Origin: an uncultured Sphingomonas sp.
GTDB lineage: Bacteria > Pseudomonadota > Alphaproteobacteria > Sphingomonadales > Sphingomonadaceae
NCBI RefSeq assembly: GCF_913778135.1
Contig: NZ_CAJYVU010000103.1
Coordinates: 1 to 64,000, forward strand
Length of the DNA: 64,000 bases
Reading direction: 5' to 3'
Part shown: piece by piece, positions 1-64,000 of the stretch
Layout of the letters: each line of letters begins with the position of its first letter
How positions within the stretch are numbered: position 1 is the first letter of the stretch
The notes under the pieces: generated by a model
Databases searched by the model: none
What the model saw: the letters and a program-made list of their open reading frames with translations, nothing else
What the model was told of the DNA's origin: nothing
Program-made: the position numbers and the translations under genes

Positions 1-161
1 AAGGTCCCGGTGCGTACGCGATCTTCGATACGTTCGACACAGAGGAGGATCGGCAGGCCCATCTCGACGGCAAGGTTGCCGCCGCACTGATGGACAAGGC
101 AGAAGAACTGTTTTCTGAACCGCCGCAGATTCACAAGTTCACCCTGCTGGCCGCGAAATAG
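1..161 (+). CDS. ABM-domain (quinol monooxygenase-like) protein, C-terminal end
   Basis: The window opens inside this gene; the frame that starts at base 3 reads about 52 residues to a TAG stop. The tail contains 'RQAHLDGKVAAALM' and ends in 'LLAAK', a pattern typical of small antibiotic-biosynthesis-monooxygenase (ABM) domain proteins, which are dimeric ferredoxin-like folds of about 100 residues acting on quinols or unknown substrates. The N-terminal half lies outside the window. It is followed by a truncated GlcG gene in the same direction. The family call is by pattern only. Confidence 0.6.
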   Translation, partial: GPGAYAIFDTFDTEEDRQAHLDGKVAAALMDKAEELFSEPPQIHKFTLLAAK

Positions 162-267
162 CCAAGCGGTCGGCACCCTAGCGCGTCGCTCTCATCGCCC
201 GCGTGGGGGGGGCCGGGCGCGGCGGTGCGTTGGGCGGCTTTCCCCGAACCGGCCACGGAGATACTCC

Positions 268-489
268 ATGCGCACCACCCAGACGCTCGACCTGAACGAC
301 GCGCGGACGATCATCGATGCGGGGATCGCGGAGGCCGAGCGGATCGGCAACCCGATGAACATCGCGGTGGTAGACGCGGGCGGCTGCCTCCTAGCGTTCG
401 CGCGGATGGACGATGCGTGGCGCGGCAGCGTCGACATCGCGATCGGCAAGGCGTGGAAAGCCGGGGTTTCGAGCTGGCGATCGGGGTGA
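268..489 (+). pseudogene. GlcG/HbpS (DUF336) family protein, truncated
   Basis: The first 64 residues (to about base 460) match the start of GlcG/HbpS-like proteins: 'MNIAVVDAGGCLLAFARMD' is the hallmark 'VVDxGGxLxAFxRMDG' stretch, followed by the 'IAIGKAW' helix. Family members are about 135-150 aa and this one stops at 73 aa. After 'KAWKA' the frame leaves the family pattern, because the DNA continues as a virB1 transglycosylase remnant in another frame. The gene is therefore a 5' fragment fused to foreign DNA. It follows the ABM gene at a normal intergenic distance. Confidence 0.7.
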
Positions 490-735
490 ACGGCCTTGCC
501 CGGCAGCCCGCGCCGGCAACGAGCGTCGCGCAGGCGGTGCAGACCGCGCGCTCCTATGTCGACAAGGGCTATTCGGTCGATCTCGGCCTCGGACAGATCA
601 ACTCGCGGAACATGAAGGCCCTCGGCCTGACGTGGGACAACGTGTTCGATCCCTGCGCCAACATCGCCGCTGCGGGTGCGGTGCTGTCCGGCAATTATCG
701 GAGCGTGCGCGCGGGGCTTCACCGCGGCGACGACG
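462..735 (+). pseudogene. virB1: VirB1-like lytic transglycosylase, N-terminal part
   Basis: One plus-strand frame reads 'GFELAIGVNGLARQP', 'VDLGLGQINSRNM' and 'VFDPCANIAAAGAVL'. These are the substrate-groove motifs of the SLT fold in VirB1, the peptidoglycan hydrolase that opens the wall for type IV secretion. The very N-terminus is missing and has been replaced by GlcG sequence; a 'VES' just before the match may be the residue of the catalytic Glu motif. The protein stops matching after 'GLHRGDD'. Its continuation is found on the opposite strand at 1317-1640, so the gene was split by an inversion. Confidence 0.75.
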
Positions 736-737
736 AG

Positions 738-869
738 GCCATAGATGGGGTTCGTTGTGCCGATCAGGGTGATGACCGAAGCCAGCAGGATCACCACGGC
801 CGCCTCGATCGGGATGCCCGCGAAGAGCGCGGGCCGCGTCACCGCCAAGAACAGCGTGTTGCGCGCCAT
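738..869 (-). pseudogene. virB3: VirB3-like T4SS protein, N-terminal part
   Basis: From the ATG at 869, preceded by GGGAAG, the minus strand reads 'MARNTLFLAVTRPALFAGIP', a hydrophobic helix, and 'TNPIYGLVV'. This is the usual opening of VirB3, a small inner-membrane component of type IV secretion. After about 44 residues the match stops at the inversion edge and the frame runs on into antisense of virB1. The missing C-terminal half lies on the plus strand at 1644-1772. It follows virB2 in the operon order expected for conjugation systems. Confidence 0.75.
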
Positions 870-954
870 CACTTCCCGTTCTTCGTCCACGCTACGCACT
901 CCACGAGATACAGGCGGAAGCGGGGTGTGGGGGGGCGCCCCGCTTCCATGAGGA

Positions 955-1320
955 TCAGCCCTGGAGCTGATCGACGATCCACGGCGCCGAGAAGATGATC
1001 GCGATGCCGATGATGACGGTGACGAGCGCGCCTGTGTTGACCCGACCCGTCAGCCACCCGAAGCCGGCTGCGATCAGCGCGAGGATCGCCACGATGCGCA
1101 GGAGGCCGTTGCTCAGCAGCCCGAGGACCGCGTTGCCGAAGCTCTCCAGATTGGTTTGCGCGAATGCCGGCTCAGCCGACAGCAGCGAGGTCAACGCCAC
1201 CAGGCTGAACATCGACAGCACCCGCGAAACCTTGCGCTGGCGCGGGGTCATCGCGTCGACGCGGGCGGTGACACGGGCTCGGAGGGCCAGCGCCGGCCCA
1301 CCGAAAGATGCGAGAGTCAT
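955..1320 (-). CDS. virB2: VirB2/TrbC-like conjugative pilin
   Basis: The 121-aa protein starts with a basic stretch and has a hydrophobic signal ending in 'AEPAFAQT', a likely signal-peptidase site near residue 55. Two hydrophobic helices follow, separated by 'GWLTGRVNTG'. This layout is that of VirB2/TrbC propilins, which are exported, cleaved and assembled into the conjugative pilus. The start codon overlaps the stop of the virB1 C-terminal fragment (ATGA), as in an intact operon. The gene is complete but lies inside the inverted segment, cut off from its promoter and from the rest of the transfer operon, so it is probably not functional. Confidence 0.75.
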   Translation of the reverse strand: MTLASFGGPALALRARVTARVDAMTPRQRKVSRVLSMFSLVALTSLLSAEPAFAQTNLESFGNAVLGLLSNGLLRIVAILALIAAGFGWLTGRVNTGALVTVIIGIAIIFSAPWIVDQLQG

Positions 1321-1640
1321 CGGTTTTCTCCTTCTCCGGCGAGCCGCGCTCGCTCATATTCCGCCCTCGCAAACACGTCCCACGACGGCGGTGGTGGTGG
1401 TGGCGCAGCCTTGGGCTGCTCCGCAGCAGACGTGTTTTCCTCGACCAGCGCGGCGAGCTGCGCAGCGGCGCTCGACCTTTCGCCAGTATCCGGTGCGCCG
1501 GTGAACGCGCTCACGCGGATCGCGAGGGGCTGGATGCCGTCGGCGAAGCCGGCGTTGCCGACGACCTTTCCGACATAGCCGTTGGAGAAGCCACGCGACT
1601 GCGACCCAGTGTTGTACATGGAGAGGGCGATGCTCAGCGC
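1317..1640 (-). pseudogene. virB1: VirB1-like lytic transglycosylase, C-terminal part
   Basis: The minus strand reads 'QRALSIALSMYNTGSQSRGF' then 'SNGYVGKV', the last helix of the VirB1 SLT domain. A linker follows, with a Pro run ('APPPPPPSWDVFA') and a charged tail. This is the continuation of the plus-strand fragment at 462-735, and joining 'GLHRGDD' to 'QRALSIAL' gives a normal VirB1. The stop codon overlaps the virB2 start. The ORF track's ATG at 1685 lies beyond the inversion edge and is an accident of the junction. Confidence 0.7.
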
Positions 1641-1643
1641 GCG

Positions 1644-1772
1644 CTGAGGGTGATGTTCGGTATTTCGCGCCTTGTGGTCCGGCACGACGTCAACGCCTTC
1701 CGCCTGATCTTCCTATGGGGCCGCACCAAGGCGGCCAACCGCAACCGCGTCTTTTGGGGCGGGTCGAGCTAG
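1644..1772 (+). pseudogene. virB3: VirB3-like T4SS protein, C-terminal part
   Basis: One plus-strand frame reads 'VMFGISRLVVRHDVNAFRL' and then 'GRTKAANRNRVFWGGSS', the cytoplasmic tail typical of VirB3 (which normally ends near 'FWGGSSYxP'). It is the missing half of the minus-strand fragment at 738-869. The TAG stop at 1770-1772 is made by the IS insertion: TA of the target plus the first G of the element. Nothing after the right end of the IS continues VirB3 or VirB4, so the downstream transfer operon is lost. Confidence 0.7.
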
Positions 1773-2606
1773 GGTCAGGACTCACTAATCACAGCCAGAA
1801 GATGACGGTGGCCGCGAGGGCAACGGCAGAGAAGAAGACGGTTGGGCAGCGGTCATAGCGGGTGGCGACGCGACGCCAGTCTTTCAGGCGGCCGAACATG
1901 ATTTCGATGCGACTGCGGCGCCGGTAGCGGCGCTTGTCGTATCTTACGGGCTCGTTGCGGGCTCTGCGGCCAGGGATGCAGGGCTGGATGCTCTTGGCCT
2001 GCAGCGCATCCCTGAACCAGTCTGCGTCGTAGCCGCGATCGCCGAGAAGCCACTGTGCTTTCGGTAGATCGTCGAGCAGCCCTGCCGCGCCGGTGTAGTC
2101 GCTGACCTGGCCGGCGGTCATGAAGAAGCTCAGCGAGCGCCCGTTTGCATCGGCGACGGCATGAAGTTTGGTGTTCATGCCGCCTTTGGTGCGACCGATC
2201 AGGCGGCCAAGATCCCCTTTTTAACCCGTAGGCTCGATGCCGTGCGGTGCGCCTTCAAGTAGGTCGGGTCGATCATGACCGTTCCTGGCTCCGCGCCTGC
2301 GGTCGCCAACCCCTCCATCATGCGCGTAAACACGCCTGCCGCCCCCCAGCGCTTCCACCGATTGTAGAGCGTCTTGGATGAACCATAGGCGCTCGGCGCA
2401 TCACGCCAGCGCAGCCCGTTCCTGGTGACGAACACGATGCCGCTCAGCACCCGCCGGTCATCAACCCGAGGCTTGCCGTGGCTCCTGGGAAAGAACGGCC
2501 GCAGCCGCTCGATCTGCTCGTCCGTCAGCCAAAACAGGTCACTCATCCCGGTCTCCCTGCGGAGCCTGAATCAGATTGCGACACTCACATCAATGGGTCC
2601 TGACCC
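1772..2606 (-). mobile_element. IS5-family (IS427-like) insertion sequence
   Basis: The element is about 835 bp, the usual size of the IS427 subgroup. The tips are inverted repeats: GGGTCAGGACTCA on the left and GGGTCAGGACCCA as the reverse complement of the right end. TA flanks both sides, which fits a 2-bp target duplication. It encodes a two-frame transposase on the minus strand. The left flank is virB3 and the right flank is unrelated DNA, so either the target junction was already rearranged or an adjacent deletion followed insertion. Confidence 0.85.
1789..2546 (-). CDS. IS5-family transposase, two frames joined by -1 frameshift
   Basis: The upstream frame (2546-2199) has the N-terminal domain 'LTDEQIERLRPFFP' and the first catalytic Asp in 'VMIDPTYLKAHRTAS'. 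The downstream frame (to 1789) has 'LLGDRGYDADWFRDAL' (second Asp) and 'IEIMFGRLKDWRRVATRYDR' (catalytic Glu with the IS5 YREK-like spacing). The frames overlap at the run TAAAAAGGGG in the coding strand, where a -1 slip joins 'RVKKG' to 'DLGRLIGRTKGG'. All three DDE residues are present, so the element could still be active if frameshifting works. Confidence 0.85.
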
Positions 2607-3283
2607 TAATACGACATCCAGTTGGGGATCGGCATCGCGGCTCCTTCGAACTCGATGGGTATGATCGGGCCGATAGCCTTCATCCCACTATTCATCCGCG
2701 AGGGAATGCGTGCCGTCAGGTGGATGACCAAGCGGCCTTGTGGCATCGAGGGTGCCACCATCTTGCTTACGCTGATGCCCAGTTCGGACAGTTCCCGCTC
2801 GGTCAGGTTCTGTGATCGAAATCTCAGGCCACCTCGCTTCTTCAGCTCAAGTTCGAACCTCTTCATCACGTATCCATTTGCGGACCTCGTCCATCCGATG
2901 CGGATCAGGGCGCTTTCGCGCTTCAGGTCCTCTGTCGCCGCCTCGATCAGATCGGCCGGAGGGGACCAGGGAGACGTGCCGAATCGACATGTAAGGAAGA
3001 TCTCCGAAGGTCTGCCGGTTCGGAGGCCTCGACCGCCGTATCCATCCGGTCCCGTGTCCCGCCACACGCAGAAGTACGCCGCGGGGTTCAGACGACGTGG
3101 CGAACCATCGAGCCGCTTCGTTCCGACGTCCGTTTCACCAGAACTCTGGGTAGGTTTAACATCGTATGCGTGGAGGGTGTGGCGACCATTCGCTTCGTAG
3201 GTCAGCGTGGCGCGATGCCCGTCGCTTGCGGCCAGTGTCGCCGCCGCGACGAGCGGCAGAATGATCGGTGATGCACGGTTCAC
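2606..3283 (-). CDS. Secreted protein of unknown function, 3' end altered by the IS
   Basis: A GTG start at 3283 has a good ribosome site (GCGGAGG, 6 bp upstream) and gives a 225-aa protein. It has a short hydrophobic export signal ('ASPIILPLVAAATLAAS') and a mixed alpha/beta body with a 'GLRFRSQNLTERELSELG' segment. The ATG at 3454 in the ORF track would add 57 Arg-rich residues ahead of the signal and is less likely. The stop TAG is formed by the target TA plus the first base of the IS, so the natural C-terminus may be lost. I do not recognise the family. Confidence 0.5.
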   Translation of the reverse strand: MNRASPIILPLVAAATLAASDGHRATLTYEANGRHTLHAYDVKPTQSSGETDVGTKRLDGSPRRLNPAAYFCVWRDTGPDGYGGRGLRTGRPSEIFLTCRFGTSPWSPPADLIEAATEDLKRESALIRIGWTRSANGYVMKRFELELKKRGGLRFRSQNLTERELSELGISVSKMVAPSMPQGRLVIHLTARIPSRMNSGMKAIGPIIPIEFEGAAMPIPNWMSY

Positions 3284-3522
3284 GCAGGTCCTCCGCTTCT
3301 GAGCGATCAGTTTCGTAGCAAGCTGACGTGAAGATTTTATCGAGCGTCGCTCGGCTTGGTCGGTTTCGCGACGACGATCAATCGCAGCTGGTCCTGAGCA
3401 AGGGCAATGAGAAACTAACCGCGTGAAGGATCGGCTCGTCTGCTCGCATGGCATGACGGCACGTGTTCAACGGCGTCCGCGTTACCGCTTTCTTTGTCGA
3501 AGAGGCGATCGCCTCGGCTGAT

Positions 3523-4542
3523 TCACGGGCCGCAGGGCCAGGTACGGCCCGAGCCGGTGCAGAAGAGCAGGCGCGGCTGACTGATCCGGATCGAGGTGGC
3601 CGACTCCGTCATGAACACGTCGTTCGTGACGTCGATGATCGTCATCTCGCTTGAGAGCATCGGATGCTCGATCAGGTCGGTGATAGGTCGGCCTTTGCAG
3701 GTCGCGAGCGTGGCCGCGGGTAGCGTGACGCAAACCCGCACCGTATCTCGGTTCCACGAGAGGTCGGAGGCGGGATCGTGTCCGTGGGATCGGAATGCGC
3801 CGTCGTGCGCGAACACGGTCACGTTGAGCGGGTGCTTCGGCCATCCGGATCCAGCCAGCGAGCGGAGCCAAGCCTGCGGATCGGCGAACGTCGACACGGC
3901 GGCGAGCGTGAGCATGTCGATGGAGCCGCTCGCTCCTGCGACGTCGAACGCGCGTCTCGCGGCATAGCGGGGAGCCATGTCCTCGCTCCATCGGCCGACC
4001 CGGTCATCAAACGTGTCGAGATCATCAACCGGAATGTCGTCGATCTTACCTCGAAGTTGGGTGTCGAGGCCTTCGAGCCTGACCCTGACGCTCGGCTCCG
4101 AGACCTTCGTGCGTCGCTCCGCAGTCAGCTGGATGTCGATCAGCCGTCCCGAGTTCCCGTCGTCGGCGCGCCGCGACAGGATCCTGCGGGCTCTGAGACG
4201 CAGATCGTGCAGGGTGTCCGAGAGGTTCTCCGATCCCAGGTTGAGATAGGAGATGATCGACGCCGCGGCCTCGTCCGCCGCCAGAGGCGCCATCCAGAAC
4301 GGGAACCCCTCTTCCTCGATGTCCTCGGTGAAGCCGTGAAAGGTGCGGAGCACGACGCCCGGGGCGAGTTCGAAGTGGATCTGGTAGACGTACACGTCCG
4401 CGTCGGTCTCGCAGGTCGCGGCGCCCAGCATGCGCGGCACGCGCTCGCCGCGTTGCCGGAACGACGCGCCGATCCGGCCGTGGATCAGGCGAACGTCCTC
4501 GCGAACGAGGTCGAGCCCCCCAGTCGTCTTCCAATTCCTCAT
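3523..4542 (-). CDS. Hypothetical 339-aa protein
   Basis: The ATG at 4542 follows GGAGAGAGAAG and opens 'MRNWKTTGGLDLVREDVRLI'; the ORF extends upstream without a comparable start. The protein is soluble with no signal or membrane segment and is rich in Asp/Arg, with a central 'DDIPVDDLDTFDDRVGRW'. It looks like the large uncharacterised proteins carried by sphingomonad plasmids and islands. It stands alone on the minus strand between the secreted protein and the ArsR regulator. No function can be assigned. Confidence 0.5.
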   Translation of the reverse strand: MRNWKTTGGLDLVREDVRLIHGRIGASFRQRGERVPRMLGAATCETDADVYVYQIHFELAPGVVLRTFHGFTEDIEEEGFPFWMAPLAADEAAASIISYLNLGSENLSDTLHDLRLRARRILSRRADDGNSGRLIDIQLTAERRTKVSEPSVRVRLEGLDTQLRGKIDDIPVDDLDTFDDRVGRWSEDMAPRYAARRAFDVAGASGSIDMLTLAAVSTFADPQAWLRSLAGSGWPKHPLNVTVFAHDGAFRSHGHDPASDLSWNRDTVRVCVTLPAATLATCKGRPITDLIEHPMLSSEMTIIDVTNDVFMTESATSIRISQPRLLFCTGSGRTWPCGP

Positions 4543-4997
4543 CTTCTCTCTCCGATCACCGCGTCGCTCGATCGTCTCGGATCGGGCGACGTGAGCTCCG
4601 TGCTCTTCGACGTTCGCCGCCGAGCGGTCGCGAGGCGTCGCGCTGACCGGATGCGCCTCTCGACCTCTGGTTCTAGGTTGGAAGAGCCTCCGGGAGAAAT
4701 CAGCCCCGTCCGCGTCGTCCAGGTCGCTCGGGCGTGAGGGCCATCCTGTTCGGCTATGGTTCGCAGCGCTCGCCCGGGACGGGTGACGTGATCGCTCCAT
4801 CGAGCGAGAACGTTGTTCGATGAAGCGGTGGTGGCGTTTCCTCGCGGACGTGGGGCGGCTGGAATGCCGAAGGCGGGACGTGGGTACGCCAGTCCAACGC
4901 GGCGCGCTGTCCGTTCAATCGAGCCATGTTCGAAGGGGCGTGAGGACGAAGGCGTCTTCGCCGTGAAACCTTGACCTGGCGGGCGGCCGGCCGATCT

Positions 4998-5303
4998 TCA
5001 GGGCTGGTGCGGCTCCTCCGTCGCCATCGCTCCGCGATCCGCCGCGTGGTCGAGATAAGAGGCCAGTCGCTTCACCGTGTCGACCCGCGCTCGGTACGTC
5101 ACCGTCCTGCCGCTCTTAGTCGATGAGACAAGCCCGGCCCGCGACATGATCGCGAGGTGGGGGGACATGAGGTTGCGCGCGATGCCGAGCGCGTCGGCGA
5201 GTTCGCTCGACGCGAGGCCGCCCGGCAGCGCTTCGACCAGGATCTGGTAGGCGACCAGTCGCGTCGGTTGAGCGAGCGCGCTCATCGTCTGTATCGCCGT
5301 CAT
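4998..5303 (-). CDS. ArsR/SmtB-type winged-helix regulator
   Basis: The ~101-aa protein has the layout of small ArsR regulators: an N-terminal helix ('MSALAQPTRLVAYQILVEAL'), the recognition helix-turn-helix ('ASSELADALGIARNLMSPHL') and a beta wing ('GLVSSTKSGRTVTYRA'). No Cys pair for arsenic or CxCxxC-type metal sensing is visible, so the inducer is unknown. ATG 5303 is preferred over the GTG at 5312 because GGGAG lies about 10 bp upstream of it. A perfect dyad (5383-5408) lies in the intergenic region shared with the divergent gene at 5495, suggesting autoregulation and control of the plus-strand cassette. Confidence 0.75.
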   Translation of the reverse strand: MTAIQTMSALAQPTRLVAYQILVEALPGGLASSELADALGIARNLMSPHLAIMSRAGLVSSTKSGRTVTYRARVDTVKRLASYLDHAADRGAMATEEPHQP

Positions 5304-5382
5304 CTTTTCCACGCTCCCACTCTAGGTGGACGCGCTCGTCCCGCAAGGCCGCGCGAGAACGAGCCGGTGCGGCGCCACAATA

Positions 5383-5408
5383 ATTCAACTATACAACGAT
5401 AGTTGAAT
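5383..5408. promoter_or_regulatory. Perfect dyad, likely ArsR-family operator
   Basis: ATTCAACTAT-ACAACG-ATAGTTGAAT is a perfect 10-bp inverted repeat with a 6-bp spacer, and it is AT-rich in a very GC-rich setting. It lies 80 bp upstream of the arsR start and 87 bp upstream of the divergent ATG at 5495. The arms resemble the TTCAA/TTGAA half-sites bound by several ArsR-family repressors. Confidence 0.6.
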
Positions 5409-5494
5409 AATGCGGTGATCTCCCCACATTGGTCGAGCCGGCGCTCCGTCGCCAAGCTTCGGCACTCGATCACGGCGACGATCGGAGATGTGAC

Positions 5495-6211
5495 ATGGAA
5501 GCCATCACGACCCTGACCAAAACCTTCGAAGCGCCTTCGAGCGTGAGCCTCGCATACGGCTACGTCGATCCGCTGGCCGACGACGCCCCCGGAGACGACG
5601 TCGTCGTCACCACACGCAGGGCGATCGGTCGCGTCGCGCTTGTTGCCTCGGAGGCGGCGTCCCGATTTCAGCGCGAGCGGGTGAGCCATGACGCGATGAG
5701 CTGGCTGTTCGCGCCGCGCGAGCTGTTCGGCGGCGCCTGCGCGATCGACGCCTGTCTCGATCGTGACGCGTGCTTGCGCGGCGTGCTCGTCCACGGACTG
5801 TCTCTCGATCTCGACGTCGCGCCCGAAATCGTCGACGCGCTGACAGCCGAGGATGATGACGAGGACCGGACCGATGGGGACGAGGAAGGCTATGGGGACT
5901 CCGCGGAGCCAGGAGCGCTCCGCCTCTTCACCGCGATGATCGCCGCGTACGACGGCTTCGAGACGATGCACGCGTTCCACGCCTCGTTCGCCACCGAACC
6001 CGCTGAGGTGGCGGGACGACTCTACTGCCGCATGGGCGCGGCGATGGCGAACGCCCGGATCGTCGAGGGCTTCGATCCGTCCGACCCGTTGGTCCTCGCT
6101 CTGGTGTCGAACGCGATGGCCGATCTGCTCTCGATGGTCGCGGCGGACCCGAGATCGGATCTGGCGGCGGGGCTCGACGTGAACATCGAGCAGCGCTTCC
6201 ACTCCGGCTGA
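5495..6211 (+). CDS. Hypothetical acidic protein, first gene of accessory cassette
   Basis: The ATG at 5495 follows CGGAGATGTGAC and is chosen over the earlier in-frame GTG/ATG-like start at 5429, which lies near the operator. The 238-aa protein is soluble and acidic, with a central 'AEDDDEDRTDGDEEG' run and a helical C-terminal third ('ALVSNAMADLLSMVAADP'). I do not recognise a family. It heads a plus-strand run of five genes (5495-9623) with short gaps or overlaps, which makes it the probable first gene of an operon behind the ArsR operator. Confidence 0.5.
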   Translation: MEAITTLTKTFEAPSSVSLAYGYVDPLADDAPGDDVVVTTRRAIGRVALVASEAASRFQRERVSHDAMSWLFAPRELFGGACAIDACLDRDACLRGVLVHGLSLDLDVAPEIVDALTAEDDDEDRTDGDEEGYGDSAEPGALRLFTAMIAAYDGFETMHAFHASFATEPAEVAGRLYCRMGAAMANARIVEGFDPSDPLVLALVSNAMADLLSMVAADPRSDLAAGLDVNIEQRFHSG

Positions 6212-6259
6212 CGCCTCGGCGCGACCGCCCGACCTCAATCACATCGCTGGAGAACGATC

Positions 6260-7144
6260 ATGCGTGACGTCTCGTGCGCGCCCGGCGAGGTGCGTGCCGT
6301 GAACGACGAGGCCGACGTGTGTGTGCTGCACCGTCTCGACGTGCGCGAAGGGCATACCGGCCTCGGTCGGAAGGACGGCACCCGCATCGGCGTCGTGCTC
6401 GACGTCGAGACCACCGGCATCGGCAACGACGACGTGATCATCGAGCTGGCGCTGCGTCGCTTCCGCTACGACCCCGACGGGGTGATCGTGGCGATCGACA
6501 AGCCCTACTCGTGGTTGGAGGATCCCGGTCGCGTGCTGCCCGAGGACATCATGCGCCTGACCGGAATCACCGACGCCGATCTGGCCGGGCGGACGATCGA
6601 CGACGAGGAGGCGATCCGTCTGCTGTGCTCCGCCACATTCGTCTGCGCGCACAACGCGCGCTTCGATCGTGGACACGTGGAGCGGCGCATGCCGGAGATG
6701 GCCGGGCTCGCCTGGGCGTGCTCCTGCAACGACGTCGACTGGCGGGCGCACGGCTTCGATGGTCGCTCGCTCGGCTGGCTCCTCGCGCAGGTGGGCTGGT
6801 TCCACGACGCGCACCGCGCCGGGGACGACGTCGACGCGGTGATCGAGCTGCTCCGGCACCGGTGCGAGGACGGATCCACGGTCCTCGCCGAGATGCTCGC
6901 GACCGCCTCCGCTCCGTCGTGGCGCTTCGAGGCGGTCGGCGCCGCCTTCGAGCTGAAGGATGCGCTGCGCCTGCGCGGATACCGTTGGGATCCGACGCGC
7001 AAGGCGTGGTGGCGCGAGGTGCCGGACGCGCGACGCGTCGAAGAGGAGTGGTGGCTGTCCGGGCACGTCTACTCCGCTGACGCCAATCCCAAGGCGCTCG
7101 GTCCGCGGGTCGAACGCGTCACCTGGCACGAACGCTACGCGTGA
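6260..7144 (+). CDS. DEDDh 3'-5' exonuclease (DnaQ-like) with C-terminal extension
   Basis: The ATG at 6260 has GGAGAA upstream. The DnaQ/epsilon exonuclease signature is complete. Exo I is 'LDVETTG' (Asp48, Glu50), Exo II is 'CAHNARFDRGHVE' (Asp136), and Exo III is 'HRAGDDVDA' (His185, Asp190). About 90 residues follow, including 'RLRGYRWDPTRKAWWREV', a short domain often found attached to such exonucleases in phages and plasmids. The protein probably trims 3' DNA ends or single-stranded nucleic acid. As the only enzyme in this cassette, it suggests a DNA-processing role for the cluster. Confidence 0.8.
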   Translation: MRDVSCAPGEVRAVNDEADVCVLHRLDVREGHTGLGRKDGTRIGVVLDVETTGIGNDDVIIELALRRFRYDPDGVIVAIDKPYSWLEDPGRVLPEDIMRLTGITDADLAGRTIDDEEAIRLLCSATFVCAHNARFDRGHVERRMPEMAGLAWACSCNDVDWRAHGFDGRSLGWLLAQVGWFHDAHRAGDDVDAVIELLRHRCEDGSTVLAEMLATASAPSWRFEAVGAAFELKDALRLRGYRWDPTRKAWWREVPDARRVEEEWWLSGHVYSADANPKALGPRVERVTWHERYA

Positions 7145-7216
7145 CGTGCCTACCAGGCGAACCGTGCGGACGGTGACCGGTCCGCTCCATTGATAAGAAA
7201 GCGAAAGGAAAGCGAC

Positions 7217-8017
7217 ATGAAGGACAGGAAGAAGAATTCGCTCACCTCCTCCTCGAAGGCGCTCGCGGTCACCGACCCTCGCGCCGCCATCCTGCGAGCG
7301 GGCGGTGCCGTCTCGCGTCTGGGTTCGCTCGATGCCGCGCAGGTCGACCGCGAAGCCGACGTGGTGCGCGTTCGCGACGCTGAATACGTCACGCGAGAGG
7401 GGGTGGTCGTCGCCGACGAGGTCTACTTCGCGCGGGATGCGAAGCCGACCACGGACGGACCGTGGCTGGGCGAGGCCGACAAGGTGGCCTGGCGCGATCC
7501 GGAGACCGGCTACGACTGCATCGTGCTGCGACACGAGAGCGACGGCACGCTCGGTGGCTACGTCGGCGTTCCGCACGGACATCCGCTCTGGGGCTTTGGC
7601 GCGGACGCGATCCCGTCGGGGCTCGACATCGACGTGCACGGCGGGGTCACCTACGCGCGCATCTGCGCCGAGAGACCCGCGTCCGCTCCGAGGCGACTGG
7701 CGGTCGAGGCTCGTCGGATCTGCCACGCGCACGGAGCGCGCCCGCGCACCCAGCCCGTCGGCGCGGCGGATCGGGACGCATGGTGGTTCGGCTTTCGTTG
7801 CGACCTGGTGCACGACGTCATCCCCGGTCCGCGCGATCACGGCCGACGCCGGGCGCTGGAGGCGGAGGTCGGCGCGATCTACCGCGACGACGCCTACGTG
7901 ATCGCCGAAGTGGGCGTGTTCGCCGCGCAGCTCCGCGCGGTCGCAGACGGCGAGGAGGTGGAGCCCCGCTCCGATCCGCCGCCGCCCGCGGCACTCGATC
8001 CGAAGCGGGGATCGTGA
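7217..8017 (+). CDS. Hypothetical phage/plasmid-type protein
   Basis: The ATG at 7217 has GAAAGGAAAG just upstream and opens with a Lys-rich stretch. The 266-aa product contains 'GGYVGVPHGHPLWGFGAD' followed by 'IDVHGGVTYARI' and later 'WWFGFRCDLVHDVIPGP'. This His/Asp-containing pattern recurs in uncharacterised proteins of phages and large plasmids, but its activity is not known to me. It is the third gene of the accessory cassette and is followed 2 bp later by the next start. Confidence 0.5.
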   Translation: MKDRKKNSLTSSSKALAVTDPRAAILRAGGAVSRLGSLDAAQVDREADVVRVRDAEYVTREGVVVADEVYFARDAKPTTDGPWLGEADKVAWRDPETGYDCIVLRHESDGTLGGYVGVPHGHPLWGFGADAIPSGLDIDVHGGVTYARICAERPASAPRRLAVEARRICHAHGARPRTQPVGAADRDAWWFGFRCDLVHDVIPGPRDHGRRRALEAEVGAIYRDDAYVIAEVGVFAAQLRAVADGEEVEPRSDPPPPAALDPKRGS

Positions 8018-8019
8018 GG

Positions 8020-8811
8020 ATGGCGTTCGCCTACGACCCGAACCTGCCCTGGGGCTGGTGGCTGATCCGTTCCGGCTCGATGTTCGAGGATGCGGACGGA
8101 CGGCGCTGGGATAGCGTGCGCGAGGCGTTCTGGCACGGGCGCCTGCGCTTCCCGGTCACGTCGTCGACGGACGAGCAGCTCGAACTGCTGCTTCGGCTGC
8201 TGCTCTCGATCGAATATCGCCTTCGGCCCGGTAGGGAGCGGGCGTTCGGGTTCTTCCACGGCGACCTCGTGCTCGAGCGCTTCTACATGAGCTGGCTGGC
8301 CTCCGTGGGGCTGCTGGGTTCGGGCGAGCCGACCGACTTCGATGGGCGAGACAGCCCCATGTCCGCCTTCCTCAGTCCGGAGGGCCGCGCAGCCATGCTG
8401 ATGCTGCAGGCGACGCGCGAGCCCGCCTGGGTCGATCTGCCGGCGTCGGAACTGCTTGATGCGATCGCCGCCGCGCGTCGCGACGATGCGGACGAGGCAC
8501 GCGAGCGGGCGATCATGGCGTTCGAGACCTCGGTACGCCGACTACCGAACGTGTTTGAACGCGCTCGGATCGGCAGCCGGCACATGGTGACGCTAACGGG
8601 TCACCTGGTCGATGCTCGCATGCCGACGCGTTCGCGCATGTGGAGCCTGTCCTTCGGGGACGAGCGCGCCCGCGACGACTTCTTCGCCTGGCTGGACGAG
8701 CGCGTCGCCTCGTGGGAGGATTGGGGTCGTCTCGCCTACGATAGGGGTGCCGCCGCGCTGACCGATCACCTGCTGGCGCTGTTCGTCGTCGCGTCCGGAG
8801 GACGATCGTGA
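8020..8811 (+). CDS. Hypothetical 263-aa cassette protein
   Basis: The ATG at 8020 starts 2 bp after the previous stop. A GTG at 8014 overlaps that stop and is an alternative. The product is a soluble protein rich in Trp and acidic residues ('PWGWWLIRSG', 'ARDDFFAWLDERVASWEDW'). No catalytic motif is recognised. It overlaps the next gene by 4 bp (GTGA), so the two are probably translated together. Confidence 0.5.
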   Translation: MAFAYDPNLPWGWWLIRSGSMFEDADGRRWDSVREAFWHGRLRFPVTSSTDEQLELLLRLLLSIEYRLRPGRERAFGFFHGDLVLERFYMSWLASVGLLGSGEPTDFDGRDSPMSAFLSPEGRAAMLMLQATREPAWVDLPASELLDAIAAARRDDADEARERAIMAFETSVRRLPNVFERARIGSRHMVTLTGHLVDARMPTRSRMWSLSFGDERARDDFFAWLDERVASWEDWGRLAYDRGAAALTDHLLALFVVASGGRS

Positions 8812-9623
8812 GGAGGCGCGATAGCGACGGTATCGATCTGAAGATAGGCGACCTCGACGGGTTCCCGGATGCTCCGACGGCTCGGGACCGTGCGCGGCTG
8901 CTCCAGGCGCGACGCCGCCGAGTCGAAAGCTCGAGCTCGGCGTCCGACGCGATCCGCTTGGTCGCTCTGCGCAACGAACTCTCGATGACTATCCGCTCGA
9001 TCTCCCCGCTTGCGCTGGTCGCGCTAGAGATGGAGGGGGCCTGCGTGAACGATCTCGTGTACGGGCTTCGACCGCGGTCGTCGGGTTGGCCCGGCGTGTC
9101 GCCTGATCGGTGGCGGCGCAAGCAATCGCCCAGTGACGACTTCCGTCGCCTCGTCGAGGACGATCACGGACTGCTTCCGCCCTGCTTGCTCTCCATGCGT
9201 TTTCCCGGGCCGCGGGGTCGCGCCGCCCTCTACCTGGCGGATCATTCGGTTGAGCTCTTCATGACCATCGGGCCGACGGAGATCATCACTCGACACGGTC
9301 TCGCTCAGGTGTGGCTCGGCTCCGAGGTTCCGGTTGCCATTCTGACGGGAATGGTTGGCCGAAGGCTTCGCGATCTGGTGGCGCATCGTCTGACCGAGAC
9401 GCTCGATCTCGTCGTGGTCGCGAGCAGGGCGTCGACGTCGAAGCGTTGCGGTCCGCTGCTCGTCGTCTCTTCGGGGTCTCAACCGTATTCCGTTCCCTGG
9501 CCTTGTCGGCCACTCAGCTTCGGCCCGTCGGCAACCGCACTACCTACTATGAGACGCCATGCCACCGTGGTCGCCCACGGAGATGCCGATTCGGTCGGTG
9601 ATCGCGCGCCTTGGATCGGTTGA
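8808..9623 (+). CDS. Hypothetical cassette protein, possibly frameshifted near its end
   Basis: The gene starts at a GTG that overlaps the previous stop (GTGA). The first 200 residues look like a normal protein ('VSPDRWRRKQSPSDDFRRLV', 'RAALYLADHSVELFMTIGP'). After 'TLDLVVVA' (about base 9420) the frame becomes Ser/Pro-rich and unnatural. A second frame then reads 'GVDVEALRSAARRLFGVSTV' to a stop at 9601. A single-base indel around 9420 would explain this, so the annotated C-terminus (to 9623) may be wrong. Confidence 0.45.
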   Translation: MRRRDSDGIDLKIGDLDGFPDAPTARDRARLLQARRRRVESSSSASDAIRLVALRNELSMTIRSISPLALVALEMEGACVNDLVYGLRPRSSGWPGVSPDRWRRKQSPSDDFRRLVEDDHGLLPPCLLSMRFPGPRGRAALYLADHSVELFMTIGPTEIITRHGLAQVWLGSEVPVAILTGMVGRRLRDLVAHRLTETLDLVVVASRASTSKRCGPLLVVSSGSQPYSVPWPCRPLSFGPSATALPTMRRHATVVAHGDADSVGDRAPWIG

Positions 9624-10511
9624 CGCTTAAATGGCCTCCATGCCGTCAGTCGGTGTGCGACCATTTGAACGCCGGCATCCTGCGAAACCACCCGTATCCT
9701 GCCGACAACCGGCGGTGCGGTCTTTTCTAGGAGGGCGACGCCTCCATCGTTGGTTACAGTCGCAGCAAGCACCTGAAGCGCCGCATCGGATCGCTCGGAG
9801 CTTCCCGCAAAGACACCGAACGCCGGGTGGTATCGCCGAACCTCGCCAGCGCCGAGCGCGAACGCGGCATAACCTCCCGTAAGGGCGGATCACGCTGGCC
9901 AGTCTCGCGGATGAGGTGTCTCCATGCTGGTGCCGCTAGCTCAGTCACCAAGGAGCCGTGGACATTAGTCGGGCCATCCCAAGCGACGAGCGACGCCAGG
10001 ATGCGTCGTACGGAGACCGCTTGATCAGATGATAGAACCGGCTTGGAATGGTTGGGGGAAGTGAAGCTATGTTGAAATCCGCGTTTATCAGAGTGGCCGT
10101 CGGTCTTGACGGACGCACCATAGCCGAGCGCAACGCGGTCGCGGTCTGCGTCAGCGGCCCCGCCACTTCGCTCAAACGATCCGGCGTTTTCGGCCGCGAC
10201 CGCCTGCTGAGTGAACGGCGACTCTCTGCGTCACGGCGCTCCGAACCGGACGTGCGGCATCGACCCAAAACGCTTCTGCGCAAAGCGCCATTCGGCCGCC
10301 GGCGCCGCAGCGAACCAACTGATCGGCGCTCGGCGAGTCCGGATGGATGGCGTCAGGGATCGGCGCGCGGCGCGAAATGGCCTTCAACTCGGCGCACGCC
10401 GTGCCCGTCCCGCCTCACCTACGGCAAGCGCCCCGTCCCCGCGCGGCGCTTGCCAGGTGCTTGCCAGCCTCGGAACGGCCCTTCGAAGCCCTCCGATAAC
10501 CTGTTGAAAAA
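9624..10511. other. 888-bp stretch without a confident gene; degraded acetyltransferase-like reading
   Basis: No ORF here has a good start, a ribosome site and a recognisable product. The best trace is on the minus strand at about 9630-9888. There an open stretch reads 'GGYAAFALGAGEVRRYHPAF' and ends 'GVQMVAHRLTAW', which has the feel of a GNAT acetyltransferase C-terminal half. It lacks a start and carries an upstream in-frame stop, so it would be a remnant. The part next to the tRNA (10050-10511) holds only high-GC shadow ORFs and is where an attachment site is expected. Confidence 0.3.
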
Positions 10512-10586
<75 letters not shown>

Positions 10587-10690
10587 ACTCGCGCCAAGTC
10601 GGCGACGGGAGGGCGCCTAAGAGCGGTTCGGCGCGCGATTGTCAAGGCGTGATCGGCGCTTTAGCGCGATTGCATGACCCGGCCCGCTTC

Positions 10691-10834
10691 ATGACCAAGC
10701 TTGACGATCGCGCCGCCCGACTGGCGGAACAGCTGCGCGCCAACCTGCGCCGCCGCAAGGCGCAGGCGCGCGCGAGCCGTGACGACGCGGATGCGTCCGC
10801 AACGCCAACTGAGCCGCGCCGCACGCCCGAGTAG
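10691..10834 (+). CDS. Small basic hypothetical protein (47 aa)
   Basis: The ATG at 10691 opens 'MTKLDDRAARLAEQLRANLR' and continues 'RRKAQARASRDD' to a TAG at 10834. This short helical Arg-rich pattern matches small conserved proteins I associate with sphingomonads. It is unlike the shadow ORFs around it because it is compact and amphipathic. It sits between the tRNA and the convergent aminopeptidase gene. Its function is unknown. Confidence 0.55.
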   Translation: MTKLDDRAARLAEQLRANLRRRKAQARASRDDADASATPTEPRRTPE

Positions 10835-10850
10835 CGGCGGCGCGGACAGG

Positions 10851-12650
10851 TCACGCGGCGATCGGGGCGCATTTCTCCACCAGCCATGCGCGGTCCTCCG
10901 CCGGTAGAACGGGGCCGAGCGTGTCAGCCACCCGCGCGTGATAGGCGTCGAGCCAGGTACGTTCCTCGACCGACAGCAGCGCGGCATCGATCAGGTCGCG
11001 CTCGATCGGCGCCAGCGTCAGCGTCTCAAACGCGAGCATCGTCGCCTCGCCACCGGGAAGGTCGCGTTCGACAACCAGCAGCAGGTTTTCGATGCGGATA
11101 CCGTACTCGCCCGCCTTGTAATAACCGGGTTCGTTCGACAGGATCATGCCGGCGCGTAGCGGCTCCTGCGGGCCGCCACCGGGATAGCTGGGCTTGGCGA
11201 TCCGCGCCGGACCCTCGTGCACCGCCAGGAAGCTGCCGACCCCGTGCCCGGTGCCGTGCGCGAAATCCAACCCCGCGGCCCAGAGCGGCAGGCGCGCGAG
11301 CGCGTCGAGCTGCTGGCCGCTAGTGCCCGGCGGGAAGGTCGCGGTGGCGAGCGCGATATGGCCTTTCAGCACCCGGGTGTAGCGGTCGCGCATTTCGGGC
11401 GTCGGCGCGCCCACGGGCACGACGCGGGTCACGTCGGTGGTCCCGTCGACATACTGGCCGCCTGAATCGATCAGGTACAGCTGCCCCGGCTCGATCCTGA
11501 GGTTAGACTCCTCCGTCACGTGATAATGCGGGATCGCGCCGTGCGGGCCGGTCGCGGAGATGGCGTCGAACGACAGGTCGCGGAGTTGACCGCCTTCCTC
11601 GCGGAACTGCTGCAACCGTGCGGCGGCGGACAATTCGGTCTGCCCACCACCCGGCGCCTCCGCCGCGATCCAGCGCAGGAAACGCGTCAGCGCGGCGCCG
11701 TCGCGCAGGCTGGCGGCACGGTGGCCCGCGATCTCGGCCGCATTCTTGGTCGCTTTCGGGATGATCGTCGGATCGCGGAGCGACACCGCCGTGCCGCCGC
11801 CCGCCTCGACCGCGTCGAAGATCGCCGACACTGCGAGTGCGGGATCGACCGCGACGCGCTTGCCCGCGAAGCGCGCGAGCGCGGGGGCGAAATCGGTGCG
11901 ATCGTGGACGCGAACCGCATTGCCCAGGTGCTGGTGCACCGCGTCGGTCATCTTCTCGGGCGCGACGAACAGGTCCGCGGTGCCGTCTGCGCCGACGATC
12001 GTGTAGGCGAGCGCGACCGGCGTGCGCGATACGTCCTCGCCCCGAACATTGAGCAGCCAGGCGGTCGAGTCGAGCGCGGGGATCACCACCGCGTCGGCAC
12101 CAACCTCGCCGAGCCAATCAGCAACGCGCGCGCGCTTCGCGGCCGAGCTTTCCCCGGCATGGTCGTCGGTGTGGACGGCTAACGGCGCGAGCGAGGGCGC
12201 CGGGCGATCGTCCCACACCGCGTCGATCGGATTGGATTCGACTGCGACGAGCGTCGCACCCTTGGCGGACAGCGCCGCGCGAGTCTGCTCCACCCAAGCG
12301 CGTGTGTGGAGCCACGGATCGTAGCCGACGCGCGCACCTTCGCCGACGTTTGCGGCCAGCCATTCGGCGACATTGTTCTCCGGCACCGCGACATATTGCC
12401 AGTCCTCGGCCGATACCTGCTCGCGCACCTGGATGGTGTAGCGTCCGTCGGTGAAGATCGCCGCCGTGTCCGGCAGCACCGCCGCTGCCCCCGCCGACCC
12501 GCCGAACCCCGTCAGCCAGCCGAGCCGCTGCGCGTAACCGCCGACATATTCGCTCATATATTCGTCGGTCAACGGCACGACGAAGCCGTCGAGGTGCTGG
12601 CGGGCGAGCTCGTCGCGCAAGGAGGCGAGGCGGGCGGAGTGGGTCGACAT
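10851..12650 (-). CDS. pepP: Xaa-Pro aminopeptidase (M24B family)
   Basis: The 599-aa protein has the three-part layout of long cytoplasmic aminopeptidase P: two creatinase-like N-terminal domains and a pita-bread catalytic domain. The dinuclear metal site is visible as 'LIDSGGQYVDGTTDVTR' (two Asp), 'FAHGTGHGVGSFL' (His), 'SNEPGYY' (Glu) and 'GIRIENLL' (Glu). It removes an N-terminal residue next to proline from peptides. The ATG at 12650 opens 'MSTHSARLASLRDELA', a normal start for the family. It stands alone, with the HNH gene divergent to it. Confidence 0.9.
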   Translation of the reverse strand: MSTHSARLASLRDELARQHLDGFVVPLTDEYMSEYVGGYAQRLGWLTGFGGSAGAAAVLPDTAAIFTDGRYTIQVREQVSAEDWQYVAVPENNVAEWLAANVGEGARVGYDPWLHTRAWVEQTRAALSAKGATLVAVESNPIDAVWDDRPAPSLAPLAVHTDDHAGESSAAKRARVADWLGEVGADAVVIPALDSTAWLLNVRGEDVSRTPVALAYTIVGADGTADLFVAPEKMTDAVHQHLGNAVRVHDRTDFAPALARFAGKRVAVDPALAVSAIFDAVEAGGGTAVSLRDPTIIPKATKNAAEIAGHRAASLRDGAALTRFLRWIAAEAPGGGQTELSAAARLQQFREEGGQLRDLSFDAISATGPHGAIPHYHVTEESNLRIEPGQLYLIDSGGQYVDGTTDVTRVVPVGAPTPEMRDRYTRVLKGHIALATATFPPGTSGQQLDALARLPLWAAGLDFAHGTGHGVGSFLAVHEGPARIAKPSYPGGGPQEPLRAGMILSNEPGYYKAGEYGIRIENLLLVVERDLPGGEATMLAFETLTLAPIERDLIDAALLSVEERTWLDAYHARVADTLGPVLPAEDRAWLVEKCAPIAA

Positions 12651-12834
12651 GGATATTCACCGGATGCTGCGGGTTGATAGACGACCATGTGCCAGAGCAA
12701 ACCCTGTCGCGCCAACCCGGCAGCGTCGAACGGGCGTCGCGCCGCCGGGCTTGACCGCGTGAAAGCGCCTCTGTCATCATGCCGTCATCCCCGCTCGCCA
12801 CAGCGGGCACGAGCGATGACTAGGGGGATCTGAC

Positions 12835-13401
12835 GTGTTCCATCCCGATCTGATGCGCCATCCGGACTCCTGCCCGACGCTGGTGCTGAACGCCGATTAT
12901 ACGCCGCTGTCTTATTATCCCCTGAGCATCTGGCCGTGGCAGACCGCGATCAAGGCGGTGTTCCTCGACCGTGTCGATATCGTCGCGCATTACGAGCGCG
13001 AGGTGCACAGCCCCACTCACACGATCAAGCTGCCCTCGGTCATCGCCTTGAAGCAGTTCGTCCGGCCGTCGCAATTCCCCGCCTTCACGCGCTTCAACCT
13101 GTTTTTGCGCGACAAGTTCGAGTGCCAATATTGCGGTCACGGGCGCGACCTGACGTTCGATCACGTCATCCCGCGCGCGCAAGGCGGGCGCACGACGTGG
13201 GAGAATGTCGTCACCGCCTGCTCGCCCTGCAACCTGAAGAAAGGTGGCCGCACGCCGAAGCAGGCGCACATGCCGCTGTTCCTGGAGCCGATCCGCCCGA
13301 CCAGCTGGCAGTTGCAGGAGCATGGCCGGCGCTTCCCCCCCAATTATCTGCACGCGACGTGGCGCGATTGGCTCTATTGGGACGTTGAGCTCGAGGCCTG
13401 A
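12835..13401 (+). CDS. HNH endonuclease
   Basis: A GTG start with GGGGATC upstream gives a 188-aa protein. The C-terminal half holds an HNH/zinc module: 'CQYCG', 'LTFDHVIPRAQGGRTTWENV' and 'TACSPCNLKKGGRTP' give the paired Cys ligands, the His and the Asn of the motif. The N-terminal half ('LVLNADYTPLSYYPLSIWPW') is the conserved start of this chromosomal HNH family, found widely in alphaproteobacteria. It is probably a nuclease of the McrA type, although the physiological role in this family is not known. Confidence 0.85.
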   Translation: MFHPDLMRHPDSCPTLVLNADYTPLSYYPLSIWPWQTAIKAVFLDRVDIVAHYEREVHSPTHTIKLPSVIALKQFVRPSQFPAFTRFNLFLRDKFECQYCGHGRDLTFDHVIPRAQGGRTTWENVVTACSPCNLKKGGRTPKQAHMPLFLEPIRPTSWQLQEHGRRFPPNYLHATWRDWLYWDVELEA

Positions 13402-13443
13402 CGCGATCTGGTCGGGTTTCGAGGTCGATCAAAAGGGGACGTG

Positions 13444-13881
13444 ATGCGGTTGTTGCTGGTTGGCGGGTGCGCGCTCGCGCTGGTGGCCTGTTCGGGCAAG
13501 TCGGCGGACGAGAAGGCAATGCAGAACGCCGAACTCGCGAACTACACCCCGCCCTTCGTCATGTCGCGGCTCGACTTCGGCGGCGTGATCGAGCGGCGTT
13601 TTCGTCGGCTCGACGCCAACAGCGACGACAGGCTGGAACCGAGCGAGATCTCGCCGCGCCGCCGCGACTTCGTGATGCAGTTTGACACGAACAAGGACGG
13701 GTTCATCAGTTCCGATGAGTGGAGCCGCGGGATGCTCGCCTGGTTCGACCGGCAGGACCTGAATCACGACGGCACCGTCACGAGCGACGAGCGTGAGCGC
13801 GCGCGTGAACTGAACGACGCCGACCTGCCCACACCCGATGACGAGCCCGCGAACAACAGCACGGCTGCTGCGGCGGGCTAA
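13444..13881 (+). CDS. EF-hand lipoprotein
   Basis: ATG 13444 is preferred over the GTG three bases earlier because AAAGGGG lies at good spacing. The start 'MRLLLVGGCALALVAC' is a lipoprotein signal with the lipobox ending in Cys16. Three EF-hand loops follow: 'DANSDDRLEPSE', 'DTNKDGFISSDE' and 'DLNHDGTVTSDE'. The 145-aa protein is therefore a membrane-anchored, probably periplasmic calcium-binding protein. A gap of about 70 bp separates it from the PEP carboxylase gene. Confidence 0.85.
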   Translation: MRLLLVGGCALALVACSGKSADEKAMQNAELANYTPPFVMSRLDFGGVIERRFRRLDANSDDRLEPSEISPRRRDFVMQFDTNKDGFISSDEWSRGMLAWFDRQDLNHDGTVTSDERERARELNDADLPTPDDEPANNSTAAAAG

Positions 13882-13950
13882 AGCTGGGGTAAACACCGGC
13901 GACGGCGATCGGTGGTTGACCGCGTCGGTGGTGCGACGCAGCATGGCGGC

Positions 13951-16617
13951 ATGACCCTGCCTCCGATCACCAACAACCCCGACGTGCGCTATCTCGGTCG
14001 CGTGCTCGGCGACGTTATTCGCGCCTACGGAGGCGAGAAATTGTACGAGCGGACGGAGGCGATCCGATCCGCCTCGGTCGAGCGGCATCGCGGCGGCGAC
14101 GCGTCGCCCGACGCCGAGCTAGGTGCGCTCGACCTCGACGAGACGCTCGACTTCGTGCGCGGGTTCATGCTGTTCTCGATGCTCGCCAATCTGGCCGAGG
14201 ACCGGCAGGGGTTCGCCGCGGAGAAAGGCGCCGACATGGCCGCCGCGCTGGAGCGGCTGGCGGGTGAGGGGATCGACCGCGACGCGGTGATCGCGCTGCT
14301 CGACCACGCGCTCGTCGCGCCCGTGCTGACCGCGCACCCGACCGAAGTGCGGCGCAAGAGCATGATCGACCACCGCAACCGGATCGCGCAGCTGATGGCG
14401 ATGCGCGACCGCGGCGCCGAGGTGACACCCGAGGGCGATCTGGTTGACGAGGCGATCGTGCGGCAGGTCGCATTGCTGTGGCAGACGCGCGTCCTCCGGC
14501 GCGAACGGCTCTACGTGGTCGACGAAGTCGAAACCGCGCTCAGTTACCTGCGCGACGTGTTCCTGCCGGTCATCCCCGCGCTCTACCAGCGCTGGGACCG
14601 CGCGCTGGGCACGCGCGTGCCGTCGTTCCTGCGCCCGGGAAGCTGGATCGGCGGCGACCGCGACGGCAATCCGTTCGTCACTGCGGACTCGCTTCGCACC
14701 GCGCTCGCACGCGCGTCGGAGGCGGTGCTGGGCTTCTACCTCGAACAGCTGCACGCCATGGGGCAGGAGCTGTCGATCTCGACCAATCACGCCGCGGTCG
14801 ATGGCGAGGTCGCGCGACTGGCCGAGGCGAGCGGCGACGTGGCCGAGAGCCGCAGCGACGAGCCTTATCGCCGCGCGCTATCGGGCATCTACGCGCGCAC
14901 CGCAGCAACCTTTGCCAAGCTGGTCGGCAAGCCTGCGCCGCGGCCGGGTGCGCTCAAGGGCGAACCTTACGGCGATCCCGCTGCCCTGCGCGCCGATCTG
15001 GTCGCGATTGCGCGCCCGCTGGCGCATGGCGGTGACGGGCTGCTCGGCACCGGCGGCGCGATCGGGCGACTGATCCGCGCAGTCGACGTGTTCGGCTTTC
15101 ATCTGGCGACCCTCGACCTGCGGCAGAACAGCGCGGTGCACGAGCGCGTCGTGGCGGAGATGCTGCGCGTCGCTGGCGTGTGCGACGACTATGCGACGCT
15201 TGACGAGGATGAGCGCGTTGCGCTGCTCAGGCGCGAACTCGCCAGTCCGCGCCCGCTCACCTCGCGCTTCGCCGATTACTCGGACGAGACCGCGGGCGAA
15301 CTCGCGATCGTTCAGGCCGCGGCGGACGCGCACCGAGCCTACGGACCGGCGTGCATCCGCCAGTACATCGTGTCGATGTGCACCTCGGTCAGCGACCTGC
15401 TCGAGGTTCACCTGCTGCTCAAGGAAGTCGGGCTCTACCGGCCGGGCGATCCGGCCACCGCCGACGTGATGGCGGTACCGTTGTTCGAGACGATCGGCGA
15501 CCTGGAGGCCGCGCCGGCAGTAATGACCGCCTGGTTCGCCATTCCCGAGGTCGCCGCGATTGCCACCACGCGTGGCCATCAAGAGGTGATGATCGGCTAT
15601 TCCGACAGCAACAAGGACGGCGGCTATCTGACCTCGACGTGGCAATTGTCGAAGGCGTCGACCGCGCTCAAGCCCGTGTTCGAGGCCGCGGGCGTCGGTA
15701 TGCAGCTGTTCCACGGGCGCGGCGGCGCGGTCGGGCGCGGCGGCGGCTCGTCGTTCGCCGCGATCCGCGCGCAACCGCCGGGCACCGTGCAGGGCCGCAT
15801 CCGCATCACCGAACAGGGTGAGGTGATCGCGGGCAAGTACGGCACGCGCGAGAGTGCGATGACCAATCTCGAGGCGATGGCGTCGGCGACCCTGCTCACC
15901 AGTCTCGAACCCGCGCCTTTGTCGAACAGCGAGAACGAGACGTTCGGCGCTGCGATGGACCGCATCTCCGACGCGGCGTTTCGCGCCTATCGCGGGCTGG
16001 TGTACGAGACCGAAGGATTCCGCACCTTCTTCCGCCAGATGACGCCGATTGCCGAGATCGCGGGATTGAAGATCGGCAGCCGTCCGGCCAGCCGCAAAAA
16101 GTCGGACGCGATCGAGGATCTGCGCGCGATTCCCTGGGTGTTCAGCTGGGCGCAGGCACGCGTGATGCTGCCGGGCTGGTACGGGGTCGGGCAGGCGCTC
16201 GGCCAGTTCGAAGACCGCGCGCTGCTCAAGGAGATGGCGGAGGCTTGGCCGCTGTTCGGCGCCACCCTCGCCAACATGGAGATGGTGCTGGCGAAGTCCG
16301 ACATGGCGCTTGCCGCCCGCTACGCGGGGCTGGTCGAGGACGGTGCTTTGCGCGACCGCGTGTTCGGCCGCATCCGCGACGACTGGCACCTGACCCGCGA
16401 CCAGTTGCTCGAGGTGACGAGCCAGGCGCGCTTGCTCGAGAAGCACCCCGCGCTCGACGCGTCGATCCGGTTGCGTCTGCCCTATATCGAGCCGCTCAAC
16501 CTGCTCCAGATTGAGCTGATCAAGCGCAACCGCGCTGGCGAGGACGATGCGCGGGTGCGTGAGGGTATCCTGCTGTCGATCAACGCAATCGCGACCGCGC
16601 TGCGTAATTCTGGATGA
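13951..16617 (+). CDS. ppc: Phosphoenolpyruvate carboxylase
   Basis: The 888-aa protein carries all the PEPC signatures: 'LTAHPTEVRRKS' (catalytic His region), 'SWIGGDRDGNP', 'GYSDSNKDGGYLTSTW' (the Lys/Asp PEP site) and 'LFHGRGGAVGRGGG' (glycine loop). The end 'NAIATALRNSG' is the invariant PEPC C-terminus. It makes oxaloacetate from PEP and bicarbonate to refill the TCA cycle. The ORF extends to GTG 13912, but ATG 13951 ('MTLPPITNNPDVRYLG') matches the family start. It is monocistronic here. Confidence 0.95.
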   Translation: MTLPPITNNPDVRYLGRVLGDVIRAYGGEKLYERTEAIRSASVERHRGGDASPDAELGALDLDETLDFVRGFMLFSMLANLAEDRQGFAAEKGADMAAALERLAGEGIDRDAVIALLDHALVAPVLTAHPTEVRRKSMIDHRNRIAQLMAMRDRGAEVTPEGDLVDEAIVRQVALLWQTRVLRRERLYVVDEVETALSYLRDVFLPVIPALYQRWDRALGTRVPSFLRPGSWIGGDRDGNPFVTADSLRTALARASEAVLGFYLEQLHAMGQELSISTNHAAVDGEVARLAEASGDVAESRSDEPYRRALSGIYARTAATFAKLVGKPAPRPGALKGEPYGDPAALRADLVAIARPLAHGGDGLLGTGGAIGRLIRAVDVFGFHLATLDLRQNSAVHERVVAEMLRVAGVCDDYATLDEDERVALLRRELASPRPLTSRFADYSDETAGELAIVQAAADAHRAYGPACIRQYIVSMCTSVSDLLEVHLLLKEVGLYRPGDPATADVMAVPLFETIGDLEAAPAVMTAWFAIPEVAAIATTRGHQEVMIGYSDSNKDGGYLTSTWQLSKASTALKPVFEAAGVGMQLFHGRGGAVGRGGGSSFAAIRAQPPGTVQGRIRITEQGEVIAGKYGTRESAMTNLEAMASATLLTSLEPAPLSNSENETFGAAMDRISDAAFRAYRGLVYETEGFRTFFRQMTPIAEIAGLKIGSRPASRKKSDAIEDLRAIPWVFSWAQARVMLPGWYGVGQALGQFEDRALLKEMAEAWPLFGATLANMEMVLAKSDMALAARYAGLVEDGALRDRVFGRIRDDWHLTRDQLLEVTSQARLLEKHPALDASIRLRLPYIEPLNLLQIELIKRNRAGEDDARVREGILLSINAIATALRNSG

Positions 16618-16698
16618 GGCTGGCCTGTTCTCGGGTCAGCTCAGAAGGACGTGATCGGCTCGCCGCCGCTGGGTCGCGAACTTAACTGTTCGCCGGCT

Positions 16699-16824
16699 TC
16701 ACGCCAGACCCAGCCCAAATGCCAGCGCCGCGCCGATGCCCAGCGTGCAGGCGGACAGCAGCAAGGTCGCGCCGAACTCCAGCTCGCTCCAGGCGCGACA
16801 CACCCGGTGATCCCAGTGTTCCAT
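16699..16824 (-). CDS. Possible 41-aa membrane protein
   Basis: An ATG at 16824 has an excellent ribosome site (GGAGAAGGATA) and encodes 'MEHWDHRVCRAWSELEFGAT' followed by one hydrophobic helix ('LLLSACTLGIGAALAFGLGL') ending at the stop. It is in the gap between convergent ppc and pepN and is one of several overlapping small frames, so it could be spurious. The ribosome site and the clean single-span design favour a real small membrane protein. Confidence 0.4.
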   Translation of the reverse strand: MEHWDHRVCRAWSELEFGATLLLSACTLGIGAALAFGLGLA

Positions 16825-16936
16825 TATCCTTCTCCCGGCGCGCTTCCCTTGTCGGTGATCGTCGCCAGTGCGGAAGGTTCTCCAATCGCCCGTGCGGGTC
16901 AAGACAGCCTTGCTGACGTGGAACCGCGCGCCGGCA

Positions 16937-19549
16937 TCACCCCTCCAGGCTCTTCGACGCCTGCTCGAACAGGTCCTTCGACAGGCCGGGATGCGCGACG
17001 ATACGCTCCAGCTCGGCCCGCATCAGCGCGGCGCGGGTCGGATCGAAGCGGCGCCAGCGCCCCAAGGGAGGCAGCAGCTTCGCCGCGGTCTGCGGGTTGA
17101 GCGCGTCGAGCGCGATCAGCTGGTCGGCGAGCCACCGATAGCCTGCACCACCCTTCGCGTGGAACGCGCGCTGGTTGACGCCGAACGCTCCGATCAGCGA
17201 GCGCGCGCGGTTTGGATTGGCGAGCGAGAAATCGGGGTGGCGCGCGAGCTCGTCGACCAGCGCGGGGGTATCGTCGGCGGAGGACAGCGCCTGCGTCTGG
17301 AACCACTTGTCGAGCACCAGCGAATTACCCTGGTACCGCTGGTAGAAGATGTCGAGCGCGGCGTCGCGCTCTTCTGAATGGCTACCGACGAGCGTGGTGA
17401 GCGCGCCCTGCCGATCGGTCATATTGTCGGCGTCGGCGAACTGCGCATAGGCGAGCTTTGCCGCGTCGTCCGCACCGGACGCCGCAATATAGCCGAGTGC
17501 GACGTTGCGCAGCCGCCGCCGGCCCTTGTCCTCGGGCGTATAGGCGTAGGCGCGGCCGCTGCCCGCCTCGTACGCGGTGCGCCAGCGCGCCTCCAACTCA
17601 AGCCCGAGATCGCGGCGCAGCGCCTCGCGCGCGGCGTGGATCGCGTCCGGGTCGACCGTCGACAATTGGTCGCCGACGAAGCTCTCCGACGGTAGCAGCA
17701 CCGCTTCGGCGACGAACGCGGGGTCGAGTTCGGGATTGTCGAGTGTGTCGGCAACCGCGGCGATCACCGCGTCGTGATCGGCCTTGCCCTCGATCGTCGC
17801 GGCGACGAGCGTGTCGAGCATCAGCTGCTGCATCGCCTCATAGCGCGCGAACGGATCGTCGTCGTGGCGCGCGAGGAAAGCGAGATCGGCGGCGGTGCGG
17901 TCGCTCTCGATCACGACCGGCGCGGAGAAGCCGCGGTTGAGCGAGACGATCGGCCGCTCGGCAATCGTCTCGAACGTCACGCTGGCGCTCGCGTCCGACA
18001 GGATGACGAGCTGCTCCTCGGTGAGCGCATCCCCCGTCTCGGCACCGAACAGGCGTATCTTGAGCGGCAATACCTGCGGCAGTTTGTTCGACTGCCCCGG
18101 CGTGTCGGGCACCTTTTGCGCAAGGTTGACCGTCGCGCGGCCCGAACCCGGCTCGTGCTCCAGCGACACCGACACGCGCGGGGTACCTGCCTGGGAGTAC
18201 CACAAGCGGAACTGCGACAGGTCGACCCCGCCCGCTTCCTCCATGCAGGCGACGTAATCCTCGCAGGTCGCCGCCGTGCCGTCGAAGCGGTCGAAATACA
18301 GGTCGGTTGCCGCGCGGAAGCGGTCCGGCCCCAGGATCGTCGCCATCATGCGGATCAGCTCCGCACCCTTGTTGTAGATCGTGGCGGTATAGAAATTGGA
18401 GATTTCAAGGTAGCTTTCCGGGCGGACCGGGTGCGCCAGCGGGCTTGCGTCCTCCGGGAATTGCCCGGCGCGCAGGCCGCGCACATCCTCGATCCGCTTG
18501 ACCGCGGCCGAACCCTGGTCGGCCGAGAAGCCCTGGTCCCGGTAGACGGTGAAGCCTTCCTTCAAGGAAAGCTGGAACCAGTCGCGGCAGGTGATGCGGT
18601 TGCCCGACCAATTGTGGAAATATTCGTGCGCGACGACTGCCGCAATCGCGTCGTAATCGTAATCGGTGGCTGTGTCGGGATCGGCGAGGATGTAGCGGCT
18701 GTTGAAGATGTTCAGCCCCTTGTTCTCCATCGCGCCGAAGTTGAAGTCGTCGACCGCAACGATGTTGAACACGTCGAGGTCATATTCGCGGCCGTAGACG
18801 CGCTCGTCCCACGCCATCGACAGCTTCAATGCGTGGAGCGCATGGTCGGTCTTGGCGAGGTCCGCCTCGCGCACCCAGATGCCGAGTTCGACCGTGCGGC
18901 CCGAGCGCGTGGTGAACGTGCCGCGGTTGACCGCCAGATCGCCCGCGACCAACGCGAACAGATAGGATGACTTGGGGAATGGATCGTGCCACTCGGCCCA
19001 GTGGTTGCCGTCGTCGTTATCGCCCTGCGCCACCGGATCGCCGTTGGCGAGCAGCACGGGAAAGCGCGCCTTGTCCGCGGTCATCCGCACCGAATAGGTC
19101 GACAGAACGTCGGGGCGGTCGGGAAAATAGGTGATGCGCCGAAATCCTTCCGCCTCGCACTGCGTGCACAGGTTGCCGCCGCTCGCGTATAATCCCATCA
19201 GCTGCGTGTTGCGCTCGGGCGCGATCTCGACCTCGGTCTCGATCACGTGGGCGTCGCCGGGCAGGGGAAGGACGAGCTGCTCGCCCTCGATACGCCAGTC
19301 GTTGACCGACACGCCGTCGACCGCCACCGACACGATCCGCTGTCCCGCACCATCGAGCCGCAGCGGCAGGTCGTGCGCACCCGATCGCTCGACCGACAGC
19401 CGCGCGCGCACGCGCGTCACCGCGGGATCGAGCGCGAAGTCGAGCGTGGTCGTCGGCACCGTCCAGGCGGGGGCGGTGTAATCCTCGCGCCGGATCACCG
19501 CAGGTGCGGACGGGGCAGGGGTCAAGGCGGCGTGCGTGGCGTCGAGCAT
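16937..19549 (-). CDS. pepN: Aminopeptidase N (M1 family, bacterial PepN type)
   Basis: Starting at ATG 19549, with AGGAACC upstream, the protein is 870 aa, the usual PepN length. It contains the exopeptidase motif 'GAMENKGLN', the zinc motif 'VAHEYFHNW' with the downstream Glu in 'LKEGFTVYRDQ', and the PepN-specific N-terminal 'QCEAEGFRRITYFPDRPD'. It is a cytoplasmic zinc aminopeptidase that degrades peptides in the last steps of protein turnover. The ORF runs to 19675, but the extra residues look random. It is divergent from the M28 peptidase gene. Confidence 0.95.
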   Translation of the reverse strand: MLDATHAALTPAPSAPAVIRREDYTAPAWTVPTTTLDFALDPAVTRVRARLSVERSGAHDLPLRLDGAGQRIVSVAVDGVSVNDWRIEGEQLVLPLPGDAHVIETEVEIAPERNTQLMGLYASGGNLCTQCEAEGFRRITYFPDRPDVLSTYSVRMTADKARFPVLLANGDPVAQGDNDDGNHWAEWHDPFPKSSYLFALVAGDLAVNRGTFTTRSGRTVELGIWVREADLAKTDHALHALKLSMAWDERVYGREYDLDVFNIVAVDDFNFGAMENKGLNIFNSRYILADPDTATDYDYDAIAAVVAHEYFHNWSGNRITCRDWFQLSLKEGFTVYRDQGFSADQGSAAVKRIEDVRGLRAGQFPEDASPLAHPVRPESYLEISNFYTATIYNKGAELIRMMATILGPDRFRAATDLYFDRFDGTAATCEDYVACMEEAGGVDLSQFRLWYSQAGTPRVSVSLEHEPGSGRATVNLAQKVPDTPGQSNKLPQVLPLKIRLFGAETGDALTEEQLVILSDASASVTFETIAERPIVSLNRGFSAPVVIESDRTAADLAFLARHDDDPFARYEAMQQLMLDTLVAATIEGKADHDAVIAAVADTLDNPELDPAFVAEAVLLPSESFVGDQLSTVDPDAIHAAREALRRDLGLELEARWRTAYEAGSGRAYAYTPEDKGRRRLRNVALGYIAASGADDAAKLAYAQFADADNMTDRQGALTTLVGSHSEERDAALDIFYQRYQGNSLVLDKWFQTQALSSADDTPALVDELARHPDFSLANPNRARSLIGAFGVNQRAFHAKGGAGYRWLADQLIALDALNPQTAAKLLPPLGRWRRFDPTRAALMRAELERIVAHPGLSKDLFEQASKSLEG

Positions 19550-19690
19550 GACGGTTCCTATCATCGGCGGACGCCAAGGTTCCATAGCCAAGCCATGGAT
19601 GCCGCGATCTCCTTGGCCCTCCGGCAGCGGGGTTGCGCGCCCGTGGCGGGCTGCTAGGCCCGATCGTGAGAACAAGGAGAGCGAAAAATC

Positions 19691-21283
19691 GTGAAGCGTT
19701 TGCTGGCGGTTGCGTCACTGGTCCTGCTGCTGGGTGCTGCCCCGTCACCCGAGAATGCGCCCGCGCCGCGCGCCGCGGAGGAAGCCGCGATCCGCGCGCA
19801 CGTTGCTTATCTCGCCTCCGACGCGCTCGCCGGGCGTGAGGCGGGCAGCGCGGGGTTCGACACCGCCGCTGCTTATGTCGCGCAGCAATTCGCCGCTGCC
19901 GGGCTCAAGCCGGGGGCGGACGGCGCGTATTTGCAACGCGTGCCTTTGATGAAATACCAGGTTGCGGGAGACGCCGCCGCAGCGATCAACGGCGTCGCGC
20001 TCACGCCGGGTGAGGACTTCGTCGCGACGGCGAATCCGCAGGCTGCGCGCACCGACGTGTCGGCGCGCGTAGTGTTCGTCGGGCAGGGCGTCTCTGCTCC
20101 CGCGCGCGGCCACGACGATTACGCGAAGGTTGACGCGCGCGGCGCGATCGTCGCGCTGGTCGGCGGCGCGCCCGCCGACATGCAGAGCGAGGAGCACGCC
20201 TATTTCGCCAGCATCCGAACAAAGCTGCAGGCGGCCGCCGCGCATGGTGCGATCGGCGCGGTGCTGCTGACGGGCGGCGCGAGAAGGGCGCGACCGGTCC
20301 GCGCGGGTGGGGTGCAATACGGCTGGGCGACGCCCGAGGGTACCGCCTTCGCGCCCGGCGTGCCGCTGCTGGCGAACTTCACCGATGCCGGCGCGACCAA
20401 GCTGTTCGCGGGCGCGGGCACGACCTGGGACCAGGCGCGCGCCGAGGTGAACGGCAAGCAGGCGTTCCCGCCCGCCGTGCTCAAGACCACGCTGCGCATC
20501 CAGAGCGCGACGCAGTTCACGCCCGTAGCCTCATCCAACGTCGTCGGCGTGCTGCCCGGCACCGATCCCGCGCGGTCGAACGAGGTGGTCGTGCTCTCCG
20601 CACACCTCGACCACATCGGTATCAGCAAGAAACCGAACGCGAACGGCGACGCGATCAACAACGGCGCGCTCGACGACGCGATCGGGATCGCCAGCCTGAT
20701 CGAGGAAGCGCGCCGTTTCCAGCGCGCAGGCGCCGGCAAGCGGACGATCGTGTTCCTGGCGGTGACGGCCGAGGAAAAGGGGCTGGTCGGCAGCGACTAT
20801 TTCGTGCGGCATCGGCCCAAGGGGCTGGAGAATATCGTTGCCGACGTGAACCTCGACATGCCGGTGCTGACCTACGCATTCAGCGACGTGGTCGCGTTCG
20901 GCGGCGACCGCTCGACGCTCGGCCCCGTGATTGCGCGCGCGGCGAAGGGGGCGGGTGTCGTCACCTCGCCCGATCCAATTCCCGAGCAGACGATCTTCAC
21001 GCGATCGGACCATTTCCGCTTCGTCGAGGCGGGCGTGCCGTCCGTCTTTCTGTGGCCGGGGCTGAAGGCCGAGGGCGCGCGCGCCGCGTTCGAGGACTTC
21101 ATGAAGAACCGCTACCACCAGCCGGGCGATGAAATCGACGCCGGCATCCTGTGGGATCAGGCGGTGCGCTTCGTCGACATCAACTATGCGATTGCGCGCG
21201 ACATCGCTGACGCGCCCGCGAAGCCGGTGTGGAACAAGGGCGACTATTTCGGCACCGCCTTCAAGGGCCCGATGGCGAACTGA
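19691..21283 (+). CDS. Secreted M28-family metallopeptidase
   Basis: A GTG start opens a classic signal peptide ('MKRLLAVASLVLLLGAAPS'). A PA-like insert region precedes the M28 catalytic domain. Its metal ligands and catalytic residues appear in 'VVLSAHLDHIG' (His, Asp), 'NNGALDDAIGIA' (Asp), 'AVTAEEKGLVGS' (Glu pair), 'VNLDMP' (Asp) and 'FTRSDHFRF' (His). At 530 aa it fits bacterial M28 aminopeptidase/carboxypeptidase-like enzymes exported to the periplasm. The stop overlaps the next start (TGATG), so translation is coupled to the SDR gene. Confidence 0.85.
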   Translation: MKRLLAVASLVLLLGAAPSPENAPAPRAAEEAAIRAHVAYLASDALAGREAGSAGFDTAAAYVAQQFAAAGLKPGADGAYLQRVPLMKYQVAGDAAAAINGVALTPGEDFVATANPQAARTDVSARVVFVGQGVSAPARGHDDYAKVDARGAIVALVGGAPADMQSEEHAYFASIRTKLQAAAAHGAIGAVLLTGGARRARPVRAGGVQYGWATPEGTAFAPGVPLLANFTDAGATKLFAGAGTTWDQARAEVNGKQAFPPAVLKTTLRIQSATQFTPVASSNVVGVLPGTDPARSNEVVVLSAHLDHIGISKKPNANGDAINNGALDDAIGIASLIEEARRFQRAGAGKRTIVFLAVTAEEKGLVGSDYFVRHRPKGLENIVADVNLDMPVLTYAFSDVVAFGGDRSTLGPVIARAAKGAGVVTSPDPIPEQTIFTRSDHFRFVEAGVPSVFLWPGLKAEGARAAFEDFMKNRYHQPGDEIDAGILWDQAVRFVDINYAIARDIADAPAKPVWNKGDYFGTAFKGPMAN

Positions 21284-22098
21284 TGTTCGTCTTCGGCCTG
21301 GGCTATGCCGCGCGGGCGATCGTTGCGGCGGCGGGTGGCGTCGCGGTCGGCACCACGCGCGACGGTCGTGACGGCACGCTTCCGTACGACGACGCAGCCG
21401 CGGTGAGGGCGGCATTGGCGGCGAGCGAGCGCGTGCTGGTGTCGATCCCGCCCGACGCGCAGGGCGATCCGGTGCTGCGCGATTATGCCGACCAGCTGTC
21501 GGGCAAATGGGTCGGCTATCTCTCCTCCACCGGCGTCTACGGCGACGCGGGCGGTGGCTGGGTCGACGAGAGCGCGCCTGCGAACCGCGGACGCCGCCCG
21601 CTGCGCAACGCCGCCGACGCCGCCTGGCTCGCGCACGGCGCGCACGTGTTCCGCCTGCCCGGCATCTACGGCCCCGGCCGCTCCGCGCTCGACCGCGTGG
21701 CGGCGGGTGAGGCGCATCGCACCGGCATCACCGATCAGGTGTTCAGCCGCGTCCACGTCGATGACATCGCGGCGGGCGTCGTCGCCGCGTTCGCTGCGCC
21801 GCCGGGTGCGTACAATCTCGCGGACGACGAACCCGCCAGCCAGGATGCGGTGGTCGAGTACGCTGCTGATCTGCTCGGCCTGGCACCGCCGCCGTTCGCC
21901 TCGCTCGATGCGCTGTCGCCGATGGCGCGCGGCTTCTACGCCGAGAACCGGCGCGTCGCGAATGGCAAGGCGAAGCGCGTGCTCGGCTGGCGCCCGCGCT
22001 ACCCGACCTACCGGTTCGGCCTGCGCGCGGTCAGCGCGATGACCAGCCCGACCCCCGCGAGTACACCGCCCGCCGCCGCCAATATCGACCAGCGGTAA
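21283..22098 (+). CDS. NAD(P)-binding epimerase/dehydratase-like protein (YeeZ type)
   Basis: The 271-aa protein opens directly with the nucleotide loop 'MFVFGLGYAARAIVAAAGG'. It has 'YLSSTGVYGDAGGGWVDE', 'RLPGIYGPGRSALDRV' and 'FSRVHVDDIAAGVVAAF', the set found in the short YeeZ/SDR-like family. In place of the YxxxK catalytic pair there is an Arg-rich 'NRGRRPLRNAADAAW', as is common in that subgroup. The reaction is unknown. It overlaps the M28 stop by TGATG and its last 91 bp overlap the convergent EamA gene. Confidence 0.75.
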   Translation: MFVFGLGYAARAIVAAAGGVAVGTTRDGRDGTLPYDDAAAVRAALAASERVLVSIPPDAQGDPVLRDYADQLSGKWVGYLSSTGVYGDAGGGWVDESAPANRGRRPLRNAADAAWLAHGAHVFRLPGIYGPGRSALDRVAAGEAHRTGITDQVFSRVHVDDIAAGVVAAFAAPPGAYNLADDEPASQDAVVEYAADLLGLAPPPFASLDALSPMARGFYAENRRVANGKAKRVLGWRPRYPTYRFGLRAVSAMTSPTPASTPPAAANIDQR

Positions 22099-22931
22099 CC
22101 CTCGAACACCGTCGACAGCAGCATGGCGATCACCGGCACGATCACGCTGTTGTACGCCGCCTTAGCCGGGCCGATTGTGCGGATGATGCGGAAATATAGC
22201 GTGAACGCGAGTGCCGAGGCGGCGAGCCCGAGGTACAGCACGCCCGCGATATAGCTGGGCCGGGGATCGAACACCGGCGCGCCAACGGTCGCCAGCGCGA
22301 AGGCGGCGTCCATCGCGGCACCCAGCAGCATCGCGACCGCCAGCATCGGGATCATCGGATAGCGCGCCGCGGTCTTTGTCGCCTGCATGACGTTCGCGAC
22401 CGAGGCCGACAGGATCGCGCAGCCCGTCAGCGCGATGCCGATCAGCGCCTCACCCGCGCCGTTCGGGTTGCTGCGCGCCTCCTGAATGAACAAGAGCGCG
22501 ACCCCCGCCATCGCCACCGCTGAGCCAAGAAGCAGCTGCCGTCCCATCCGCTGTCCGAGGAAGATGCGCGCGAACACGGCATTGGGCACCAGCAGCAGCG
22601 CGAACACGACCGAGACGAGGCCCGAGGTGATGTGTTGCTCGGCGCGGTAGACGAAGTTGAAGTTGCACACGAACTGCGCCAGTCCCAGCACCCCTGCGAA
22701 CAGCCAGCCGGTGCGATCGAACGACAGCCGCTCGCCCTTGGAGATCGCCACGACCGCGAGCGTCACCCCTGCCACTGCGAAACGATACGCGACCGACCAG
22801 CTCGGCGGCACCATCGCGCCCGACAGCTGATCGCGGATCACGATCCAGGTCGATCCCCAGATTAGCAGCACGATCGTGAACGGGATCAGCACGCTGGCGC
22901 GCGTGGACTGCGGGGGCGGGGCGGCGGACAT
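22008..22931 (-). CDS. EamA/DMT-superfamily transporter
   Basis: The 307-aa protein has ten hydrophobic helices in two repeats, beginning with 'FTIVLLIWGSTWIVIRDQL', the usual EamA opening. The second repeat ends with 'YNSVIVPVIAMLLSTVFEGY', typical of drug/metabolite exporters. The substrate cannot be told from sequence. Its 3' end overlaps the 3' end of the SDR gene in antisense by 91 bp, an unusual but open arrangement on both strands. Confidence 0.85.
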   Translation of the reverse strand: MSAAPPPQSTRASVLIPFTIVLLIWGSTWIVIRDQLSGAMVPPSWSVAYRFAVAGVTLAVVAISKGERLSFDRTGWLFAGVLGLAQFVCNFNFVYRAEQHITSGLVSVVFALLLVPNAVFARIFLGQRMGRQLLLGSAVAMAGVALLFIQEARSNPNGAGEALIGIALTGCAILSASVANVMQATKTAARYPMIPMLAVAMLLGAAMDAAFALATVGAPVFDPRPSYIAGVLYLGLAASALAFTLYFRIIRTIGPAKAAYNSVIVPVIAMLLSTVFEGYRWSILAAAGGVLAGVGLVIALTARRPNR

Positions 22932-23074
22932 GGAAGCGCGATTAACAGATCACGGCATGGAGGCCATGCTGAACCGCGGATAACGGGCGCATTCAGCCGC
23001 CGCTCAACGCGACTCGCGCAGAGATGCACGATCGGCGCGGCACCCTTGCCGCGCCGGAACAGTGGAGCAGGCAG

Positions 23075-23530
23075 ATGCTGAAGACGCTTTCGATCGCCGC
23101 CGGAACGCTGGCGATGGCTGTTACCTCGTTCGCGCCGGTCGCGGCGCAGGCGCAGGGCTATTACCGCGGCTACGATGATCGCGGATACAGCCGGGCGGAG
23201 AACGACGATCGCTACCGCGACCATGAGCGGGCCTATGCGGACGCCGATCGTGACGGCTGGAACCAGGGGCCGCAATATTACGAGACCGATCGGCCGCGTC
23301 GCTATCGCCCGCGGACCTACCGCGATGCGCGCGATTATCGCTACACCGATCGCGGCTGCCAGAACGGCACTACCGGCACGATTGTCGGCGCGATCGCTGG
23401 TGGCCTTCTCGGCCGTGTGATCGATCGTCGCGGCGACCGCACGCTCGGCACCGTGCTGGGCGCGGGCGGCGGCGCGCTGGCGGGCAATGCGGTCGAGCGG
23501 TCGAACAACCCGGCCTACTGCCGCCGCTGA
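23075..23530 (+). CDS. Exported glycine-zipper protein
   Basis: ATG 23075 opens a signal peptide ('MLKTLSIAAGTLAMAV' to 'VAAQAQG'). A Tyr/Arg/Asp-rich, low-complexity stretch follows ('RGYDDRGYSRAENDDRYRDH'), and then a glycine-zipper helix pair ('GTIVGAIAGGLLG', 'GTVLGAGGGALAGNAVER'). This is the pattern of 17-kDa surface-antigen/RcnB-like envelope proteins of sphingomonads. It probably sits in or near the outer membrane. The upstream ATG 23024 in the ORF track precedes the signal and is rejected. Confidence 0.75.
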   Translation: MLKTLSIAAGTLAMAVTSFAPVAAQAQGYYRGYDDRGYSRAENDDRYRDHERAYADADRDGWNQGPQYYETDRPRRYRPRTYRDARDYRYTDRGCQNGTTGTIVGAIAGGLLGRVIDRRGDRTLGTVLGAGGGALAGNAVERSNNPAYCRR

Positions 23531-23547
23531 TCGCGAAGGCCGGGTAG

Positions 23548-23571
23548 AGGAGGGCGAGCGATCGTCCTCCT
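23548..23571. terminator. Hairpin between convergent genes
   Basis: AGGAGG-(12 nt)-CCTCCT lies in the 47-bp gap between two convergent genes and could fold as a short bidirectional terminator. There is no strong T tract, so this is weak evidence. Confidence 0.3.
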
Positions 23572-23577
23572 ACAGTG

Positions 23578-24579
23578 TCAAAGCGCCGCGATCGCCTCGG
23601 CAAGCGGGCGAATGTCGTCGGCGCTCTGGTCCCACGACACGACAAGCCTCGCCTCGCCCGCGCCCCAATCGTAGAAGTCGAATCCCTTGGCGCGTAGGCT
23701 CGCCGCTTCCTCGGCGGTGACGCGCAGGAATACCTCATTGCCATCGGCCGGGTGGATCAGCCGATCATCCGCTGCCGCCGCGATCAGTTGCGCGCCCGCG
23801 TTGCTCGCGCGCGCGCAATCGAGCCAGACGTCGTTGTCGAGCATCGCAAGGATTTGCGCGGCGAGATAGCGTCCCTTCGACAGCAGCAATCCGGCACGCT
23901 TGCGGCGGAACACCGTCGCGTCGGCCAGCTCCGGTCGGAAAAACACCAAGGCTTCCGCGTTCATGCCGCCGTTCTTGACGAAGCCGAACGACAGCACGTC
24001 GACCCCACCGCGCCACGTGAGATCAGCTGGGCTGGCCCCGGTTGCGACCACTGCATTCGCAAAGCGCGCGCCGTCCATGTGGAAGTGCAAGCCCCGCGCA
24101 CGCGCCACCGCGCCGATCGCAGCGACCTCGCCCGCCGAATAGGCGAGGCCGTATTCGGTCTGGTTGGTGATCGAGATCGCGCTCGGCACCTGCTGGTGGA
24201 TGTCGTAGCGCTGGACGTTCAGCACCGCCTCCAGCGTCTCGGGCGTCACCTTTGCGCCGTCGCCGTCCGCCAGCAGCAGCTTGGCGCCATGGGTGTAGAA
24301 TTCGGGCGCGCCGCACTCGTCGTTCTGGATGTGCGCGTCGCGGTGACACACGACCGATCCGTGCGGTGGGCAGATCGCGGCGAGTGCGAGGCAGTTCGCC
24401 GCCGTCCCGCTCGGCACCCAGAAGACGCGTACCTCGGTCTCGAACGTCTCCGACAGTCGCGCGTCGAGCTGCTTCGACCAACGGTCGCCGTCGTACGCGG
24501 TGTCCAGCGTGTCCACCTCCGCCAGCGCGCGCATGACGGCAGGGTGGACGGGGGCGGCATTGTCGGAGAAGAAGCGCAT
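23578..24579 (-). CDS. ltaE: Low-specificity threonine aldolase
   Basis: ATG 24579 gives the family start 'MRFFSDNAAPVHPAVMRAL' and 333 aa. The PLP fold is recognisable: 'FWVPSGTAANCLAL', the PLP-facing 'LHFHMDGARFANA', and the active-site lysine in 'LSFGFVKNGGMNAEA'. It cleaves threonine or allo-threonine to glycine and acetaldehyde. It lies downstream of, and in line with, the antiporter and PBP1A genes, with a 45-bp gap to the antiporter stop. Confidence 0.88.
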   Translation of the reverse strand: MRFFSDNAAPVHPAVMRALAEVDTLDTAYDGDRWSKQLDARLSETFETEVRVFWVPSGTAANCLALAAICPPHGSVVCHRDAHIQNDECGAPEFYTHGAKLLLADGDGAKVTPETLEAVLNVQRYDIHQQVPSAISITNQTEYGLAYSAGEVAAIGAVARARGLHFHMDGARFANAVVATGASPADLTWRGGVDVLSFGFVKNGGMNAEALVFFRPELADATVFRRKRAGLLLSKGRYLAAQILAMLDNDVWLDCARASNAGAQLIAAAADDRLIHPADGNEVFLRVTAEEAASLRAKGFDFYDWGAGEARLVVSWDQSADDIRPLAEAIAAL

Positions 24580-24624
24580 GTTCAGTGCCTTGGGTCGGCT
24601 GGGCGCCCGCGTCAATCGTGCGCG

Positions 24625-25686
24625 TCAACCATGCGTCGCGATCGCGAACAGTCCCGCCACACCGACCGCGTAGAGGACGAGCACCGCGAGTGAATCGACA
24701 CCCATGCGCCAGAACAGCCGCTTTGGTCGGAAGATCAGCCCGGCGGCGTAGACGCAGGTCAGCAGCACGCCGAGCCCGGCGAGATAGATGTCGCTCGCCT
24801 GCGCCGACGGCAGCACCGCCTCGCCTGATACCACCACCGCGACGAGGAAGAGGACGGGCAGGAACGCGTTGCCACCGAAGATGTCGCTGATCGCGAGCTG
24901 GTAATCCTTCATGCGGACCGAGGTGATCCCCGTGGACAGTTCGGGCAGCGAGGTGGCGGCGGCGAGCACCGTCGCGCCGAACAGTACGCCTGACAGTCCG
25001 ATATGGTCGGCGATCGCATCGCCGCTGCGTTCCAGCAGCACGCCCGCGATGAGCGTGGCGAGCGCGGCGGCGCCGAACATCCAGAACACGCGCGCGCTGT
25101 GCCCCGCTGCCTTGTCCTTCTTCCCCTGCGAATGACCTTTCGGCTCTTCCTGCGTGTCGGGGGCGTCTCCGGCGCTGTCGTGCCACGGCAGGCTGCGACT
25201 GGCGCGGCTCGACAGCCAGATGCCGACCAGCCACAGCGCGGCGATCGCGAGCGCGCCCGGCGTCACGCGGAAGGCGATCAGGTCGCCCGGCAATTGCGTT
25301 GCCATGATCGCGACGATCAGGACCGCGACCACCAGCACTGCCTCGATCACTAGACTGAGGCTCGCGGCACGATAGGTGAGCGGCTTACGCTCCTTCATCG
25401 CCATGTCCATAAAGACGAGCACCACCGTCTGGATCGCGATCCCGCCCAGAATGTTGCCGACGGCGACGCCGATATTGCCGCTCGCCGCCGCGCTGACGGT
25501 GATCGCGAGCTCGGGCAGGTTGGTCGCGATGGCGAGCACGACGATCCCGCCCAGCGCCTTGCCGAGGTGCAGCCGCGCGGACAGTACGTCGGTCGTGTCG
25601 GCGAGCTTGACCCCCGCGATCCAGATCACGCCCGCGCTTGCGGCGAAGATCAGCAGCAGAATGGGAAGCGAGAGCTGCGCGAACAT
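24625..25686 (-). CDS. CaCA-family cation (Na+/Ca2+-type) antiporter
   Basis: The 353-aa protein has about ten membrane helices in two halves. Each half carries the alpha-repeat with an acidic residue: 'VVLAIATNLPELAITVSAA' with 'GNILGG', and 'LAAATSLPELSTGITSVRM' with 'SDIFGGNAF'. A hydrophilic, Lys-rich loop ('EEPKGHSQGKKDKAAGH') separates the halves. It is probably an inner-membrane calcium/cation exchanger. GGAAC precedes the ATG at suitable spacing. It follows PBP1A on the same strand after 194 bp. Confidence 0.85.
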   Translation of the reverse strand: MFAQLSLPILLLIFAASAGVIWIAGVKLADTTDVLSARLHLGKALGGIVVLAIATNLPELAITVSAAASGNIGVAVGNILGGIAIQTVVLVFMDMAMKERKPLTYRAASLSLVIEAVLVVAVLIVAIMATQLPGDLIAFRVTPGALAIAALWLVGIWLSSRASRSLPWHDSAGDAPDTQEEPKGHSQGKKDKAAGHSARVFWMFGAAALATLIAGVLLERSGDAIADHIGLSGVLFGATVLAAATSLPELSTGITSVRMKDYQLAISDIFGGNAFLPVLFLVAVVVSGEAVLPSAQASDIYLAGLGVLLTCVYAAGLIFRPKRLFWRMGVDSLAVLVLYAVGVAGLFAIATHG

Positions 25687-25880
25687 CGGTGTTCCTTCAA
25701 ACGCCGCTACAGTCGCGACGAACAGACAACGAGCAGTTGTGCGTCAGGGTTCGTGCACGTCGTTGGCCGGGAAGGATCAGATAACCGGCTGACAGCCGGA
25801 TCAGCGTTGAAGCGGCCCGGAGGGAAGCGAAGTCATAGGAAAGAGCGTCGCGAAAAGCCGCGATGCGCTCAGTCACCGTG

Positions 25881-28022
25881 CTATTCCTCGCCGCCATCCT
25901 CGTCATCGGGCGCGCGGCGCTTTTCGCGCGGCGGCGGAGGCGGGCCGCGGTCGCGCGGGCCGACGATCAGCGAGCCGTCGTCCGACTGACGGATGTCGAC
26001 GCCGAGATCGCGCAGCCGGTCGGCGGTCTGGTCGACCGCGCCGCCGATCAGATCGCCGACGGGATCGCCGTTGCCGATCGCGGCCTCGGGATCGATCGCA
26101 TTCTCCTCGACCACGACGGGTTTCACGACCGGCTGGATGTTGAGCGCCGACTGCATGAAGTTGCGCCAGATCTGCGCCGGAATGCCGCCGCCGTGCAGGC
26201 CGGGATTGGGTGAATTGTCGTCGTTACCGACCCACACGCCGACGACCAGATCGCCCGCGAAACCGATGAACCACGCGTCGCGCCCTGATTGCGACGTGCC
26301 CGTCTTGCCATAACCCGGCACCGACAGCGCCGCTTGCCGCCCAGTGCCACGGATCGAGGAGGACAAGAGCGACAGCATCGCCGTGCGCTGTTGGTCAGGG
26401 ATCGTCTTTTGCCCACCGGTCAGTGACTCGAACCAGCCCTTGTTGCCCGCGGTTTCACGCAACCCATGCGCCTCGACCGGATAGCGCCCGTCGGCGATAG
26501 CGGCGTAAGCGGCGGTGAGTTCGAGCAGCGACACCTCCGAGGTGCCGAGCCCGATCGTCGCCTCGTTCGCGATCGGGGTCGAGATGCCCAGGTCGCGCGC
26601 CGCCTTGATAACGTTGCGCACGCCGACCTGCTGCGTCAGCCGCGCCGCCGCGACGTTTGATGAGCGTGCAAACGCGCGCGCGAGCGTGATCTCGCCCAAA
26701 TAGCGATTATCGTCGTTCTTGGGCTTCCACCCGGCAATCTCGACCGGCTCGTCGAGCACGGTGGAGGCCGGCGTCATGCCCGCGCGGATCGCGGCGAGAT
26801 AGACGAACAGCTTGAAGGTCGAACCCGGCTGCCGCTTCGCCTGCGTCGCGCGATTGAACGGCGAGTCGGCGTAGCTCTTGCCCCCGACCATCGCGACGAC
26901 CTCGCCGTTCGGGCGCATCGCGACGAGCGCGGCCTGCGCCTTCTTCAACCCCGCTTGGCGGATCACGCGCTCGGCGGTCGCCTGCAGCTTGCGGTCGAGC
27001 GTGGTCTTGACCTTCGTCTCGTCGCGGATCTCGCCGGCCTGGTCACGCGCGCTCGGCAACACCCAGTCGGCGAAGTAGGTGCCGGTCGGCACCGCCTGCG
27101 GTGCGGCGGCGAGCACGCGCTGCGGCTGCACGGCTTGCGCCTCGCGGTGCGTCAGGAAGCCCGCATCCTCCATCGCGCCGATCACCACCGCCTGTCGCTT
27201 GCGCGCGCCCGCGAGGTTGCCGGTGGGCGCGAGCCGCGACGGCGCCTTGACCAGCCCCGCCAGCATCGCGGCCTGCCCGACGTTCAGATTCTGCGGCTTG
27301 CGACCGAAATAATGCTGCGACGCTGCGGTCAGGCCGTAGACGTTGTCGCCGAAATAGACGTTCGACAGGTAGCGCGACAAAATCTCGTTCTTCGACAGCC
27401 ACGCCTCGAGCCAGAAGGCGATCGCGACCTCGCGGATCTTGCGTGCAGCGGTGCGGTCCGAATCGAGAAAGGCGTTCTTCGCCAGCTGCTGCGTGATCGT
27501 CGATCCGCCCTCGCGCACCCCGCCGCCGCGCATGTTGTGCCACGCCGCGCGCGCGATGCCGCGCGGATCGATCCCCCAGTGCGAGTAGAAGCGCCGGTCC
27601 TCGATCGCGACGAACGCCTCGCGCACATGCGGCGGCAGCGTGGCGGCGTCGACCGGCGCGCCGATGATCGCACCGCGGCGCGCGATCGGCACGCCGCTGG
27701 CGTCGGTCAGCGTGATCGACGGTGGCGTCGGCGGCTTCAATGATTGCGACAAGGGCGCGGTCACCGCGAGCCAGATCACCGCCAGAATGAACAGCACGAT
27801 CCCCGCCGCAGTACCGCGGACCAGCCACTTGCCCCAACAGATGCGGCGGCGGCGCGGCGGCTCGTCGTCACCGCCAAAGCCGGAACCTTGCGCAGGTTCG
27901 CTCTGCCACGCGTCGAACGACGGCAGCGGTTGGGCGGGGGGCGGGGCGGGGCGCAAGGGATCGCGTGGCGCATCGGCCGGCGCGTGATTGTACCGGACGC
28001 GGCCTGAGTCGTATGGGTCCAT
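25881..28022 (-). CDS. Penicillin-binding protein 1A (bifunctional class A)
   Basis: The 713-aa protein has a Pro-rich cytoplasmic tail and one membrane helix ('GIVLFILAVIWLAVTAPL'). The GT51 domain shows 'EDRRFYSHWGIDP' with the catalytic Glu and 'EGGSTITQQLAKN'. The transpeptidase domain shows the serine motif 'PGSTFKLFVY', 'SSN' and 'YGKTGTSQSGRDAWF'. It polymerises and crosslinks peptidoglycan at the inner membrane. The C-terminus is a low-complexity acidic/Pro tail. It is shorter than E. coli PBP1A because the OB insert is missing, as in many sphingomonads. Confidence 0.92.
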   Translation of the reverse strand: MDPYDSGRVRYNHAPADAPRDPLRPAPPPAQPLPSFDAWQSEPAQGSGFGGDDEPPRRRRICWGKWLVRGTAAGIVLFILAVIWLAVTAPLSQSLKPPTPPSITLTDASGVPIARRGAIIGAPVDAATLPPHVREAFVAIEDRRFYSHWGIDPRGIARAAWHNMRGGGVREGGSTITQQLAKNAFLDSDRTAARKIREVAIAFWLEAWLSKNEILSRYLSNVYFGDNVYGLTAASQHYFGRKPQNLNVGQAAMLAGLVKAPSRLAPTGNLAGARKRQAVVIGAMEDAGFLTHREAQAVQPQRVLAAAPQAVPTGTYFADWVLPSARDQAGEIRDETKVKTTLDRKLQATAERVIRQAGLKKAQAALVAMRPNGEVVAMVGGKSYADSPFNRATQAKRQPGSTFKLFVYLAAIRAGMTPASTVLDEPVEIAGWKPKNDDNRYLGEITLARAFARSSNVAAARLTQQVGVRNVIKAARDLGISTPIANEATIGLGTSEVSLLELTAAYAAIADGRYPVEAHGLRETAGNKGWFESLTGGQKTIPDQQRTAMLSLLSSSIRGTGRQAALSVPGYGKTGTSQSGRDAWFIGFAGDLVVGVWVGNDDNSPNPGLHGGGIPAQIWRNFMQSALNIQPVVKPVVVEENAIDPEAAIGNGDPVGDLIGGAVDQTADRLRDLGVDIRQSDDGSLIVGPRDRGPPPPPREKRRAPDDEDGGEE

Positions 28023-28130
28023 GTCTTGTCCGGTGACTTACAACGATATGACAGTGGTCGCAACCCGCGGCCGAGAAGGACGTAATAGCGTCGTGCACAT
28101 AACAGTGAAAGCAACGCGGGCGGACTTCCG

Positions 28131-28592
28131 GTGAAAGCAGGTCCGCTCACGATCCTGGTCGACGCCGACGCCTGCCCGGTGAAGGAGGAAATCTACCGCG
28201 TCGCCTATCGCACCGGCGCGCAGGTAGTGGTCGTCAGCAACCAGTGGCTGCGCGTGCCGCAGCATCCACAGCTACGCCGCGTCGTGGTAGGAGATACGTT
28301 CGATGCCGCTGACGACTGGATCGCCGAGGCCGCCGACGCGCGCAGCGTTGTCGTGACGAGCGACATCCTGCTCGCCGACCGTTGCATCAAGAAAGGCGCG
28401 AGCGTGCTGGCGCCAACCGGCAAGCCCTTCACCGCCGCCTCGATCGGCGGCGCGATCGCGACGCGCGCGATCATGGCGGACCTGCGCGCGGGCGGCGATC
28501 AGATCGGCGGACCCGCGCCGTTCTCGCCCGCCGACCGCTCGCGCTTCCTGAACGGGCTCGACGCGTTGCTGGTCAAGCTGGCGCGTGGCTGA
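28131..28592 (+). CDS. YaiI/YqxD family protein (DUF188)
   Basis: A GTG start opens 'MKAGPLTILVDADACPVKEE', the invariant start of this 150-aa family. Its PIN-like fold has the acidic residues in 'LVDADACPV', 'VVTSDILLAD' and 'FLNGLDALL'. The middle 'VSNQWLRVPQHPQLRRVVV' is also family-typical. The function is unknown, although a nuclease-like fold has been proposed for the family. It is 55 bp upstream of the CitE-like gene in the same direction and is divergent from PBP1A. Confidence 0.88.
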   Translation: MKAGPLTILVDADACPVKEEIYRVAYRTGAQVVVVSNQWLRVPQHPQLRRVVVGDTFDAADDWIAEAADARSVVVTSDILLADRCIKKGASVLAPTGKPFTAASIGGAIATRAIMADLRAGGDQIGGPAPFSPADRSRFLNGLDALLVKLARG

Positions 28593-28647
28593 GCATCACG
28601 TCGCCGGCATGGTCGTGTTCGTGTTTCGGCTGGGGTAAGGGCGGACC

Positions 28648-29520
28648 ATGCCCGACCACGTCAGCCAAATCCGCCCGCGCCGCAGCGCGCTCTACATGCC
28701 CGCCTCGAACCCGCGCGCGATTCAGAAGGCGCGCGAACTGCCGTGCGACGTCGTCATCCTCGACCTGGAGGATGCGGTCGCGCCCGAGCAGAAGGTCGGC
28801 GCGCGCATGGCGGCAGTCGAGGCGGTGCGCGCCGGCGGCTTCGCGCATCGCGAACTGGTGATACGCGCCAACGCGCTCGACACCGAATGGGGCGCGGGCG
28901 ATCTCGCCGCGTTGCGTAATGGCGGCGCCGACGCGGTGCTGCTGCCAAAGGTGTCGGCGGTCGACACACTACAAGCGGCACGCGAGGCGCTCGGCGACAC
29001 TCCCGCTTTATGGGCGATGATCGAAACCGCGCGCGGGGTCGTGAACCTGCCGGACATCGTCGATGCGGCACGCGAGGTCGGCCTGGCGGCGCTGGTCGTC
29101 GGCAGCAACGATCTAGCGAAGGAACTGCGCTGCCGCCCTGGGGGCGACCGCGCGCCCTTGCTGCCGATCCTGACCCAGATCGTGCTCGCCGCGCGAATGG
29201 CGGGGCTGATCGTGCTCGACGGCGTCATCAACGTGCTCGACGACGAGGAGCGGATCGCGGCCGAGTGCGCGCAGGGGCTCGAGTGGGGCTTCGACGGCAA
29301 GACGCTGATCCACCCCGCGCAGATCGCGCCCGCCAACCGCGTGTTCAGCCCTGCGCCGGACGAGATCGTCTGGGCGGACAAGATCGTCCACGCCTTCGAA
29401 CAGCCGGAGCACACCAGCCGCGGCGCAATCCGCGTCGACGGCAAGATGGTCGAACGGCTGCACCTCGATGAAGCGCGGCGGACGCTCGCGCTTCACGAAG
29501 CGCTTCAGGCGCGGCAGTAA
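28648..29520 (+). CDS. HpcH/HpaI-family CoA lyase (CitE-like)
   Basis: The 290-aa TIM-barrel protein shows 'LYMPASNPRAIQKARELPCD', the metal site 'VILDLEDAVAPEQK', 'LLPKVSAVDTLQ', 'ALWAMIETARGVVNLPDI' and 'GFDGKTLIHPAQIAPANRVF'. This is the citrate lyase beta/malyl-CoA lyase-like group, which cleaves or forms C-C bonds of CoA esters with Mg2+. Without CitD/CitF neighbours, a stand-alone CitE-like or malyl/citramalyl-CoA lyase is most likely. Its last 16 bp overlap the convergent lipoprotein gene. Confidence 0.85.
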   Translation: MPDHVSQIRPRRSALYMPASNPRAIQKARELPCDVVILDLEDAVAPEQKVGARMAAVEAVRAGGFAHRELVIRANALDTEWGAGDLAALRNGGADAVLLPKVSAVDTLQAAREALGDTPALWAMIETARGVVNLPDIVDAAREVGLAALVVGSNDLAKELRCRPGGDRAPLLPILTQIVLAARMAGLIVLDGVINVLDDEERIAAECAQGLEWGFDGKTLIHPAQIAPANRVFSPAPDEIVWADKIVHAFEQPEHTSRGAIRVDGKMVERLHLDEARRTLALHEALQARQ

Positions 29521-30002
29521 CCCTCGCCCGATTTGACGGTCAGGCAGTCCTTCTTGCCGGCGAGCCACTTCAATCCGGTGGCGTCGCCGTCGCTCGGACG
29601 CAGCAGCATCTCCTCGCCGCCGCGCGTGAAGCGCAGCCCCTCGGCCGTGACGGTTGCCGGATAGGTGCCCTTGTTGTCGAGGTCGTACTGCATCTCCAGC
29701 GACGCGGTATTCGCGCCCGTCGGCGTCACGTTCAGGTAGGTGCCCTCGACGCCGATCCAGCGTCCCGCCCATTTCTTCGCATCCACGCTTGCGGCGGCAG
29801 TCGTCGGGCTGGCGGCAGGGGCCACAGTCGGGGTTGCATTCACCATGCCGGTAGACGCGTCGGTTTCAGGGGCGGCGATGTTGTCGGCGCCCGGTTCGGT
29901 CGCGCCAGCACTCGTCATGCTGTTGGTCGTCGTCGCCGGCGGCGCGCCGTTGCATGCGGCGAGCGACAGAACAGTGGCGGCCAGGGGGATAAGTTGTTTC
30001 AT
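29505..30002 (-). CDS. Lipoprotein of unknown function
   Basis: ATG 30002 opens 'MKQLIPLAATVLSLAACNGA', a clear lipobox with Cys17. An Ala/Thr/Pro-rich linker of about 55 residues follows, then a compact beta-rich domain ('KWAGRWIGVEGTYLNVTP' to 'GYCRA') with two Cys near the end. It is probably anchored to the outer membrane facing the periplasm. The ORF extends to 30155, but that region has no start with a signal. It is divergent from rpiB. Confidence 0.7.
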   Translation of the reverse strand: MKQLIPLAATVLSLAACNGAPPATTTNSMTSAGATEPGADNIAAPETDASTGMVNATPTVAPAASPTTAAASVDAKKWAGRWIGVEGTYLNVTPTGANTASLEMQYDLDNKGTYPATVTAEGLRFTRGGEEMLLRPSDGDATGLKWLAGKKDCLTVKSGEGYCRA

Positions 30003-30141
30003 AACCGTTCCAAACACGCGCGGGCGGCGGAGTGTTCCCGTGCTTAACTTCCGGCCGTAGTGTTCCGGGTAGCGCGCGCGCACCGACCTCGCTAAGGGGC
30101 GTCGCATCCCGATCATCGACCACGAAGGCGTTCGAACCACC

Positions 30142-30576
30142 TTGCGCATCGTCATCGCATCCGATCACGCGGCCGTCGCGATGAAGGCCGATCTCGTCCA
30201 ATGGCTCGGGGAACAGGGCCACCACGTGCTCGACCTCGGCACCAACGGCGATGCCAGCGTCGACTATCCCGATTATGGCTATGCACTGGCCGAAGCGCTG
30301 GCGGACGGACGCGCCGAGCGCGGCATCGCGCTGTGCGGATCAGGCATCGGCATCATGATCGCGGCCAACCGCAACCCCGCGATCCGCTGCGCGCTCGTCG
30401 CCGAACCGCTGTCGGCCAGCCTCGCGCGCAGTCACAATGACGCCAACGCGATCGCGATGGGCGCGCGGCTGATCGGCCCCGAGATGGCGCGCGCCTGCGT
30501 GTCCGCGTTCCTGTCCACCGATTTCCTCGGCGGCCGCCACTGCGCGCGCGTCGACAAGCTGAAGGACCCCGCATGA
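30142..30576 (+). CDS. rpiB: Ribose-5-phosphate isomerase B
   Basis: The reading frame opens at TTG 30142 with '[19 protein letters not shown]' and is 144 aa, the normal RpiB size. Active-site motifs are 'SDHAA' (Asp), '[16 protein letters not shown]' (base Cys) and '[17 protein letters not shown]' (His, Asn). It interconverts ribose 5-phosphate and ribulose 5-phosphate. The stop overlaps the glyA start (ATGA). Together with glyA, a small gene, nrdR and a methyltransferase it forms a tight plus-strand operon (30142-33261). Confidence 0.92.
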
Positions 30577-31883
30577 GCAGCAATCCGCAGATCGCCAACG
30601 ACGTGCAGCCAGACGGCTTCTTCACCCGCAGCCTCGCCGACGCCGACGCCGCGGTGTTTGCGGGCATCGAGCACGAGCTGACGCGTGAGCAGACGCAGAT
30701 CGAGCTGATCGCGAGCGAAAACATCGTGTCGCGCGCGGTGCTTGAGGCGCAGGGCTCGGTCTTCACCAACAAATATGCCGAAGGTTATCCGGGCAAGCGC
30801 TATTACCAGGGCTGCGCGCCCTCGGACGAGGTCGAGGTGCTCGCGATCGAGCGCGCCAAACAGCTGTTCGGCTGCGGCTACGCCAACGTCCAGCCGCACT
30901 CGGGCGCGCAGGCGAACGGCGCGGTGATGCTGGCGCTCGCCAAGCCCGGCGACACGATCATGGGGCTCAGTCTCGATGCGGGCGGGCACCTGACGCACGG
31001 CGCGCGTGCGGCGATGAGCGGCAAGTGGTTCAACGCGGTGCAGTACGGCGTCACTCCCGACACGCACCTGATCGACTATGACCAGGTCGAGGCGCTGGCG
31101 ATGGAGCACAAGCCCCGCATCCTCATCACCGGGGGTTCGGCCTATCCGCGTCACATCGACTTCGCGCGCTTCCGCGCCATTGCGGACAAGGTCGGCGCGT
31201 TCTTCATGGTCGACATGGCGCATTTCGCCGGCCTGGTTGCTGGCGGTGTTCACCCGACGCCGTTCGGCCACGCGCACGTCGTCACCACCACCACGCACAA
31301 GACGCTGCGCGGGCCCCGCGGCGGCATGGTGATGACCGATGACGAGGCGCTGGCGAAGAAGATCAACTCGGCGGTGTTCCCGGGTCTTCAGGGCGGGCCG
31401 CTGATGCACGTCGTCGCCGCAAAGGCGGTCGCCTTCGGCGAGGCGCTGCGCCCCGACTTCAAGGCTTACGCCGCCGCGGTGGTCGAGAATGCCAAGGTGC
31501 TCGCCGCGACGATGAAGGAGCGCGGTGCCGACCTCGTCTCGGGCGGAACCGACACGCATCTGGCACTCGTCGACCTGTCCCCGCTCGGCGTAACGGGCCG
31601 CGACGCCGATGAGGCGCTGGAGCGTGCGGGCATCACCTGCAACAAGAACGGCATCCCCAACGATCCGCTGCCCCCCGTCAAGACCAGCGGCATCCGCGTC
31701 GGCTCGCCCGCCGGCACCACCCGCGGCTTCGGTCCGGCCGAGTTCCGCGAGATCGGCAACATGGTCGCCGACGTGCTCGATGGGCTGGCGAAGAAGGGCG
31801 AGCATGGGGACCCGCAAGTCGAGGCAGACGTTCGTGGTCGGGTGCGCAACCTGTGCGCACGCTTCCCGATCTACGAAGGATAA
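30573..31883 (+). CDS. glyA: Serine hydroxymethyltransferase
   Basis: The 436-aa protein has the SHMT core: '[20 protein letters not shown]', '[15 protein letters not shown]', '[15 protein letters not shown]' and the PLP lysine in '[15 protein letters not shown]'. It moves the serine hydroxymethyl group to tetrahydrofolate, making glycine and one-carbon units. The ATG overlaps the rpiB stop. Co-transcription with nrdR links one-carbon supply for thymidylate to control of deoxynucleotide synthesis, a common order in alphaproteobacteria. Confidence 0.96.
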
Positions 31884-31888
31884 GCGAC

Positions 31889-32062
31889 GTGTCGAAGCTC
31901 GATGAAATCCAGACCGAAGTGAAGACGACCCCGGGGCTGGGCAAGAAGATGGCGAAGTATGGCGCAGTGGGCGCGATCGTCGCCATCCCGATTCCCTTCG
32001 TCGGACCGATCTTCGGTGCGCTAGCGGGTGCCGCGGTCGCTTACGCGAAGCGCAAGGACTGA
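31889..32062 (+). CDS. Small hydrophobic protein (57 aa) in glyA-nrdR operon
   Basis: A GTG at 31889, 6 bp after the glyA stop and preceded by AAGGA, reads 'MSKLDEIQTEVKTTPGLGKK' then one hydrophobic hairpin ('AVGAIVAIPIPFVGPIFGAL') and a basic tail. The upstream ATG 31853 would lie inside glyA. The gene ends with the TGA just before the nrdR ATG. A protein of this shape at this position looks conserved in sphingomonads. The function is unknown; it is likely membrane-associated. Confidence 0.65.
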   Translation: MSKLDEIQTEVKTTPGLGKKMAKYGAVGAIVAIPIPFVGPIFGALAGAAVAYAKRKD

Positions 32063-32524
32063 ATGCGCTGTCCGTTCTGCGGCCATGAGGCCAGCCAGGT
32101 AAAGGACAGTCGCCCGACCGACGACGGCGCCGCGATCCGGCGCCGTCGTCAGTGCGAGGGATGTGCCGCGCGCTTCACCACCTTCGAGCGCATCCAGCTG
32201 CGCGATCTCGTCGTCGTTAAGAGCGAGCATCGGCGAGAACCATTCGACCGCGAGAAGCTGCTCCGCTCGGTCTCGATCGCGGCGCGCAAACGCCCGATCG
32301 ACGCGCTCGCGATCGAAAAGCTGGTCAGCGGCATCCAGCGCCAGCTGGAAACTACCGGCGATACCGAGGTAACCTCCAAGCAGATCGGCGAGATGGTGAT
32401 GGAAGGGCTTAAGGGGCTCGACTCGGTTGCCTACATCCGCTTCGCCAGCGTCTACCGCGATTTCAGCGAAGCCCGCGATTTCGAGGAATTCGCCGGTAGT
32501 GTCGAGGAGGCCGCGCGGGGATGA
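32063..32524 (+). CDS. nrdR: Transcriptional repressor NrdR
   Basis: The 153-aa protein has the NrdR zinc ribbon '[20 protein letters not shown]' with '[16 protein letters not shown]', then an ATP-cone domain ('[20 protein letters not shown]'). NrdR senses ATP/dATP and represses ribonucleotide reductase genes through NrdR boxes. No NrdR box is seen in this window. The start follows the previous stop with no gap, and the stop overlaps the methyltransferase start (ATGA). Confidence 0.95.
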
Positions 32525-33261
32525 CCGAGACCGCTGCGACGATTCCGCCGCCCGCGATCGTTCTCGTGCGCCCGCAACTGGGTGAGAACATTGGCAAGGC
32601 CGCACGCGCGATGCTCAATTTTGGGCTGACCGACCTGCGCCTCGTCGCGCCCCGCGATGGTTGGCCCAACCCTGCCGCCGGACCTGCCGCCTCGGGTGCC
32701 GACGTGGTGCTAGAGCGCGCGCGCGTGTTCGAGACAGTTGCGGAGGCAGTCGCCGACTGCGCGCACGTCTACGCAACTACGGTGCGCAAGCGCGGCGTGA
32801 CCAAGCCGGTCGTCACGCCCGAGGTCGCCGCACGCCAAATCCACGCCGAGCCGGGCGGCTCGGCGATCCTGTTCGGACCAGAGCGCTCAGGGCTGGAAAC
32901 CGACGATGTCGCGGTCGCGCGCACGATCGTGACCGTCCCGATCAATGCCGAGTTCGGCAGCCTCAACCTCGCGCAGGCAGTGATCCTGATTGCCTACGAA
33001 TGGTCGAAGCACGTCACGCTGGCGAGCCCGACCGAGGTCGAGCTCGACCCGCCCGCGCCTCAGGGCGAACTCGACGGCATGATCGCGCAACTCGACGACA
33101 TGCTAGAGGCGGCGAACTTTTTCTTCCCGCCCGCGCGGGTGCCCGCGACCAAGCGGACGCTGCGCACGCTGCTGACCAAGCCCGGCTGGACCAGTCAGGA
33201 GGTTCGCACACTGCGCGGTGTGCTGTCGGCGCTGGCGGGGAAGAAGGCGTCGCGCGGCTGA
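32521..33261 (+). CDS. SpoU/TrmH-family RNA methyltransferase (TrmJ-like)
   Basis: The 246-aa protein has the knotted SPOUT fold motifs: '[20 protein letters not shown]' (motif 1 with Asn/Arg), '[17 protein letters not shown]' (motif 2) and '[20 protein letters not shown]' (motif 3). A C-terminal helical extension matches TrmJ, which 2'-O-methylates position 32 of tRNAs. A different RNA target cannot be excluded. It is the last gene of the rpiB-glyA-nrdR operon and is convergent with blh. Confidence 0.88.
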
Positions 33262-33271
33262 GGCGCGATGC

Positions 33272-34147
33272 TCACGCCGCGCGAAGGCGCGCCGGCGTTG
33301 CCTCGCCGGAAAACCACGGCGTGACGAGCAGGTGCGGTACCGCCAGCGCCGCGATCGCGGCGAACAGCGCGCGCACACCGCTGGCATCAACCCGCAGCAG
33401 GAGCGCGCCGACCACGCCGGCCAGCACGAAGGCGAGCAGCAGGATCGGTGCGACCGCCCGAACGTAGCCGGCGGTGGTGCGGCACCCGATCCGCTCCTGC
33501 CGGATCGCGGTCTGCGGCAGCGCGTGGAGTATCAGGAAGCCGAGCGAGAAGCCGACCAGCGGCGGAAAGATCAGCAGCGACAAGGTGCCCAGCGCCAGCC
33601 GCACGTCGCGCCGCTGCCACGCAAGTACCATCAGGCCGCCGGCTGTGACGCCGCCGACCAACGTCATCGCGGTCACCAACCCCGGCACCAGCGCGTCCGG
33701 CCCGCCCGCGATCACCAGCAGCTCGCGAAGCGTCGCAACGTGAAGTACGGCGGGCGTCGCAATCAGGCTGACACCGCGGGCACCACGCTCGATCAGCGAT
33801 CCCGACGGCGCGTCCTCCAGCGCAAAGTGGATCGCGGAGGCGAGCAGGAAAAGTGGCAGCGCGACCGCGGACTCAGTGGTCCACCACCACAGGCACGCGA
33901 GCGACACCGCGCCGTAGAGCGCCAGGAAGGCGGGGCGGCGCGCCCGCTCGACGATGGCGAGGTCGCTCGCGCCATGCGCCATGCCGATCACGCCGACTGC
34001 GACTACCGCGTAGCCGAGTTGCACCAGCAGCGGCGCGAACGAGGCGGCGATCGCCGCCGCCCCGAGTACCCACCAGCCGATGATCGTCCAGCCATGCCCG
34101 GTCTGCCTCGACACTGGCCGATCCGCCACTGGCGCGCGCCCGTTCAC
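33272..34147 (-). CDS. blh: Brp/Blh-family beta-carotene 15,15'-dioxygenase
   Basis: The 291-aa membrane protein has the iron-binding His pattern of the Brp/Blh family: 'IGMAHGASDLAIVE', 'ASAIHFALEDAPSG', 'FLILHALPQTAI' and 'AVPHLLVTPW', each in a membrane helix. The enzyme cleaves beta-carotene into two retinal molecules. Its ATG overlaps the rhodopsin stop (ATGA), so chromophore synthesis is translationally coupled to the opsin. No carotenoid genes are present in the window; they must be elsewhere. Confidence 0.9.
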   Translation of the reverse strand: MNGRAPVADRPVSRQTGHGWTIIGWWVLGAAAIAASFAPLLVQLGYAVVAVGVIGMAHGASDLAIVERARRPAFLALYGAVSLACLWWWTTESAVALPLFLLASAIHFALEDAPSGSLIERGARGVSLIATPAVLHVATLRELLVIAGGPDALVPGLVTAMTLVGGVTAGGLMVLAWQRRDVRLALGTLSLLIFPPLVGFSLGFLILHALPQTAIRQERIGCRTTAGYVRAVAPILLLAFVLAGVVGALLLRVDASGVRALFAAIAALAVPHLLVTPWFSGEATPARLRAA

Positions 34148-34884
34148 GCGTGAACGCGGCCGTGCTCGTGCCCATGCTCGTAACCGTGGTCCGACCCACG
34201 CTCACGCAGCGCCTTGTCGACGTTGTTCGCGGCAAAGAAGGCGTAAACGACCTTGGCGACCACATCCATGATCAGGATCGCCCAGACCGAGGTTGGATCG
34301 TTTATGATCTTCAGACCCTCGGGCCCGACGAGGAACACGATCGGATACAGGAACCAGATCACGGTCAGGAAGCCGACGTTCTTCACGTAGGCGCTGCCCA
34401 GCGCCTGTCCGCGCTCGAACGCACGTGCGCGCAGCGGCACCCACAACAGGTACAGCACGCCCGCGAAGGCCACGCACGACCACAGATACCAGACCCACTT
34501 GCCGATCGGCACGATCGCGAGCGAGGAGATCAGCCCGGTCACAATCATCATCACGTCTAGCACAATGATTGCGGTCAGATAGCCACCGACCTCGCCGGTC
34601 GAACCGCGCTCGTGGAATGCGACCAGCACCAGCCCGGCCAGCAGGATCGGCGTCGTCACCGACCAGTCGAGGTAACGCGCCAGATAGGTGGCGCTGCCGT
34701 CGAGCTTGACGAGCGTGCCGATGCCGAACGCCATCGCCAGATAGGCGGTTGCGGCAATGAACGGCACGCTCGCGTGTAGCAGCGTATGATGCCTGGTGGG
34801 CGGCTCCTTGCTTCCCGTCGCGTAGATCGCGAGCGATCCCAGCGACATGATGGTGAAACCGATCAGGAAAACCGTACCGTCCAT
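34144..34884 (-). CDS. Microbial rhodopsin, probable light-driven proton pump (DTG motif)
   Basis: Seven membrane helices are visible in 246 aa. Helix 3 reads 'ARYLDWSVTTPILLAGLVL', aligning Asp73/Thr77/Gly84 with Asp85/Thr89/Asp96 of bacteriorhodopsin, i.e. a DTG motif with no carboxylate proton donor. Helix 7 has 'IMDVVAKVVYAFF' with the Schiff-base Lys211 and counter-ion Asp207. Helix 2 has no His at the proteorhodopsin His75 position as I align it. The tail is His-rich ('SDHGYEHGHEHGRVHA'). ATG 34884 is chosen for its AGAGG site over ATG 34902 or 34947. It is co-transcribed with blh. Confidence 0.92.
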   Translation of the reverse strand: MDGTVFLIGFTIMSLGSLAIYATGSKEPPTRHHTLLHASVPFIAATAYLAMAFGIGTLVKLDGSATYLARYLDWSVTTPILLAGLVLVAFHERGSTGEVGGYLTAIIVLDVMMIVTGLISSLAIVPIGKWVWYLWSCVAFAGVLYLLWVPLRARAFERGQALGSAYVKNVGFLTVIWFLYPIVFLVGPEGLKIINDPTSVWAILIMDVVAKVVYAFFAANNVDKALRERGSDHGYEHGHEHGRVHA

Positions 34885-35106
34885 AAACAACCTCTGTTGC
34901 ATCAACGAGCGGCCGGATGCCGACGCTACCGTGCTAACGGAGATCAAGCCGGCAGCGCTCCCATGCGGTGAAAATAATGTTTCCGTTCGTTGCTAAGTGG
35001 GCATGCGCGCCCACGTTCCTGCTCGCTGCCGGGATCGCCTCGCAGGATTGACGGTTCTTCATCCACCCGCCGGCGCTTTGTCCGTGTGCGAGCCAGGATC
35101 AGGTGC

Positions 35107-35682
35107 ATGACCTTATTGTTTACCGCGGCCGCACTCGTTGCACTCACGCAGTCGCCGCCTGAGCCCGTGGCCGCGAGGCAGGCACCCGCGCCAGCGCGAT
35201 CGTCCGACGTGTCCGTCGTCGGCACGATCGTGATCGGGACGGTCGGCGGGGAGCAGCTGACCAAGCCGGCACGCGCGATCTACGTCGATGCCGTGGAGCA
35301 GGCACTCGCGGGCAGAGGATTCACCCTGCTGCCCGACGCCGGGCACGGCCGCTACGTCGCGGATGTCACGATCGACCGGGCAGCGCGCGGCGTGGTAAGC
35401 GGCGGGCGCAAAGGCGGCGGCGCGCCGCAGATGAGCCTGAACGGCGGCGTCAGTGTCAGTCTGGGCGCGGGCGGTGAACGGTTGGACGATCTGGTCGTGA
35501 CCCGCTTGACGATCGCGATCAGGCCGCGGGGTGAGGCGCGGGTCATCTGGTCGGGCAGCGCCGTTACCGCACGCGTGTCGAACACGCCATCCGGCAATGT
35601 TCCACTCGTCGCACGAACGCTCGCGACCGCCGTGATGACGCAATTTCCTGCGCGCACCACAGGCCCTGTGTCGATCCCCTGA
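35107..35682 (+). CDS. Exported DUF4136-like protein
   Basis: ATG 35107 opens 'MTLLFTAAALVALTQ', a short export signal. A ~165-residue domain follows with 'AIYVDAVEQALAGRGFTLLP' and 'RYVADVTIDRAARG', the alternating pattern of DUF4136-type envelope proteins. A Gly-rich insert ('GGRKGGGAPQ') and a C-terminal 'VARTLATAVMTQFPA' helix complete it. There are no catalytic motifs. It is divergent from the rhodopsin gene; the ORF track start 34990 reads Arg-rich sequence and is not used. Confidence 0.55.
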   Translation: MTLLFTAAALVALTQSPPEPVAARQAPAPARSSDVSVVGTIVIGTVGGEQLTKPARAIYVDAVEQALAGRGFTLLPDAGHGRYVADVTIDRAARGVVSGGRKGGGAPQMSLNGGVSVSLGAGGERLDDLVVTRLTIAIRPRGEARVIWSGSAVTARVSNTPSGNVPLVARTLATAVMTQFPARTTGPVSIP

Positions 35683-35768
35683 TCCGAAGAGACGCGTTTG
35701 TGCCCGCCCACGATCAATCCGCCACGGCGCGGTGGAGTGCGACATATTGTGCCGCACTCCGTATCTCG

Positions 35769-38432
35769 TCAGTTCGCGGCCTTGCCCGCGGCCGTCACCG
35801 CTGCGGTGATCTCCGCCGCCTTTGCATCGCGCAGCGCCCCGCACAGCCGGATCGACTCCAGCGTCCGCTCATAAGCGAGCACGCCCACGTTCGCGCGGCG
35901 GACCGCCGGCCCGACCTTGGCATCGATCGCCGCAGCACGGTCTGTGCCGCACTGCGCCGCGAACGCGGACGGCAGGCGGGTCGAGATGAACACGCCGTTC
36001 GCATCGGCGACCAGCCGCTCGTAATTGGCGAGCACCCAGTCGGTGCCGAGTTCGCGCGTCTCGAGCGTGCCGACCACGCCGAAGATCACGCGCAACCGGT
36101 CGAAGCTGCGCAGCCGCGGGTCGTTGAGCGCCAGCAGATAGTTCGCGACATCGGTCCGCCCGCTCGACGCCGCCGCACCGAGCGCACTCGACCTGAGCGT
36201 CGCATCCTCGCTCGACAACGCACGCTCGACCAGGTTTCGCGCGACCGGCATGCCACCGTCCTGCGCCAGCACGCTTAGGCCGTCCGACAGGAAGCCGGGG
36301 TCAAGCGCGGCGGTGTCACCCGCCAGATAGCGCGTCGCCGCCGCCTTCAACGTCGCACGCGTGCCCGCATCCTGCGCCTCGTCGGCGACCAGGCTGACCA
36401 GGCGATGACGCAGCTCCTGCTGGCGCGGGTCCTCGGCCTTGTACGCGCCCGCCGCCGGATTGAAGCCGAGCTGCTTCAATCGCGGCGTGTAGACCGCGTT
36501 CATCAGCGACTTGTACGCCGGCAGCGCGCTGGTGCCGATCAGCCCGCGCGAACGCAGCCCGGCGATGCGTGCACCCGGGTCGACGCTCGCCGCCGGATCG
36601 GGGTTCGCCGCCATCGCCCGCGCTTCCGCGATCAGCCATGCGGCGGGTGCCTTGCCGGCGCGGAACGACGCCCACAGACTATCGGTGGTGGCGACCGCCT
36701 CTCCGCCGCCGAGCGTCGGCGACGACGCGATCAGCGCCTGCCAATCGCCGGGGGCGAGATCGAAGCGGTAGTAACCCGTGCCGCCGACATTGGGCATCAC
36801 CACACGCCCGGCGGGGACGGTCATCGTCGTCGTTTTCGCGTCGAGCAGGCTGCACTGCTTGGCCGCATCGACGCGCAGGCACAGCGGGATCGTCCAGCTG
36901 AGCGGCTTGGGCGTCGAGCCGATGAACGCATAGCGCGCCTGCGTGGCAGTCAGCTTGGTTCCCTGACGCCGGATGTCGACAACTGGCACGCCCTGCTGAT
37001 CGACGAAGCTGGTCAGCGCAGCGAGCACCTTGGGATCGTGCGCGGCATCCGCAATCGACTGGAAGAACTGCTCGGACGAGGCGTTGCCGTAGGCGTGGCG
37101 CTTGAGGTGGAGGCGCACGCCCTCCTTGAACTTGTCATCGCCCAGATAGGCCGCGATCATCGCGACGACCTGCCCGCCCTTGCCATAGGTGATGCTGTCG
37201 AACGCGCTGTCAATCTGGCTGTTGTCGGTGATCGGCTGGTGGATCGGGCGACCGACCTCGAGCGCGTCGGTGTTCATCGCCGCGAAGCCTTCTGCCAGCG
37301 CGCCGACGCCGATGCCGAGCTCGGGCTTCCACTCGTTGGCGATCCGGTAGCCCATCCAGTTGGCGAAACTCTCGTTCAGCCAGATGTCGCTCCACCATTC
37401 GGGCGAGACGAGGTCACCGAACCATTGGTGCGCCAGCTCGTGGCTGACGACCATGCCGAACTCCTTCTTGTCGCTCGTGGTCGCACCCGGATCGAGGAAC
37501 AGGATGCCGTCGCCGTAGGTGTCGGCGCCCGCATTCTCCATCGCGCCCGGCATGATCGGCGATCCGATCTGATCGAGCTTGGGGAAGGGGAAGGCCTCGC
37601 CGAAATAACGCTCCAGGAGCGCGACGATCGGCGGCGTTTCCGCGAACGCATAGGCCATCTTGTCCTTCTGCGCCTGCGTCGCGACGATGCCGTACGGCAT
37701 GCCCTGCGCGCGCTCGGGTGTCGGCGCGATCGTGCCGGGCTGACGCACGAACGGCCCGGTATCGATCGCGACGAGGTAGGTCGGCAGCGGCTTGGTCGGC
37801 GCGAAGCGGTGGATTTCCATCCCGCCCGCGGCCTTATCCATGCCGGTAGCCGGGCTGTTGCTGACCACGGTCATGCCGGGCGCAGTGGTCACGCTGACCG
37901 TGAACGGCTGCTTGTAGCCGGGTTCGTCGAACGAGGGGAAAGCGGCGCGCGCGTCAATGCTCTCGAACTGGGTCCAGCTGTACCAACGGTCGGCGACCTT
38001 GACGTGGTAGAGCCCGGACGCGTCGTTGCCGAACTTGCCGGTGTAATCGAACACCAATGTCGCCGCACCCGCGGGCACGGGTTGCTTGAAGTCGAGCCGC
38101 GCGGTGCCGGTCGCGTCGACCTGCGTGAAGGTCGCGGGCACGATCGTCTTGCCGACGCGCGCCACCACCTTCGACACGTTCAGGTCGCGTCCGTGCAGGT
38201 ACAGGTGCTGCGTCGGTTGTTTCAGGACAACATCGATCTCGTCGTGACCCGAAAAGACGTCCTTCTCGGGCAGGATGGTGAAGTCGAGCCGATATGCCTT
38301 GGGCGTCGCCGCATCGGGCAGCCGACCCTTCGGCGCCGCCGCGTCGGGCGTGAACGCGGGTGCCGGCCCTTGCCCGAACGCCGCGCTGGAAAGCAGCATT
38401 GCCGCCGCCGACAGCATCATCCTCTTGCGCAC
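35769..38432 (-). CDS. Secreted M1-family aminopeptidase
   Basis: A GTG at 38432 with AGAGGAAG upstream gives 887 aa starting with a signal peptide ('MLSAAAMLLSSAAFGQ'). The catalytic set is 'GAMENAGADTYGDG' (GAMEN), 'VVSHELAHQWFGDLV' (HExxH) with the distal Glu in 'LNESFANWMGY'. An ERAP1-like C-terminal helical domain follows. It differs from the cytoplasmic PepN of this window in having a signal and the eukaryote-like GAMEN/ERAP arrangement. It probably digests peptides in the periplasm. The prophage starts about 150-240 bp upstream of its start codon. Confidence 0.9.
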   Translation of the reverse strand: MRKRMMLSAAAMLLSSAAFGQGPAPAFTPDAAAPKGRLPDAATPKAYRLDFTILPEKDVFSGHDEIDVVLKQPTQHLYLHGRDLNVSKVVARVGKTIVPATFTQVDATGTARLDFKQPVPAGAATLVFDYTGKFGNDASGLYHVKVADRWYSWTQFESIDARAAFPSFDEPGYKQPFTVSVTTAPGMTVVSNSPATGMDKAAGGMEIHRFAPTKPLPTYLVAIDTGPFVRQPGTIAPTPERAQGMPYGIVATQAQKDKMAYAFAETPPIVALLERYFGEAFPFPKLDQIGSPIMPGAMENAGADTYGDGILFLDPGATTSDKKEFGMVVSHELAHQWFGDLVSPEWWSDIWLNESFANWMGYRIANEWKPELGIGVGALAEGFAAMNTDALEVGRPIHQPITDNSQIDSAFDSITYGKGGQVVAMIAAYLGDDKFKEGVRLHLKRHAYGNASSEQFFQSIADAAHDPKVLAALTSFVDQQGVPVVDIRRQGTKLTATQARYAFIGSTPKPLSWTIPLCLRVDAAKQCSLLDAKTTTMTVPAGRVVMPNVGGTGYYRFDLAPGDWQALIASSPTLGGGEAVATTDSLWASFRAGKAPAAWLIAEARAMAANPDPAASVDPGARIAGLRSRGLIGTSALPAYKSLMNAVYTPRLKQLGFNPAAGAYKAEDPRQQELRHRLVSLVADEAQDAGTRATLKAAATRYLAGDTAALDPGFLSDGLSVLAQDGGMPVARNLVERALSSEDATLRSSALGAAASSGRTDVANYLLALNDPRLRSFDRLRVIFGVVGTLETRELGTDWVLANYERLVADANGVFISTRLPSAFAAQCGTDRAAAIDAKVGPAVRRANVGVLAYERTLESIRLCGALRDAKAAEITAAVTAAGKAAN

Positions 38433-38670
38433 TGATATCTTCCTCTCGTCCGTTACCCGGGCGCTAGGCGCGTCCCGGTGCTGCGGCAAGAGCGCGCGTC
38501 GGTAAGTGTGATCGCTGTCCTGCAGCCGTTCGCCGGCTCAACAGCCTTGAAGGAAAAGGTGGTGGAAGGGACTGCTACGGGATGAACGTACATAAGGTAC
38601 TGCTTTCGGTTTGAAGTTTCTCGTTCTGGTTTCGGCAGTACCCCCTAGAATACCCCCGTTTTGGGGTGCT

Positions 38671-38907
38671 TTAGCTGCTGTTTATGCCTCCAACCGGGCG
38701 GCTTTTGAGCCAGGTCTCGACGTCATTCTCCCACCAGCCGACGCGGCCGGCGGTCAGGCGGTGCTGTGGCGGAAACTGCCGTTGCGCGATCATGCGATAG
38801 ATCGTTGCGCGACTAACGCCGATGCTGGCGATCACGTCGTTGACGCTCATGAAACGACCGACGCTCGCGGGGTAGCCGGCTTCCTTCGCTTGTGCGGCGG
38901 TCTTCAT
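38671..38907 (-). CDS. alpA: AlpA-family phage regulator
   Basis: The 78-aa protein has a MerR-like excisionase fold: 'FMSVNDVIASIGVSRATIYR' and 'RQFPPQHRLTAGRVGWWEND', then 'VETWLKSRP'. AlpA proteins bind DNA and promote excision or early gene expression of prophages and islands. ATG 38907 overlaps the preceding stop (ATGA). It is the last gene of the leftward early operon and the outermost prophage gene on this side, as expected for a gene close to the attachment site. Confidence 0.8.
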   Translation of the reverse strand: MKTAAQAKEAGYPASVGRFMSVNDVIASIGVSRATIYRMIAQRQFPPQHRLTAGRVGWWENDVETWLKSRPVGGINSS

Positions 38908-39398
38908 TGTTTGGCCTCGATCGCGTTCTCGATGTCGAGTTGCTCGGGCGTAAACGTGTGCAAGTTCGTGCTTTCGGGTATGATCTCGCGGCGGAGCTTT
39001 TCGACGTGGGCGAGCATCCGTTTGGCCTTGCATTCGAGCGCAGTGATTGTGAGGCGCACGTCGCCGTCGGTGATGCCGCGTTCGGCGTTCAGCTTCGCAC
39101 GCAGGCTGCGCGTTTCGATGCCGATCGCGTTGCCGAGCGCTTGTTGACCGCCAAGCAGCTTGGCAGCGGTGTCGAGCCCTTGCATGCGCCCGATCTTGAT
39201 CACGCCGCGCGAGTGAGCCGGTTTACCGGTGCACACGACCGCGTCGGCTTGGCCTGTGCGGGGACGAACAGGCGGGGCGAGCGAGCGGGTCATGGAAGCC
39301 TCGTTGCTGGAGCGGGAGAGTTCGGCCGCGCCAGCAACGGTGCCTGTCAAATGGCATTTCGACACGGCGGGAGCTGGCTGCCTTGTGGAAGGGGGCAT
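38904..39398 (-). CDS. Phage protein with helix-turn-helix-like C-terminal part
   Basis: The start at ATG 39398 overlaps the upstream stop (TGATG) and gives 164 aa; ATG 39293 ('MTRSLAPPVRPRTG') is an alternative. The C-terminal part reads 'DTAAKLLGGQQALGNAIGIE' then 'SLRAKLNAERGITDGDV', similar to the DNA-binding helices of Cro/Ner-type proteins, followed by a charged helix. It probably regulates early phage genes. Every neighbour overlaps by 1-4 bp, so the cluster is translated as a chain. Confidence 0.55.
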   Translation of the reverse strand: MPPSTRQPAPAVSKCHLTGTVAGAAELSRSSNEASMTRSLAPPVRPRTGQADAVVCTGKPAHSRGVIKIGRMQGLDTAAKLLGGQQALGNAIGIETRSLRAKLNAERGITDGDVRLTITALECKAKRMLAHVEKLRREIIPESTNLHTFTPEQLDIENAIEAKQ

Positions 39399-39529
39399 CA
39401 CAGGCCGAACATCACGAAAGGTCCGGGACCGCCGATCGCGCGATCGAGAATGACAACGATCGCTTGGCCGATCAGAAGACCGGCTGCGCAGCGCGTGACG
39501 ACCTGAGTGAAGGTGAGCCGAGCCGGCAT
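39398..39529 (-). CDS. Small membrane protein (43 aa)
   Basis: This gene was too short for the ORF track. ATG 39529 overlaps the stop of the upstream gene (TGATG), and its own stop overlaps the next start in the same way. The product has a polar N-terminus ('MPARLTFTQVVTRCAAG'), one hydrophobic helix ('LLIGQAIVVIL') and a Gly/Pro-rich end. The stop/start overlaps on both sides argue that it is real. The function is unknown. Confidence 0.55.
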   Translation of the reverse strand: MPARLTFTQVVTRCAAGLLIGQAIVVILDRAIGGPGPFVMFGL

Positions 39530-39639
39530 CAGCGTTCACCCGCCAAACCGTTCGCCAAGATGTAGGCGGCCACCAGTGGCGCGAAAACGATGGCAGCGAC
39601 GACGATGAGCAGCAGTCGCAGCCGACGATTGCCACGCAT
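39529..39639 (-). CDS. Small membrane protein (36 aa)
   Basis: This gene is also absent from the ORF track. ATG 39639, preceded by AAAGGGCGCAA, encodes a basic start ('MRGNRRLRLL') and one clean membrane helix ('LIVVAAIVFAPLVAAYILA'), ending 'NGLAGER'. The stop overlaps the next start (TGATG). It has the layout of tiny phage membrane proteins of unknown role. Confidence 0.55.
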   Translation of the reverse strand: MRGNRRLRLLLIVVAAIVFAPLVAAYILANGLAGER

Positions 39640-39662
39640 TTGCGCCCTTTCATTAAGCGCGC

Positions 39663-40109
39663 TCACTGGTTCTGCTCCTGCTCAGCGCCAACGCACCGCA
39701 CACATGCGGCAACGCTGGCCCAGGCGAACCTGACGGCGTGCGTGTCGTCTGTATCCCACTCGCTGCAACCGCACCCACGACACACCTGCGGATGGCGTTC
39801 GGCTGGTTCGTTCGCGAGCTGCCCGTACACTTCTTGATCGAACGGGAAGACAGCTTGGAGCGCGTAGAGCGTCTCAGACTTGCGGGCACTGTTGCCCGGC
39901 TGTTCGAGCAGCTGAACGAGTTCAGTAGCAGTCGCGAGATCCTCAGGCTTGCGCGCGAGGGCGCAGGCGACGCCAGCGATTGTGAGACCCGCGGCCTCGC
40001 GTCGGAGGCGGAGGTAGGCAGCGGCGGTCAGAGGCACGTGGGCGGCGGAAAGGATGCAATCCTGTCTGCTCTGCGGAAGCGAGAACGTGCGTGGAAAAGC
40101 ATGCATCAT
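39663..40109 (-). CDS. Phage protein with C-terminal Cys-rich (zinc) motif
   Basis: The 148-aa protein starts at ATG 40109 (or 40106) after AGGACC. The middle is a helical segment ('AAYLRLRREAAGLTIAGVAC') that resembles a helix-turn-helix. The end has 'CRGCGCSEWDTDD' and a second 'AACVRCVGA', a Cys pattern often seen in small phage zinc-binding proteins. It is in the leftward early operon, downstream of ogr. A regulatory role is likely but unproven. Confidence 0.6.
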   Translation of the reverse strand: MMHAFPRTFSLPQSRQDCILSAAHVPLTAAAYLRLRREAAGLTIAGVACALARKPEDLATATELVQLLEQPGNSARKSETLYALQAVFPFDQEVYGQLANEPAERHPQVCRGCGCSEWDTDDTHAVRFAWASVAACVRCVGAEQEQNQ

Positions 40110-40207
40110 CGGGTGGTCCTATCAGGCAAGCGGGTGGCGTTCCCGAAAGCGGGTGCTTTCGGGCGGGGAGGGCAGTGTGGAAGCGCGCGGCCGAGGCCGC
40201 GGCGAGG

Positions 40208-40549
40208 TCAGCCGGTCATGGGCGGTTCGGCCGCGGCGACCGCGGCGGGTGGCAGGTCAGTCGCCGGGCCGTCGTTGGCCGGCGTGCGATTGTCGTTGTC
40301 GGACCGCTTCGGTGCCCAGGTGCCGACCGGCATGATCGCGGCGGTCGCGGCGGGTGCGGTGAACTCGATGCGGCTCAAGAGGGCGACCTGCCCCTTGAAG
40401 CGCGCACCGCAGTCGTTGTTGTCGCACCACAGCAGCAGCTCGCGAACGGTGTCGGTCACCAGCTCGCTTGAGCGGATCAGTAGCTTGCCCCGGCAATCAG
40501 GGCAGGTAATCGTGAAGGCGCGGCTGTAAGGCCGCTTCGGCGTCGTCAT
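40208..40549 (-). CDS. ogr: Ogr/Delta-type late transcription activator
   Basis: The N-terminal 60 residues match the P2 Ogr/P4 Delta zinc finger: 'ITCPDCRGKLLIRSSELVTD' with 'LLLWCDNNDCGARFKG' gives the four zinc Cys (16, 19, 42, 47) and the conserved Arg-x-Ser and Asn-x-x-Cys spacing. A ~50-residue Ala/Pro-rich tail is extra. In P2 this protein binds a dyad upstream of late promoters and recruits RNA polymerase. Here it lies in the early operon after the CII-like gene (ATGA overlap). Candidate binding sites are at 51365 and 56636. Confidence 0.85.
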   Translation of the reverse strand: MTTPKRPYSRAFTITCPDCRGKLLIRSSELVTDTVRELLLWCDNNDCGARFKGQVALLSRIEFTAPAATAAIMPVGTWAPKRSDNDNRTPANDGPATDLPPAAVAAAEPPMTG

Positions 40550-41031
40550 TGGGCTCCCCCCGGCACCTGCCCCCCGGTGGGCAGGAGTTGGTCCACGACG
40601 CGCATGACCTGACCGATGACGCCCCGCGCCTGTCCGATCTCACGATATGCACGTCGAATCTGTTGAAGTGTGGCGCCCGGCTGGGTGAGCGGCAGGATCG
40701 CGGCGACCGCATCGGCATGCTCGGTCACCAACTCGCCGAGCAGCGCGAACAGCAGCCGACGGCAGCCCGCGGCCTCGCTCGCCATGTCATCGAGCAATAG
40801 CTCGTGCATCTCGTGCATCGGCGCGCCAACACCACCGCGCTCGCGGTAAAAGGCGTCGATCTGTACTGACTGCTCGACGTTTGGAAGGCGAGGGTCAGTG
40901 GGGTTCGACCAGCGGGTGACGTAGCTTTCCGACACGCCCAGCTTGCCGGCGAGCGCGGCCTTTCCGCCGACCTGCTCAATGACGCGCAGGATCGCTTTGC
41001 CGAAGGTGTCGGGTTCACGCTCGATGGTCAT
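40546..41031 (-). CDS. CII-like phage regulatory protein
   Basis: The 161-aa protein begins with a Cro/CII-like helix-turn-helix ('VIEQVGGKAALAGKLGVSES', 'YVTRWSNPTDPRLPNVEQ') and continues as a helical protein with no recognised motif. This shape matches phage CII/regulatory proteins encoded next to the repressor. Its start overlaps the previous stop and its stop overlaps ogr (both ATGA). It probably controls the lysis-lysogeny choice or early gene expression. Confidence 0.65.
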   Translation of the reverse strand: MTIEREPDTFGKAILRVIEQVGGKAALAGKLGVSESYVTRWSNPTDPRLPNVEQSVQIDAFYRERGGVGAPMHEMHELLLDDMASEAAGCRRLLFALLGELVTEHADAVAAILPLTQPGATLQQIRRAYREIGQARGVIGQVMRVVDQLLPTGGQVPGGAQ

Positions 41032-41384
41032 GCGTCACTCGAGTATGAATCAAGCTGCCGATTGGACGCGACGGCGTGCCGCGCTGTGCCGCACGTATGC
41101 GGTATGGATTGGTTGTCGGGAGCACGCCCCATGCTCGCAAGCGCGTACGCCGCATCATGAGGAATCGTCTCGAGCGGCCAATTTGCCGACTGGCGGAACC
41201 AAGCCGCGAAGCGTTCGAGGTTTGCTACCGTGAAGGTCTTGCCCTCTCGCAACCTGGTGAAAAACGCACCATTGTTGACAACGATCGTCGCGACTCGGGC
41301 CAGCGACTTCCCGCCGTGGCGAGACACTTCTACCTCGTACGAGGCTGCGATCGTTCGCAATGCGTTCTCGAATGCTGCGTCCAT
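41028..41384 (-). CDS. Cro-like DNA-binding protein, first gene of the early operon
   Basis: The 118-aa protein reads 'VEVSRHGGKSLARVATIVVN' and 'GAFFTRLREGKTFTVANLERF', a lambda-type helix-turn-helix with the second helix in 'NNGAFFTRL'. It faces the S24 repressor gene across an 89-bp control region, the usual place of a Cro/early repressor. The C-terminal 35 residues look unstructured. A candidate operator copy (41086-41100) lies within the gene. Confidence 0.6.
   Translation of the reverse strand: MDAAFENALRTIAASYEVEVSRHGGKSLARVATIVVNNGAFFTRLREGKTFTVANLERFAAWFRQSANWPLETIPHDAAYALASMGRAPDNQSIPHTCGTARHAVASNRQLDSYSSDA
41086..41100 (+). promoter_or_regulatory. Candidate repressor operator (third copy)
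   Basis: GTGCCGCACGTATGC repeats the core of the two sites in the repressor control region (GTGCCGCAC with an AT-type flank). It lies 55 bp upstream of the CII-like start codon, inside the Cro-like gene. Confidence 0.35.
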
Positions 41385-41473
41385 GCCGCGTTAGTGCGGC
41401 ATATATTACGCACCTGTCAACGGCTTTTATTACGCTCGCTTGCCGTTCTGCCGTGCTGCATATGTGCCGCACA
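41385..41473. promoter_or_regulatory. Lysogeny control region with paired operator-like repeats
   Basis: The divergent gap holds GTGCGGCATATAT (41394-41406) and, in inverted orientation, GCATATGTGCCGCAC (41458-41472), two copies of an approximate GTGCGGCAYATAT box. On the minus strand TTGACA (41420-41415) lies 17 bp before GCACTA, so the first box would cover the spacer and -10 region of the early promoter. The second box abuts the repressor ATG, allowing autorepression. A direct repeat ATTACGC lies between them. Confidence 0.5.
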
Positions 41474-42205
41474 ATGACTGGTGCTCCCGAGATCCTGAAA
41501 GAGCGGTTGGCAGCCAAGCTCCTTGAGCTGAACGTCACGGCTCGCGAAATCTCGATGGCGGCTGCCGGGCAGCCCGACGCGGTAAGGCACATCATCAAGC
41601 GTGGTGTGATGCCTGGCGCGCTGCGCCTAGACGCTATCGCGACCGAGCTAGGCACCACCGCCGACTGGCTGCTCGGCCGAGAGAATGCGATCGAACGTAC
41701 GATCAAGCCGGAAGCCGAGGAAGCGGTGAAGCCGGAAACCTTCCGTCGTCTGCCGAAAGATTTACCGATCTACGGTAGCGCGCTTGCTGCCGATCTCGAG
41801 TTCGGCGACGAAACGGGGGTGATCGTCCGGGTGGAGCAGACCGAGGTCCACATGGTGGAGCCAATTGATCGCATGGCGCGGCCGATTGGGGTGACCGGGC
41901 GCCCGGATCTGTACGTCATCGAGGTGGCGGGTCACTCGATGGAGCCGCGGCACGACTCTGGGCGACGGCTGCTGGTAGATCCGCGCCGATCCCCGGGCGT
42001 GGGCGACGACGTGGTGGTCCAGCTACGCGGGCCGACGTTCGACGGCGAGGAAGTGACGCACGTGCTTATCAAGCAGCTGGTGCGGCGCCGGCCGGGCGGG
42101 TGGCTGCTGCGCCAGTATAATCCTGATACGATCTTCGCGGTGCCGAACGCCCAGGTGTCGGCCGTGCACCGCGTGATGCCGTGGGATGAGGCGCTGGGTT
42201 TCTGA
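41474..42205 (+). CDS. S24-type phage repressor (CI-like)
   Basis: From ATG 41474 the protein is 243 aa. The N-terminal helix-turn-helix reads 'ILKERLAAKLLELNVTAREI' to 'LDAIATELGTTADWLLG'. The C-terminal LexA/CI-like peptidase domain has the serine in 'IEVAGHSMEPRHDSG' and the lysine in 'THVLIKQLVRR'. It should keep the prophage silent and be inactivated by RecA-stimulated self-cleavage, although the cleavage site cannot be set with certainty. The next gene overlaps its stop (TGATG). Confidence 0.88.
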   Translation: MTGAPEILKERLAAKLLELNVTAREISMAAAGQPDAVRHIIKRGVMPGALRLDAIATELGTTADWLLGRENAIERTIKPEAEEAVKPETFRRLPKDLPIYGSALAADLEFGDETGVIVRVEQTEVHMVEPIDRMARPIGVTGRPDLYVIEVAGHSMEPRHDSGRRLLVDPRRSPGVGDDVVVQLRGPTFDGEEVTHVLIKQLVRRRPGGWLLRQYNPDTIFAVPNAQVSAVHRVMPWDEALGF

Positions 42206-42498
42206 TGCTCAAATGGTTGAGGCGTTTCTCTTCGGGTAGCTCAAAGTCTACGGTGGAAACGAAGGAAAGCAAACCGCTCTCTTTCAGCTACCGAGATGCA
42301 AACGGCGAGAAAAGCAGTGTTCGTCTGCTGAGTTGGGTCGAAGATGGCGTTTATGTCCACGGCGAAAATATCCAGCTTGGACGACGCATGACTTATCGCC
42401 TAGATCGCATCGAACGGTTCAACGATCTCAGCTACCGTCAGTTGAGAGGTTATCGCCCGCCACCAGGATCACCGCTTGATCCGCGACGCCTTCCGTAA
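42205..42498 (+). CDS. Hypothetical 97-aa protein in the lysogeny operon
   Basis: The ATG overlaps the repressor stop (TGATG). The protein has a basic start ('MLKWLRRFSSGSSKS') and a compact beta-rich domain ('FSYRDANGEKSSVRLLSWVE', 'RMTYRLDRIERFNDL') that resembles the WYL-like/ligand-binding strands of some regulators. G+C is visibly lower than in the late genes. It would be expressed in the lysogen with the repressor, and it may modulate the repressor or protect the host. No firm family. Confidence 0.5.
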   Translation: MLKWLRRFSSGSSKSTVETKESKPLSFSYRDANGEKSSVRLLSWVEDGVYVHGENIQLGRRMTYRLDRIERFNDLSYRQLRGYRPPPGSPLDPRRLP

Positions 42499-42501
42499 GC
42501 C

Positions 42502-42936
42502 GTGCTGTTCGCAATCCTTGCGTCTGCGATCTTCGCCTGCACGCCGACGCGAGTGTGGGATGGCGACGGTCCGATTTGGTGCGCCGAGGGGCCGAGGATC
42601 AGACTCGCCGCCATTGCTGCGCGGGAGATCAACGGGACGTGTCGGCGCGGGCAGCCGTGCCCGCGGGCGAGCGGTGTAGCGGCGCGAGATCACCTGGTGC
42701 GTGTGCTGGGCGGCGCGCGCGGGCGAACACGCGACGGGCACGTGCTGGTCGCGGGACCAGCACTGCGATGCCGATCGGAGGGGGCAGACAATTACCGCCG
42801 TACGGTCGCGTGGTGTCGCACGCCGGCGGGCGTTGATCTCAGCTGCGCGCAGGTGCGAGCCGGAGTCGCGTCGCGATGGGCGCGGTACGGTGGTGCGCAG
42901 GTGTGCCGGGCACGAAGCCGGGTTGAGAACGAATAA
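42502..42936 (+). CDS. Staphylococcal-nuclease-like secreted protein
   Basis: A GTG start gives 144 aa with a short hydrophobic signal ('MLFAILASAIFACTP'). The SNase-like strands follow: 'VWDGDGPIWCAEGPRIRLA', 'REINGTCRRGQPCP' and 'CRTPAGVDLSCAQVRAGVAS'. The SNase catalytic Arg/Asp/Glu set is only partly recognisable (Asp in 'WDGDGP', Arg in 'RIRLAAIAARE'), so activity is uncertain. Six or more Cys suggest an exported fold. Proteins of this kind are frequent in sphingomonad prophages. Confidence 0.6.
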   Translation: MLFAILASAIFACTPTRVWDGDGPIWCAEGPRIRLAAIAAREINGTCRRGQPCPRASGVAARDHLVRVLGGARGRTRDGHVLVAGPALRCRSEGADNYRRTVAWCRTPAGVDLSCAQVRAGVASRWARYGGAQVCRARSRVENE

Positions 42937-42975
42937 AGAACAAAGCTATGATCCCGATGAGAATCGGGAGGTAAT

Positions 42976-43224
42976 ATGCGGCAGGTAAATCGAGATGAGC
43001 TGCGTGATCGATTGGCGTCGGCGCTGCGGAAGATCAGCGCCACTCAGTACAAGGATCTACAGCATCACGAACCGGCGCGGAGGCTGCGTGCGCGGCTGCG
43101 GATTGGCGACATGATGGTTGAGGCGGTACGGCACTACGAGATCCTGACGGACGCGCCGCCACCGCCGCCGTTTCGCTATCCTGATCTCGGCGACGCACCT
43201 GACGCGCCGATGATCGAAGACTAA
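42976..43224 (+). CDS. Hypothetical 82-aa protein
   Basis: ATG 42976 has an excellent ribosome site (GGGAGGTAAT). The protein is helical and basic in its first half ('LRDRLASALRKISATQYKDL') and ends in an acidic Pro-rich tail. No family is recognised. It is in the rightward lysogeny operon between the SNase-like gene and the DUF5677-like gene. Confidence 0.55.
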   Translation: MRQVNRDELRDRLASALRKISATQYKDLQHHEPARRLRARLRIGDMMVEAVRHYEILTDAPPPPPFRYPDLGDAPDAPMIED

Positions 43225-43273
43225 GGGACTAAGAGTCATTGATCTGGTACAGGAGTGATTCCGGGGGAGCACG

Positions 43274-44335
43274 ATGACACAGCCTGTCAGCGACATTTGG
43301 CGGCTTAGTGAAGCGCAAGAAGAATTTGATCGGCGTATAGTCGATCTGAACTCCTCGGGCAGAGAAGTAAGACCACGCTCCGTAGCTAGGCATGCACAAA
43401 GGGTTGCTCGAAAGCTTGGAAGGTCGACTGCTTCTTCACTTCTTAAAACCGCCCCTGACATGCTTAAGCTGCGGCAGAAGCAAGATATAGAATATAAACA
43501 ACGAAATTTTCAGCGCTGGCGCAAAGCATTCGAACTGATCGATACCCTATGGGTCGCTTGCGAGGAAACCGGTCGGAAATTCAATGAGTACATGCGTCCG
43601 CAGGCCGTCGATGATCGCGATCATGTATTTGAAGCATTGACGTATCTAAATTCTAAAGTTCTTCTCGTTTCTGCTGAGATGATTTGCCTGATGAAAGGTG
43701 GCTTCGCTGACGGTGCGCTAGCGCGCTGGCGGACGATCTACGAGTTAAACGTGATCGCGGCGCTCTTAGCTCAAGAAGGTGAGATGCTTGCAAGACGGTA
43801 TCTCGCGCACTCACGAGTTCAGGCCTGGGAAAGGATGAAGCTTGCCGGTGACACTAATGACCTCAACCTTCGAGATCTGAAAATCAAGAATGACGCTGAA
43901 GCGGCACTCGCCGTTTTTGGCGAAGATATGACCCATTTTTACGGGTGGGCTCGCGAGATCACACAAAGCAAAAGACCGAATTTCGCCTCCATCGAAGCGT
44001 TAGTAGAGCATGAGCACGGGCGTCCGCTCTACAAAGCAGCCTCACAACACATTCATAGCAATCACCGTATGCCAGATGAGCTGTTGGGTATGTCAGAGGC
44101 GGTTGCGGAGGGCTTACTTGTTGGACCTAGCAACTCTGGTATGGTGACACCTCTCAGGCTCTGTGCTCATAGCCTCGTGCAATCTGCGTCCACGTTGATG
44201 TTTAGATACCCCAACATCGATAGATCGGCGATTGTCCTAGCGTTTGTGCGTCTTGCAAGGAAAATGGATCGTCTAGCGATGAGGATCGAACGACGAACAT
44301 TGAGTACGGCCGGCAAAGCCACTGGATTGTCTTAA
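43274..44335 (+). CDS. DUF5677-like protein, lysogenic cargo gene
   Basis: The 353-aa protein is almost entirely helical. Its centre ('GGFADGALARWRTIYELNVI', 'LARRYLAHSRVQAWERMKL', 'FASIEALVEHEHGRPLYK' then 'ASQHIHSNHRM') follows the DUF5677 pattern with conserved Arg, His and Tyr. The family is of unknown function and is common on mobile elements. Base composition is clearly lower in G+C than the flanking genes and rare codons (TTA, AGA) are used, so it was probably acquired separately. It is the last rightward gene, 10 bp from the convergent tail gene D. Expression in the lysogen fits a superinfection-defence cargo, which is inference. Confidence 0.65.
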   Translation: MTQPVSDIWRLSEAQEEFDRRIVDLNSSGREVRPRSVARHAQRVARKLGRSTASSLLKTAPDMLKLRQKQDIEYKQRNFQRWRKAFELIDTLWVACEETGRKFNEYMRPQAVDDRDHVFEALTYLNSKVLLVSAEMICLMKGGFADGALARWRTIYELNVIAALLAQEGEMLARRYLAHSRVQAWERMKLAGDTNDLNLRDLKIKNDAEAALAVFGEDMTHFYGWAREITQSKRPNFASIEALVEHEHGRPLYKAASQHIHSNHRMPDELLGMSEAVAEGLLVGPSNSGMVTPLRLCAHSLVQSASTLMFRYPNIDRSAIVLAFVRLARKMDRLAMRIERRTLSTAGKATGLS

Positions 44336-44345
44336 GTGGTTTGGT

Positions 44346-45380
44346 TCAGGTGACGCTCTCCAACTTCAGCTGCGTCACATACCCCCGCTCACTGATCGCG
44401 TCCGTGACCTCGCTGATCAGCCATGTGGTCGCGTCGATCTGCGGCTTGAAGCCGACCGCGGTGAGGCGCTGCTCGGGGTAAAGGTCGGCGCGGCCCAGCG
44501 ATAGCGTCATGTCGAGCGACACAGGCGCGCGCGCGGTGCGGGTGTGTTCGGCCTTCGCCGCGGCGGTTGCCTCGGCCTCGCTGGCGTGGACACGGCGCAG
44601 CTTGCGCGCGCCCTCGTGCTTGCCGCTGGTTACTTCTCTGCGCGTTGCGCTCGCCCGATCGTGCCAGGTGGCGGTGACGCCGGTGGTCTCTTCCTGCTTG
44701 TCGATGCGGTAGCTGTGCCGATCACCGTCGCGCCGACGCACGGTTATGCTGGGGAGGGGCTTGCCCGCCGGCGTCACGCCCGCGCCGATTGGTGAGAAGA
44801 TCAGCCGGTCCTTCTTGAAGGTGGCGACCGCATCGTGCTCGCGCCCGAGGCGGCGCAGGAAAGCGGTGTCGCTCTCGCGGCTCTGCGCCTGCGCGGTGAC
44901 CGCGATCGATGCCAGGGTGGGCGCGCACACCGCCTTAAGGCCGTGCCGCGCGGCGATCCGCTGCACGATCGCGCCAAGCGTGGTGTCGTGGTGCCCTTCC
45001 TCGCGCCGGATGCGCATGGCGCCGGTCATGTCGGCCGAGCTCGCCTCGATCGAGATCACGTCGGGCGGACCTTCGTGCGTCACGCTGTCGACCTTGAACG
45101 TGCCCTTGTCGACCAGGCCGGGCGTGACCTCGCTGCCCTGCCGCCAGCCGATGCGCACGGCGAGCAGCTTGCCGGCCGCGGGAATGTCCATGCGCCCGTC
45201 GCTGTCATCGATCACGATGGTGAGCTTGTCGGGTTCCTCGCCGCGGCGCTGCGTGATCGCGAGCGAGCTCAGGCGCGGGCGGCGCTTCGCCGGGTCGGCC
45301 TGCTCGGTCATGCCCTTCAGCTTGGGCGTGAGGTCGACGCCGTCGAGCGTGACCGAGAAGTCGGGGATGTTGGCGATCAT
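44346..45380 (-). CDS. D: Tail protein gpD (P2 type)
   Basis: The 344-aa protein matches P2 gpD, the late-control/tail protein related to the T4 gp27 hub. It has 'PDFSVTLDGVDLTPKLKGM', 'LAVRIGWRQGSEVTPGLVDK' and 'VQRIAARHGLKAVCAPTLAS' with the typical C-terminal 'ATTWLISEVTDAISERGYVT'. It forms the baseplate hub through which DNA passes. It is the last gene of the leftward late operon and its start overlaps the gpU stop. Confidence 0.88.
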   Translation of the reverse strand: MIANIPDFSVTLDGVDLTPKLKGMTEQADPAKRRPRLSSLAITQRRGEEPDKLTIVIDDSDGRMDIPAAGKLLAVRIGWRQGSEVTPGLVDKGTFKVDSVTHEGPPDVISIEASSADMTGAMRIRREEGHHDTTLGAIVQRIAARHGLKAVCAPTLASIAVTAQAQSRESDTAFLRRLGREHDAVATFKKDRLIFSPIGAGVTPAGKPLPSITVRRRDGDRHSYRIDKQEETTGVTATWHDRASATRREVTSGKHEGARKLRRVHASEAEATAAAKAEHTRTARAPVSLDMTLSLGRADLYPEQRLTAVGFKPQIDATTWLISEVTDAISERGYVTQLKLESVT

Positions 45381-45778
45381 GCCGCGCGACCGATGCCGGT
45401 GCCGTCATCGACGCGGAGCAGCTCGAGCGCGAAGTCGATTTGGCGCGGCGTGCCATCTGGCCAGAACGCGCGCCGTTTCTCGTCAACCGTCTGGATGACA
45501 TAGGAGCCCCAGACCGCGCCGGTGCCGTCGACCAGCGACCAGGCCGCGCCGGTTTCGCCCATCGCGCGAAGCTGCGCGATCGACGCCTCGCCTTCGCCCA
45601 GCTCGGTAAAGGCGCTGCCGCCGATCGACACCGTCTCATCACCGATGCCGGCGAACTGCGTCGCGTCGCGCGCGCCGACGCGCTGGCTCGATGCGTGGCG
45701 ATAGGACGCCTTGCGCGACAGGTCATCGAACGCGAGCGTCGGGATGGAGAATACGAAGAGTCCGAGCGCCATCAGCAT
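45377..45778 (-). CDS. U: Tail protein gpU (P2 type)
   Basis: The true gene is the last 133 residues of a long ORF. ATG 45778 overlaps the tape-measure stop (TGATG) and opens 'MLMALGLFVFSIPTLAFDDL', the usual gpU start ('MALGLFVF'). The body 'SYRHASSQRVGARDATQFAG' and 'GTGAVWGSYVIQTVDEKRRA' also match. gpU is a tail completion/initiation protein. The 46630 start in the ORF track reads antisense-like sequence and is rejected. Confidence 0.88.
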   Translation of the reverse strand: MLMALGLFVFSIPTLAFDDLSRKASYRHASSQRVGARDATQFAGIGDETVSIGGSAFTELGEGEASIAQLRAMGETGAAWSLVDGTGAVWGSYVIQTVDEKRRAFWPDGTPRQIDFALELLRVDDGTGIGRAA

Positions 45779-48186
45779 CAGGTATCTCCGTAATCGGCGC
45801 GGTCGCCGTAGCCGTTCGATCGACCGGCATTGACAAGCCGATCGTGGACGCGGTCCGCGAGATCGGTGCCGCTCTCGCCCGGTTGCTGCACGACGGTGAT
45901 GGTGACGGTGCCGATCGTCATACCTGGCGGCGCGGGCGCCGTGGCGCGTCCACGCGAGCCTGCGCCGGCTGCGCGAGGTCCGGTTTCTGTGAAGCCGGGC
46001 AAAGCGCTGCCGACCACCATCTGCTGTTCCATGTCGCGGGTCAGGGTGTCGAGGTGCCGCATCGGTTCGGCCGCACCGACCTGTATGCCGTTGGCGAGAC
46101 CAGTCATCATGAAGCCGCCCAGACCCGCGAAGACGCGGGACGGGGAATGAATGCCCAGCGCGCTCTTGAACGCGCCGATCGCGCTGAACGCCAGCGACTT
46201 GACCCGGCGCACGAGCGTCATCGGATTGAGCATGGATAAGAGACCGTTCATGAGCTGGCTGCCCACCCACGGCGCCCAGCGCGTGATGAAGCTGCCGGCC
46301 GCGGCGAAGCCCTGCTGGAGCCCGCCCCAGAAACTGAACCACGCCGCCTTCATCGCGGGCCAGATCGTGCCCCAATTGGCATACAGCGCGTAGCTGGCGG
46401 CGGTGAGCGCGATCAGCCCTAGGATCACACCGGCGGTGATGCCGACGAGGGGCAGAACCGCGATGCCGAGAGCGCCGGCCGCGAAGGATAGTGCAGCAAA
46501 CGGCGCGACCAGGCCGGCGATCACGATCGCGCCGCCACCGAGTACCACGAACAGTGCGGCGAGCGTCGCGGCACCGACCATCACCGCCTTCGTCAACAAC
46601 GGGTGACGCTGCGCCGCGCCGCTGATCCACTCGGCGAACGCCATCACCTTTGCCTTGCCAGCGTCGATTGTCGGCATGAGCTGGCTGCCCAGCGACACTT
46701 TCAACGCCATAGCGCGGATCTGGAGCGCTTTGGTCCGCTCGGCGGAATCGCGCATGCGCTCGGCAAAGTCGCGATCCGTCGCGCCAGCGCCGCCCATCGC
46801 CTCGGCGCGGATCCGGCGGAACTCCTGCATGTTCTGGATCATCGGGCGCAATCCCTGCTGCACCTGTGCGTCCTCGAACAGGTAACCCAGCTTCGAAAGA
46901 TCGCCCTTCAGCGTCTTGTTGGTCAGCTCGGCAATCGCCTCGAGCGGGGTCTTGCCCTCGGCGTAGGCCTTCTTCAGCGCGGCGGGCAGATCCACGCCCA
47001 TCTTCTCGAACGCCTTGTTCGTCGCCGGCGATGCGATCTTCTGCAGGATGTTGGACAGGTTGGTTCCTGCGGTCGCGGAATCGCCCGCGCCCTTCCGAAC
47101 GATCTGCAATCCCGCGGCGAGGTCGGCAACCGATGCGGCGCCGGTCTGACCGAGACCCTGATAGGCGGCAGTCAGCGCCGGAAAATACTGCGCCATGTCC
47201 TTGATCTCGAACGCGCCGGCTTTGCCGGCAGTCGCCATGATGTCGATGATACGGCCGGTTTCCTTCACCGGCACCTTGAGGTTGTCGGTGGCGGCGAACG
47301 ACGCCGCCGAGAGGTCGGCAATCTCGGCCTTGTAGGCGGTGGCGGCGCGGCCGATCGGCGTCATCATGGCGACCGCGTCGGGCACCTTCGCACCGAGCCC
47401 CGCCAGCGTGTCGACGCCCGCCTGCAGGTCGGCCGGCATCTGGTTGGCAGCCTGTGCGGCTTTCAGCAGATTAACGCCCAGCGCGGCGCTAGCCTGCCTC
47501 GACAGGTCGGCCTTCTGCCCGATTTCGGTCATGGTCGATTCGAACTGCTCGGCAGCGGAAACGGCCGCGACGATCGGCGCCCCCATTGCAGCTCCGGTGC
47601 CAATCGCTGCAGCGCCGCTCGCCGCCATGCCGGTCGCAATACCCTGCGTTCGCGTGAACCCCTCGCGCGCGGCGCCGAAACGACGTGCACGTTCGGTTGC
47701 CTGGTGCAGCCGACGTTCCTGCTCGGCGATCTCGCGGTTGGTGGCGTCTACATCACGGCGCAGCTCGCGCTCGTGCCGAGCCAAATCGGTGGTGGCGATC
47801 CCGGCCGCACGCAGCCGGTCGCGGAGCTGCTGCAGCTCCTGCGTCTCGCGGGTGTGCTGTTGCTCGAGCTTCTGCGCCTCGGTGCGGGCCCGAGCGAAAT
47901 CGCGCGCCATCGCCTTTGTCGGTGCGCTCGTCTCGCTCATCGCGCGGGCGAGGGTCGCCACCTTCGACTGCGCGCGGGTCAGATCCTGCTCGGTGGAGCG
48001 CAGCCCGGTCTTGAGCTGGCGAAAGCCGGCAACGTCGGCCTGCGCGCGCTCGATCTCCTTCAGCCGGTCACGCGTCGCCTTCAATCCCTGCGCGGCCTTG
48101 CCCGACGCGCCGGCGATGTCGCGCAGCGGTCGGGTCGCCTTATCGCCTGCCTCGAGCAGCATGCGGATGCGGAGGTTGCGGTCCAC
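45778..48186 (-). CDS. T: Tail tape measure protein gpT
   Basis: The 802-aa protein has long N-terminal coiled coils (about residues 40-170, 'LRDRLRAAGIATTDLARHER') and a conserved TP901-like core ('QFESTMTEIGQKADLSRQAS', 'LPAALKKAYAEGKTPLEAIA'). A hydrophobic region of four or so helices follows (about 545-640), then 'ALGIHSPSRVFAGLGGFMMT', a common tape-measure C-terminal motif. It sets tail length. It follows E/E' as in P2. Confidence 0.92.
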   Translation of the reverse strand: MDRNLRIRMLLEAGDKATRPLRDIAGASGKAAQGLKATRDRLKEIERAQADVAGFRQLKTGLRSTEQDLTRAQSKVATLARAMSETSAPTKAMARDFARARTEAQKLEQQHTRETQELQQLRDRLRAAGIATTDLARHERELRRDVDATNREIAEQERRLHQATERARRFGAAREGFTRTQGIATGMAASGAAAIGTGAAMGAPIVAAVSAAEQFESTMTEIGQKADLSRQASAALGVNLLKAAQAANQMPADLQAGVDTLAGLGAKVPDAVAMMTPIGRAATAYKAEIADLSAASFAATDNLKVPVKETGRIIDIMATAGKAGAFEIKDMAQYFPALTAAYQGLGQTGAASVADLAAGLQIVRKGAGDSATAGTNLSNILQKIASPATNKAFEKMGVDLPAALKKAYAEGKTPLEAIAELTNKTLKGDLSKLGYLFEDAQVQQGLRPMIQNMQEFRRIRAEAMGGAGATDRDFAERMRDSAERTKALQIRAMALKVSLGSQLMPTIDAGKAKVMAFAEWISGAAQRHPLLTKAVMVGAATLAALFVVLGGGAIVIAGLVAPFAALSFAAGALGIAVLPLVGITAGVILGLIALTAASYALYANWGTIWPAMKAAWFSFWGGLQQGFAAAGSFITRWAPWVGSQLMNGLLSMLNPMTLVRRVKSLAFSAIGAFKSALGIHSPSRVFAGLGGFMMTGLANGIQVGAAEPMRHLDTLTRDMEQQMVVGSALPGFTETGPRAAGAGSRGRATAPAPPGMTIGTVTITVVQQPGESGTDLADRVHDRLVNAGRSNGYGDRADYGDT

Positions 48187-48190
48187 GTGG

Positions 48191-48310
48191 TCAGTCCTTC
48201 GGCGGGTTGTGGCGACGGGCAGCCTGGTCGCGCCACATCATCAGGTCGGCGACCGACATTTCGTCCATCACCGCGGGGCTCCAGTGGAACACGAAGGCGA
48301 TGTCGCCCAT
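48191..48310 (-). CDS. Tail protein E' segment (GpE family), made by -1 frameshift or separately
   Basis: The 39-residue frame 'MGDIAFVFHWSPAVMDEMS...' ('VADLMMWRDQAARRHNPP') is the GpE-family sequence that in P2 is joined to gpE by a -1 ribosomal slip to make E+E'. The minus-strand frame is open back through the slippery site at 48361-48367. The fused product (tail chaperone for tape measure assembly) is therefore expected, in addition to possible initiation at ATG 48310. Confidence 0.8.
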   Translation of the reverse strand: MGDIAFVFHWSPAVMDEMSVADLMMWRDQAARRHNPPKD

Positions 48311-48318
48311 CGCATCCT

Positions 48319-48648
48319 CTACGTGGCGGGGAAGAGCTGCTCCTTCGCCCGCTTCGGCAGCAAAAAATCGACCAGCTCCCCGCCGATCTGCGACACGTCG
48401 GCCGGATCGATCTCCATCGTCGCGGGCAGAAGCACTGGCGTGGTGATGCGTGGCATGACCAGCGCGATCTGGTCGTAGTCCATACGGATGATGCCACCGA
48501 GATTGGTGCCGCGCAGCGCGCCGCCCATCGGCTTCTTCACGACGATGCTGGTGCCGGCCGGGATCACGACCACACCGTTCTGGGTAACGTCGAAGTCGAG
48601 CGTGATCGTCGCAGTGTTGGGGGCAGGTGCGGGAGCGTCTTCGCTCAT
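48319..48648 (-). CDS. E: Tail assembly chaperone gpE
   Basis: The 109-aa protein has the gpE core: 'TITLDFDVTQNGVVVIPAGT', 'RGTNLGGIIRMDYDQIALVM' and 'SQIGGELVDFLLPKRAKEQL'. It lies between the tail tube (FII) and tape measure (T) genes exactly as in P2. Near its end the T-TTT-TTG heptamer permits a -1 slip into the E' frame, so two products with a common N-terminus are expected. Confidence 0.85.
   Translation of the reverse strand: MSEDAPAPAPNTATITLDFDVTQNGVVVIPAGTSIVVKKPMGGALRGTNLGGIIRMDYDQIALVMPRITTPVLLPATMEIDPADVSQIGGELVDFLLPKRAKEQLFPAT
48361..48367 (-). promoter_or_regulatory. -1 ribosomal frameshift site of E/E'
   Basis: On the coding strand GAT TTT TTG reads as T-TTT-TTG in the correct zero frame, a canonical slippery heptamer. 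The -1 frame continues 'FFAAEAGEGAALPRHVEDA' into the E' frame with no stop until 48191. Confidence 0.85.
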
Positions 48649-48701
48649 GTCGGTATCCTAGCAAGAGAGAGGGGGGTCGGCGCGGACCTGCGCCGACCAG
48701 G

Positions 48702-49211
48702 TCAGAGGCCGAGGACCGCGCGGTGCGCCGCCATGAGGTCGACCCCGCCAACGATCTCGACCATGCCGATCACGTCGATCTCGATCAGCACGTCGCTGTC
48801 GAGCGACAGCTTGTAGTAGCTGAGCTGGCTCTTGACCTTGAACTCGCTCGAATCGCCGGGCTTCCACTCGCCCATGTCGATTTCGTCGTGCCGGCCGCGG
48901 GTCACGATCTCGACCTGCGAGACGAGGCCGCTCTCGTCGTCCTGGAACGAACCGACGAAGCGCTGCTGCACCCCGCCGATGCTCATCATGCCATGCTGCA
49001 GCAGCACGCCGCGCATGAAGCCGGCGTAGGTTGCCTCAAGCTCCAACGCCTCGCCGCCCATGTCGATCTTCACCGGGCGATTCATCCCGCCCGCGCGGTG
49101 CTCCTCGAACTTGCGGGTCAGCTTGGGCGGGGTGATCGAGACGGTATCGCCGACGTAGGCGTCGCCGTCGTTGAACATCATCATCTGCTTCAGTTTGCGC
49201 GTGAACGCCAT
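48702..49211 (-). CDS. FII: Major tail tube protein FII
   Basis: The 169-aa protein matches P2 FII: 'RKLKQMMMFNDGDAYVGDTV', 'PPKLTRKFEEHRAGGMNRPV' and 'LELEATYAGFMRGVL'. It polymerises into the inner tube of the contractile tail. It follows the sheath gene FI after 37 bp and precedes E, the standard P2 order. Confidence 0.9.
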   Translation of the reverse strand: MAFTRKLKQMMMFNDGDAYVGDTVSITPPKLTRKFEEHRAGGMNRPVKIDMGGEALELEATYAGFMRGVLLQHGMMSIGGVQQRFVGSFQDDESGLVSQVEIVTRGRHDEIDMGEWKPGDSSEFKVKSQLSYYKLSLDSDVLIEIDVIGMVEIVGGVDLMAAHRAVLGL

Positions 49212-49248
49212 GTCAGGTCTCCGGTGGCGGGAAGGGGCGGGGTGGCGA

Positions 49249-50415
49249 TCAGGCGTTCGCGACCTGCGTCGCGAAGTCGGCGAGGTACTCGTCGGTGATC
49301 TGCTGCTCGAGGCCGAGCTGCTCGAGCGGGGGCACCGGCGTGTAGCGGTAGCTGATCTTCAGCCGGCCGATCTTGAGCTGATCAGCCGGGTTGCCGGCCG
49401 GATCGAACCAGCACTCGCCCCCGAGCAGCTGACCGGCGCGCTTCATCAAGCGCAGCTTCTCGTTGATGCGCTCCACGATGTCGCGCGCGAGGCTGGGCGT
49501 CAGCGGCTTGTCGATTGCCCAGGTCATCCCTTCCGCGATCGTGTCGGCGAGCACCTGCGCGGTGCGCGTCGCGCTCTCGAACAGGAAGTTCTCGTCGGCC
49601 CCGCAGGTGTGGTTGCCCCAGAAGCGTAGCTCGCCGTTGATCCGCACCAGCGTGGTGATGTCGGCCGCGTTCAGGATGTTGGCGTCGGTGTCCTCGTCCT
49701 GGATGTCGAACTGGACCGGCACGGTCAGCCCGGTGACGCCCTGCAGCGCGACGTTCGAGAGCGTCTTGTGAAAGCCCTGCACCTGGTCGATCAGCGCACG
49801 CAGGCCGAGCGCGTGCGCGACCGCGGGGCTCGGCTTCGACGCGCCAAGCACGCCGTCGGCGACGGTTACGTCGGGATAGATCAGCATCAGCTCGCGCTGA
49901 TTGAAGTTGGCGCGGTAGGCGGCGAGCGCGGCGGTGTCGGCGCCGATCGCGCGGGCGTAGGCCATGCCGCGCAGCTTCTTCGCCACGAGCGCGAGCTGCG
50001 CGGCGACGGGCTGGGTGTCGAGGCCGGGTGCGCCGATGATGCGCGGCTTGACGCCGACCACCGCGTCGGCCGCGAGCAGCGCCTGCAGGCCGGTGCGCCC
50101 CTCAAGCGTGTCCTCGCCGATCACCGCGAGGTTGGTGGCGGTCACATCGGCGCCGGGCGCGACGCGCACGACGATGACGGGCGCGCGGACCTGCTCACCG
50201 ATCGCCTCGAGCGCGCTCTGCAGCGTGCCGCCTGCACCCGCGTCGATGATGGCGGTGCCGATGTCGGTGACCAGGACAGGCGTGTCGATCGGGAAGGCGT
50301 CGGCCTTTGCATCGGGCGCGGTCGCGACCAGGCCGATGACGGCGGTGGCGATGGTACGCAGCGCGCGGCTGGTGTCGCCGGTTTCGATAACCGCAATGCC
50401 GTGACGGAAAGACAT
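49249..50415 (-). CDS. FI: Tail sheath protein FI
   Basis: ATG 50415 opens 'MSFRHGIAVIETGDTSRALR', a typical FI start, and gives 388 aa. The sheath fold shows 'AVIGLVATAPDAKADAFPID', 'LIYPDVTVADG' and the C-terminal 'WFDPAGNPADQLKIGRLKIS' with 'YTPVPPLEQLGLEQQITDEY', the conserved contractile-sheath end. The ORF track start at 50868 runs through antisense-like sequence. It follows W directly; in P2 the fibre genes lie between. Confidence 0.92.
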   Translation of the reverse strand: MSFRHGIAVIETGDTSRALRTIATAVIGLVATAPDAKADAFPIDTPVLVTDIGTAIIDAGAGGTLQSALEAIGEQVRAPVIVVRVAPGADVTATNLAVIGEDTLEGRTGLQALLAADAVVGVKPRIIGAPGLDTQPVAAQLALVAKKLRGMAYARAIGADTAALAAYRANFNQRELMLIYPDVTVADGVLGASKPSPAVAHALGLRALIDQVQGFHKTLSNVALQGVTGLTVPVQFDIQDEDTDANILNAADITTLVRINGELRFWGNHTCGADENFLFESATRTAQVLADTIAEGMTWAIDKPLTPSLARDIVERINEKLRLMKRAGQLLGGECWFDPAGNPADQLKIGRLKISYRYTPVPPLEQLGLEQQITDEYLADFATQVANA

Positions 50416-50426
50416 GGGCAGATCCT

Positions 50427-50792
50427 TCAGGAAAGCGCGCTGAGCGCGCGGATGGGGACGGAGAGGTCGAGCGGGGCGGCGCCGGCGGGGGCATCGGTGC
50501 GGAAGCCGGTCAGGCGCAGGACGAAGGCGCCTGGTGCGGCACCGCGCTCGAGCGCGACACGGCGCAGCGACACGCGACCTTCCTGCCGCATGATCGCCTG
50601 CGCGGTCGCGGCGTAGACCAGCAGCACGGTGCGCGGGTTCATCGGCTGGTCGAGTAGCTCGGGCAGGTCGGAGCCATACTCGCGGCGCGCGATGCGGTGC
50701 CCGAGCGGGGTCGAGAGGATGTCGCCGATCGATTGCGCGAGGTGGTCGGCGCCGGCGAGCGGCTTGCCAGTGTGGCGGTCCATCCCGTTCAC
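50427..50792 (-). CDS. W: Baseplate wedge protein gpW (gp25 family)
   Basis: The 121-aa protein shows the GPW/gp25 pattern 'LAQSIGDILSTPLGHRIARR', 'EYGSDLPELLDQPMNPRTVL' and 'AIMRQEGRVSLRRVALERGA'. It is a baseplate wedge subunit with a lysozyme-like fold that nucleates sheath assembly. Its ATG overlaps the gpV stop (ATGA). Confidence 0.9.
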   Translation of the reverse strand: MNGMDRHTGKPLAGADHLAQSIGDILSTPLGHRIARREYGSDLPELLDQPMNPRTVLLVYAATAQAIMRQEGRVSLRRVALERGAAPGAFVLRLTGFRTDAPAGAAPLDLSVPIRALSALS

Positions 50793-51322
50793 TGCGGCTT
50801 CCCCGACACGCCTTGCCCCGGCTGGACGGCGAGGTGGACGTGATCGCGCAGGCTCTTTCCCGCGCCAACCACGTCGCCGGTCGCCTCGACGGTGCCGGTG
50901 ACGTGGAGATTGCCCCGCAGGTAGATGTCGTCGGCTTCTACCTGGACGAAGGAACCGGCGGGCAGGCGCGCGATCAGGAAGTGCCCGTCGGGATCGTAGG
51001 TGATCTCGGCGCCGTCATCGAACGCGATCACCGCGCTGCTATCATCGGCCGGGTGCGGGTGCTGGTCCGACGAAAGGCTGCCGATGATGATCGCGGCGCT
51101 GGTGCGACCCTCGGGCGAGATCACGACCACTTGCTCGCCGACCGAGGGTGCGGCGTAGATTCGCATCTTGCCGGCGCGCGCCGCCAGCCAGGGAATGTCG
51201 CCGGTGACGAGGTCGCCGAAGCGCACCCGCGCGGTGCCGGCGCGGAGATCCACCGATTCCACCACGCCCTCGCGCGCGAGATCGCCCAGGAGGCGCAGGG
51301 TGTCGGCACCGATGTTCATCAC
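50789..51322 (-). CDS. V: Baseplate spike protein gpV
   Basis: The 177-aa protein matches P2 gpV. The OB-fold is 'GVVESVDLRAGTARVRFGDL', 'IPWLAARAGKMRIYAAPSVG' and 'EQVVVISPEGRTSAAIIIGS'. The C-terminal beta-helix repeats ('DDIYLRGNLHVTGTVEATGD') form the membrane-piercing needle, and a late His ('SLRDHVHLAVQPG') may help hold the apical metal. It is the first gene after a 24-bp dyad that may be a late-promoter element. Confidence 0.9.
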   Translation of the reverse strand: MMNIGADTLRLLGDLAREGVVESVDLRAGTARVRFGDLVTGDIPWLAARAGKMRIYAAPSVGEQVVVISPEGRTSAAIIIGSLSSDQHPHPADDSSAVIAFDDGAEITYDPDGHFLIARLPAGSFVQVEADDIYLRGNLHVTGTVEATGDVVGAGKSLRDHVHLAVQPGQGVSGKPQ

Positions 51323-51364
51323 CGGCGACCATGCGCGGACGTTCCGCGAGCGCGAGGGGCGCGG

Positions 51365-51388
51365 CCTGTGGAAAGGGCTTTCTACAGG
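51365..51388. promoter_or_regulatory. 24-bp dyad upstream of V (copy 1), candidate Ogr site
   Basis: CCTGTGGAAAGGGCTTTCTACAGG is an imperfect palindrome containing TGT-N14-ACA. It lies 43 bp upstream of the V start codon. An identical 24-mer lies upstream of J. P2 late promoters carry an Ogr site of the TGT-N12-ACA type; the spacing here is 14. Confidence 0.5.
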
Positions 51389-51389
51389 G

Positions 51390-51632
51390 TCAGGACGAGG
51401 CGAGCGGCGCCTGTGCGTCCTGCCACGCGTCGCTCGCGCGCTGTGCCTGCACGGCGATGTCGCTCGCGAGATCCGCGCGCGCGCCGGCCGGCAGCGAGAT
51501 GCCGCAGCGATACAGCCCCTTGCGCCACGGCAGGACGAGGATGGCGCAGCCCTCGGCGACGAAGCCGGTGAGTGCGTCGGCGATGGCGAGGCAGCAATCC
51601 TCGTGCGCGGTGAAGACCAGGCGGTCGGTCAT
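51390..51632 (-). CDS. Hypothetical 80-aa phage protein
   Basis: ATG 51632 lies 7 bp after the fibre stop and gives 'MTDRLVFTAHEDCCLAIADA' plus a short beta/alpha body ending 'QAQRASDAWQDAQAPLASS'. The ORF track start at 51677 overlaps the fibre gene. It lies directly behind the fibre gene, where tail-fibre assembly chaperones are usually found, so a chaperone for the fibre is a reasonable but untested guess. Confidence 0.55.
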   Translation of the reverse strand: MTDRLVFTAHEDCCLAIADALTGFVAEGCAILVLPWRKGLYRCGISLPAGARADLASDIAVQAQRASDAWQDAQAPLASS

Positions 51633-51639
51633 GACTTCC

Positions 51640-54069
51640 TCACAGCCAGCCCAGCACCTGGGCGATGTTGATGACATTGGCGGTCCAGCCGTAATCGGGT
51701 GCGCCCTTGCCCTGGCCGCGCATGCTGAAGCGCTCCCACAGGCGCCCGGTCGCGACGAACTCGCGGTAGACGCGGTCGATCACCTGCCGCCCGATCAGCT
51801 CGGCCTCGGCGCGCATGCCGTAGCGCAGCAGCCCGAGGATGGTCAGGAACTCGAGGTTCACCCAGTGGTCGCCCTTCCAATAGTCGCTGGTGGCAGGCGA
51901 GTTTCCGCCGTCGTGCACGTCGCTGTCGACCTCGGTTGCGCGTGCATCGTCGGTCAGGCGGGGCTGCGCGATGAGGCCGAGGCCGGTCGCGTAGACGAAG
52001 CCGCGCACGTGGAAGGTGAGCGTCACCGATGAGGTGGCGAGGTCGGCGGTGGCGTTGCTGCGCTGTAGCAGGCGCGCGTAGAAGGGCCGCGCCGATGTGG
52101 TCAGCGGGTCGAGCGTGGTGGTGACGAACGCGCCGTCCACGCCCGCCGGCATCGGCAGCTCGGTGTTCACGACGAAGGCGTTGGCGGGATAGTCGCCGAG
52201 CAGGAGCTGATAGCCCTGCGACGCCGCGGCGCGGGGATGGCGAACGTCGATGCTGAGCGGGCGGTAGCGCTGTGCGGTTTCCCACTCGGGCACGATGGCG
52301 GCGAGCGGGCGTACGGGATCGGACGCCATGCCGCGCGCGTAGATCGTCAGCACGGTGCGGTCGCCGCTGGTGTAATCGTGACGCCAGCCGCGCGCGGTGA
52401 TCGTGGTCGCACCCGACGCGTCGGGTGCATGCCAGAAGAGGTGACGCGCCTTCAGCCGCGAGGTGCGACCGCTGCCGAGCCGGCCGTAGTCGGTGCCGAG
52501 ATAGGCGGTGAATTTGTCGGGCACGTCGCCGTCGAAGCGGTAGAGCAGGTTTTCGTCTACCATGCGGCGTGCCTGCGCCTGGGTGACCGAGCCGGCGAAC
52601 AGCGGAAAGGCGAAGTGGGTGAGCTTGTGGCACCATTGCAGCCCGCGGTGGAAGACGCTGGTGCCGGCCGCGAAGGCGGTGTCGATGCCGCGCATGAAGC
52701 GGAGCACCGTCTCGGTACCGACCAGGTCGGCCGCGAGCTGCACCGTGGTGTCGCCGAGCACGAGCTTGTCGCCGGCGATGGCGGCGAAGCCGATCGGCTC
52801 GGCGAGCGTCAGCGAGGTAGCACCGAGCGCGACCGGCGCCGCGAGCGTGCCGACGCTGCGCGCGAGGTCGGATCGCACGATCATCGCCAGCCTGCCGTAT
52901 TGATCATCCCACAGGTAGCGGGCGATGCGACCGTTGATGCCGTCGCGGGTGCCCGCCCAGGCGTCGCGCTGGTCGGCGAGGCCGAGCGCGTCGGCGAGCT
53001 TCGCCATATAGCCGGCCTCGCTGGCGAGTGCTGCATTCAGCTCGGGGCAGACGTGGTCGGCAAGCATGCCGTCGACGCCGGCAAACTGCGCATCGAAGAA
53101 GCCGATGTTGGCATCCTCGCCGGTCTCGTAGCGCAGATCCTGCGCGACCAGGCCGGGGCTGGGCGAGCCGGGGCGGCTCGAGCCGTAGAGGAACAGCCCG
53201 GAGGCATCCATGCGCGCGGCCTTCCACCAGGCGAACTCGCGGACGAGGTAATCGTACATGGTTCGGGCGAAGACGAGGTCGCCGGTGGCGTTGAAGCACT
53301 CCCACGTCGCCCAGGCGCGCACCGGCACCTGGCTGTAGTTGGTGTTGAGCCCGGGCCCGATCGTGCACGGCGTCATGCCATTGTCGAGCTGCGCGGCCGG
53401 CAAGTTGAGCAGCCAGCGCTGCGCCTCTTCGGCGCGGCCGAGCGCCACCGCGGCAACCGCCTCGAACGGCGTGTCCCACGCCCATTGCCCGGTCTCGGTA
53501 TAGCCGTCGCCCGGTCCGATGCGATCGTAGGGCGTGAAGCGGTCGGCCGGGCGCACGTTGACGGTGAGCACGCGGTCGGCTTCGCGGCGCAGCCGCTCGA
53601 GCGCCTGTGACAGGATAGGGTCGGACAGCACGCGACCATCCGGCAGCACCAGCGCATCGCGCACGGTCCTGCCCGGCGACAGGCCGATGAGGTCGGCACC
53701 CTTCGCCGGATCGGCGAGGTCGGCCGCGCCGATCATGACGCCGGCGAAGCTGAGCGCACCACCCGCCGCGCGGTAGAGCGTGCGCGCACCGTCGCGGCTC
53801 TCATCGGCGAGGATCATGACGGCGCCGTCGTCTGGCTGCGCGGCAACGGCGTCCGCCTTCGTCGCGTAGACGCGCCCGGCGGTGATCGCGAGGTCGGCCG
53901 CGACCTGCGACACATCGGCCGATGCCGCGGCGCGGGTCAGCTCGTCGCCGAGTGCTGCTGCAACGAGTGGGCGCATCGACACGCGCGCGGCGCGCTCGCC
54001 GCTCATCACCACCACGGTTTCGGTGCCGGTCGGCTGGGCAACCTCGGGAAGCGCGGAGATCTTGGGCAT
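51640..54069 (-). CDS. Tail fibre/spike with GH63/GH37-like (alpha/alpha)6 glycosidase domain
   Basis: The 809-aa protein sits at the fibre (G) position. Residues 1-165 are a tail-connector-like region ('MPKISALPEVAQPTGTETVV'). From about 165 the sequence follows six-hairpin glycosidases: 'QWAWDTPFEAVAAVALGRAE' (196-214), a helical repeat with 'NTNYSQVPVRAWATWECF', then 'YWKGDHWVNLEFLTILGLLR' (730-749) and 'GAPDYGWTANVINIAQ' (789-804). These are landmarks of the GH63/GH37 families. A ~70-residue beta module with the common phage-fibre pattern 'VALGATSLTLAEPIGFAAIA' is inserted at about 405-475. It probably cleaves host exopolysaccharide. The catalytic acids cannot be assigned by eye. Confidence 0.75.
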   Translation of the reverse strand: MPKISALPEVAQPTGTETVVVMSGERAARVSMRPLVAAALGDELTRAAASADVSQVAADLAITAGRVYATKADAVAAQPDDGAVMILADESRDGARTLYRAAGGALSFAGVMIGAADLADPAKGADLIGLSPGRTVRDALVLPDGRVLSDPILSQALERLRREADRVLTVNVRPADRFTPYDRIGPGDGYTETGQWAWDTPFEAVAAVALGRAEEAQRWLLNLPAAQLDNGMTPCTIGPGLNTNYSQVPVRAWATWECFNATGDLVFARTMYDYLVREFAWWKAARMDASGLFLYGSSRPGSPSPGLVAQDLRYETGEDANIGFFDAQFAGVDGMLADHVCPELNAALASEAGYMAKLADALGLADQRDAWAGTRDGINGRIARYLWDDQYGRLAMIVRSDLARSVGTLAAPVALGATSLTLAEPIGFAAIAGDKLVLGDTTVQLAADLVGTETVLRFMRGIDTAFAAGTSVFHRGLQWCHKLTHFAFPLFAGSVTQAQARRMVDENLLYRFDGDVPDKFTAYLGTDYGRLGSGRTSRLKARHLFWHAPDASGATTITARGWRHDYTSGDRTVLTIYARGMASDPVRPLAAIVPEWETAQRYRPLSIDVRHPRAAASQGYQLLLGDYPANAFVVNTELPMPAGVDGAFVTTTLDPLTTSARPFYARLLQRSNATADLATSSVTLTFHVRGFVYATGLGLIAQPRLTDDARATEVDSDVHDGGNSPATSDYWKGDHWVNLEFLTILGLLRYGMRAEAELIGRQVIDRVYREFVATGRLWERFSMRGQGKGAPDYGWTANVINIAQVLGWL

Positions 54070-54070
54070 G

Positions 54071-55093
54071 TCAGCGGCCTTTCGAGTGCCAGTAGAAGGT
54101 GACCGGCGCTGCCTCGGTGTTCGTGACGGAGAAGCCGATGAAGGGCGGGCCGATCAGCTCGCGGATGAAGACCTTGGCAGGCGCCGCGCCAGCGAAGATC
54201 GGCTGCCCGACCGGCACGAGGTATTCGTCCGACCCGAGCGGCAGTTCGATGCCGACCGTTGCGCCGGCCGGGATCTCGGCAACGCCCCAGCATTCCTTCA
54301 CCCCGTCCGACCACAGCCGGTAGCGACCCTCGGGCGCCTCAACGGAATCAACGATGCGCAGGAATTCCTCATTGCCGAGCTGGTTGATACGCTCGAGCAC
54401 CGATGCGGCAGTGTAGCCCTCGGCGGTGACGAAGAAGTCGTTGTTCTGCGTCGCGGCGGTGCCGAGTTCGAGCTGGCCGCGCCCCTCGGCCGGCGTTGCC
54501 ATAGCAATCAGCCCGCGTGCCCAATCAGTCGGGCCGGTGCCGAGCCGGGCATTCAGCGCCGCGCGGATCGCCGCCCACATCGCGGCGACCGGCGCGATGC
54601 GGCGCGCGTCGGTGCCCGCGACCGCCTCGGCCTCGGTTGCCAGCTCGACCACGCCGGGGGTGTCGGTGGTCGCGGGCGGGTTGAGGAAGTCGGTGTCGCC
54701 GAAGATCAGGTTGGCGACGCTGCCGGTCGGGAAGGCGATGTCGAGTGCCAGGTGCAGCGTAGTCGCGACCGCCTTCTCGGCGATGCGCTCGGCCTGCCCG
54801 TAGAGCGCGAACAGCGTGCCGTCAGCGAGGAACAGCCCGAGCCCGCGCACGCCGTAGCCGACCGCGGCTTCGTCGCGCACGACCATGTGCACGATGCCGT
54901 CGCCGACCGGCTTGCCCGAGATCGTCTCGATGCGGCGAAAGGCACCGGGCAGCGCGTCGAGCGTCGGCGCGGCGATGAAGGCGGTGTCGGTCAGCTGTAC
55001 GTGCGTGACCGCGAGGTCGATGTCGTCGCCGAGCTGCGCGGCGGTGAAGCGGGCGAGCCCGGCGTTGGTGACGAGCAGCGGTAGCGCGCTCAT
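54071..55093 (-). CDS. H: Tail fibre/collar protein gpH (N-terminal DUF3751 type)
   Basis: The 340-aa protein begins 'MSALPLLVTNAGLARFTAAQ' and continues 'VTHVQLTDTAFI' and 'GVRGLGLFLADGTLFALYGQ', the usual P2 gpH-like fibre N-terminus that attaches to the baseplate. A fibre stalk ('PPATTDTPGVVELATEAEAV') and a beta-rich distal domain follow. It is much shorter than P2 gpH. Its start overlaps the gpI stop, and 1 bp separates it from the glycosidase fibre gene, so the two probably form the fibre together. Confidence 0.8.
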   Translation of the reverse strand: MSALPLLVTNAGLARFTAAQLGDDIDLAVTHVQLTDTAFIAAPTLDALPGAFRRIETISGKPVGDGIVHMVVRDEAAVGYGVRGLGLFLADGTLFALYGQAERIAEKAVATTLHLALDIAFPTGSVANLIFGDTDFLNPPATTDTPGVVELATEAEAVAGTDARRIAPVAAMWAAIRAALNARLGTGPTDWARGLIAMATPAEGRGQLELGTAATQNNDFFVTAEGYTAASVLERINQLGNEEFLRIVDSVEAPEGRYRLWSDGVKECWGVAEIPAGATVGIELPLGSDEYLVPVGQPIFAGAAPAKVFIRELIGPPFIGFSVTNTEAAPVTFYWHSKGR

Positions 55094-55740
55094 GCGGCGA
55101 TCTCCAGAAAGGCGCCGCGATCGTCGGTGATCGGCTCGCCGTCCTGCGTCTGCAGGAACGACGACCAGTCACGATTGCGGTCGATGGTGTAGGTGGTGTC
55201 GAGGCGGGCGGCGACCGCGGTACGCAGCGCGCCCTGCACGCCGATCAGCCCCGCGATCTCGATCAGCTGGACGAGCCGCATCTGCTCGCGCAGCGGCTTG
55301 GTGCGCGCAACCTCGCGGATGATCGCCTCGGCAAAGGCGGCGGTTGCGCGCCGTCCGCCGGGTGCGGTGCCATCTTCGAGCACCATCGGCAGCTCGACCT
55401 CGAAGGTGTGCGGCGCGGCGCGCGGCGAGGCTTCGTGCCACTCGATCACGCGGGCGAGGCGGTCGAAGCGCGCGAGCACGGTCTCGACCGACAGGCGCGT
55501 GCCCTTGATGCGGTGGAAGGCGATGGAGCCGGCGACCGCGGCGCGCTTGTCGGCTTCCGACCAGTCGGTGTCCCAGGTGTCGACCGACAGCCCCCAGGCG
55601 AGCCACGGCAGCAGCTCGGACGGGCAGGCGAGCGGATCATCGATGACGCTGGCGGGCGTGTCGATGTCGATCGCGCGCACGCCGCGCTCGAGCGCGCGTT
55701 CGAGCCACGTCGAATTGGGCGGCAGCAGGCTAGTCGTCAT
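55090..55740 (-). CDS. I: Baseplate protein gpI
   Basis: The protein opens 'MTTSLLPPNSTWLERALERG' and has 'LPWLAWGLSVDTWDTDWSEA', 'HRIKGTRLSVETVLARF' and 'LREQMRLVQLIEIAGLIG', matching P2 gpI, a baseplate component that connects the fibres. ATG 55740 overlaps the J gene as in P2; the ORF track start 55749 adds three residues. It is about 216 aa, slightly longer than P2 gpI. Confidence 0.88.
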   Translation of the reverse strand: MTTSLLPPNSTWLERALERGVRAIDIDTPASVIDDPLACPSELLPWLAWGLSVDTWDTDWSEADKRAAVAGSIAFHRIKGTRLSVETVLARFDRLARVIEWHEASPRAAPHTFEVELPMVLEDGTAPGGRRATAAFAEAIIREVARTKPLREQMRLVQLIEIAGLIGVQGALRTAVAARLDTTYTIDRNRDWSSFLQTQDGEPITDDRGAFLEIAA

Positions 55741-56587
55741 AGCCGGCATGGGTCACGGTGACGCCGGTGCAGAGCGCCGCCTGCGTGGCGTCGCAGATGA
55801 TGCTGGCGAGCGGCGCTGCCAGCTCGACACGCTGTACGCCCTCGACGGTGAGCGCAGCGTAGAGGCCGGAGAGCGTGATGTCGCGACCGAGGCGGCGCGA
55901 GGCGGCGATGTACGCATCGAGCTTCGCGCGCGCGGAGGCGAGCACGAGCGCGGCGTCGGGGCCGGCGAAGGTCCACAGCCGCGCGGTGACGACGAACGGC
56001 ACCAGCGCGGCCGACGCAACCGTGACCAGGTCGCCGAGCGGGCGCACCGACTTGTCGGTGACGATTTTACGCACGGTGCCGAGCAATGCGTTGGACGCGG
56101 TGCCGTCGCCCTCGGCCGAGAGCAGCGTCATAAGCACCTCGCCGGGCGCCGGACTGGTGGCGCTGGCGTCGAGCACGAGGGCGGACGCGTCAAGTGCGCG
56201 CTTCACATACGCCAGCTCAGGACCGGCCGCGGCGAAGCCCTCGGGTGCGAGCACGATACGCGCGCGCAGCGCGTCGTCGCTCTCGCCGGCGAGCCGGGCG
56301 ACACCGATCGCGGCGCCGATGTGATCGAGGGTCGAGCCGGTGGCGTATGCGACGAGCCGCTGCTGCAGTCGGTCGTTGAAGTCGGCGCGCAGCATCATCT
56401 GCTCGTAGGCCGCGATTTGCAGCACCTTGACCGCCGGGTCGCTGTCGACGGTGGCATCGAAGCTCGGCAGCTCGGCCTGCACGCGTGCGATCAGTCGGGC
56501 GAGGATCGTCTCATAGTCGAGCTGCTCCACGATCGGCGGGGGAGCAAGGCGCGACAGGTCGACAGAGCTGGAGGCGGGCGCGGGCAT
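55730..56587 (-). CDS. J: Baseplate wedge protein gpJ
   Basis: The 285-aa protein matches gpJ: 'LDYETILARLIARVQAELPS', 'DPAVKVLQIAAYEQMMLRAD', 'AYATGSTLDHIGAAIGVARL' and 'RARIVLAPEGFAAAGPELAY'. It is the baseplate wedge subunit paralogous to T4 gp6. Here it starts the J-I-H-fibre block, preceded by a 24-bp dyad and by a cargo gene rather than by V and W. Confidence 0.9.
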   Translation of the reverse strand: MPAPASSSVDLSRLAPPPIVEQLDYETILARLIARVQAELPSFDATVDSDPAVKVLQIAAYEQMMLRADFNDRLQQRLVAYATGSTLDHIGAAIGVARLAGESDDALRARIVLAPEGFAAAGPELAYVKRALDASALVLDASATSPAPGEVLMTLLSAEGDGTASNALLGTVRKIVTDKSVRPLGDLVTVASAALVPFVVTARLWTFAGPDAALVLASARAKLDAYIAASRRLGRDITLSGLYAALTVEGVQRVELAAPLASIICDATQAALCTGVTVTHAGYDD

Positions 56588-56873
56588 GGCGCGGCCATGT
56601 CGGCGGGGGTGTCATGCGGCGGCTAGTCGCTTGGTCCTGTGGAAAGGGCTTTCTACAGGACCAAAGCGACAGATTAGCCGCTGCACGATGTCCCCTCCCG
56701 CCCAACACTCAGACATCGAGAAGGTGAACGCTCCTGCCCGTTAGCGGACGTTCGCTTATGACTTGGTTGCAGCCGTGAAGACGAACTCGCGGAAATTTAG
56801 ACGCGAGTCGCTGTTGCCCGACGGGAGAAATTCATAGGGTCGTTGACGATGCAACGCATATCTTTTGGAAATC
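56588..56873. other. Gap between cargo ATPase and J with dyad element
   Basis: No gene is seen in these 286 bp. The J-proximal half holds the dyad at 56631-56664. The half next to the ATPase stop is AT-richer ('gacgatgcaacgcatatctt') and matches the cargo gene in composition, so the edge of the inserted cargo DNA is probably near 56690-56760. Confidence 0.5.
56631..56664. promoter_or_regulatory. Extended dyad upstream of J (copy 2), candidate Ogr site
   Basis: TTGGTCCTGTGGAAA-GGGC-TTTCTACAGGACCAA pairs over 15 bp with one G-T position. The inner 24 bp (56636-56659) are identical to the copy upstream of V. It lies 43 bp before the J start codon (from 56631), the same distance as at V. No T tract follows on either strand, which argues against a simple terminator. 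Confidence 0.5.
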
Positions 56874-58859
56874 TTAGTGAGCTGGCCTTTCAAGTAAGTC
56901 ACGAAAGGTGCGTTCAAGCTCGACGTGAATCAGAGCTGTCTCGTCAGCCATAACAGTCATGATTATTCTTTGAAGCAGCTTGCCGGCTTGCTGCTTGGTA
57001 ATCGCCTGAAGAAATGGAAAGGCGGTGACAACTAGGCCTTCCAAGGCATGGTCATCCGTGTCGGCCCACCTGGCGTCAATTTCAAGCGACAAGCCTCCAC
57101 GGTAATCCGAGCGTATCTTCGTCAAGGGGGCGCTTACAAAGACACGCAGGCCGACAAGCTCGACCATCTTCTGAAGCTCATTGGCGCTAAACTGCAAAAT
57201 AGCGGGATAGGGAGTGGTTTGAGCCACTCCTACCGACGGTCTTTCAGTGGCGAAATCGCGGCAAATGAGTAGGGCAAGGCTAAGAGGGTCAAGAACATAG
57301 TTCTCGATTCCATTACGGCCACCGGAACCTAAAACTGCTATACGCCCGGTTGCAGCGTGATGACCGTCGTAATCAACAAGCCCGAAAACCGAGTTATTTC
57401 CGGCTGCCGCTAAGTCGTCAACTAGGCGCTTCAGCACGTCACAACCAGTGTTGATCTCATGTCCCTTAGTATTACGTGTCCCCGTGGCAACAAACTCTAG
57501 TGACCTCTCAGAGCGTAATTCCGGCTTGAGAATCTTGTAAAGGCTGTCGTACGTTTTCGCATCCGATGGGCTTTCGACGAATACCTGCCGCCGGCCATCA
57601 AAGCTTATCGCTATCGTTGGTACGCCGACCGTAAGGATGTTCAAGGCCTCGGCTTTAGAGACGGAATGTAAGCCGGGTTTCCCGGGTAGCATGAGGTGCA
57701 CCGCACCCTCAGGTGCCAAGGCGACCGTCGAAGGCGAATGGGTGGTCGCTATCACCTTTATTCCAAATTCTTTGACAAGCGTACTTGTAATCGTGTTGAT
57801 GAGCGAGCGAGTCATCGACGGGTGTAGAGGCGCGTCGATTTCGTCAAAAAGAATTAGTTTGGGATAGACCGTAAGCTGCCTTCGATCGTTCGCATAATAC
57901 ACGCAGAACGCGAAGGACATGAGCACCTTCTCGCCTGACGAGAGGCTAGAAAATGGGATGATCGCTCCTGTGGATATCTTTGTCAGTTGCGGTGTGTAGG
58001 GCAGGAACTCGTTTAAAGCTGGCGCATTAATCACGAAATCTAGGCCCGCCGACGCTATTGTGTCATTAACGAACCTCCACGGCGCTGGGCCATAATGCTC
58101 ATGAAACTCGCTCGGAGCTAAAAATGGCTCTTCCGAGTAACCCTTTTCGAAATTGAACTCCGCAAGGCGGTTGCTTAGTTCAGCATCTCGATATGCAAGA
58201 AATAGCCGCGCAAAAGATTGCTGGAAGAGGTCTGTCCTGCCCCAATTACTGAGGCCGGAGACACTCAATTGCTTGGGAGTAATCGCCACAACCGGAATCT
58301 GATATTTGCTGCTGAGTGCGCGAAGGGATGCTTGCAGAAGCGCATCAGAATTGTTGATGATGAACTGTGATGCATTTGCAATCGCCTGGTTGATCTGAAT
58401 CATCGCAGCTTCTGCTTGCTTGGGGTCGGAGAGCTCGCGCTCCAAATCGCCCATGCTCCATAGAACCATGTTGAAAGGATCATCGATAAACTTGTTAGAA
58501 AGCCCAAGTGATCGAGCCACCCCTCGGAGTGGCTCAGCAGCGTTTGGATGTCGGCGGAGGGTTACAAACTGCATCTCTAAGGTTTGCCGCTCCTGCCGCA
58601 GCGCCTCACTCGAAATCTGACCCTGATCTTGGGGCACGAGAGTGCTCCAATCAAAAAGGCGAATCTCGTGACTTGAACTTTGAGGCTGGGCGACATCGGT
58701 ACGTATTGAGCCGTTCGCCAATGCTTGAAGGAGATGCGTCTTGCCCGCGCCGTTCGGGCCAGTGATCACCGTAAAATCCGGGATTTGAACGGACGGGAAA
58801 GTGTTAATGGACAGGTGGCTGGCGTTGAAGTTGAGCTGCATACTAGTATCAATAAGCAC
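56874..58859 (-). CDS. AAA ATPase with TOPRIM-like C-terminal domain (OLD-like), probable cargo defence gene
   Basis: The 661-aa protein has an ABC/SMC-like ATPase: Walker A 'TGPNGAGKTHLL' (34-41), signature 'LSSGEK' (306-311), Walker B 'LILFDEIDAPLHPS' (337-342) and the H-loop 'ATTHSPS' (373-375). It is followed by a TOPRIM-like segment with 'VFVESPSDAK' (Glu429) and 'GLVDYDGHH' (Asp496/498). This architecture is that of OLD-family or DUF4435-linked nuclease/ATPases, several of which abort infection by other phages. G+C is near 50%, far below its neighbours. The first start is GTG 58859; ATG 58841 is an alternative. It lies between S and the next late gene, the place of cargo orf30 in P2. 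Confidence 0.8.
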   Translation of the reverse strand: MLIDTSMQLNFNASHLSINTFPSVQIPDFTVITGPNGAGKTHLLQALANGSIRTDVAQPQSSSHEIRLFDWSTLVPQDQGQISSEALRQERQTLEMQFVTLRRHPNAAEPLRGVARSLGLSNKFIDDPFNMVLWSMGDLERELSDPKQAEAAMIQINQAIANASQFIINNSDALLQASLRALSSKYQIPVVAITPKQLSVSGLSNWGRTDLFQQSFARLFLAYRDAELSNRLAEFNFEKGYSEEPFLAPSEFHEHYGPAPWRFVNDTIASAGLDFVINAPALNEFLPYTPQLTKISTGAIIPFSSLSSGEKVLMSFAFCVYYANDRRQLTVYPKLILFDEIDAPLHPSMTRSLINTITSTLVKEFGIKVIATTHSPSTVALAPEGAVHLMLPGKPGLHSVSKAEALNILTVGVPTIAISFDGRRQVFVESPSDAKTYDSLYKILKPELRSERSLEFVATGTRNTKGHEINTGCDVLKRLVDDLAAAGNNSVFGLVDYDGHHAATGRIAVLGSGGRNGIENYVLDPLSLALLICRDFATERPSVGVAQTTPYPAILQFSANELQKMVELVGLRVFVSAPLTKIRSDYRGGLSLEIDARWADTDDHALEGLVVTAFPFLQAITKQQAGKLLQRIIMTVMADETALIHVELERTFRDLLERPAH

Positions 58860-58986
58860 CTATTCGGACGTTGCAATGTTCCTGTTAGTCGCCGCTATCA
58901 TCAACACTGTTGAATTAACGATTGTCAGCTAACCGTTCGTACAAACCGGAGAGCTATAGATCCGCTTTCCTCCCAGAAGCAGACGT

Positions 58987-59697
58987 TCACCCAAGCGCCG
59001 TTACGGCGCCAGCAACATGCTCAAGCAGGAGCTCGATCGCGCGCCCACGTTCGCGCTCGGTCAGCCCGAGCAGTCCGCGCCGGGCGTAGCGCACCTTCTT
59101 GCTCTTGATCGACGGCTGATCGAACAGCCCTTCCTGATGGATTTTCGCCACCTCGGCCGCGCGCCCCGAGAAGCCGATCCACGCCTCGCGATCGGTCGCG
59201 TCGGCACGCAGGAACCGCCCGCCCCGCAGCTTGCGGAACATGGCGGCGCGGCGGATGGTACCGCGGCGCCGTAACTTACCCGCGCCGGCGTTCTGCTCGC
59301 CCGGCTCGACCGGCAGCCATTTGGCGACCTTGTCGTAGAAGAACGAGCGGATCGCGCCGGCCTCCTGGTCGTAGCCGGTCATGAGTGGACCTTGCCGCAC
59401 CCAGCTACGCATGAACACGAGGCGGGGCTCGGCCGCGCCCAGCGGGTAGAGGAAGCGAACAGCGAAACCGCCCGGCTTCTGCTCCTGTCGGGGACGCCGT
59501 CGCTCGAACGCCGAACCGTCAGGATTCTGCTGCCGTCCAATCCGCGCCGACTGGCTCTGGCGCAGGTCGCGCGCCATGCGGCGCAGCAGCAATCGACGCT
59601 CGACAGGTGCGAGCGAACGCACCAGCGCGCCGGCGAGCTGCTCAATCGCGGCGAAGTCTTCAACCACCGACCGCGACCGTGTCGCCTGTGCCGACAT
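58987..59697 (-). CDS. S: Tail completion protein gpS (virion morphogenesis)
   Basis: The 236-aa protein has the gpS pattern: 'VRSLAPVERRLLLRRMARDL', 'QSQSARIGRQQNPDGSAFER' and the C-terminal 'RYARRGLLGLTERERGRAIE'. gpS caps the tail so that it can join the head. It is longer than P2 gpS because of an insert after 'GFAVRF'. Its start overlaps the gpR gene by 38 bp, as in the R-S pair of P2. Confidence 0.85.
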   Translation of the reverse strand: MSAQATRSRSVVEDFAAIEQLAGALVRSLAPVERRLLLRRMARDLRQSQSARIGRQQNPDGSAFERRRPRQEQKPGGFAVRFLYPLGAAEPRLVFMRSWVRQGPLMTGYDQEAGAIRSFFYDKVAKWLPVEPGEQNAGAGKLRRRGTIRRAAMFRKLRGGRFLRADATDREAWIGFSGRAAEVAKIHQEGLFDQPSIKSKKVRYARRGLLGLTERERGRAIELLLEHVAGAVTALG

Positions 59698-60148
59698 CCT
59701 CGGCCGCGGCGTGCCAAAGCGTCACGGTGGTTTCCACGCCGGGGAACGTGTCCACGCGCGGGCAATCGGGCACGTCGGTGATCGACCAGGCGCCGTCGAC
59801 CACCTCGACGCGCACCAGCTCGGTCAGCTCGAGGTCGATCGACACGTCCTGCGCACCGCTGTCGAGGATCTCGGACTCGAATGTAAACGGCTCACTCGGT
59901 GCGCGATCGAACAGGTCGGGCTGCTCGAGCGAGATCCACGCGAGCAGCGGCACGAAGATCGCGTTCAGGTCGCCGGCGAAATCCTGCACCACGAGGTTGA
60001 GCTTATAGCGCTGTTCGAACGATAGCGTGCCGGTCGCACGGCACACCACGCGCCCGCCATCGGTGAACAGCGACAGCGTCTCGGGATGGTCGCGCAGGTG
60101 CTCGACCTGCGTAACCAACCACTGCTTCAGCGCGTCGGGCTTCCTCAC
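59660..60148 (-). CDS. R: Tail completion protein gpR
   Basis: The 162-aa protein opens 'MRKPDALKQWLVTQVEHLRD' and has 'RYKLNLVVQDFAGDLNAIFV' and 'FTFESEILDSGAQDVSIDLE', matching P2 gpR. It works with gpS at the head-proximal tail end. The stop overlaps gpS and the start overlaps the Rz1-like stop (ATGA). Confidence 0.88.
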   Translation of the reverse strand: MRKPDALKQWLVTQVEHLRDHPETLSLFTDGGRVVCRATGTLSFEQRYKLNLVVQDFAGDLNAIFVPLLAWISLEQPDLFDRAPSEPFTFESEILDSGAQDVSIDLELTELVRVEVVDGAWSITDVPDCPRVDTFPGVETTVTLWHAAAEDVGTGDTVAVGG

Positions 60149-60471
60149 TTCGCGCCCGCGCAGGTGCCGGGCGCGTTCCAGTCTACCAGACGATCGAGTC
60201 GGCTGGCGTTGGCGCCGAACGCGCGCGCGAGGCGGATGATGCCGGCGCGCAGCTTGGTCGGGATCTGCGCGACCAAGTCGGCGTCCTCGGGCAAGCCGGT
60301 CGGCCGCTCGGCGCAGTCGAGCAGTTCGGCAGGCGGCGTCTGCTTCACCGGCACCACGATCGGCACCGGCTTCTCGACCTCAACGGGCGAGCGTGGGGCG
60401 CAGGCCGGCAACGCCGTTAACAGCAGCAGTCCACTCACGATCGACAAGGTTGCGGCGTTCGGCTTCGGCAT
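60145..60471 (-). CDS. Rz1-like outer-membrane spanin subunit
   Basis: ATG 60471 opens 'MPKPNAATLSIVSGLLLLTA' with lipobox 'LPAC' (Cys24) and a Pro-rich mature start ('VEVEKPVPIVVPVKQTPP'), the mark of o-spanins. The 108-aa protein has a longer C-terminal part than lambda Rz1. It begins inside the Rz-like gene in another reading frame (92-bp overlap), the embedded spanin arrangement. With Rz it fuses inner and outer membranes in the last step of lysis. Confidence 0.8.
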   Translation of the reverse strand: MPKPNAATLSIVSGLLLLTALPACAPRSPVEVEKPVPIVVPVKQTPPAELLDCAERPTGLPEDADLVAQIPTKLRAGIIRLARAFGANASRLDRLVDWNAPGTCAGAK

Positions 60472-60850
60472 CGGCGGTCTCCATGCGGTGCGCGGCATCG
60501 CGCGCGGCTTCGGCCGCGGCACGTGCGGCGAGATTGTCGGCGAGCTGGCGCGCGTCATGCGCAGCCATCGCGTCGGCGAGCGTCTTGGCGGTGATCTCGG
60601 CGGTGCGGCTCTTGAAGTCGGCGAGCGCGGCGATCTGCGCCTTGCAGGCGACACCGCGCGCGATCTTCCCCTTGGCGGTGAAGTCGGACCCGGCAGCCGT
60701 GCACAGCAGCTCGGCCGACTGCAGCAGCCGGTCACGATCGGCCTCGGTCGTGCGCCACTCGACGTAGAGGAAGGCAGCCGCGACCGCGACGAGCAGCAGG
60801 ACCAGCCAGGCGATCTCGGCCTTGGCCTTGTTGAACAGCGACGTGATCAC
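60380..60850 (-). CDS. Rz-like inner-membrane spanin subunit
   Basis: A GTG at 60850 overlaps the lysozyme stop (GTGA) and gives 156 aa. An N-terminal membrane anchor ('IAWLVLLLVAVAAAFLYVEW') is followed by a long helical, Ala-rich periplasmic segment with coiled-coil character ('ARQLADNLAARAAAEAARDA'). This is the i-spanin design. The ORF track start at 60931 lies inside the lysozyme gene. Confidence 0.78.
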   Translation of the reverse strand: MITSLFNKAKAEIAWLVLLLVAVAAAFLYVEWRTTEADRDRLLQSAELLCTAAGSDFTAKGKIARGVACKAQIAALADFKSRTAEITAKTLADAMAAHDARQLADNLAARAAAEAARDAAHRMETADAEAERRNLVDREWTAAVNGVAGLRPTLAR

Positions 60851-61374
60851 GCGGCGTCCTTTCCGGTCTTCATCATGTCGGCGAGGCGGGTGGCGCGCTC
60901 GCCGACCTGTCGCGCCCACAGCGAGACGCACATCGCGCTCGCCGCGGCGGTGTAGTTACCGAGCCGGATCAGCGTCAGCGTGTTGATGAAGGCGAGCAGC
61001 CCGCGTGCCTTGCGACCGGGTGCGGCGCGGCAGCCGATGCCGAGGTTGAAGCACATGTCGAGCAACACGCGCTGGCGCACACCCGACAGCGTGCGCCACC
61101 ACGGCAGCTCGCGATCGAGGTCACGCTCGACACCGTCGATGTCGCTTTCGACCAGCGCATCGCACTGCGCATCGGTGACGCCGTTGCGCGTGACGCTGGC
61201 GACCGTGATCCCGAGCGCCTTCTGCTCGGCCGGGCGAATGCCGACATCATCGAGATTGCGACCGATGCCGATCGACAGCTTGCCGGCGGTGCAGCGGTAG
61301 ACGCGTAAGCGGCGTCCCTCGTGCCGGGCGAGCTGGGCGCGCAGCTTGGCGCGATCGTAGGGCGAGCGGGTCAC
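60847..61374 (-). CDS. Phage lysozyme (GH24 endolysin)
   Basis: The 175-aa protein has the GH24 active-site region 'RHEGRRLRVYRCTAGKLSIG' with the catalytic Glu. The position of T4 Asp20 is a Cys and that of Thr26 a Ser, a variant known in other GH24 endolysins ('YRCxAG'). The later 'LLDMCFNLGIG' is also typical. It degrades the cell wall at lysis. No signal or SAR helix is visible, so release probably depends on the adjacent holin. Confidence 0.85.
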   Translation of the reverse strand: MTRSPYDRAKLRAQLARHEGRRLRVYRCTAGKLSIGIGRNLDDVGIRPAEQKALGITVASVTRNGVTDAQCDALVESDIDGVERDLDRELPWWRTLSGVRQRVLLDMCFNLGIGCRAAPGRKARGLLAFINTLTLIRLGNYTAAASAMCVSLWARQVGERATRLADMMKTGKDAA

Positions 61375-61724
61375 TGGCGGTCCTTTCGGCGCAGGAATGG
61401 GATGGCGTCGCGGATCTGACCGGGGATGCCGGCAACGGCATCGACCACCTCATCGCGAAAGCGCGGAGCAGCCTTGAAGGCGATCAACCCGGCGACAAAC
61501 CCGATCGCCTGGCGCACCGGCTCGCTCACCGGATAGATCGCGGTCACGAGGTTGGTGGCGAAGTACGACACCGCAATGCCGACGAAGAGCTGCACAAAGC
61601 GCTGCGCCCAGGTGAGCCCGGCTTCGAACGCGAGGCTGACCGTCGAGCCGACCGCGGCGGGCAGCAGGCTGAGCAGGAAGGTGACGATCGCCGCGAGGGC
61701 ATCGTGGAGGAGCTTGTCCATCAA
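61371..61724 (-). CDS. Holin-like membrane protein
   Basis: The 117-aa protein has two to three hydrophobic helices ('DALAAIVTFLLSLLPAAVGS', 'FVQLFVGIAVSYFATNLVTA', 'AIGFVAGLIAFKA') and a basic C-terminal tail ('IPFLRRKDRQ'), the design of class I/II holins. It lies between gpX and the lysozyme, overlapping both by 4 bp, where P2 has its holin gene Y. The role is inferred from position and topology. Confidence 0.7.
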   Translation of the reverse strand: MMDKLLHDALAAIVTFLLSLLPAAVGSTVSLAFEAGLTWAQRFVQLFVGIAVSYFATNLVTAIYPVSEPVRQAIGFVAGLIAFKAAPRFRDEVVDAVAGIPGQIRDAIPFLRRKDRQ

Positions 61725-61945
61725 TCGTCCCAGAGCTGGACCATGTCGCGCACCGGGGTGGTGTCGCGGGTCGTGAGGGTGGCGGGCACGGTCACGCGGG
61801 TGCCGGCGGGCAGCGTGGTACCGAGCGCGGCGAGGCCGGGGTTGGCGGCGAGCACCGTTGCGAGCGCGGGCGAGCCGAGCCGGCGGGCACGCCAGAGCAG
61901 CGCGTCGAGCGTGTCGCCTTGCTGCGCGGTGAGCGTGTCGGGCAT
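61721..61945 (-). CDS. X: Tail protein gpX
   Basis: The 74-aa protein has the LysM-like gpX fold: 'LTAQQGDTLDALLWRARRLG' and 'LAANPGLAALGTTLPAGTRV', ending in a short acidic tail. It is a small baseplate/tail component in P2-like phages. Its ATG overlaps the gpL stop and its stop overlaps the holin start. Confidence 0.88.
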   Translation of the reverse strand: MPDTLTAQQGDTLDALLWRARRLGSPALATVLAANPGLAALGTTLPAGTRVTVPATLTTRDTTPVRDMVQLWDD

Positions 61946-62427
61946 CAGATCAGCTCGACCGTAGTGCGGCCGACCTCGAGCATGTCGCGGATCGCGTGGA
62001 TGGCATCGCGGCGCAGTTCGTCCACGCTCGGCTCGAGATCATCGACCTTGCGGTCGCCGCGTCCGGTCAGGTCCGTGTCGCGGTAGCCCTCGATCAGCTC
62101 GGCGCGCACGTAGGCGCCGATCGCGCGACGATAGGAGAGCACGAGCACGCTCTCGCCGTCGACCTTATCAGCCGGCACGTCGGCGAGTGATGCATATCCG
62201 GCCGCGAGCCGCGCTGCGCACCACGAGCGCAGATCCGCACGCGCGGCCATGATCGCGCCAATCACGGCGGTGCGCAGCCGTTCGGGCGTGACCACCTCGC
62301 GAATACGGTAGCCGGCGCGCAGAGCGTCGGGCTCAATGTCGGGCAGCCAGCCGTCGTTACGGATCGGCGCGGTAGAGCCCGGCGCGACTGGCGCTGCGCT
62401 CGTCTTGATTGGAATCGATAGGGTCAC
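61945..62427 (-). CDS. L: Head completion protein gpL
   Basis: A GTG at 62427 gives 160 aa starting 'MTLSIPIKTSAAPVAPGSTA'. The gpL core 'GWLPDIEPDALRAGYRIREV' and 'DKVDGESVLVLSYRRAIGAY', with the C-terminal 'DELRRDAIHAIRDMLEVGRT', matches P2 gpL, which stabilises DNA-filled heads. The ORF track start at 62589 reads antisense of the neighbouring membrane gene. Confidence 0.85.
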   Translation of the reverse strand: MTLSIPIKTSAAPVAPGSTAPIRNDGWLPDIEPDALRAGYRIREVVTPERLRTAVIGAIMAARADLRSWCAARLAAGYASLADVPADKVDGESVLVLSYRRAIGAYVRAELIEGYRDTDLTGRGDRKVDDLEPSVDELRRDAIHAIRDMLEVGRTTVELI

Positions 62428-62429
62428 GA

Positions 62430-62654
62430 TCAGCGCGCCACCAGGTGCGGTTCGCCCGCGACCACGATCGCGACCGCAACCGCGAAGAGCAGCAGGCCGA
62501 GCACGAACATCAGGTTGCCGGTTCGCTCGACCGTCGCGACGTTGCCGGTGTGCGGCGCCTCGCGCGTCACGATCACGCCGCCCAGGCATGCGATCACCGC
62601 CACCACAAGCAGCAGCAACAGGCCGAAGCAGTAAGCAATGAGCGAGAGCGGCAT
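62430..62654 (-). CDS. Small two-span membrane protein
   Basis: The 74-aa protein has two hydrophobic helices ('LIAYCFGLLLLLVVAVIACL' and 'LMFVLGLLLFAVAVAIVVAG') separated by a polar turn ('TREAPHTGNVATVERTGN'). It lies between gpM and gpL, where P2 has no gene. It could be an extra holin/antiholin or a superinfection-exclusion membrane protein, but nothing in the sequence decides this. Confidence 0.6.
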   Translation of the reverse strand: MPLSLIAYCFGLLLLLVVAVIACLGGVIVTREAPHTGNVATVERTGNLMFVLGLLLFAVAVAIVVAGEPHLVAR

Positions 62655-62738
62655 GTGGGCGATCCTTCGAAAATCACGGGGGTGAGGACCGGGACCGGAG
62701 CAGCCCTGCGACCCGAAGGTCTCCTGCTCCGCGCGATC

Positions 62739-62759
62739 CGCCCCCGAGCGCCGGGGGCG
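62739..62759 (-). terminator. GC hairpin just after M
   Basis: CGCCCCCG-AGCGC-CGGGGGCG is a perfect 8-bp stem located 7 bp after the M stop. There is no U tract, so it may be a partial terminator, an mRNA 3' stabiliser, or merely a strong hairpin between two late genes. Confidence 0.3.
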
Positions 62760-62765
62760 AGCTGG

Positions 62766-63560
62766 TCAGCCGGGCGGACCGGCGTTGTCCTGGTCGGGCG
62801 CGGGCAGCGAGGCGAGCGCGCGGCGTAGCCCTGTGAGCTTGGTCTTGACGCCGACGCGGTCGTTCAGCCGCTGCGCGGCCTCGAGCTGCGCGATGGCGCG
62901 AGTGATAATCGGGCGCGCGGCGTCGGCCTCGGCATCGCTGCCGGCGCGGGCCAGCTCGACGCCGATCGCCTTCGCGAGCTTGGCGCGGGGTTCGTCGTGC
63001 ATGTCGATGCCGGCGGTCAGCTCCTCGACCTGCTCGAGCACCGACAGCGGGAAGGGGGCGTTGATCGCCTGCGCGCGCAGTGCCGCCTCGGCGATCTCCT
63101 CGAGCACCAGCGTTGCGGCGTCGCGCTGGTAGCGCGATGGCATGGTCACTTCGTGGCGCAGGACGTGCGCGGCGAGTTCGAGCGCGCGGGAATAATCCTC
63201 GATGTCGATCGACCAGACCATGACGGTCGGCAGCACTTCGTCAGCGCCGGTGGGCGAGAGCGAGCCGGGGGGCGAGGCGCGACCTGCTGCGAGCACGCCG
63301 TCGCACCAGTCGCGGTACTCGGGCAACATTTCGCGCTTGGCGGCGACCTTCAGCGTCACCGCCTTGATCTGGGCGAGACGGCGCAGTGCGTGCGTGAGGC
63401 GCAGCTTGATCGCGGCAGCCGCGGTGTTCGGCCTAACTTGGTCCGCTGCAACCGGCGCGGTGCCGGTTGCAGCGGTGGGGGCGAACCCGCTCCCGGATGC
63501 AGGAGCAGACGCCGCTTTCATCGCCAGGATACGTTCCTGGTTGCGTCGAGCGAGGCTCAT
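62766..63560 (-). CDS. M: Terminase small subunit gpM
   Basis: The 264-aa protein matches the P2 gpM family: 'YRDWCDGVLAAGRASPPGSL', 'PTVMVWSIDIEDYSRALELA', 'AHVLRHEVTMPSRYQRDAAT' and 'EEIAEAALRAQAI', with an extra C-terminal helical part. It recognises the cos site and feeds DNA to the large subunit gpP, which lies outside the window. It is followed by the hairpin and the small membrane gene rather than directly by L. Confidence 0.88.
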   Translation of the reverse strand: MSLARRNQERILAMKAASAPASGSGFAPTAATGTAPVAADQVRPNTAAAAIKLRLTHALRRLAQIKAVTLKVAAKREMLPEYRDWCDGVLAAGRASPPGSLSPTGADEVLPTVMVWSIDIEDYSRALELAAHVLRHEVTMPSRYQRDAATLVLEEIAEAALRAQAINAPFPLSVLEQVEELTAGIDMHDEPRAKLAKAIGVELARAGSDAEADAARPIITRAIAQLEAAQRLNDRVGVKTKLTGLRRALASLPAPDQDNAGPPG

Positions 63561-63606
63561 GGCGTGTCCTGTGGGAGCGGGTTACTTCGGAGGGTTGTCC
63601 AGCCGC

Positions 63607-64000
63607 TTACGCGGCCGGCTTCTTGCCCATGACGATGTTCTCGATGAGCGCGGCCTTGCCGAGATCCTCGACCACGTAGGCGTGGTTGACGCTCTCGTAG
63701 TTCTCGACCTGATCGCGCTTGGCGTTGTCCTCGATCTTGCGCCGCTCGGTGCCGATCTGCTCGTAGACAGACAAGTTCGCGAGCGTCGTGATCAGGATGG
63801 CGTTGGGTGGGAACTTAGGCACGCGCACCGCCTGAAGACCGCCGATCTTCTTTGCGGATAGCAGCACGTCACGCGCGAGCTGCTCGGTTGCCTTGTCGCC
63901 CGAGGCATTGACGATCGCGAAATACTTGTCGTGCACCAGCGCGCGCCCGACGATCGCGACCAGGTCGGTGTCCTCGCGATAGTTCTCGTGCAGCGCCTCG
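63607..64000 (-). CDS. N: Major capsid protein gpN, C-terminal part
   Basis: The minus strand is open to the window edge. It reads 'LVAIVGRALVHDKYFAIVNA', 'KKIGGLQAVRVPKFPPNAIL' and 'LANLSVYEQIGTERRKIEDN', ending 'IENIVMGKKPAA'. This is the P-domain end of P2-like gpN (HK97 fold). The N-terminal two thirds lie to the right of base 64000. The ORF track start at 63936 is internal. Confidence 0.9.
   Translation of the reverse strand, partial: EALHENYREDTDLVAIVGRALVHDKYFAIVNASGDKATEQLARDVLLSAKKIGGLQAVRVPKFPPNAILITTLANLSVYEQIGTERRKIEDNAKRDQVENYESVNHAYVVEDLGKAALIENIVMGKKPAA

Follow-up and report, generated by a model that had tools for sequence, protein, structure and literature searches.

A P2-like prophage of an uncultured Sphingomonas sp. 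carries in its tail operon an 809-aa tail fibre or spike protein (P0001; 51640..54069, minus strand) with a GH63/GH37-like glycosidase body. All positions refer to the window, the whole 64,000-nucleotide stretch of DNA that was analysed, unless another contig is named. We estimate at about three in four the probability that P0001 is a tailspike of the prophage virion, acting as an inverting GH63/GH37-type glycosidase that cleaves a surface glycan of the host at adsorption. This kind of enzyme appears to have been known so far from cells, where its relatives digest trehalose and related sugars.

On the minus strand the tail genes run in the order J, I, gpH-like fibre, P0001, a gene for 80 aa, a gpV-like gene, sheath, tape measure, a U-like gene and D. 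On their other side are the head and packaging genes (S, L, small terminase, gpO scaffold, large terminase, portal). Baseplate gpJ (Baseplate_J) is encoded at 55730..56587, baseplate gpI (Tail_P2_I) at 55090..55749, the gpH-like tail fibre at 54071..55093 and the gpV-like baseplate spike at 50789..51322, all on the minus strand. An 809-aa gene at the P2 fibre position had been recognised in the sequence-only reading, and the open reading frame indeed stands right after J, I and the gpH-like fibre. It is intact and uninterrupted inside an 81-kb contig, and its GC content by codon position (0.70/0.52/0.89) fits a real coding frame in GC-rich DNA. Elsewhere in the prophage, a gene for a 661-aa AAA_21/AAA_15 ATPase with an AbiEii/OLD-like match (56874-58859, minus strand) is located between gpJ and gpS; it is likely a cargo gene, possibly for anti-phage defence. 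A DUF5677 gene at the prophage edge (43274-44332, plus strand) adjoins gpD on the opposite strand. To the right of the window, past the portal, a gene at L019:8454-9218 (minus strand) has a weak match, below cut-off, to a HEPN/RES N-terminal domain and is a possible defence gene.

Searches against Pfam assigned residues 194-399 of P0001 to MGH1-like_GH (PF22422, E=3.9e-24), residues 719-803 to the GH63 C-terminal domain (PF03200, E=2e-8) and residues 736-789 to trehalase (PF01204, E=1.6e-5), each above the gathering threshold. Neither an S74 chaperone nor a beta-helix was detected by Pfam, and no PHROGs profile matched at E<=1. The motifs first picked out by eye are all present, namely QWAWDTPFEA (D199), SDYWKGDHWVNLEFL (W731-K732-G733) and GAPDYGWTA (W795), and they are not attributable to chance because the Pfam matches exceed curated cut-offs and an independent homologue, 58% identical, matches the same families. 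The protein can accordingly be divided into a putative N-terminal attachment region (residues 1-165; 53575..54069, minus strand), the first part of the predicted catalytic barrel with WAWD (D199) and YETGED (D319) (residues 165-400; 52870..53577, minus strand) and the C-terminal part of the barrel with YWKG, the putative base E779 and W795 (residues 719-809; 51643..51915, minus strand). Homology to cellular enzymes is confined to two separated stretches at ~19-26% identity, and a single-sequence structure prediction returned a pLDDT of 34 and a pTM of 0.23. Judged by Pfam and profile similarity and by the retention of both catalytic acids, the body belongs to the broad group of GH63/GH37-type six-hairpin glycosidases, as originally proposed.

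The best PDB and NCBIfam match to P0001 is E. coli YgjK, a GH63 alpha-glycosidase, and the active-site residues were located by comparison with this enzyme. In a direct phmmer alignment with chain 3w7s, E779 (codon 51733..51735, minus strand) faces YgjK residue 727, counted along the alignment. We take E727 to be the general base of YgjK. The acid was assigned through an intermediate, L034, a true YgjK orthologue (E=1.7e-204), whose WESGMD aligns with WESGRD of YgjK; the Asp there has number 502 in chain 3d3i and, as this chain begins one residue before 3w7s, the YgjK acid is numbered D501. D319 in YETGED (codon 53113..53115, minus strand) falls opposite the Asp of WESGMD in the multiple alignment and in the profile-profile alignment, the latter matching P0001 to the YgjK orthologues at E=3.3e-15 with a probability of 98.5. 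Asp501 is the general acid of YgjK, and in both GH63 and GH37, which are inverting families, the acid sits in the A'-region (PMC7263609). The sequence-only reading depended on such an acid/base pair, and D319 and E779 supply it in the sequence and profile alignments.

Across 20 aligned proteins (P0001, its homologue P0002 and 18 cellular enzymes), D199, E779 and W795 are identical in 20/20 and D319 is kept in all but one. Some phage receptor-binding proteins bind without cutting, and K732 of P0001 stands where YgjK-like enzymes have Arg, as might be expected of a catalytically dead barrel that has become a pure glycan binder, a lectin derived from an enzyme. We nevertheless regard this as unlikely, since both catalytic residues and two others from the active-site motifs persist despite ~42% divergence of the two copies, and since the block with the acid (residues 281-320) is the most conserved one (75%).

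P0001 and YgjK have in common the motifs WxWD, ESGxD (with the acid) and YW(K/R)G, the base Glu and the terminal W. P0001 differs in lacking the N-terminal domain of this cellular enzyme, in having a short A'-region where that of YgjK is long, and in carrying a phage N-terminus and two insertions. It scores 31.5 bits against an NCBIfam cut-off of 625 for the YgjK equivalog, and the YgjK_N domain is absent. GH37 trehalases align with P0001 in the C-terminal motif region, the acid and the base, but the strong match extends over only ~75 C-terminal residues and P0001 has YWKG in place of the trehalase motif, which contains Ala there; the best trehalase stretch in Pfam is 54 residues long, and the TreA equivalog score is 17.6 bits against a cut-off of 941. 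The strongest Pfam match, MGH1-like_GH (mannosylglycerate hydrolase type), covers profile positions 3-230 of 356 in its best stretch, and the domain in P0001 is broken by the two insertions. In a small tree that included YgjK-like and trehalase/MGH-like enzymes, the P0001 and P0002 bodies sat together on a long, separate branch. As the placement is unsupported (0.477), we call the body GH63/GH37-like and assign it to neither family.

Residues 1-312 of the cellular enzyme L034, which include its signal and N-terminal domain, have no counterpart in P0001, where the phage N-terminus is found instead. The stretch from the YG motif to the acid motif is 23 residues long in P0001 (G296-D319) versus 77 in L034 (G465-D542), so that over this stretch the A'-region is ~54 residues shorter than in YgjK orthologues. 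A beta module had been proposed at residues 405-475; comparison with the YgjK orthologues confirms an insertion there (residues ~408-483; 52621..52848, minus strand) that is without counterpart in them, its beta nature being read from the sequence pattern. A second insertion, not noted previously, spans residues ~505-720 (51910..52557, minus strand; ~200 aa net). It gave no PDB or NCBIfam match and is a candidate recognition or trimerisation domain, and either insertion may be beta-rich by the same kind of evidence. Both flank conserved stretches of the catalytic domain (FPLFAG, YWKG), which suggests that they shape substrate recognition.

Comparison with related prophages identified the position of P0001 as a tailspike slot. 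In a congener (L079) the J-I-fibre order recurs and is followed by a 624-aa protein; the first 163 aa of the L079 fibre are 61% identical to the gpH-like fibre next to P0001, and the 624-aa protein has part of the P0001 N-terminal region (from residue 34 on, 31% identity) together with a weak match to Peptidase_S74 (endosialidase chaperone). A member of the same bacterial family (L020) has the J-I-fibre block followed by a beta-helix tailspike, the N-terminal part of which weakly matches P0001 residues 1-130 (38% identity). Since both carry spikes after the same block, P0001 occupies a spike slot in the tail operon, and its N-terminal region is partly common to tailspikes. It thus resembles the beta-helix, S74 and SGNH/GDSL tailspikes of prophages in gene slot and in sharing N-terminal attachment regions, but differs from them in its predicted catalytic fold and chemistry.

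A second copy of the body was found in another phage type. P0002 (L018:7351-10236, 962 aa) is encoded on another contig of the same genome, its body is 58% identical to P0001 over P0001 residues 38-807 and it matches the same Pfam families. Its N-terminal domain of ~180 aa is unrelated to that of P0001, and a single gene lies between P0002 and a lambda-J-like tail-fibre gene (phrog_5616/phrog_31); distal-tail genes are encoded upstream. This N-terminal domain has strong matches at 17 places in 15 further genomes of the genus, and two phage records of human faecal origin contain it too. The bodies behind it are beta-helix/pectate-lyase-like in L060 and L066, GDSL in L063, L065, L069 and L074, and sialate-esterase-like in L067 and L072, with others lacking an assignment; the assignments for L060, L063, L067 and L074 score below the Pfam curated cut-offs. 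At the loci L058-L074, an N-terminal fibre domain that is widespread in the prophages of this genus is joined to very diverse bodies, of which about half are without a Pfam match.

Both N-termini are common to other prophage spikes, and the GH body therefore fills the tailspike enzyme slot in two phage types. The best evidence for a role of the body as a virion spike enzyme is that two unrelated attachment regions, each otherwise found with assorted glycan enzymes, both carry it. The cellular nature of the P0001 relatives might instead point to a non-virion enzyme of the lysogen, serving lysogenic conversion or metabolism (e.g. sugar use or surface change), but this seems very unlikely: P0001 is in line with J, I and the fibre in the tail operon, it has an N-terminus common to tailspikes and not the cellular N-terminal domain, and P0002, which has a phage N-domain, is encoded in a different tail operon. 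The genome is a draft of 203 contigs, which could raise the suspicion of an assembly or annotation artefact joining a host gene to a prophage. We consider this barely credible given the uninterrupted frame within its 81-kb contig, the independent homologue with a different N-terminus and the small gene found behind both copies. A recent exchange between the two prophages was also considered and is unsupported, the bodies being merely 58% identical.

The small gene (51390..51632, minus strand; 80 aa) lies directly downstream of P0001, beginning 7 bases past its stop codon with AGGAAG upstream. A homologue follows right behind P0002 (L018, about 10254-10475, plus strand; phmmer 3.7e-10), and none was found downstream of the other fibres with this N-domain in the stretches examined, some of which are short. 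A single-sequence model of the protein showed a small alpha/beta fold (pLDDT 80), for which Foldseek returned generic alpha/beta matches only, none with E<=0.001. As a guess, it could be a partner specific to P0001 that helps in assembly or acts as an inhibitor.

Most of the known GH63/GH37 enzymes attack small oligosaccharides or the ends of chains, and cleavage within a chain is therefore not implied by the family of P0001. A narrower version of our explanation, with overlapping confidence, is that P0001 is a virion exo-glycosidase which strips LPS or capsule of a terminal or side-chain sugar with no depolymerisation, a receptor modification comparable to that by deacetylating SGNH spikes. 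Characterised relatives act on chain ends or disaccharides, and the sister fibres with the P0002 N-domain carry esterases that modify glycans and do not cut them. Prophage SGNH esterase spikes, including their deacetylation, are documented (PMC13123978). However, the pocket could have been made more open by the two insertions and by the A'-region that is ~54 residues shorter. We put the exo-acting alternative at about one in three.

Our preferred explanation, the glycan-cleaving tailspike, would work as follows. The N-terminal ~165 residues would attach P0001 to the baseplate/fibre complex of the virion. The body would act as an inverting six-hairpin glycosidase in which D319 serves as the general acid and E779 as the base, and at adsorption it would cleave, or trim, a probably alpha-linked glycosidic bond in a presumably polymeric surface glycan of the host, allowing the tail to cross this layer and reach the envelope, as with beta-helix tailspikes. 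Loss of the N-domain, the short A'-region and the two insertions would plausibly fit what was a pocket enzyme for work on a polymer as part of a multimeric spike. Weighing against this explanation are the two separated stretches to which the homology extends and the origin of both known members, P0001 and P0002, in one draft genome. The term depolymerase is a well-supported interpretation of P0001, while the sphingan or capsule suggested as its target is a guess.

INPHARED, IMG/VR and GTDB yielded no comparable virion protein. In INPHARED, tblastn recovered no GH63/GH37-like gene apart from apparent host DNA; degenerate-pattern scans (four of viral contigs, two of genome contigs) gave no relatives, and 1,785 genome searches, a count that includes repeats and covers 295 genomes of the genus, gave no further copy of the full GH body. 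Because pattern scans are insensitive to distant relatives, absence here means not found at that sensitivity. The other genome matches were cellular YgjK- and trehalase-like genes. The matches in two Enterococcus 'phage' records, Efs 1-1-1 and IME_EF3, were rejected as virion homologues because these are unverified contigs that lack annotation, and the Efs 1-1-1 gene, which encodes YgjK_N in full and lies next to NanE, looks like host DNA. The phage records with trehalase matches are bacterial scaffolds or short contigs that carry no annotation, and the matches G200 (TonB receptor), G143 (histidyl-tRNA synthetase-like) and G233 (trehalase) are not fibres. The unannotated 'phage' records OR846600.1, PQ520318.1, OR845302.1 and OR851716.1 appear to be or to contain host bacterial DNA; encoded among them are trehalases and a full-length YgjK that includes YgjK_N and adjoins NanE. 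Since the P0001 and P0002 bodies differ at ~42% of positions, they belong to an old family, of which further members must exist that have not been sampled.

No paper tying GH63 or trehalase-like enzymes to phage tails was found in the literature. According to the excerpted text of the DepoScope study, the phage depolymerases known so far are mostly beta-helices and beta-propellers, and some uncommon folds have never been studied in phages (PMC11326577). The same excerpts count 11 alpha/alpha toroids, the broad fold class predicted for P0001, among 984 fold hits in phage proteins in silico, give neither families nor functions for them, and state that these were excluded from training for scarcity (PMC11326577). 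The earlier proposal of a new class of virion depolymerase thus holds in so far as the collections and papers searched contain no comparable virion protein, but alpha/alpha toroids as such had already been counted in phages in the excerpted DepoScope text. Somewhat short of even odds, we put forward that P0001 and P0002 represent an undescribed virion tailspike family deserving its own CAZy family, in which GH63/GH37-type inverting enzymes were remodelled into polymer-cutting spikes by loss of the N-domain, reduction of the A'-region and addition of two domains, and in which a two-gene cassette with the small partner moves between P2-like and lambda-J-type phages.

If the tailspike explanation is correct, the sugar coat of the host may be opened by a catalytic machine unlike the usual one, and phages are able to take an ordinary sugar hydrolase of cells into service in the virion. 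Detection of depolymerases would be widened to proteins of this kind, for which PHROGs gives no match and DepoScope, by its excerpted text, was trained without toroids. An enzyme for sphingomonad-type surface polysaccharides would also be on offer, and the prophage fibres at L058-L074 are a source of unstudied spike enzymes.
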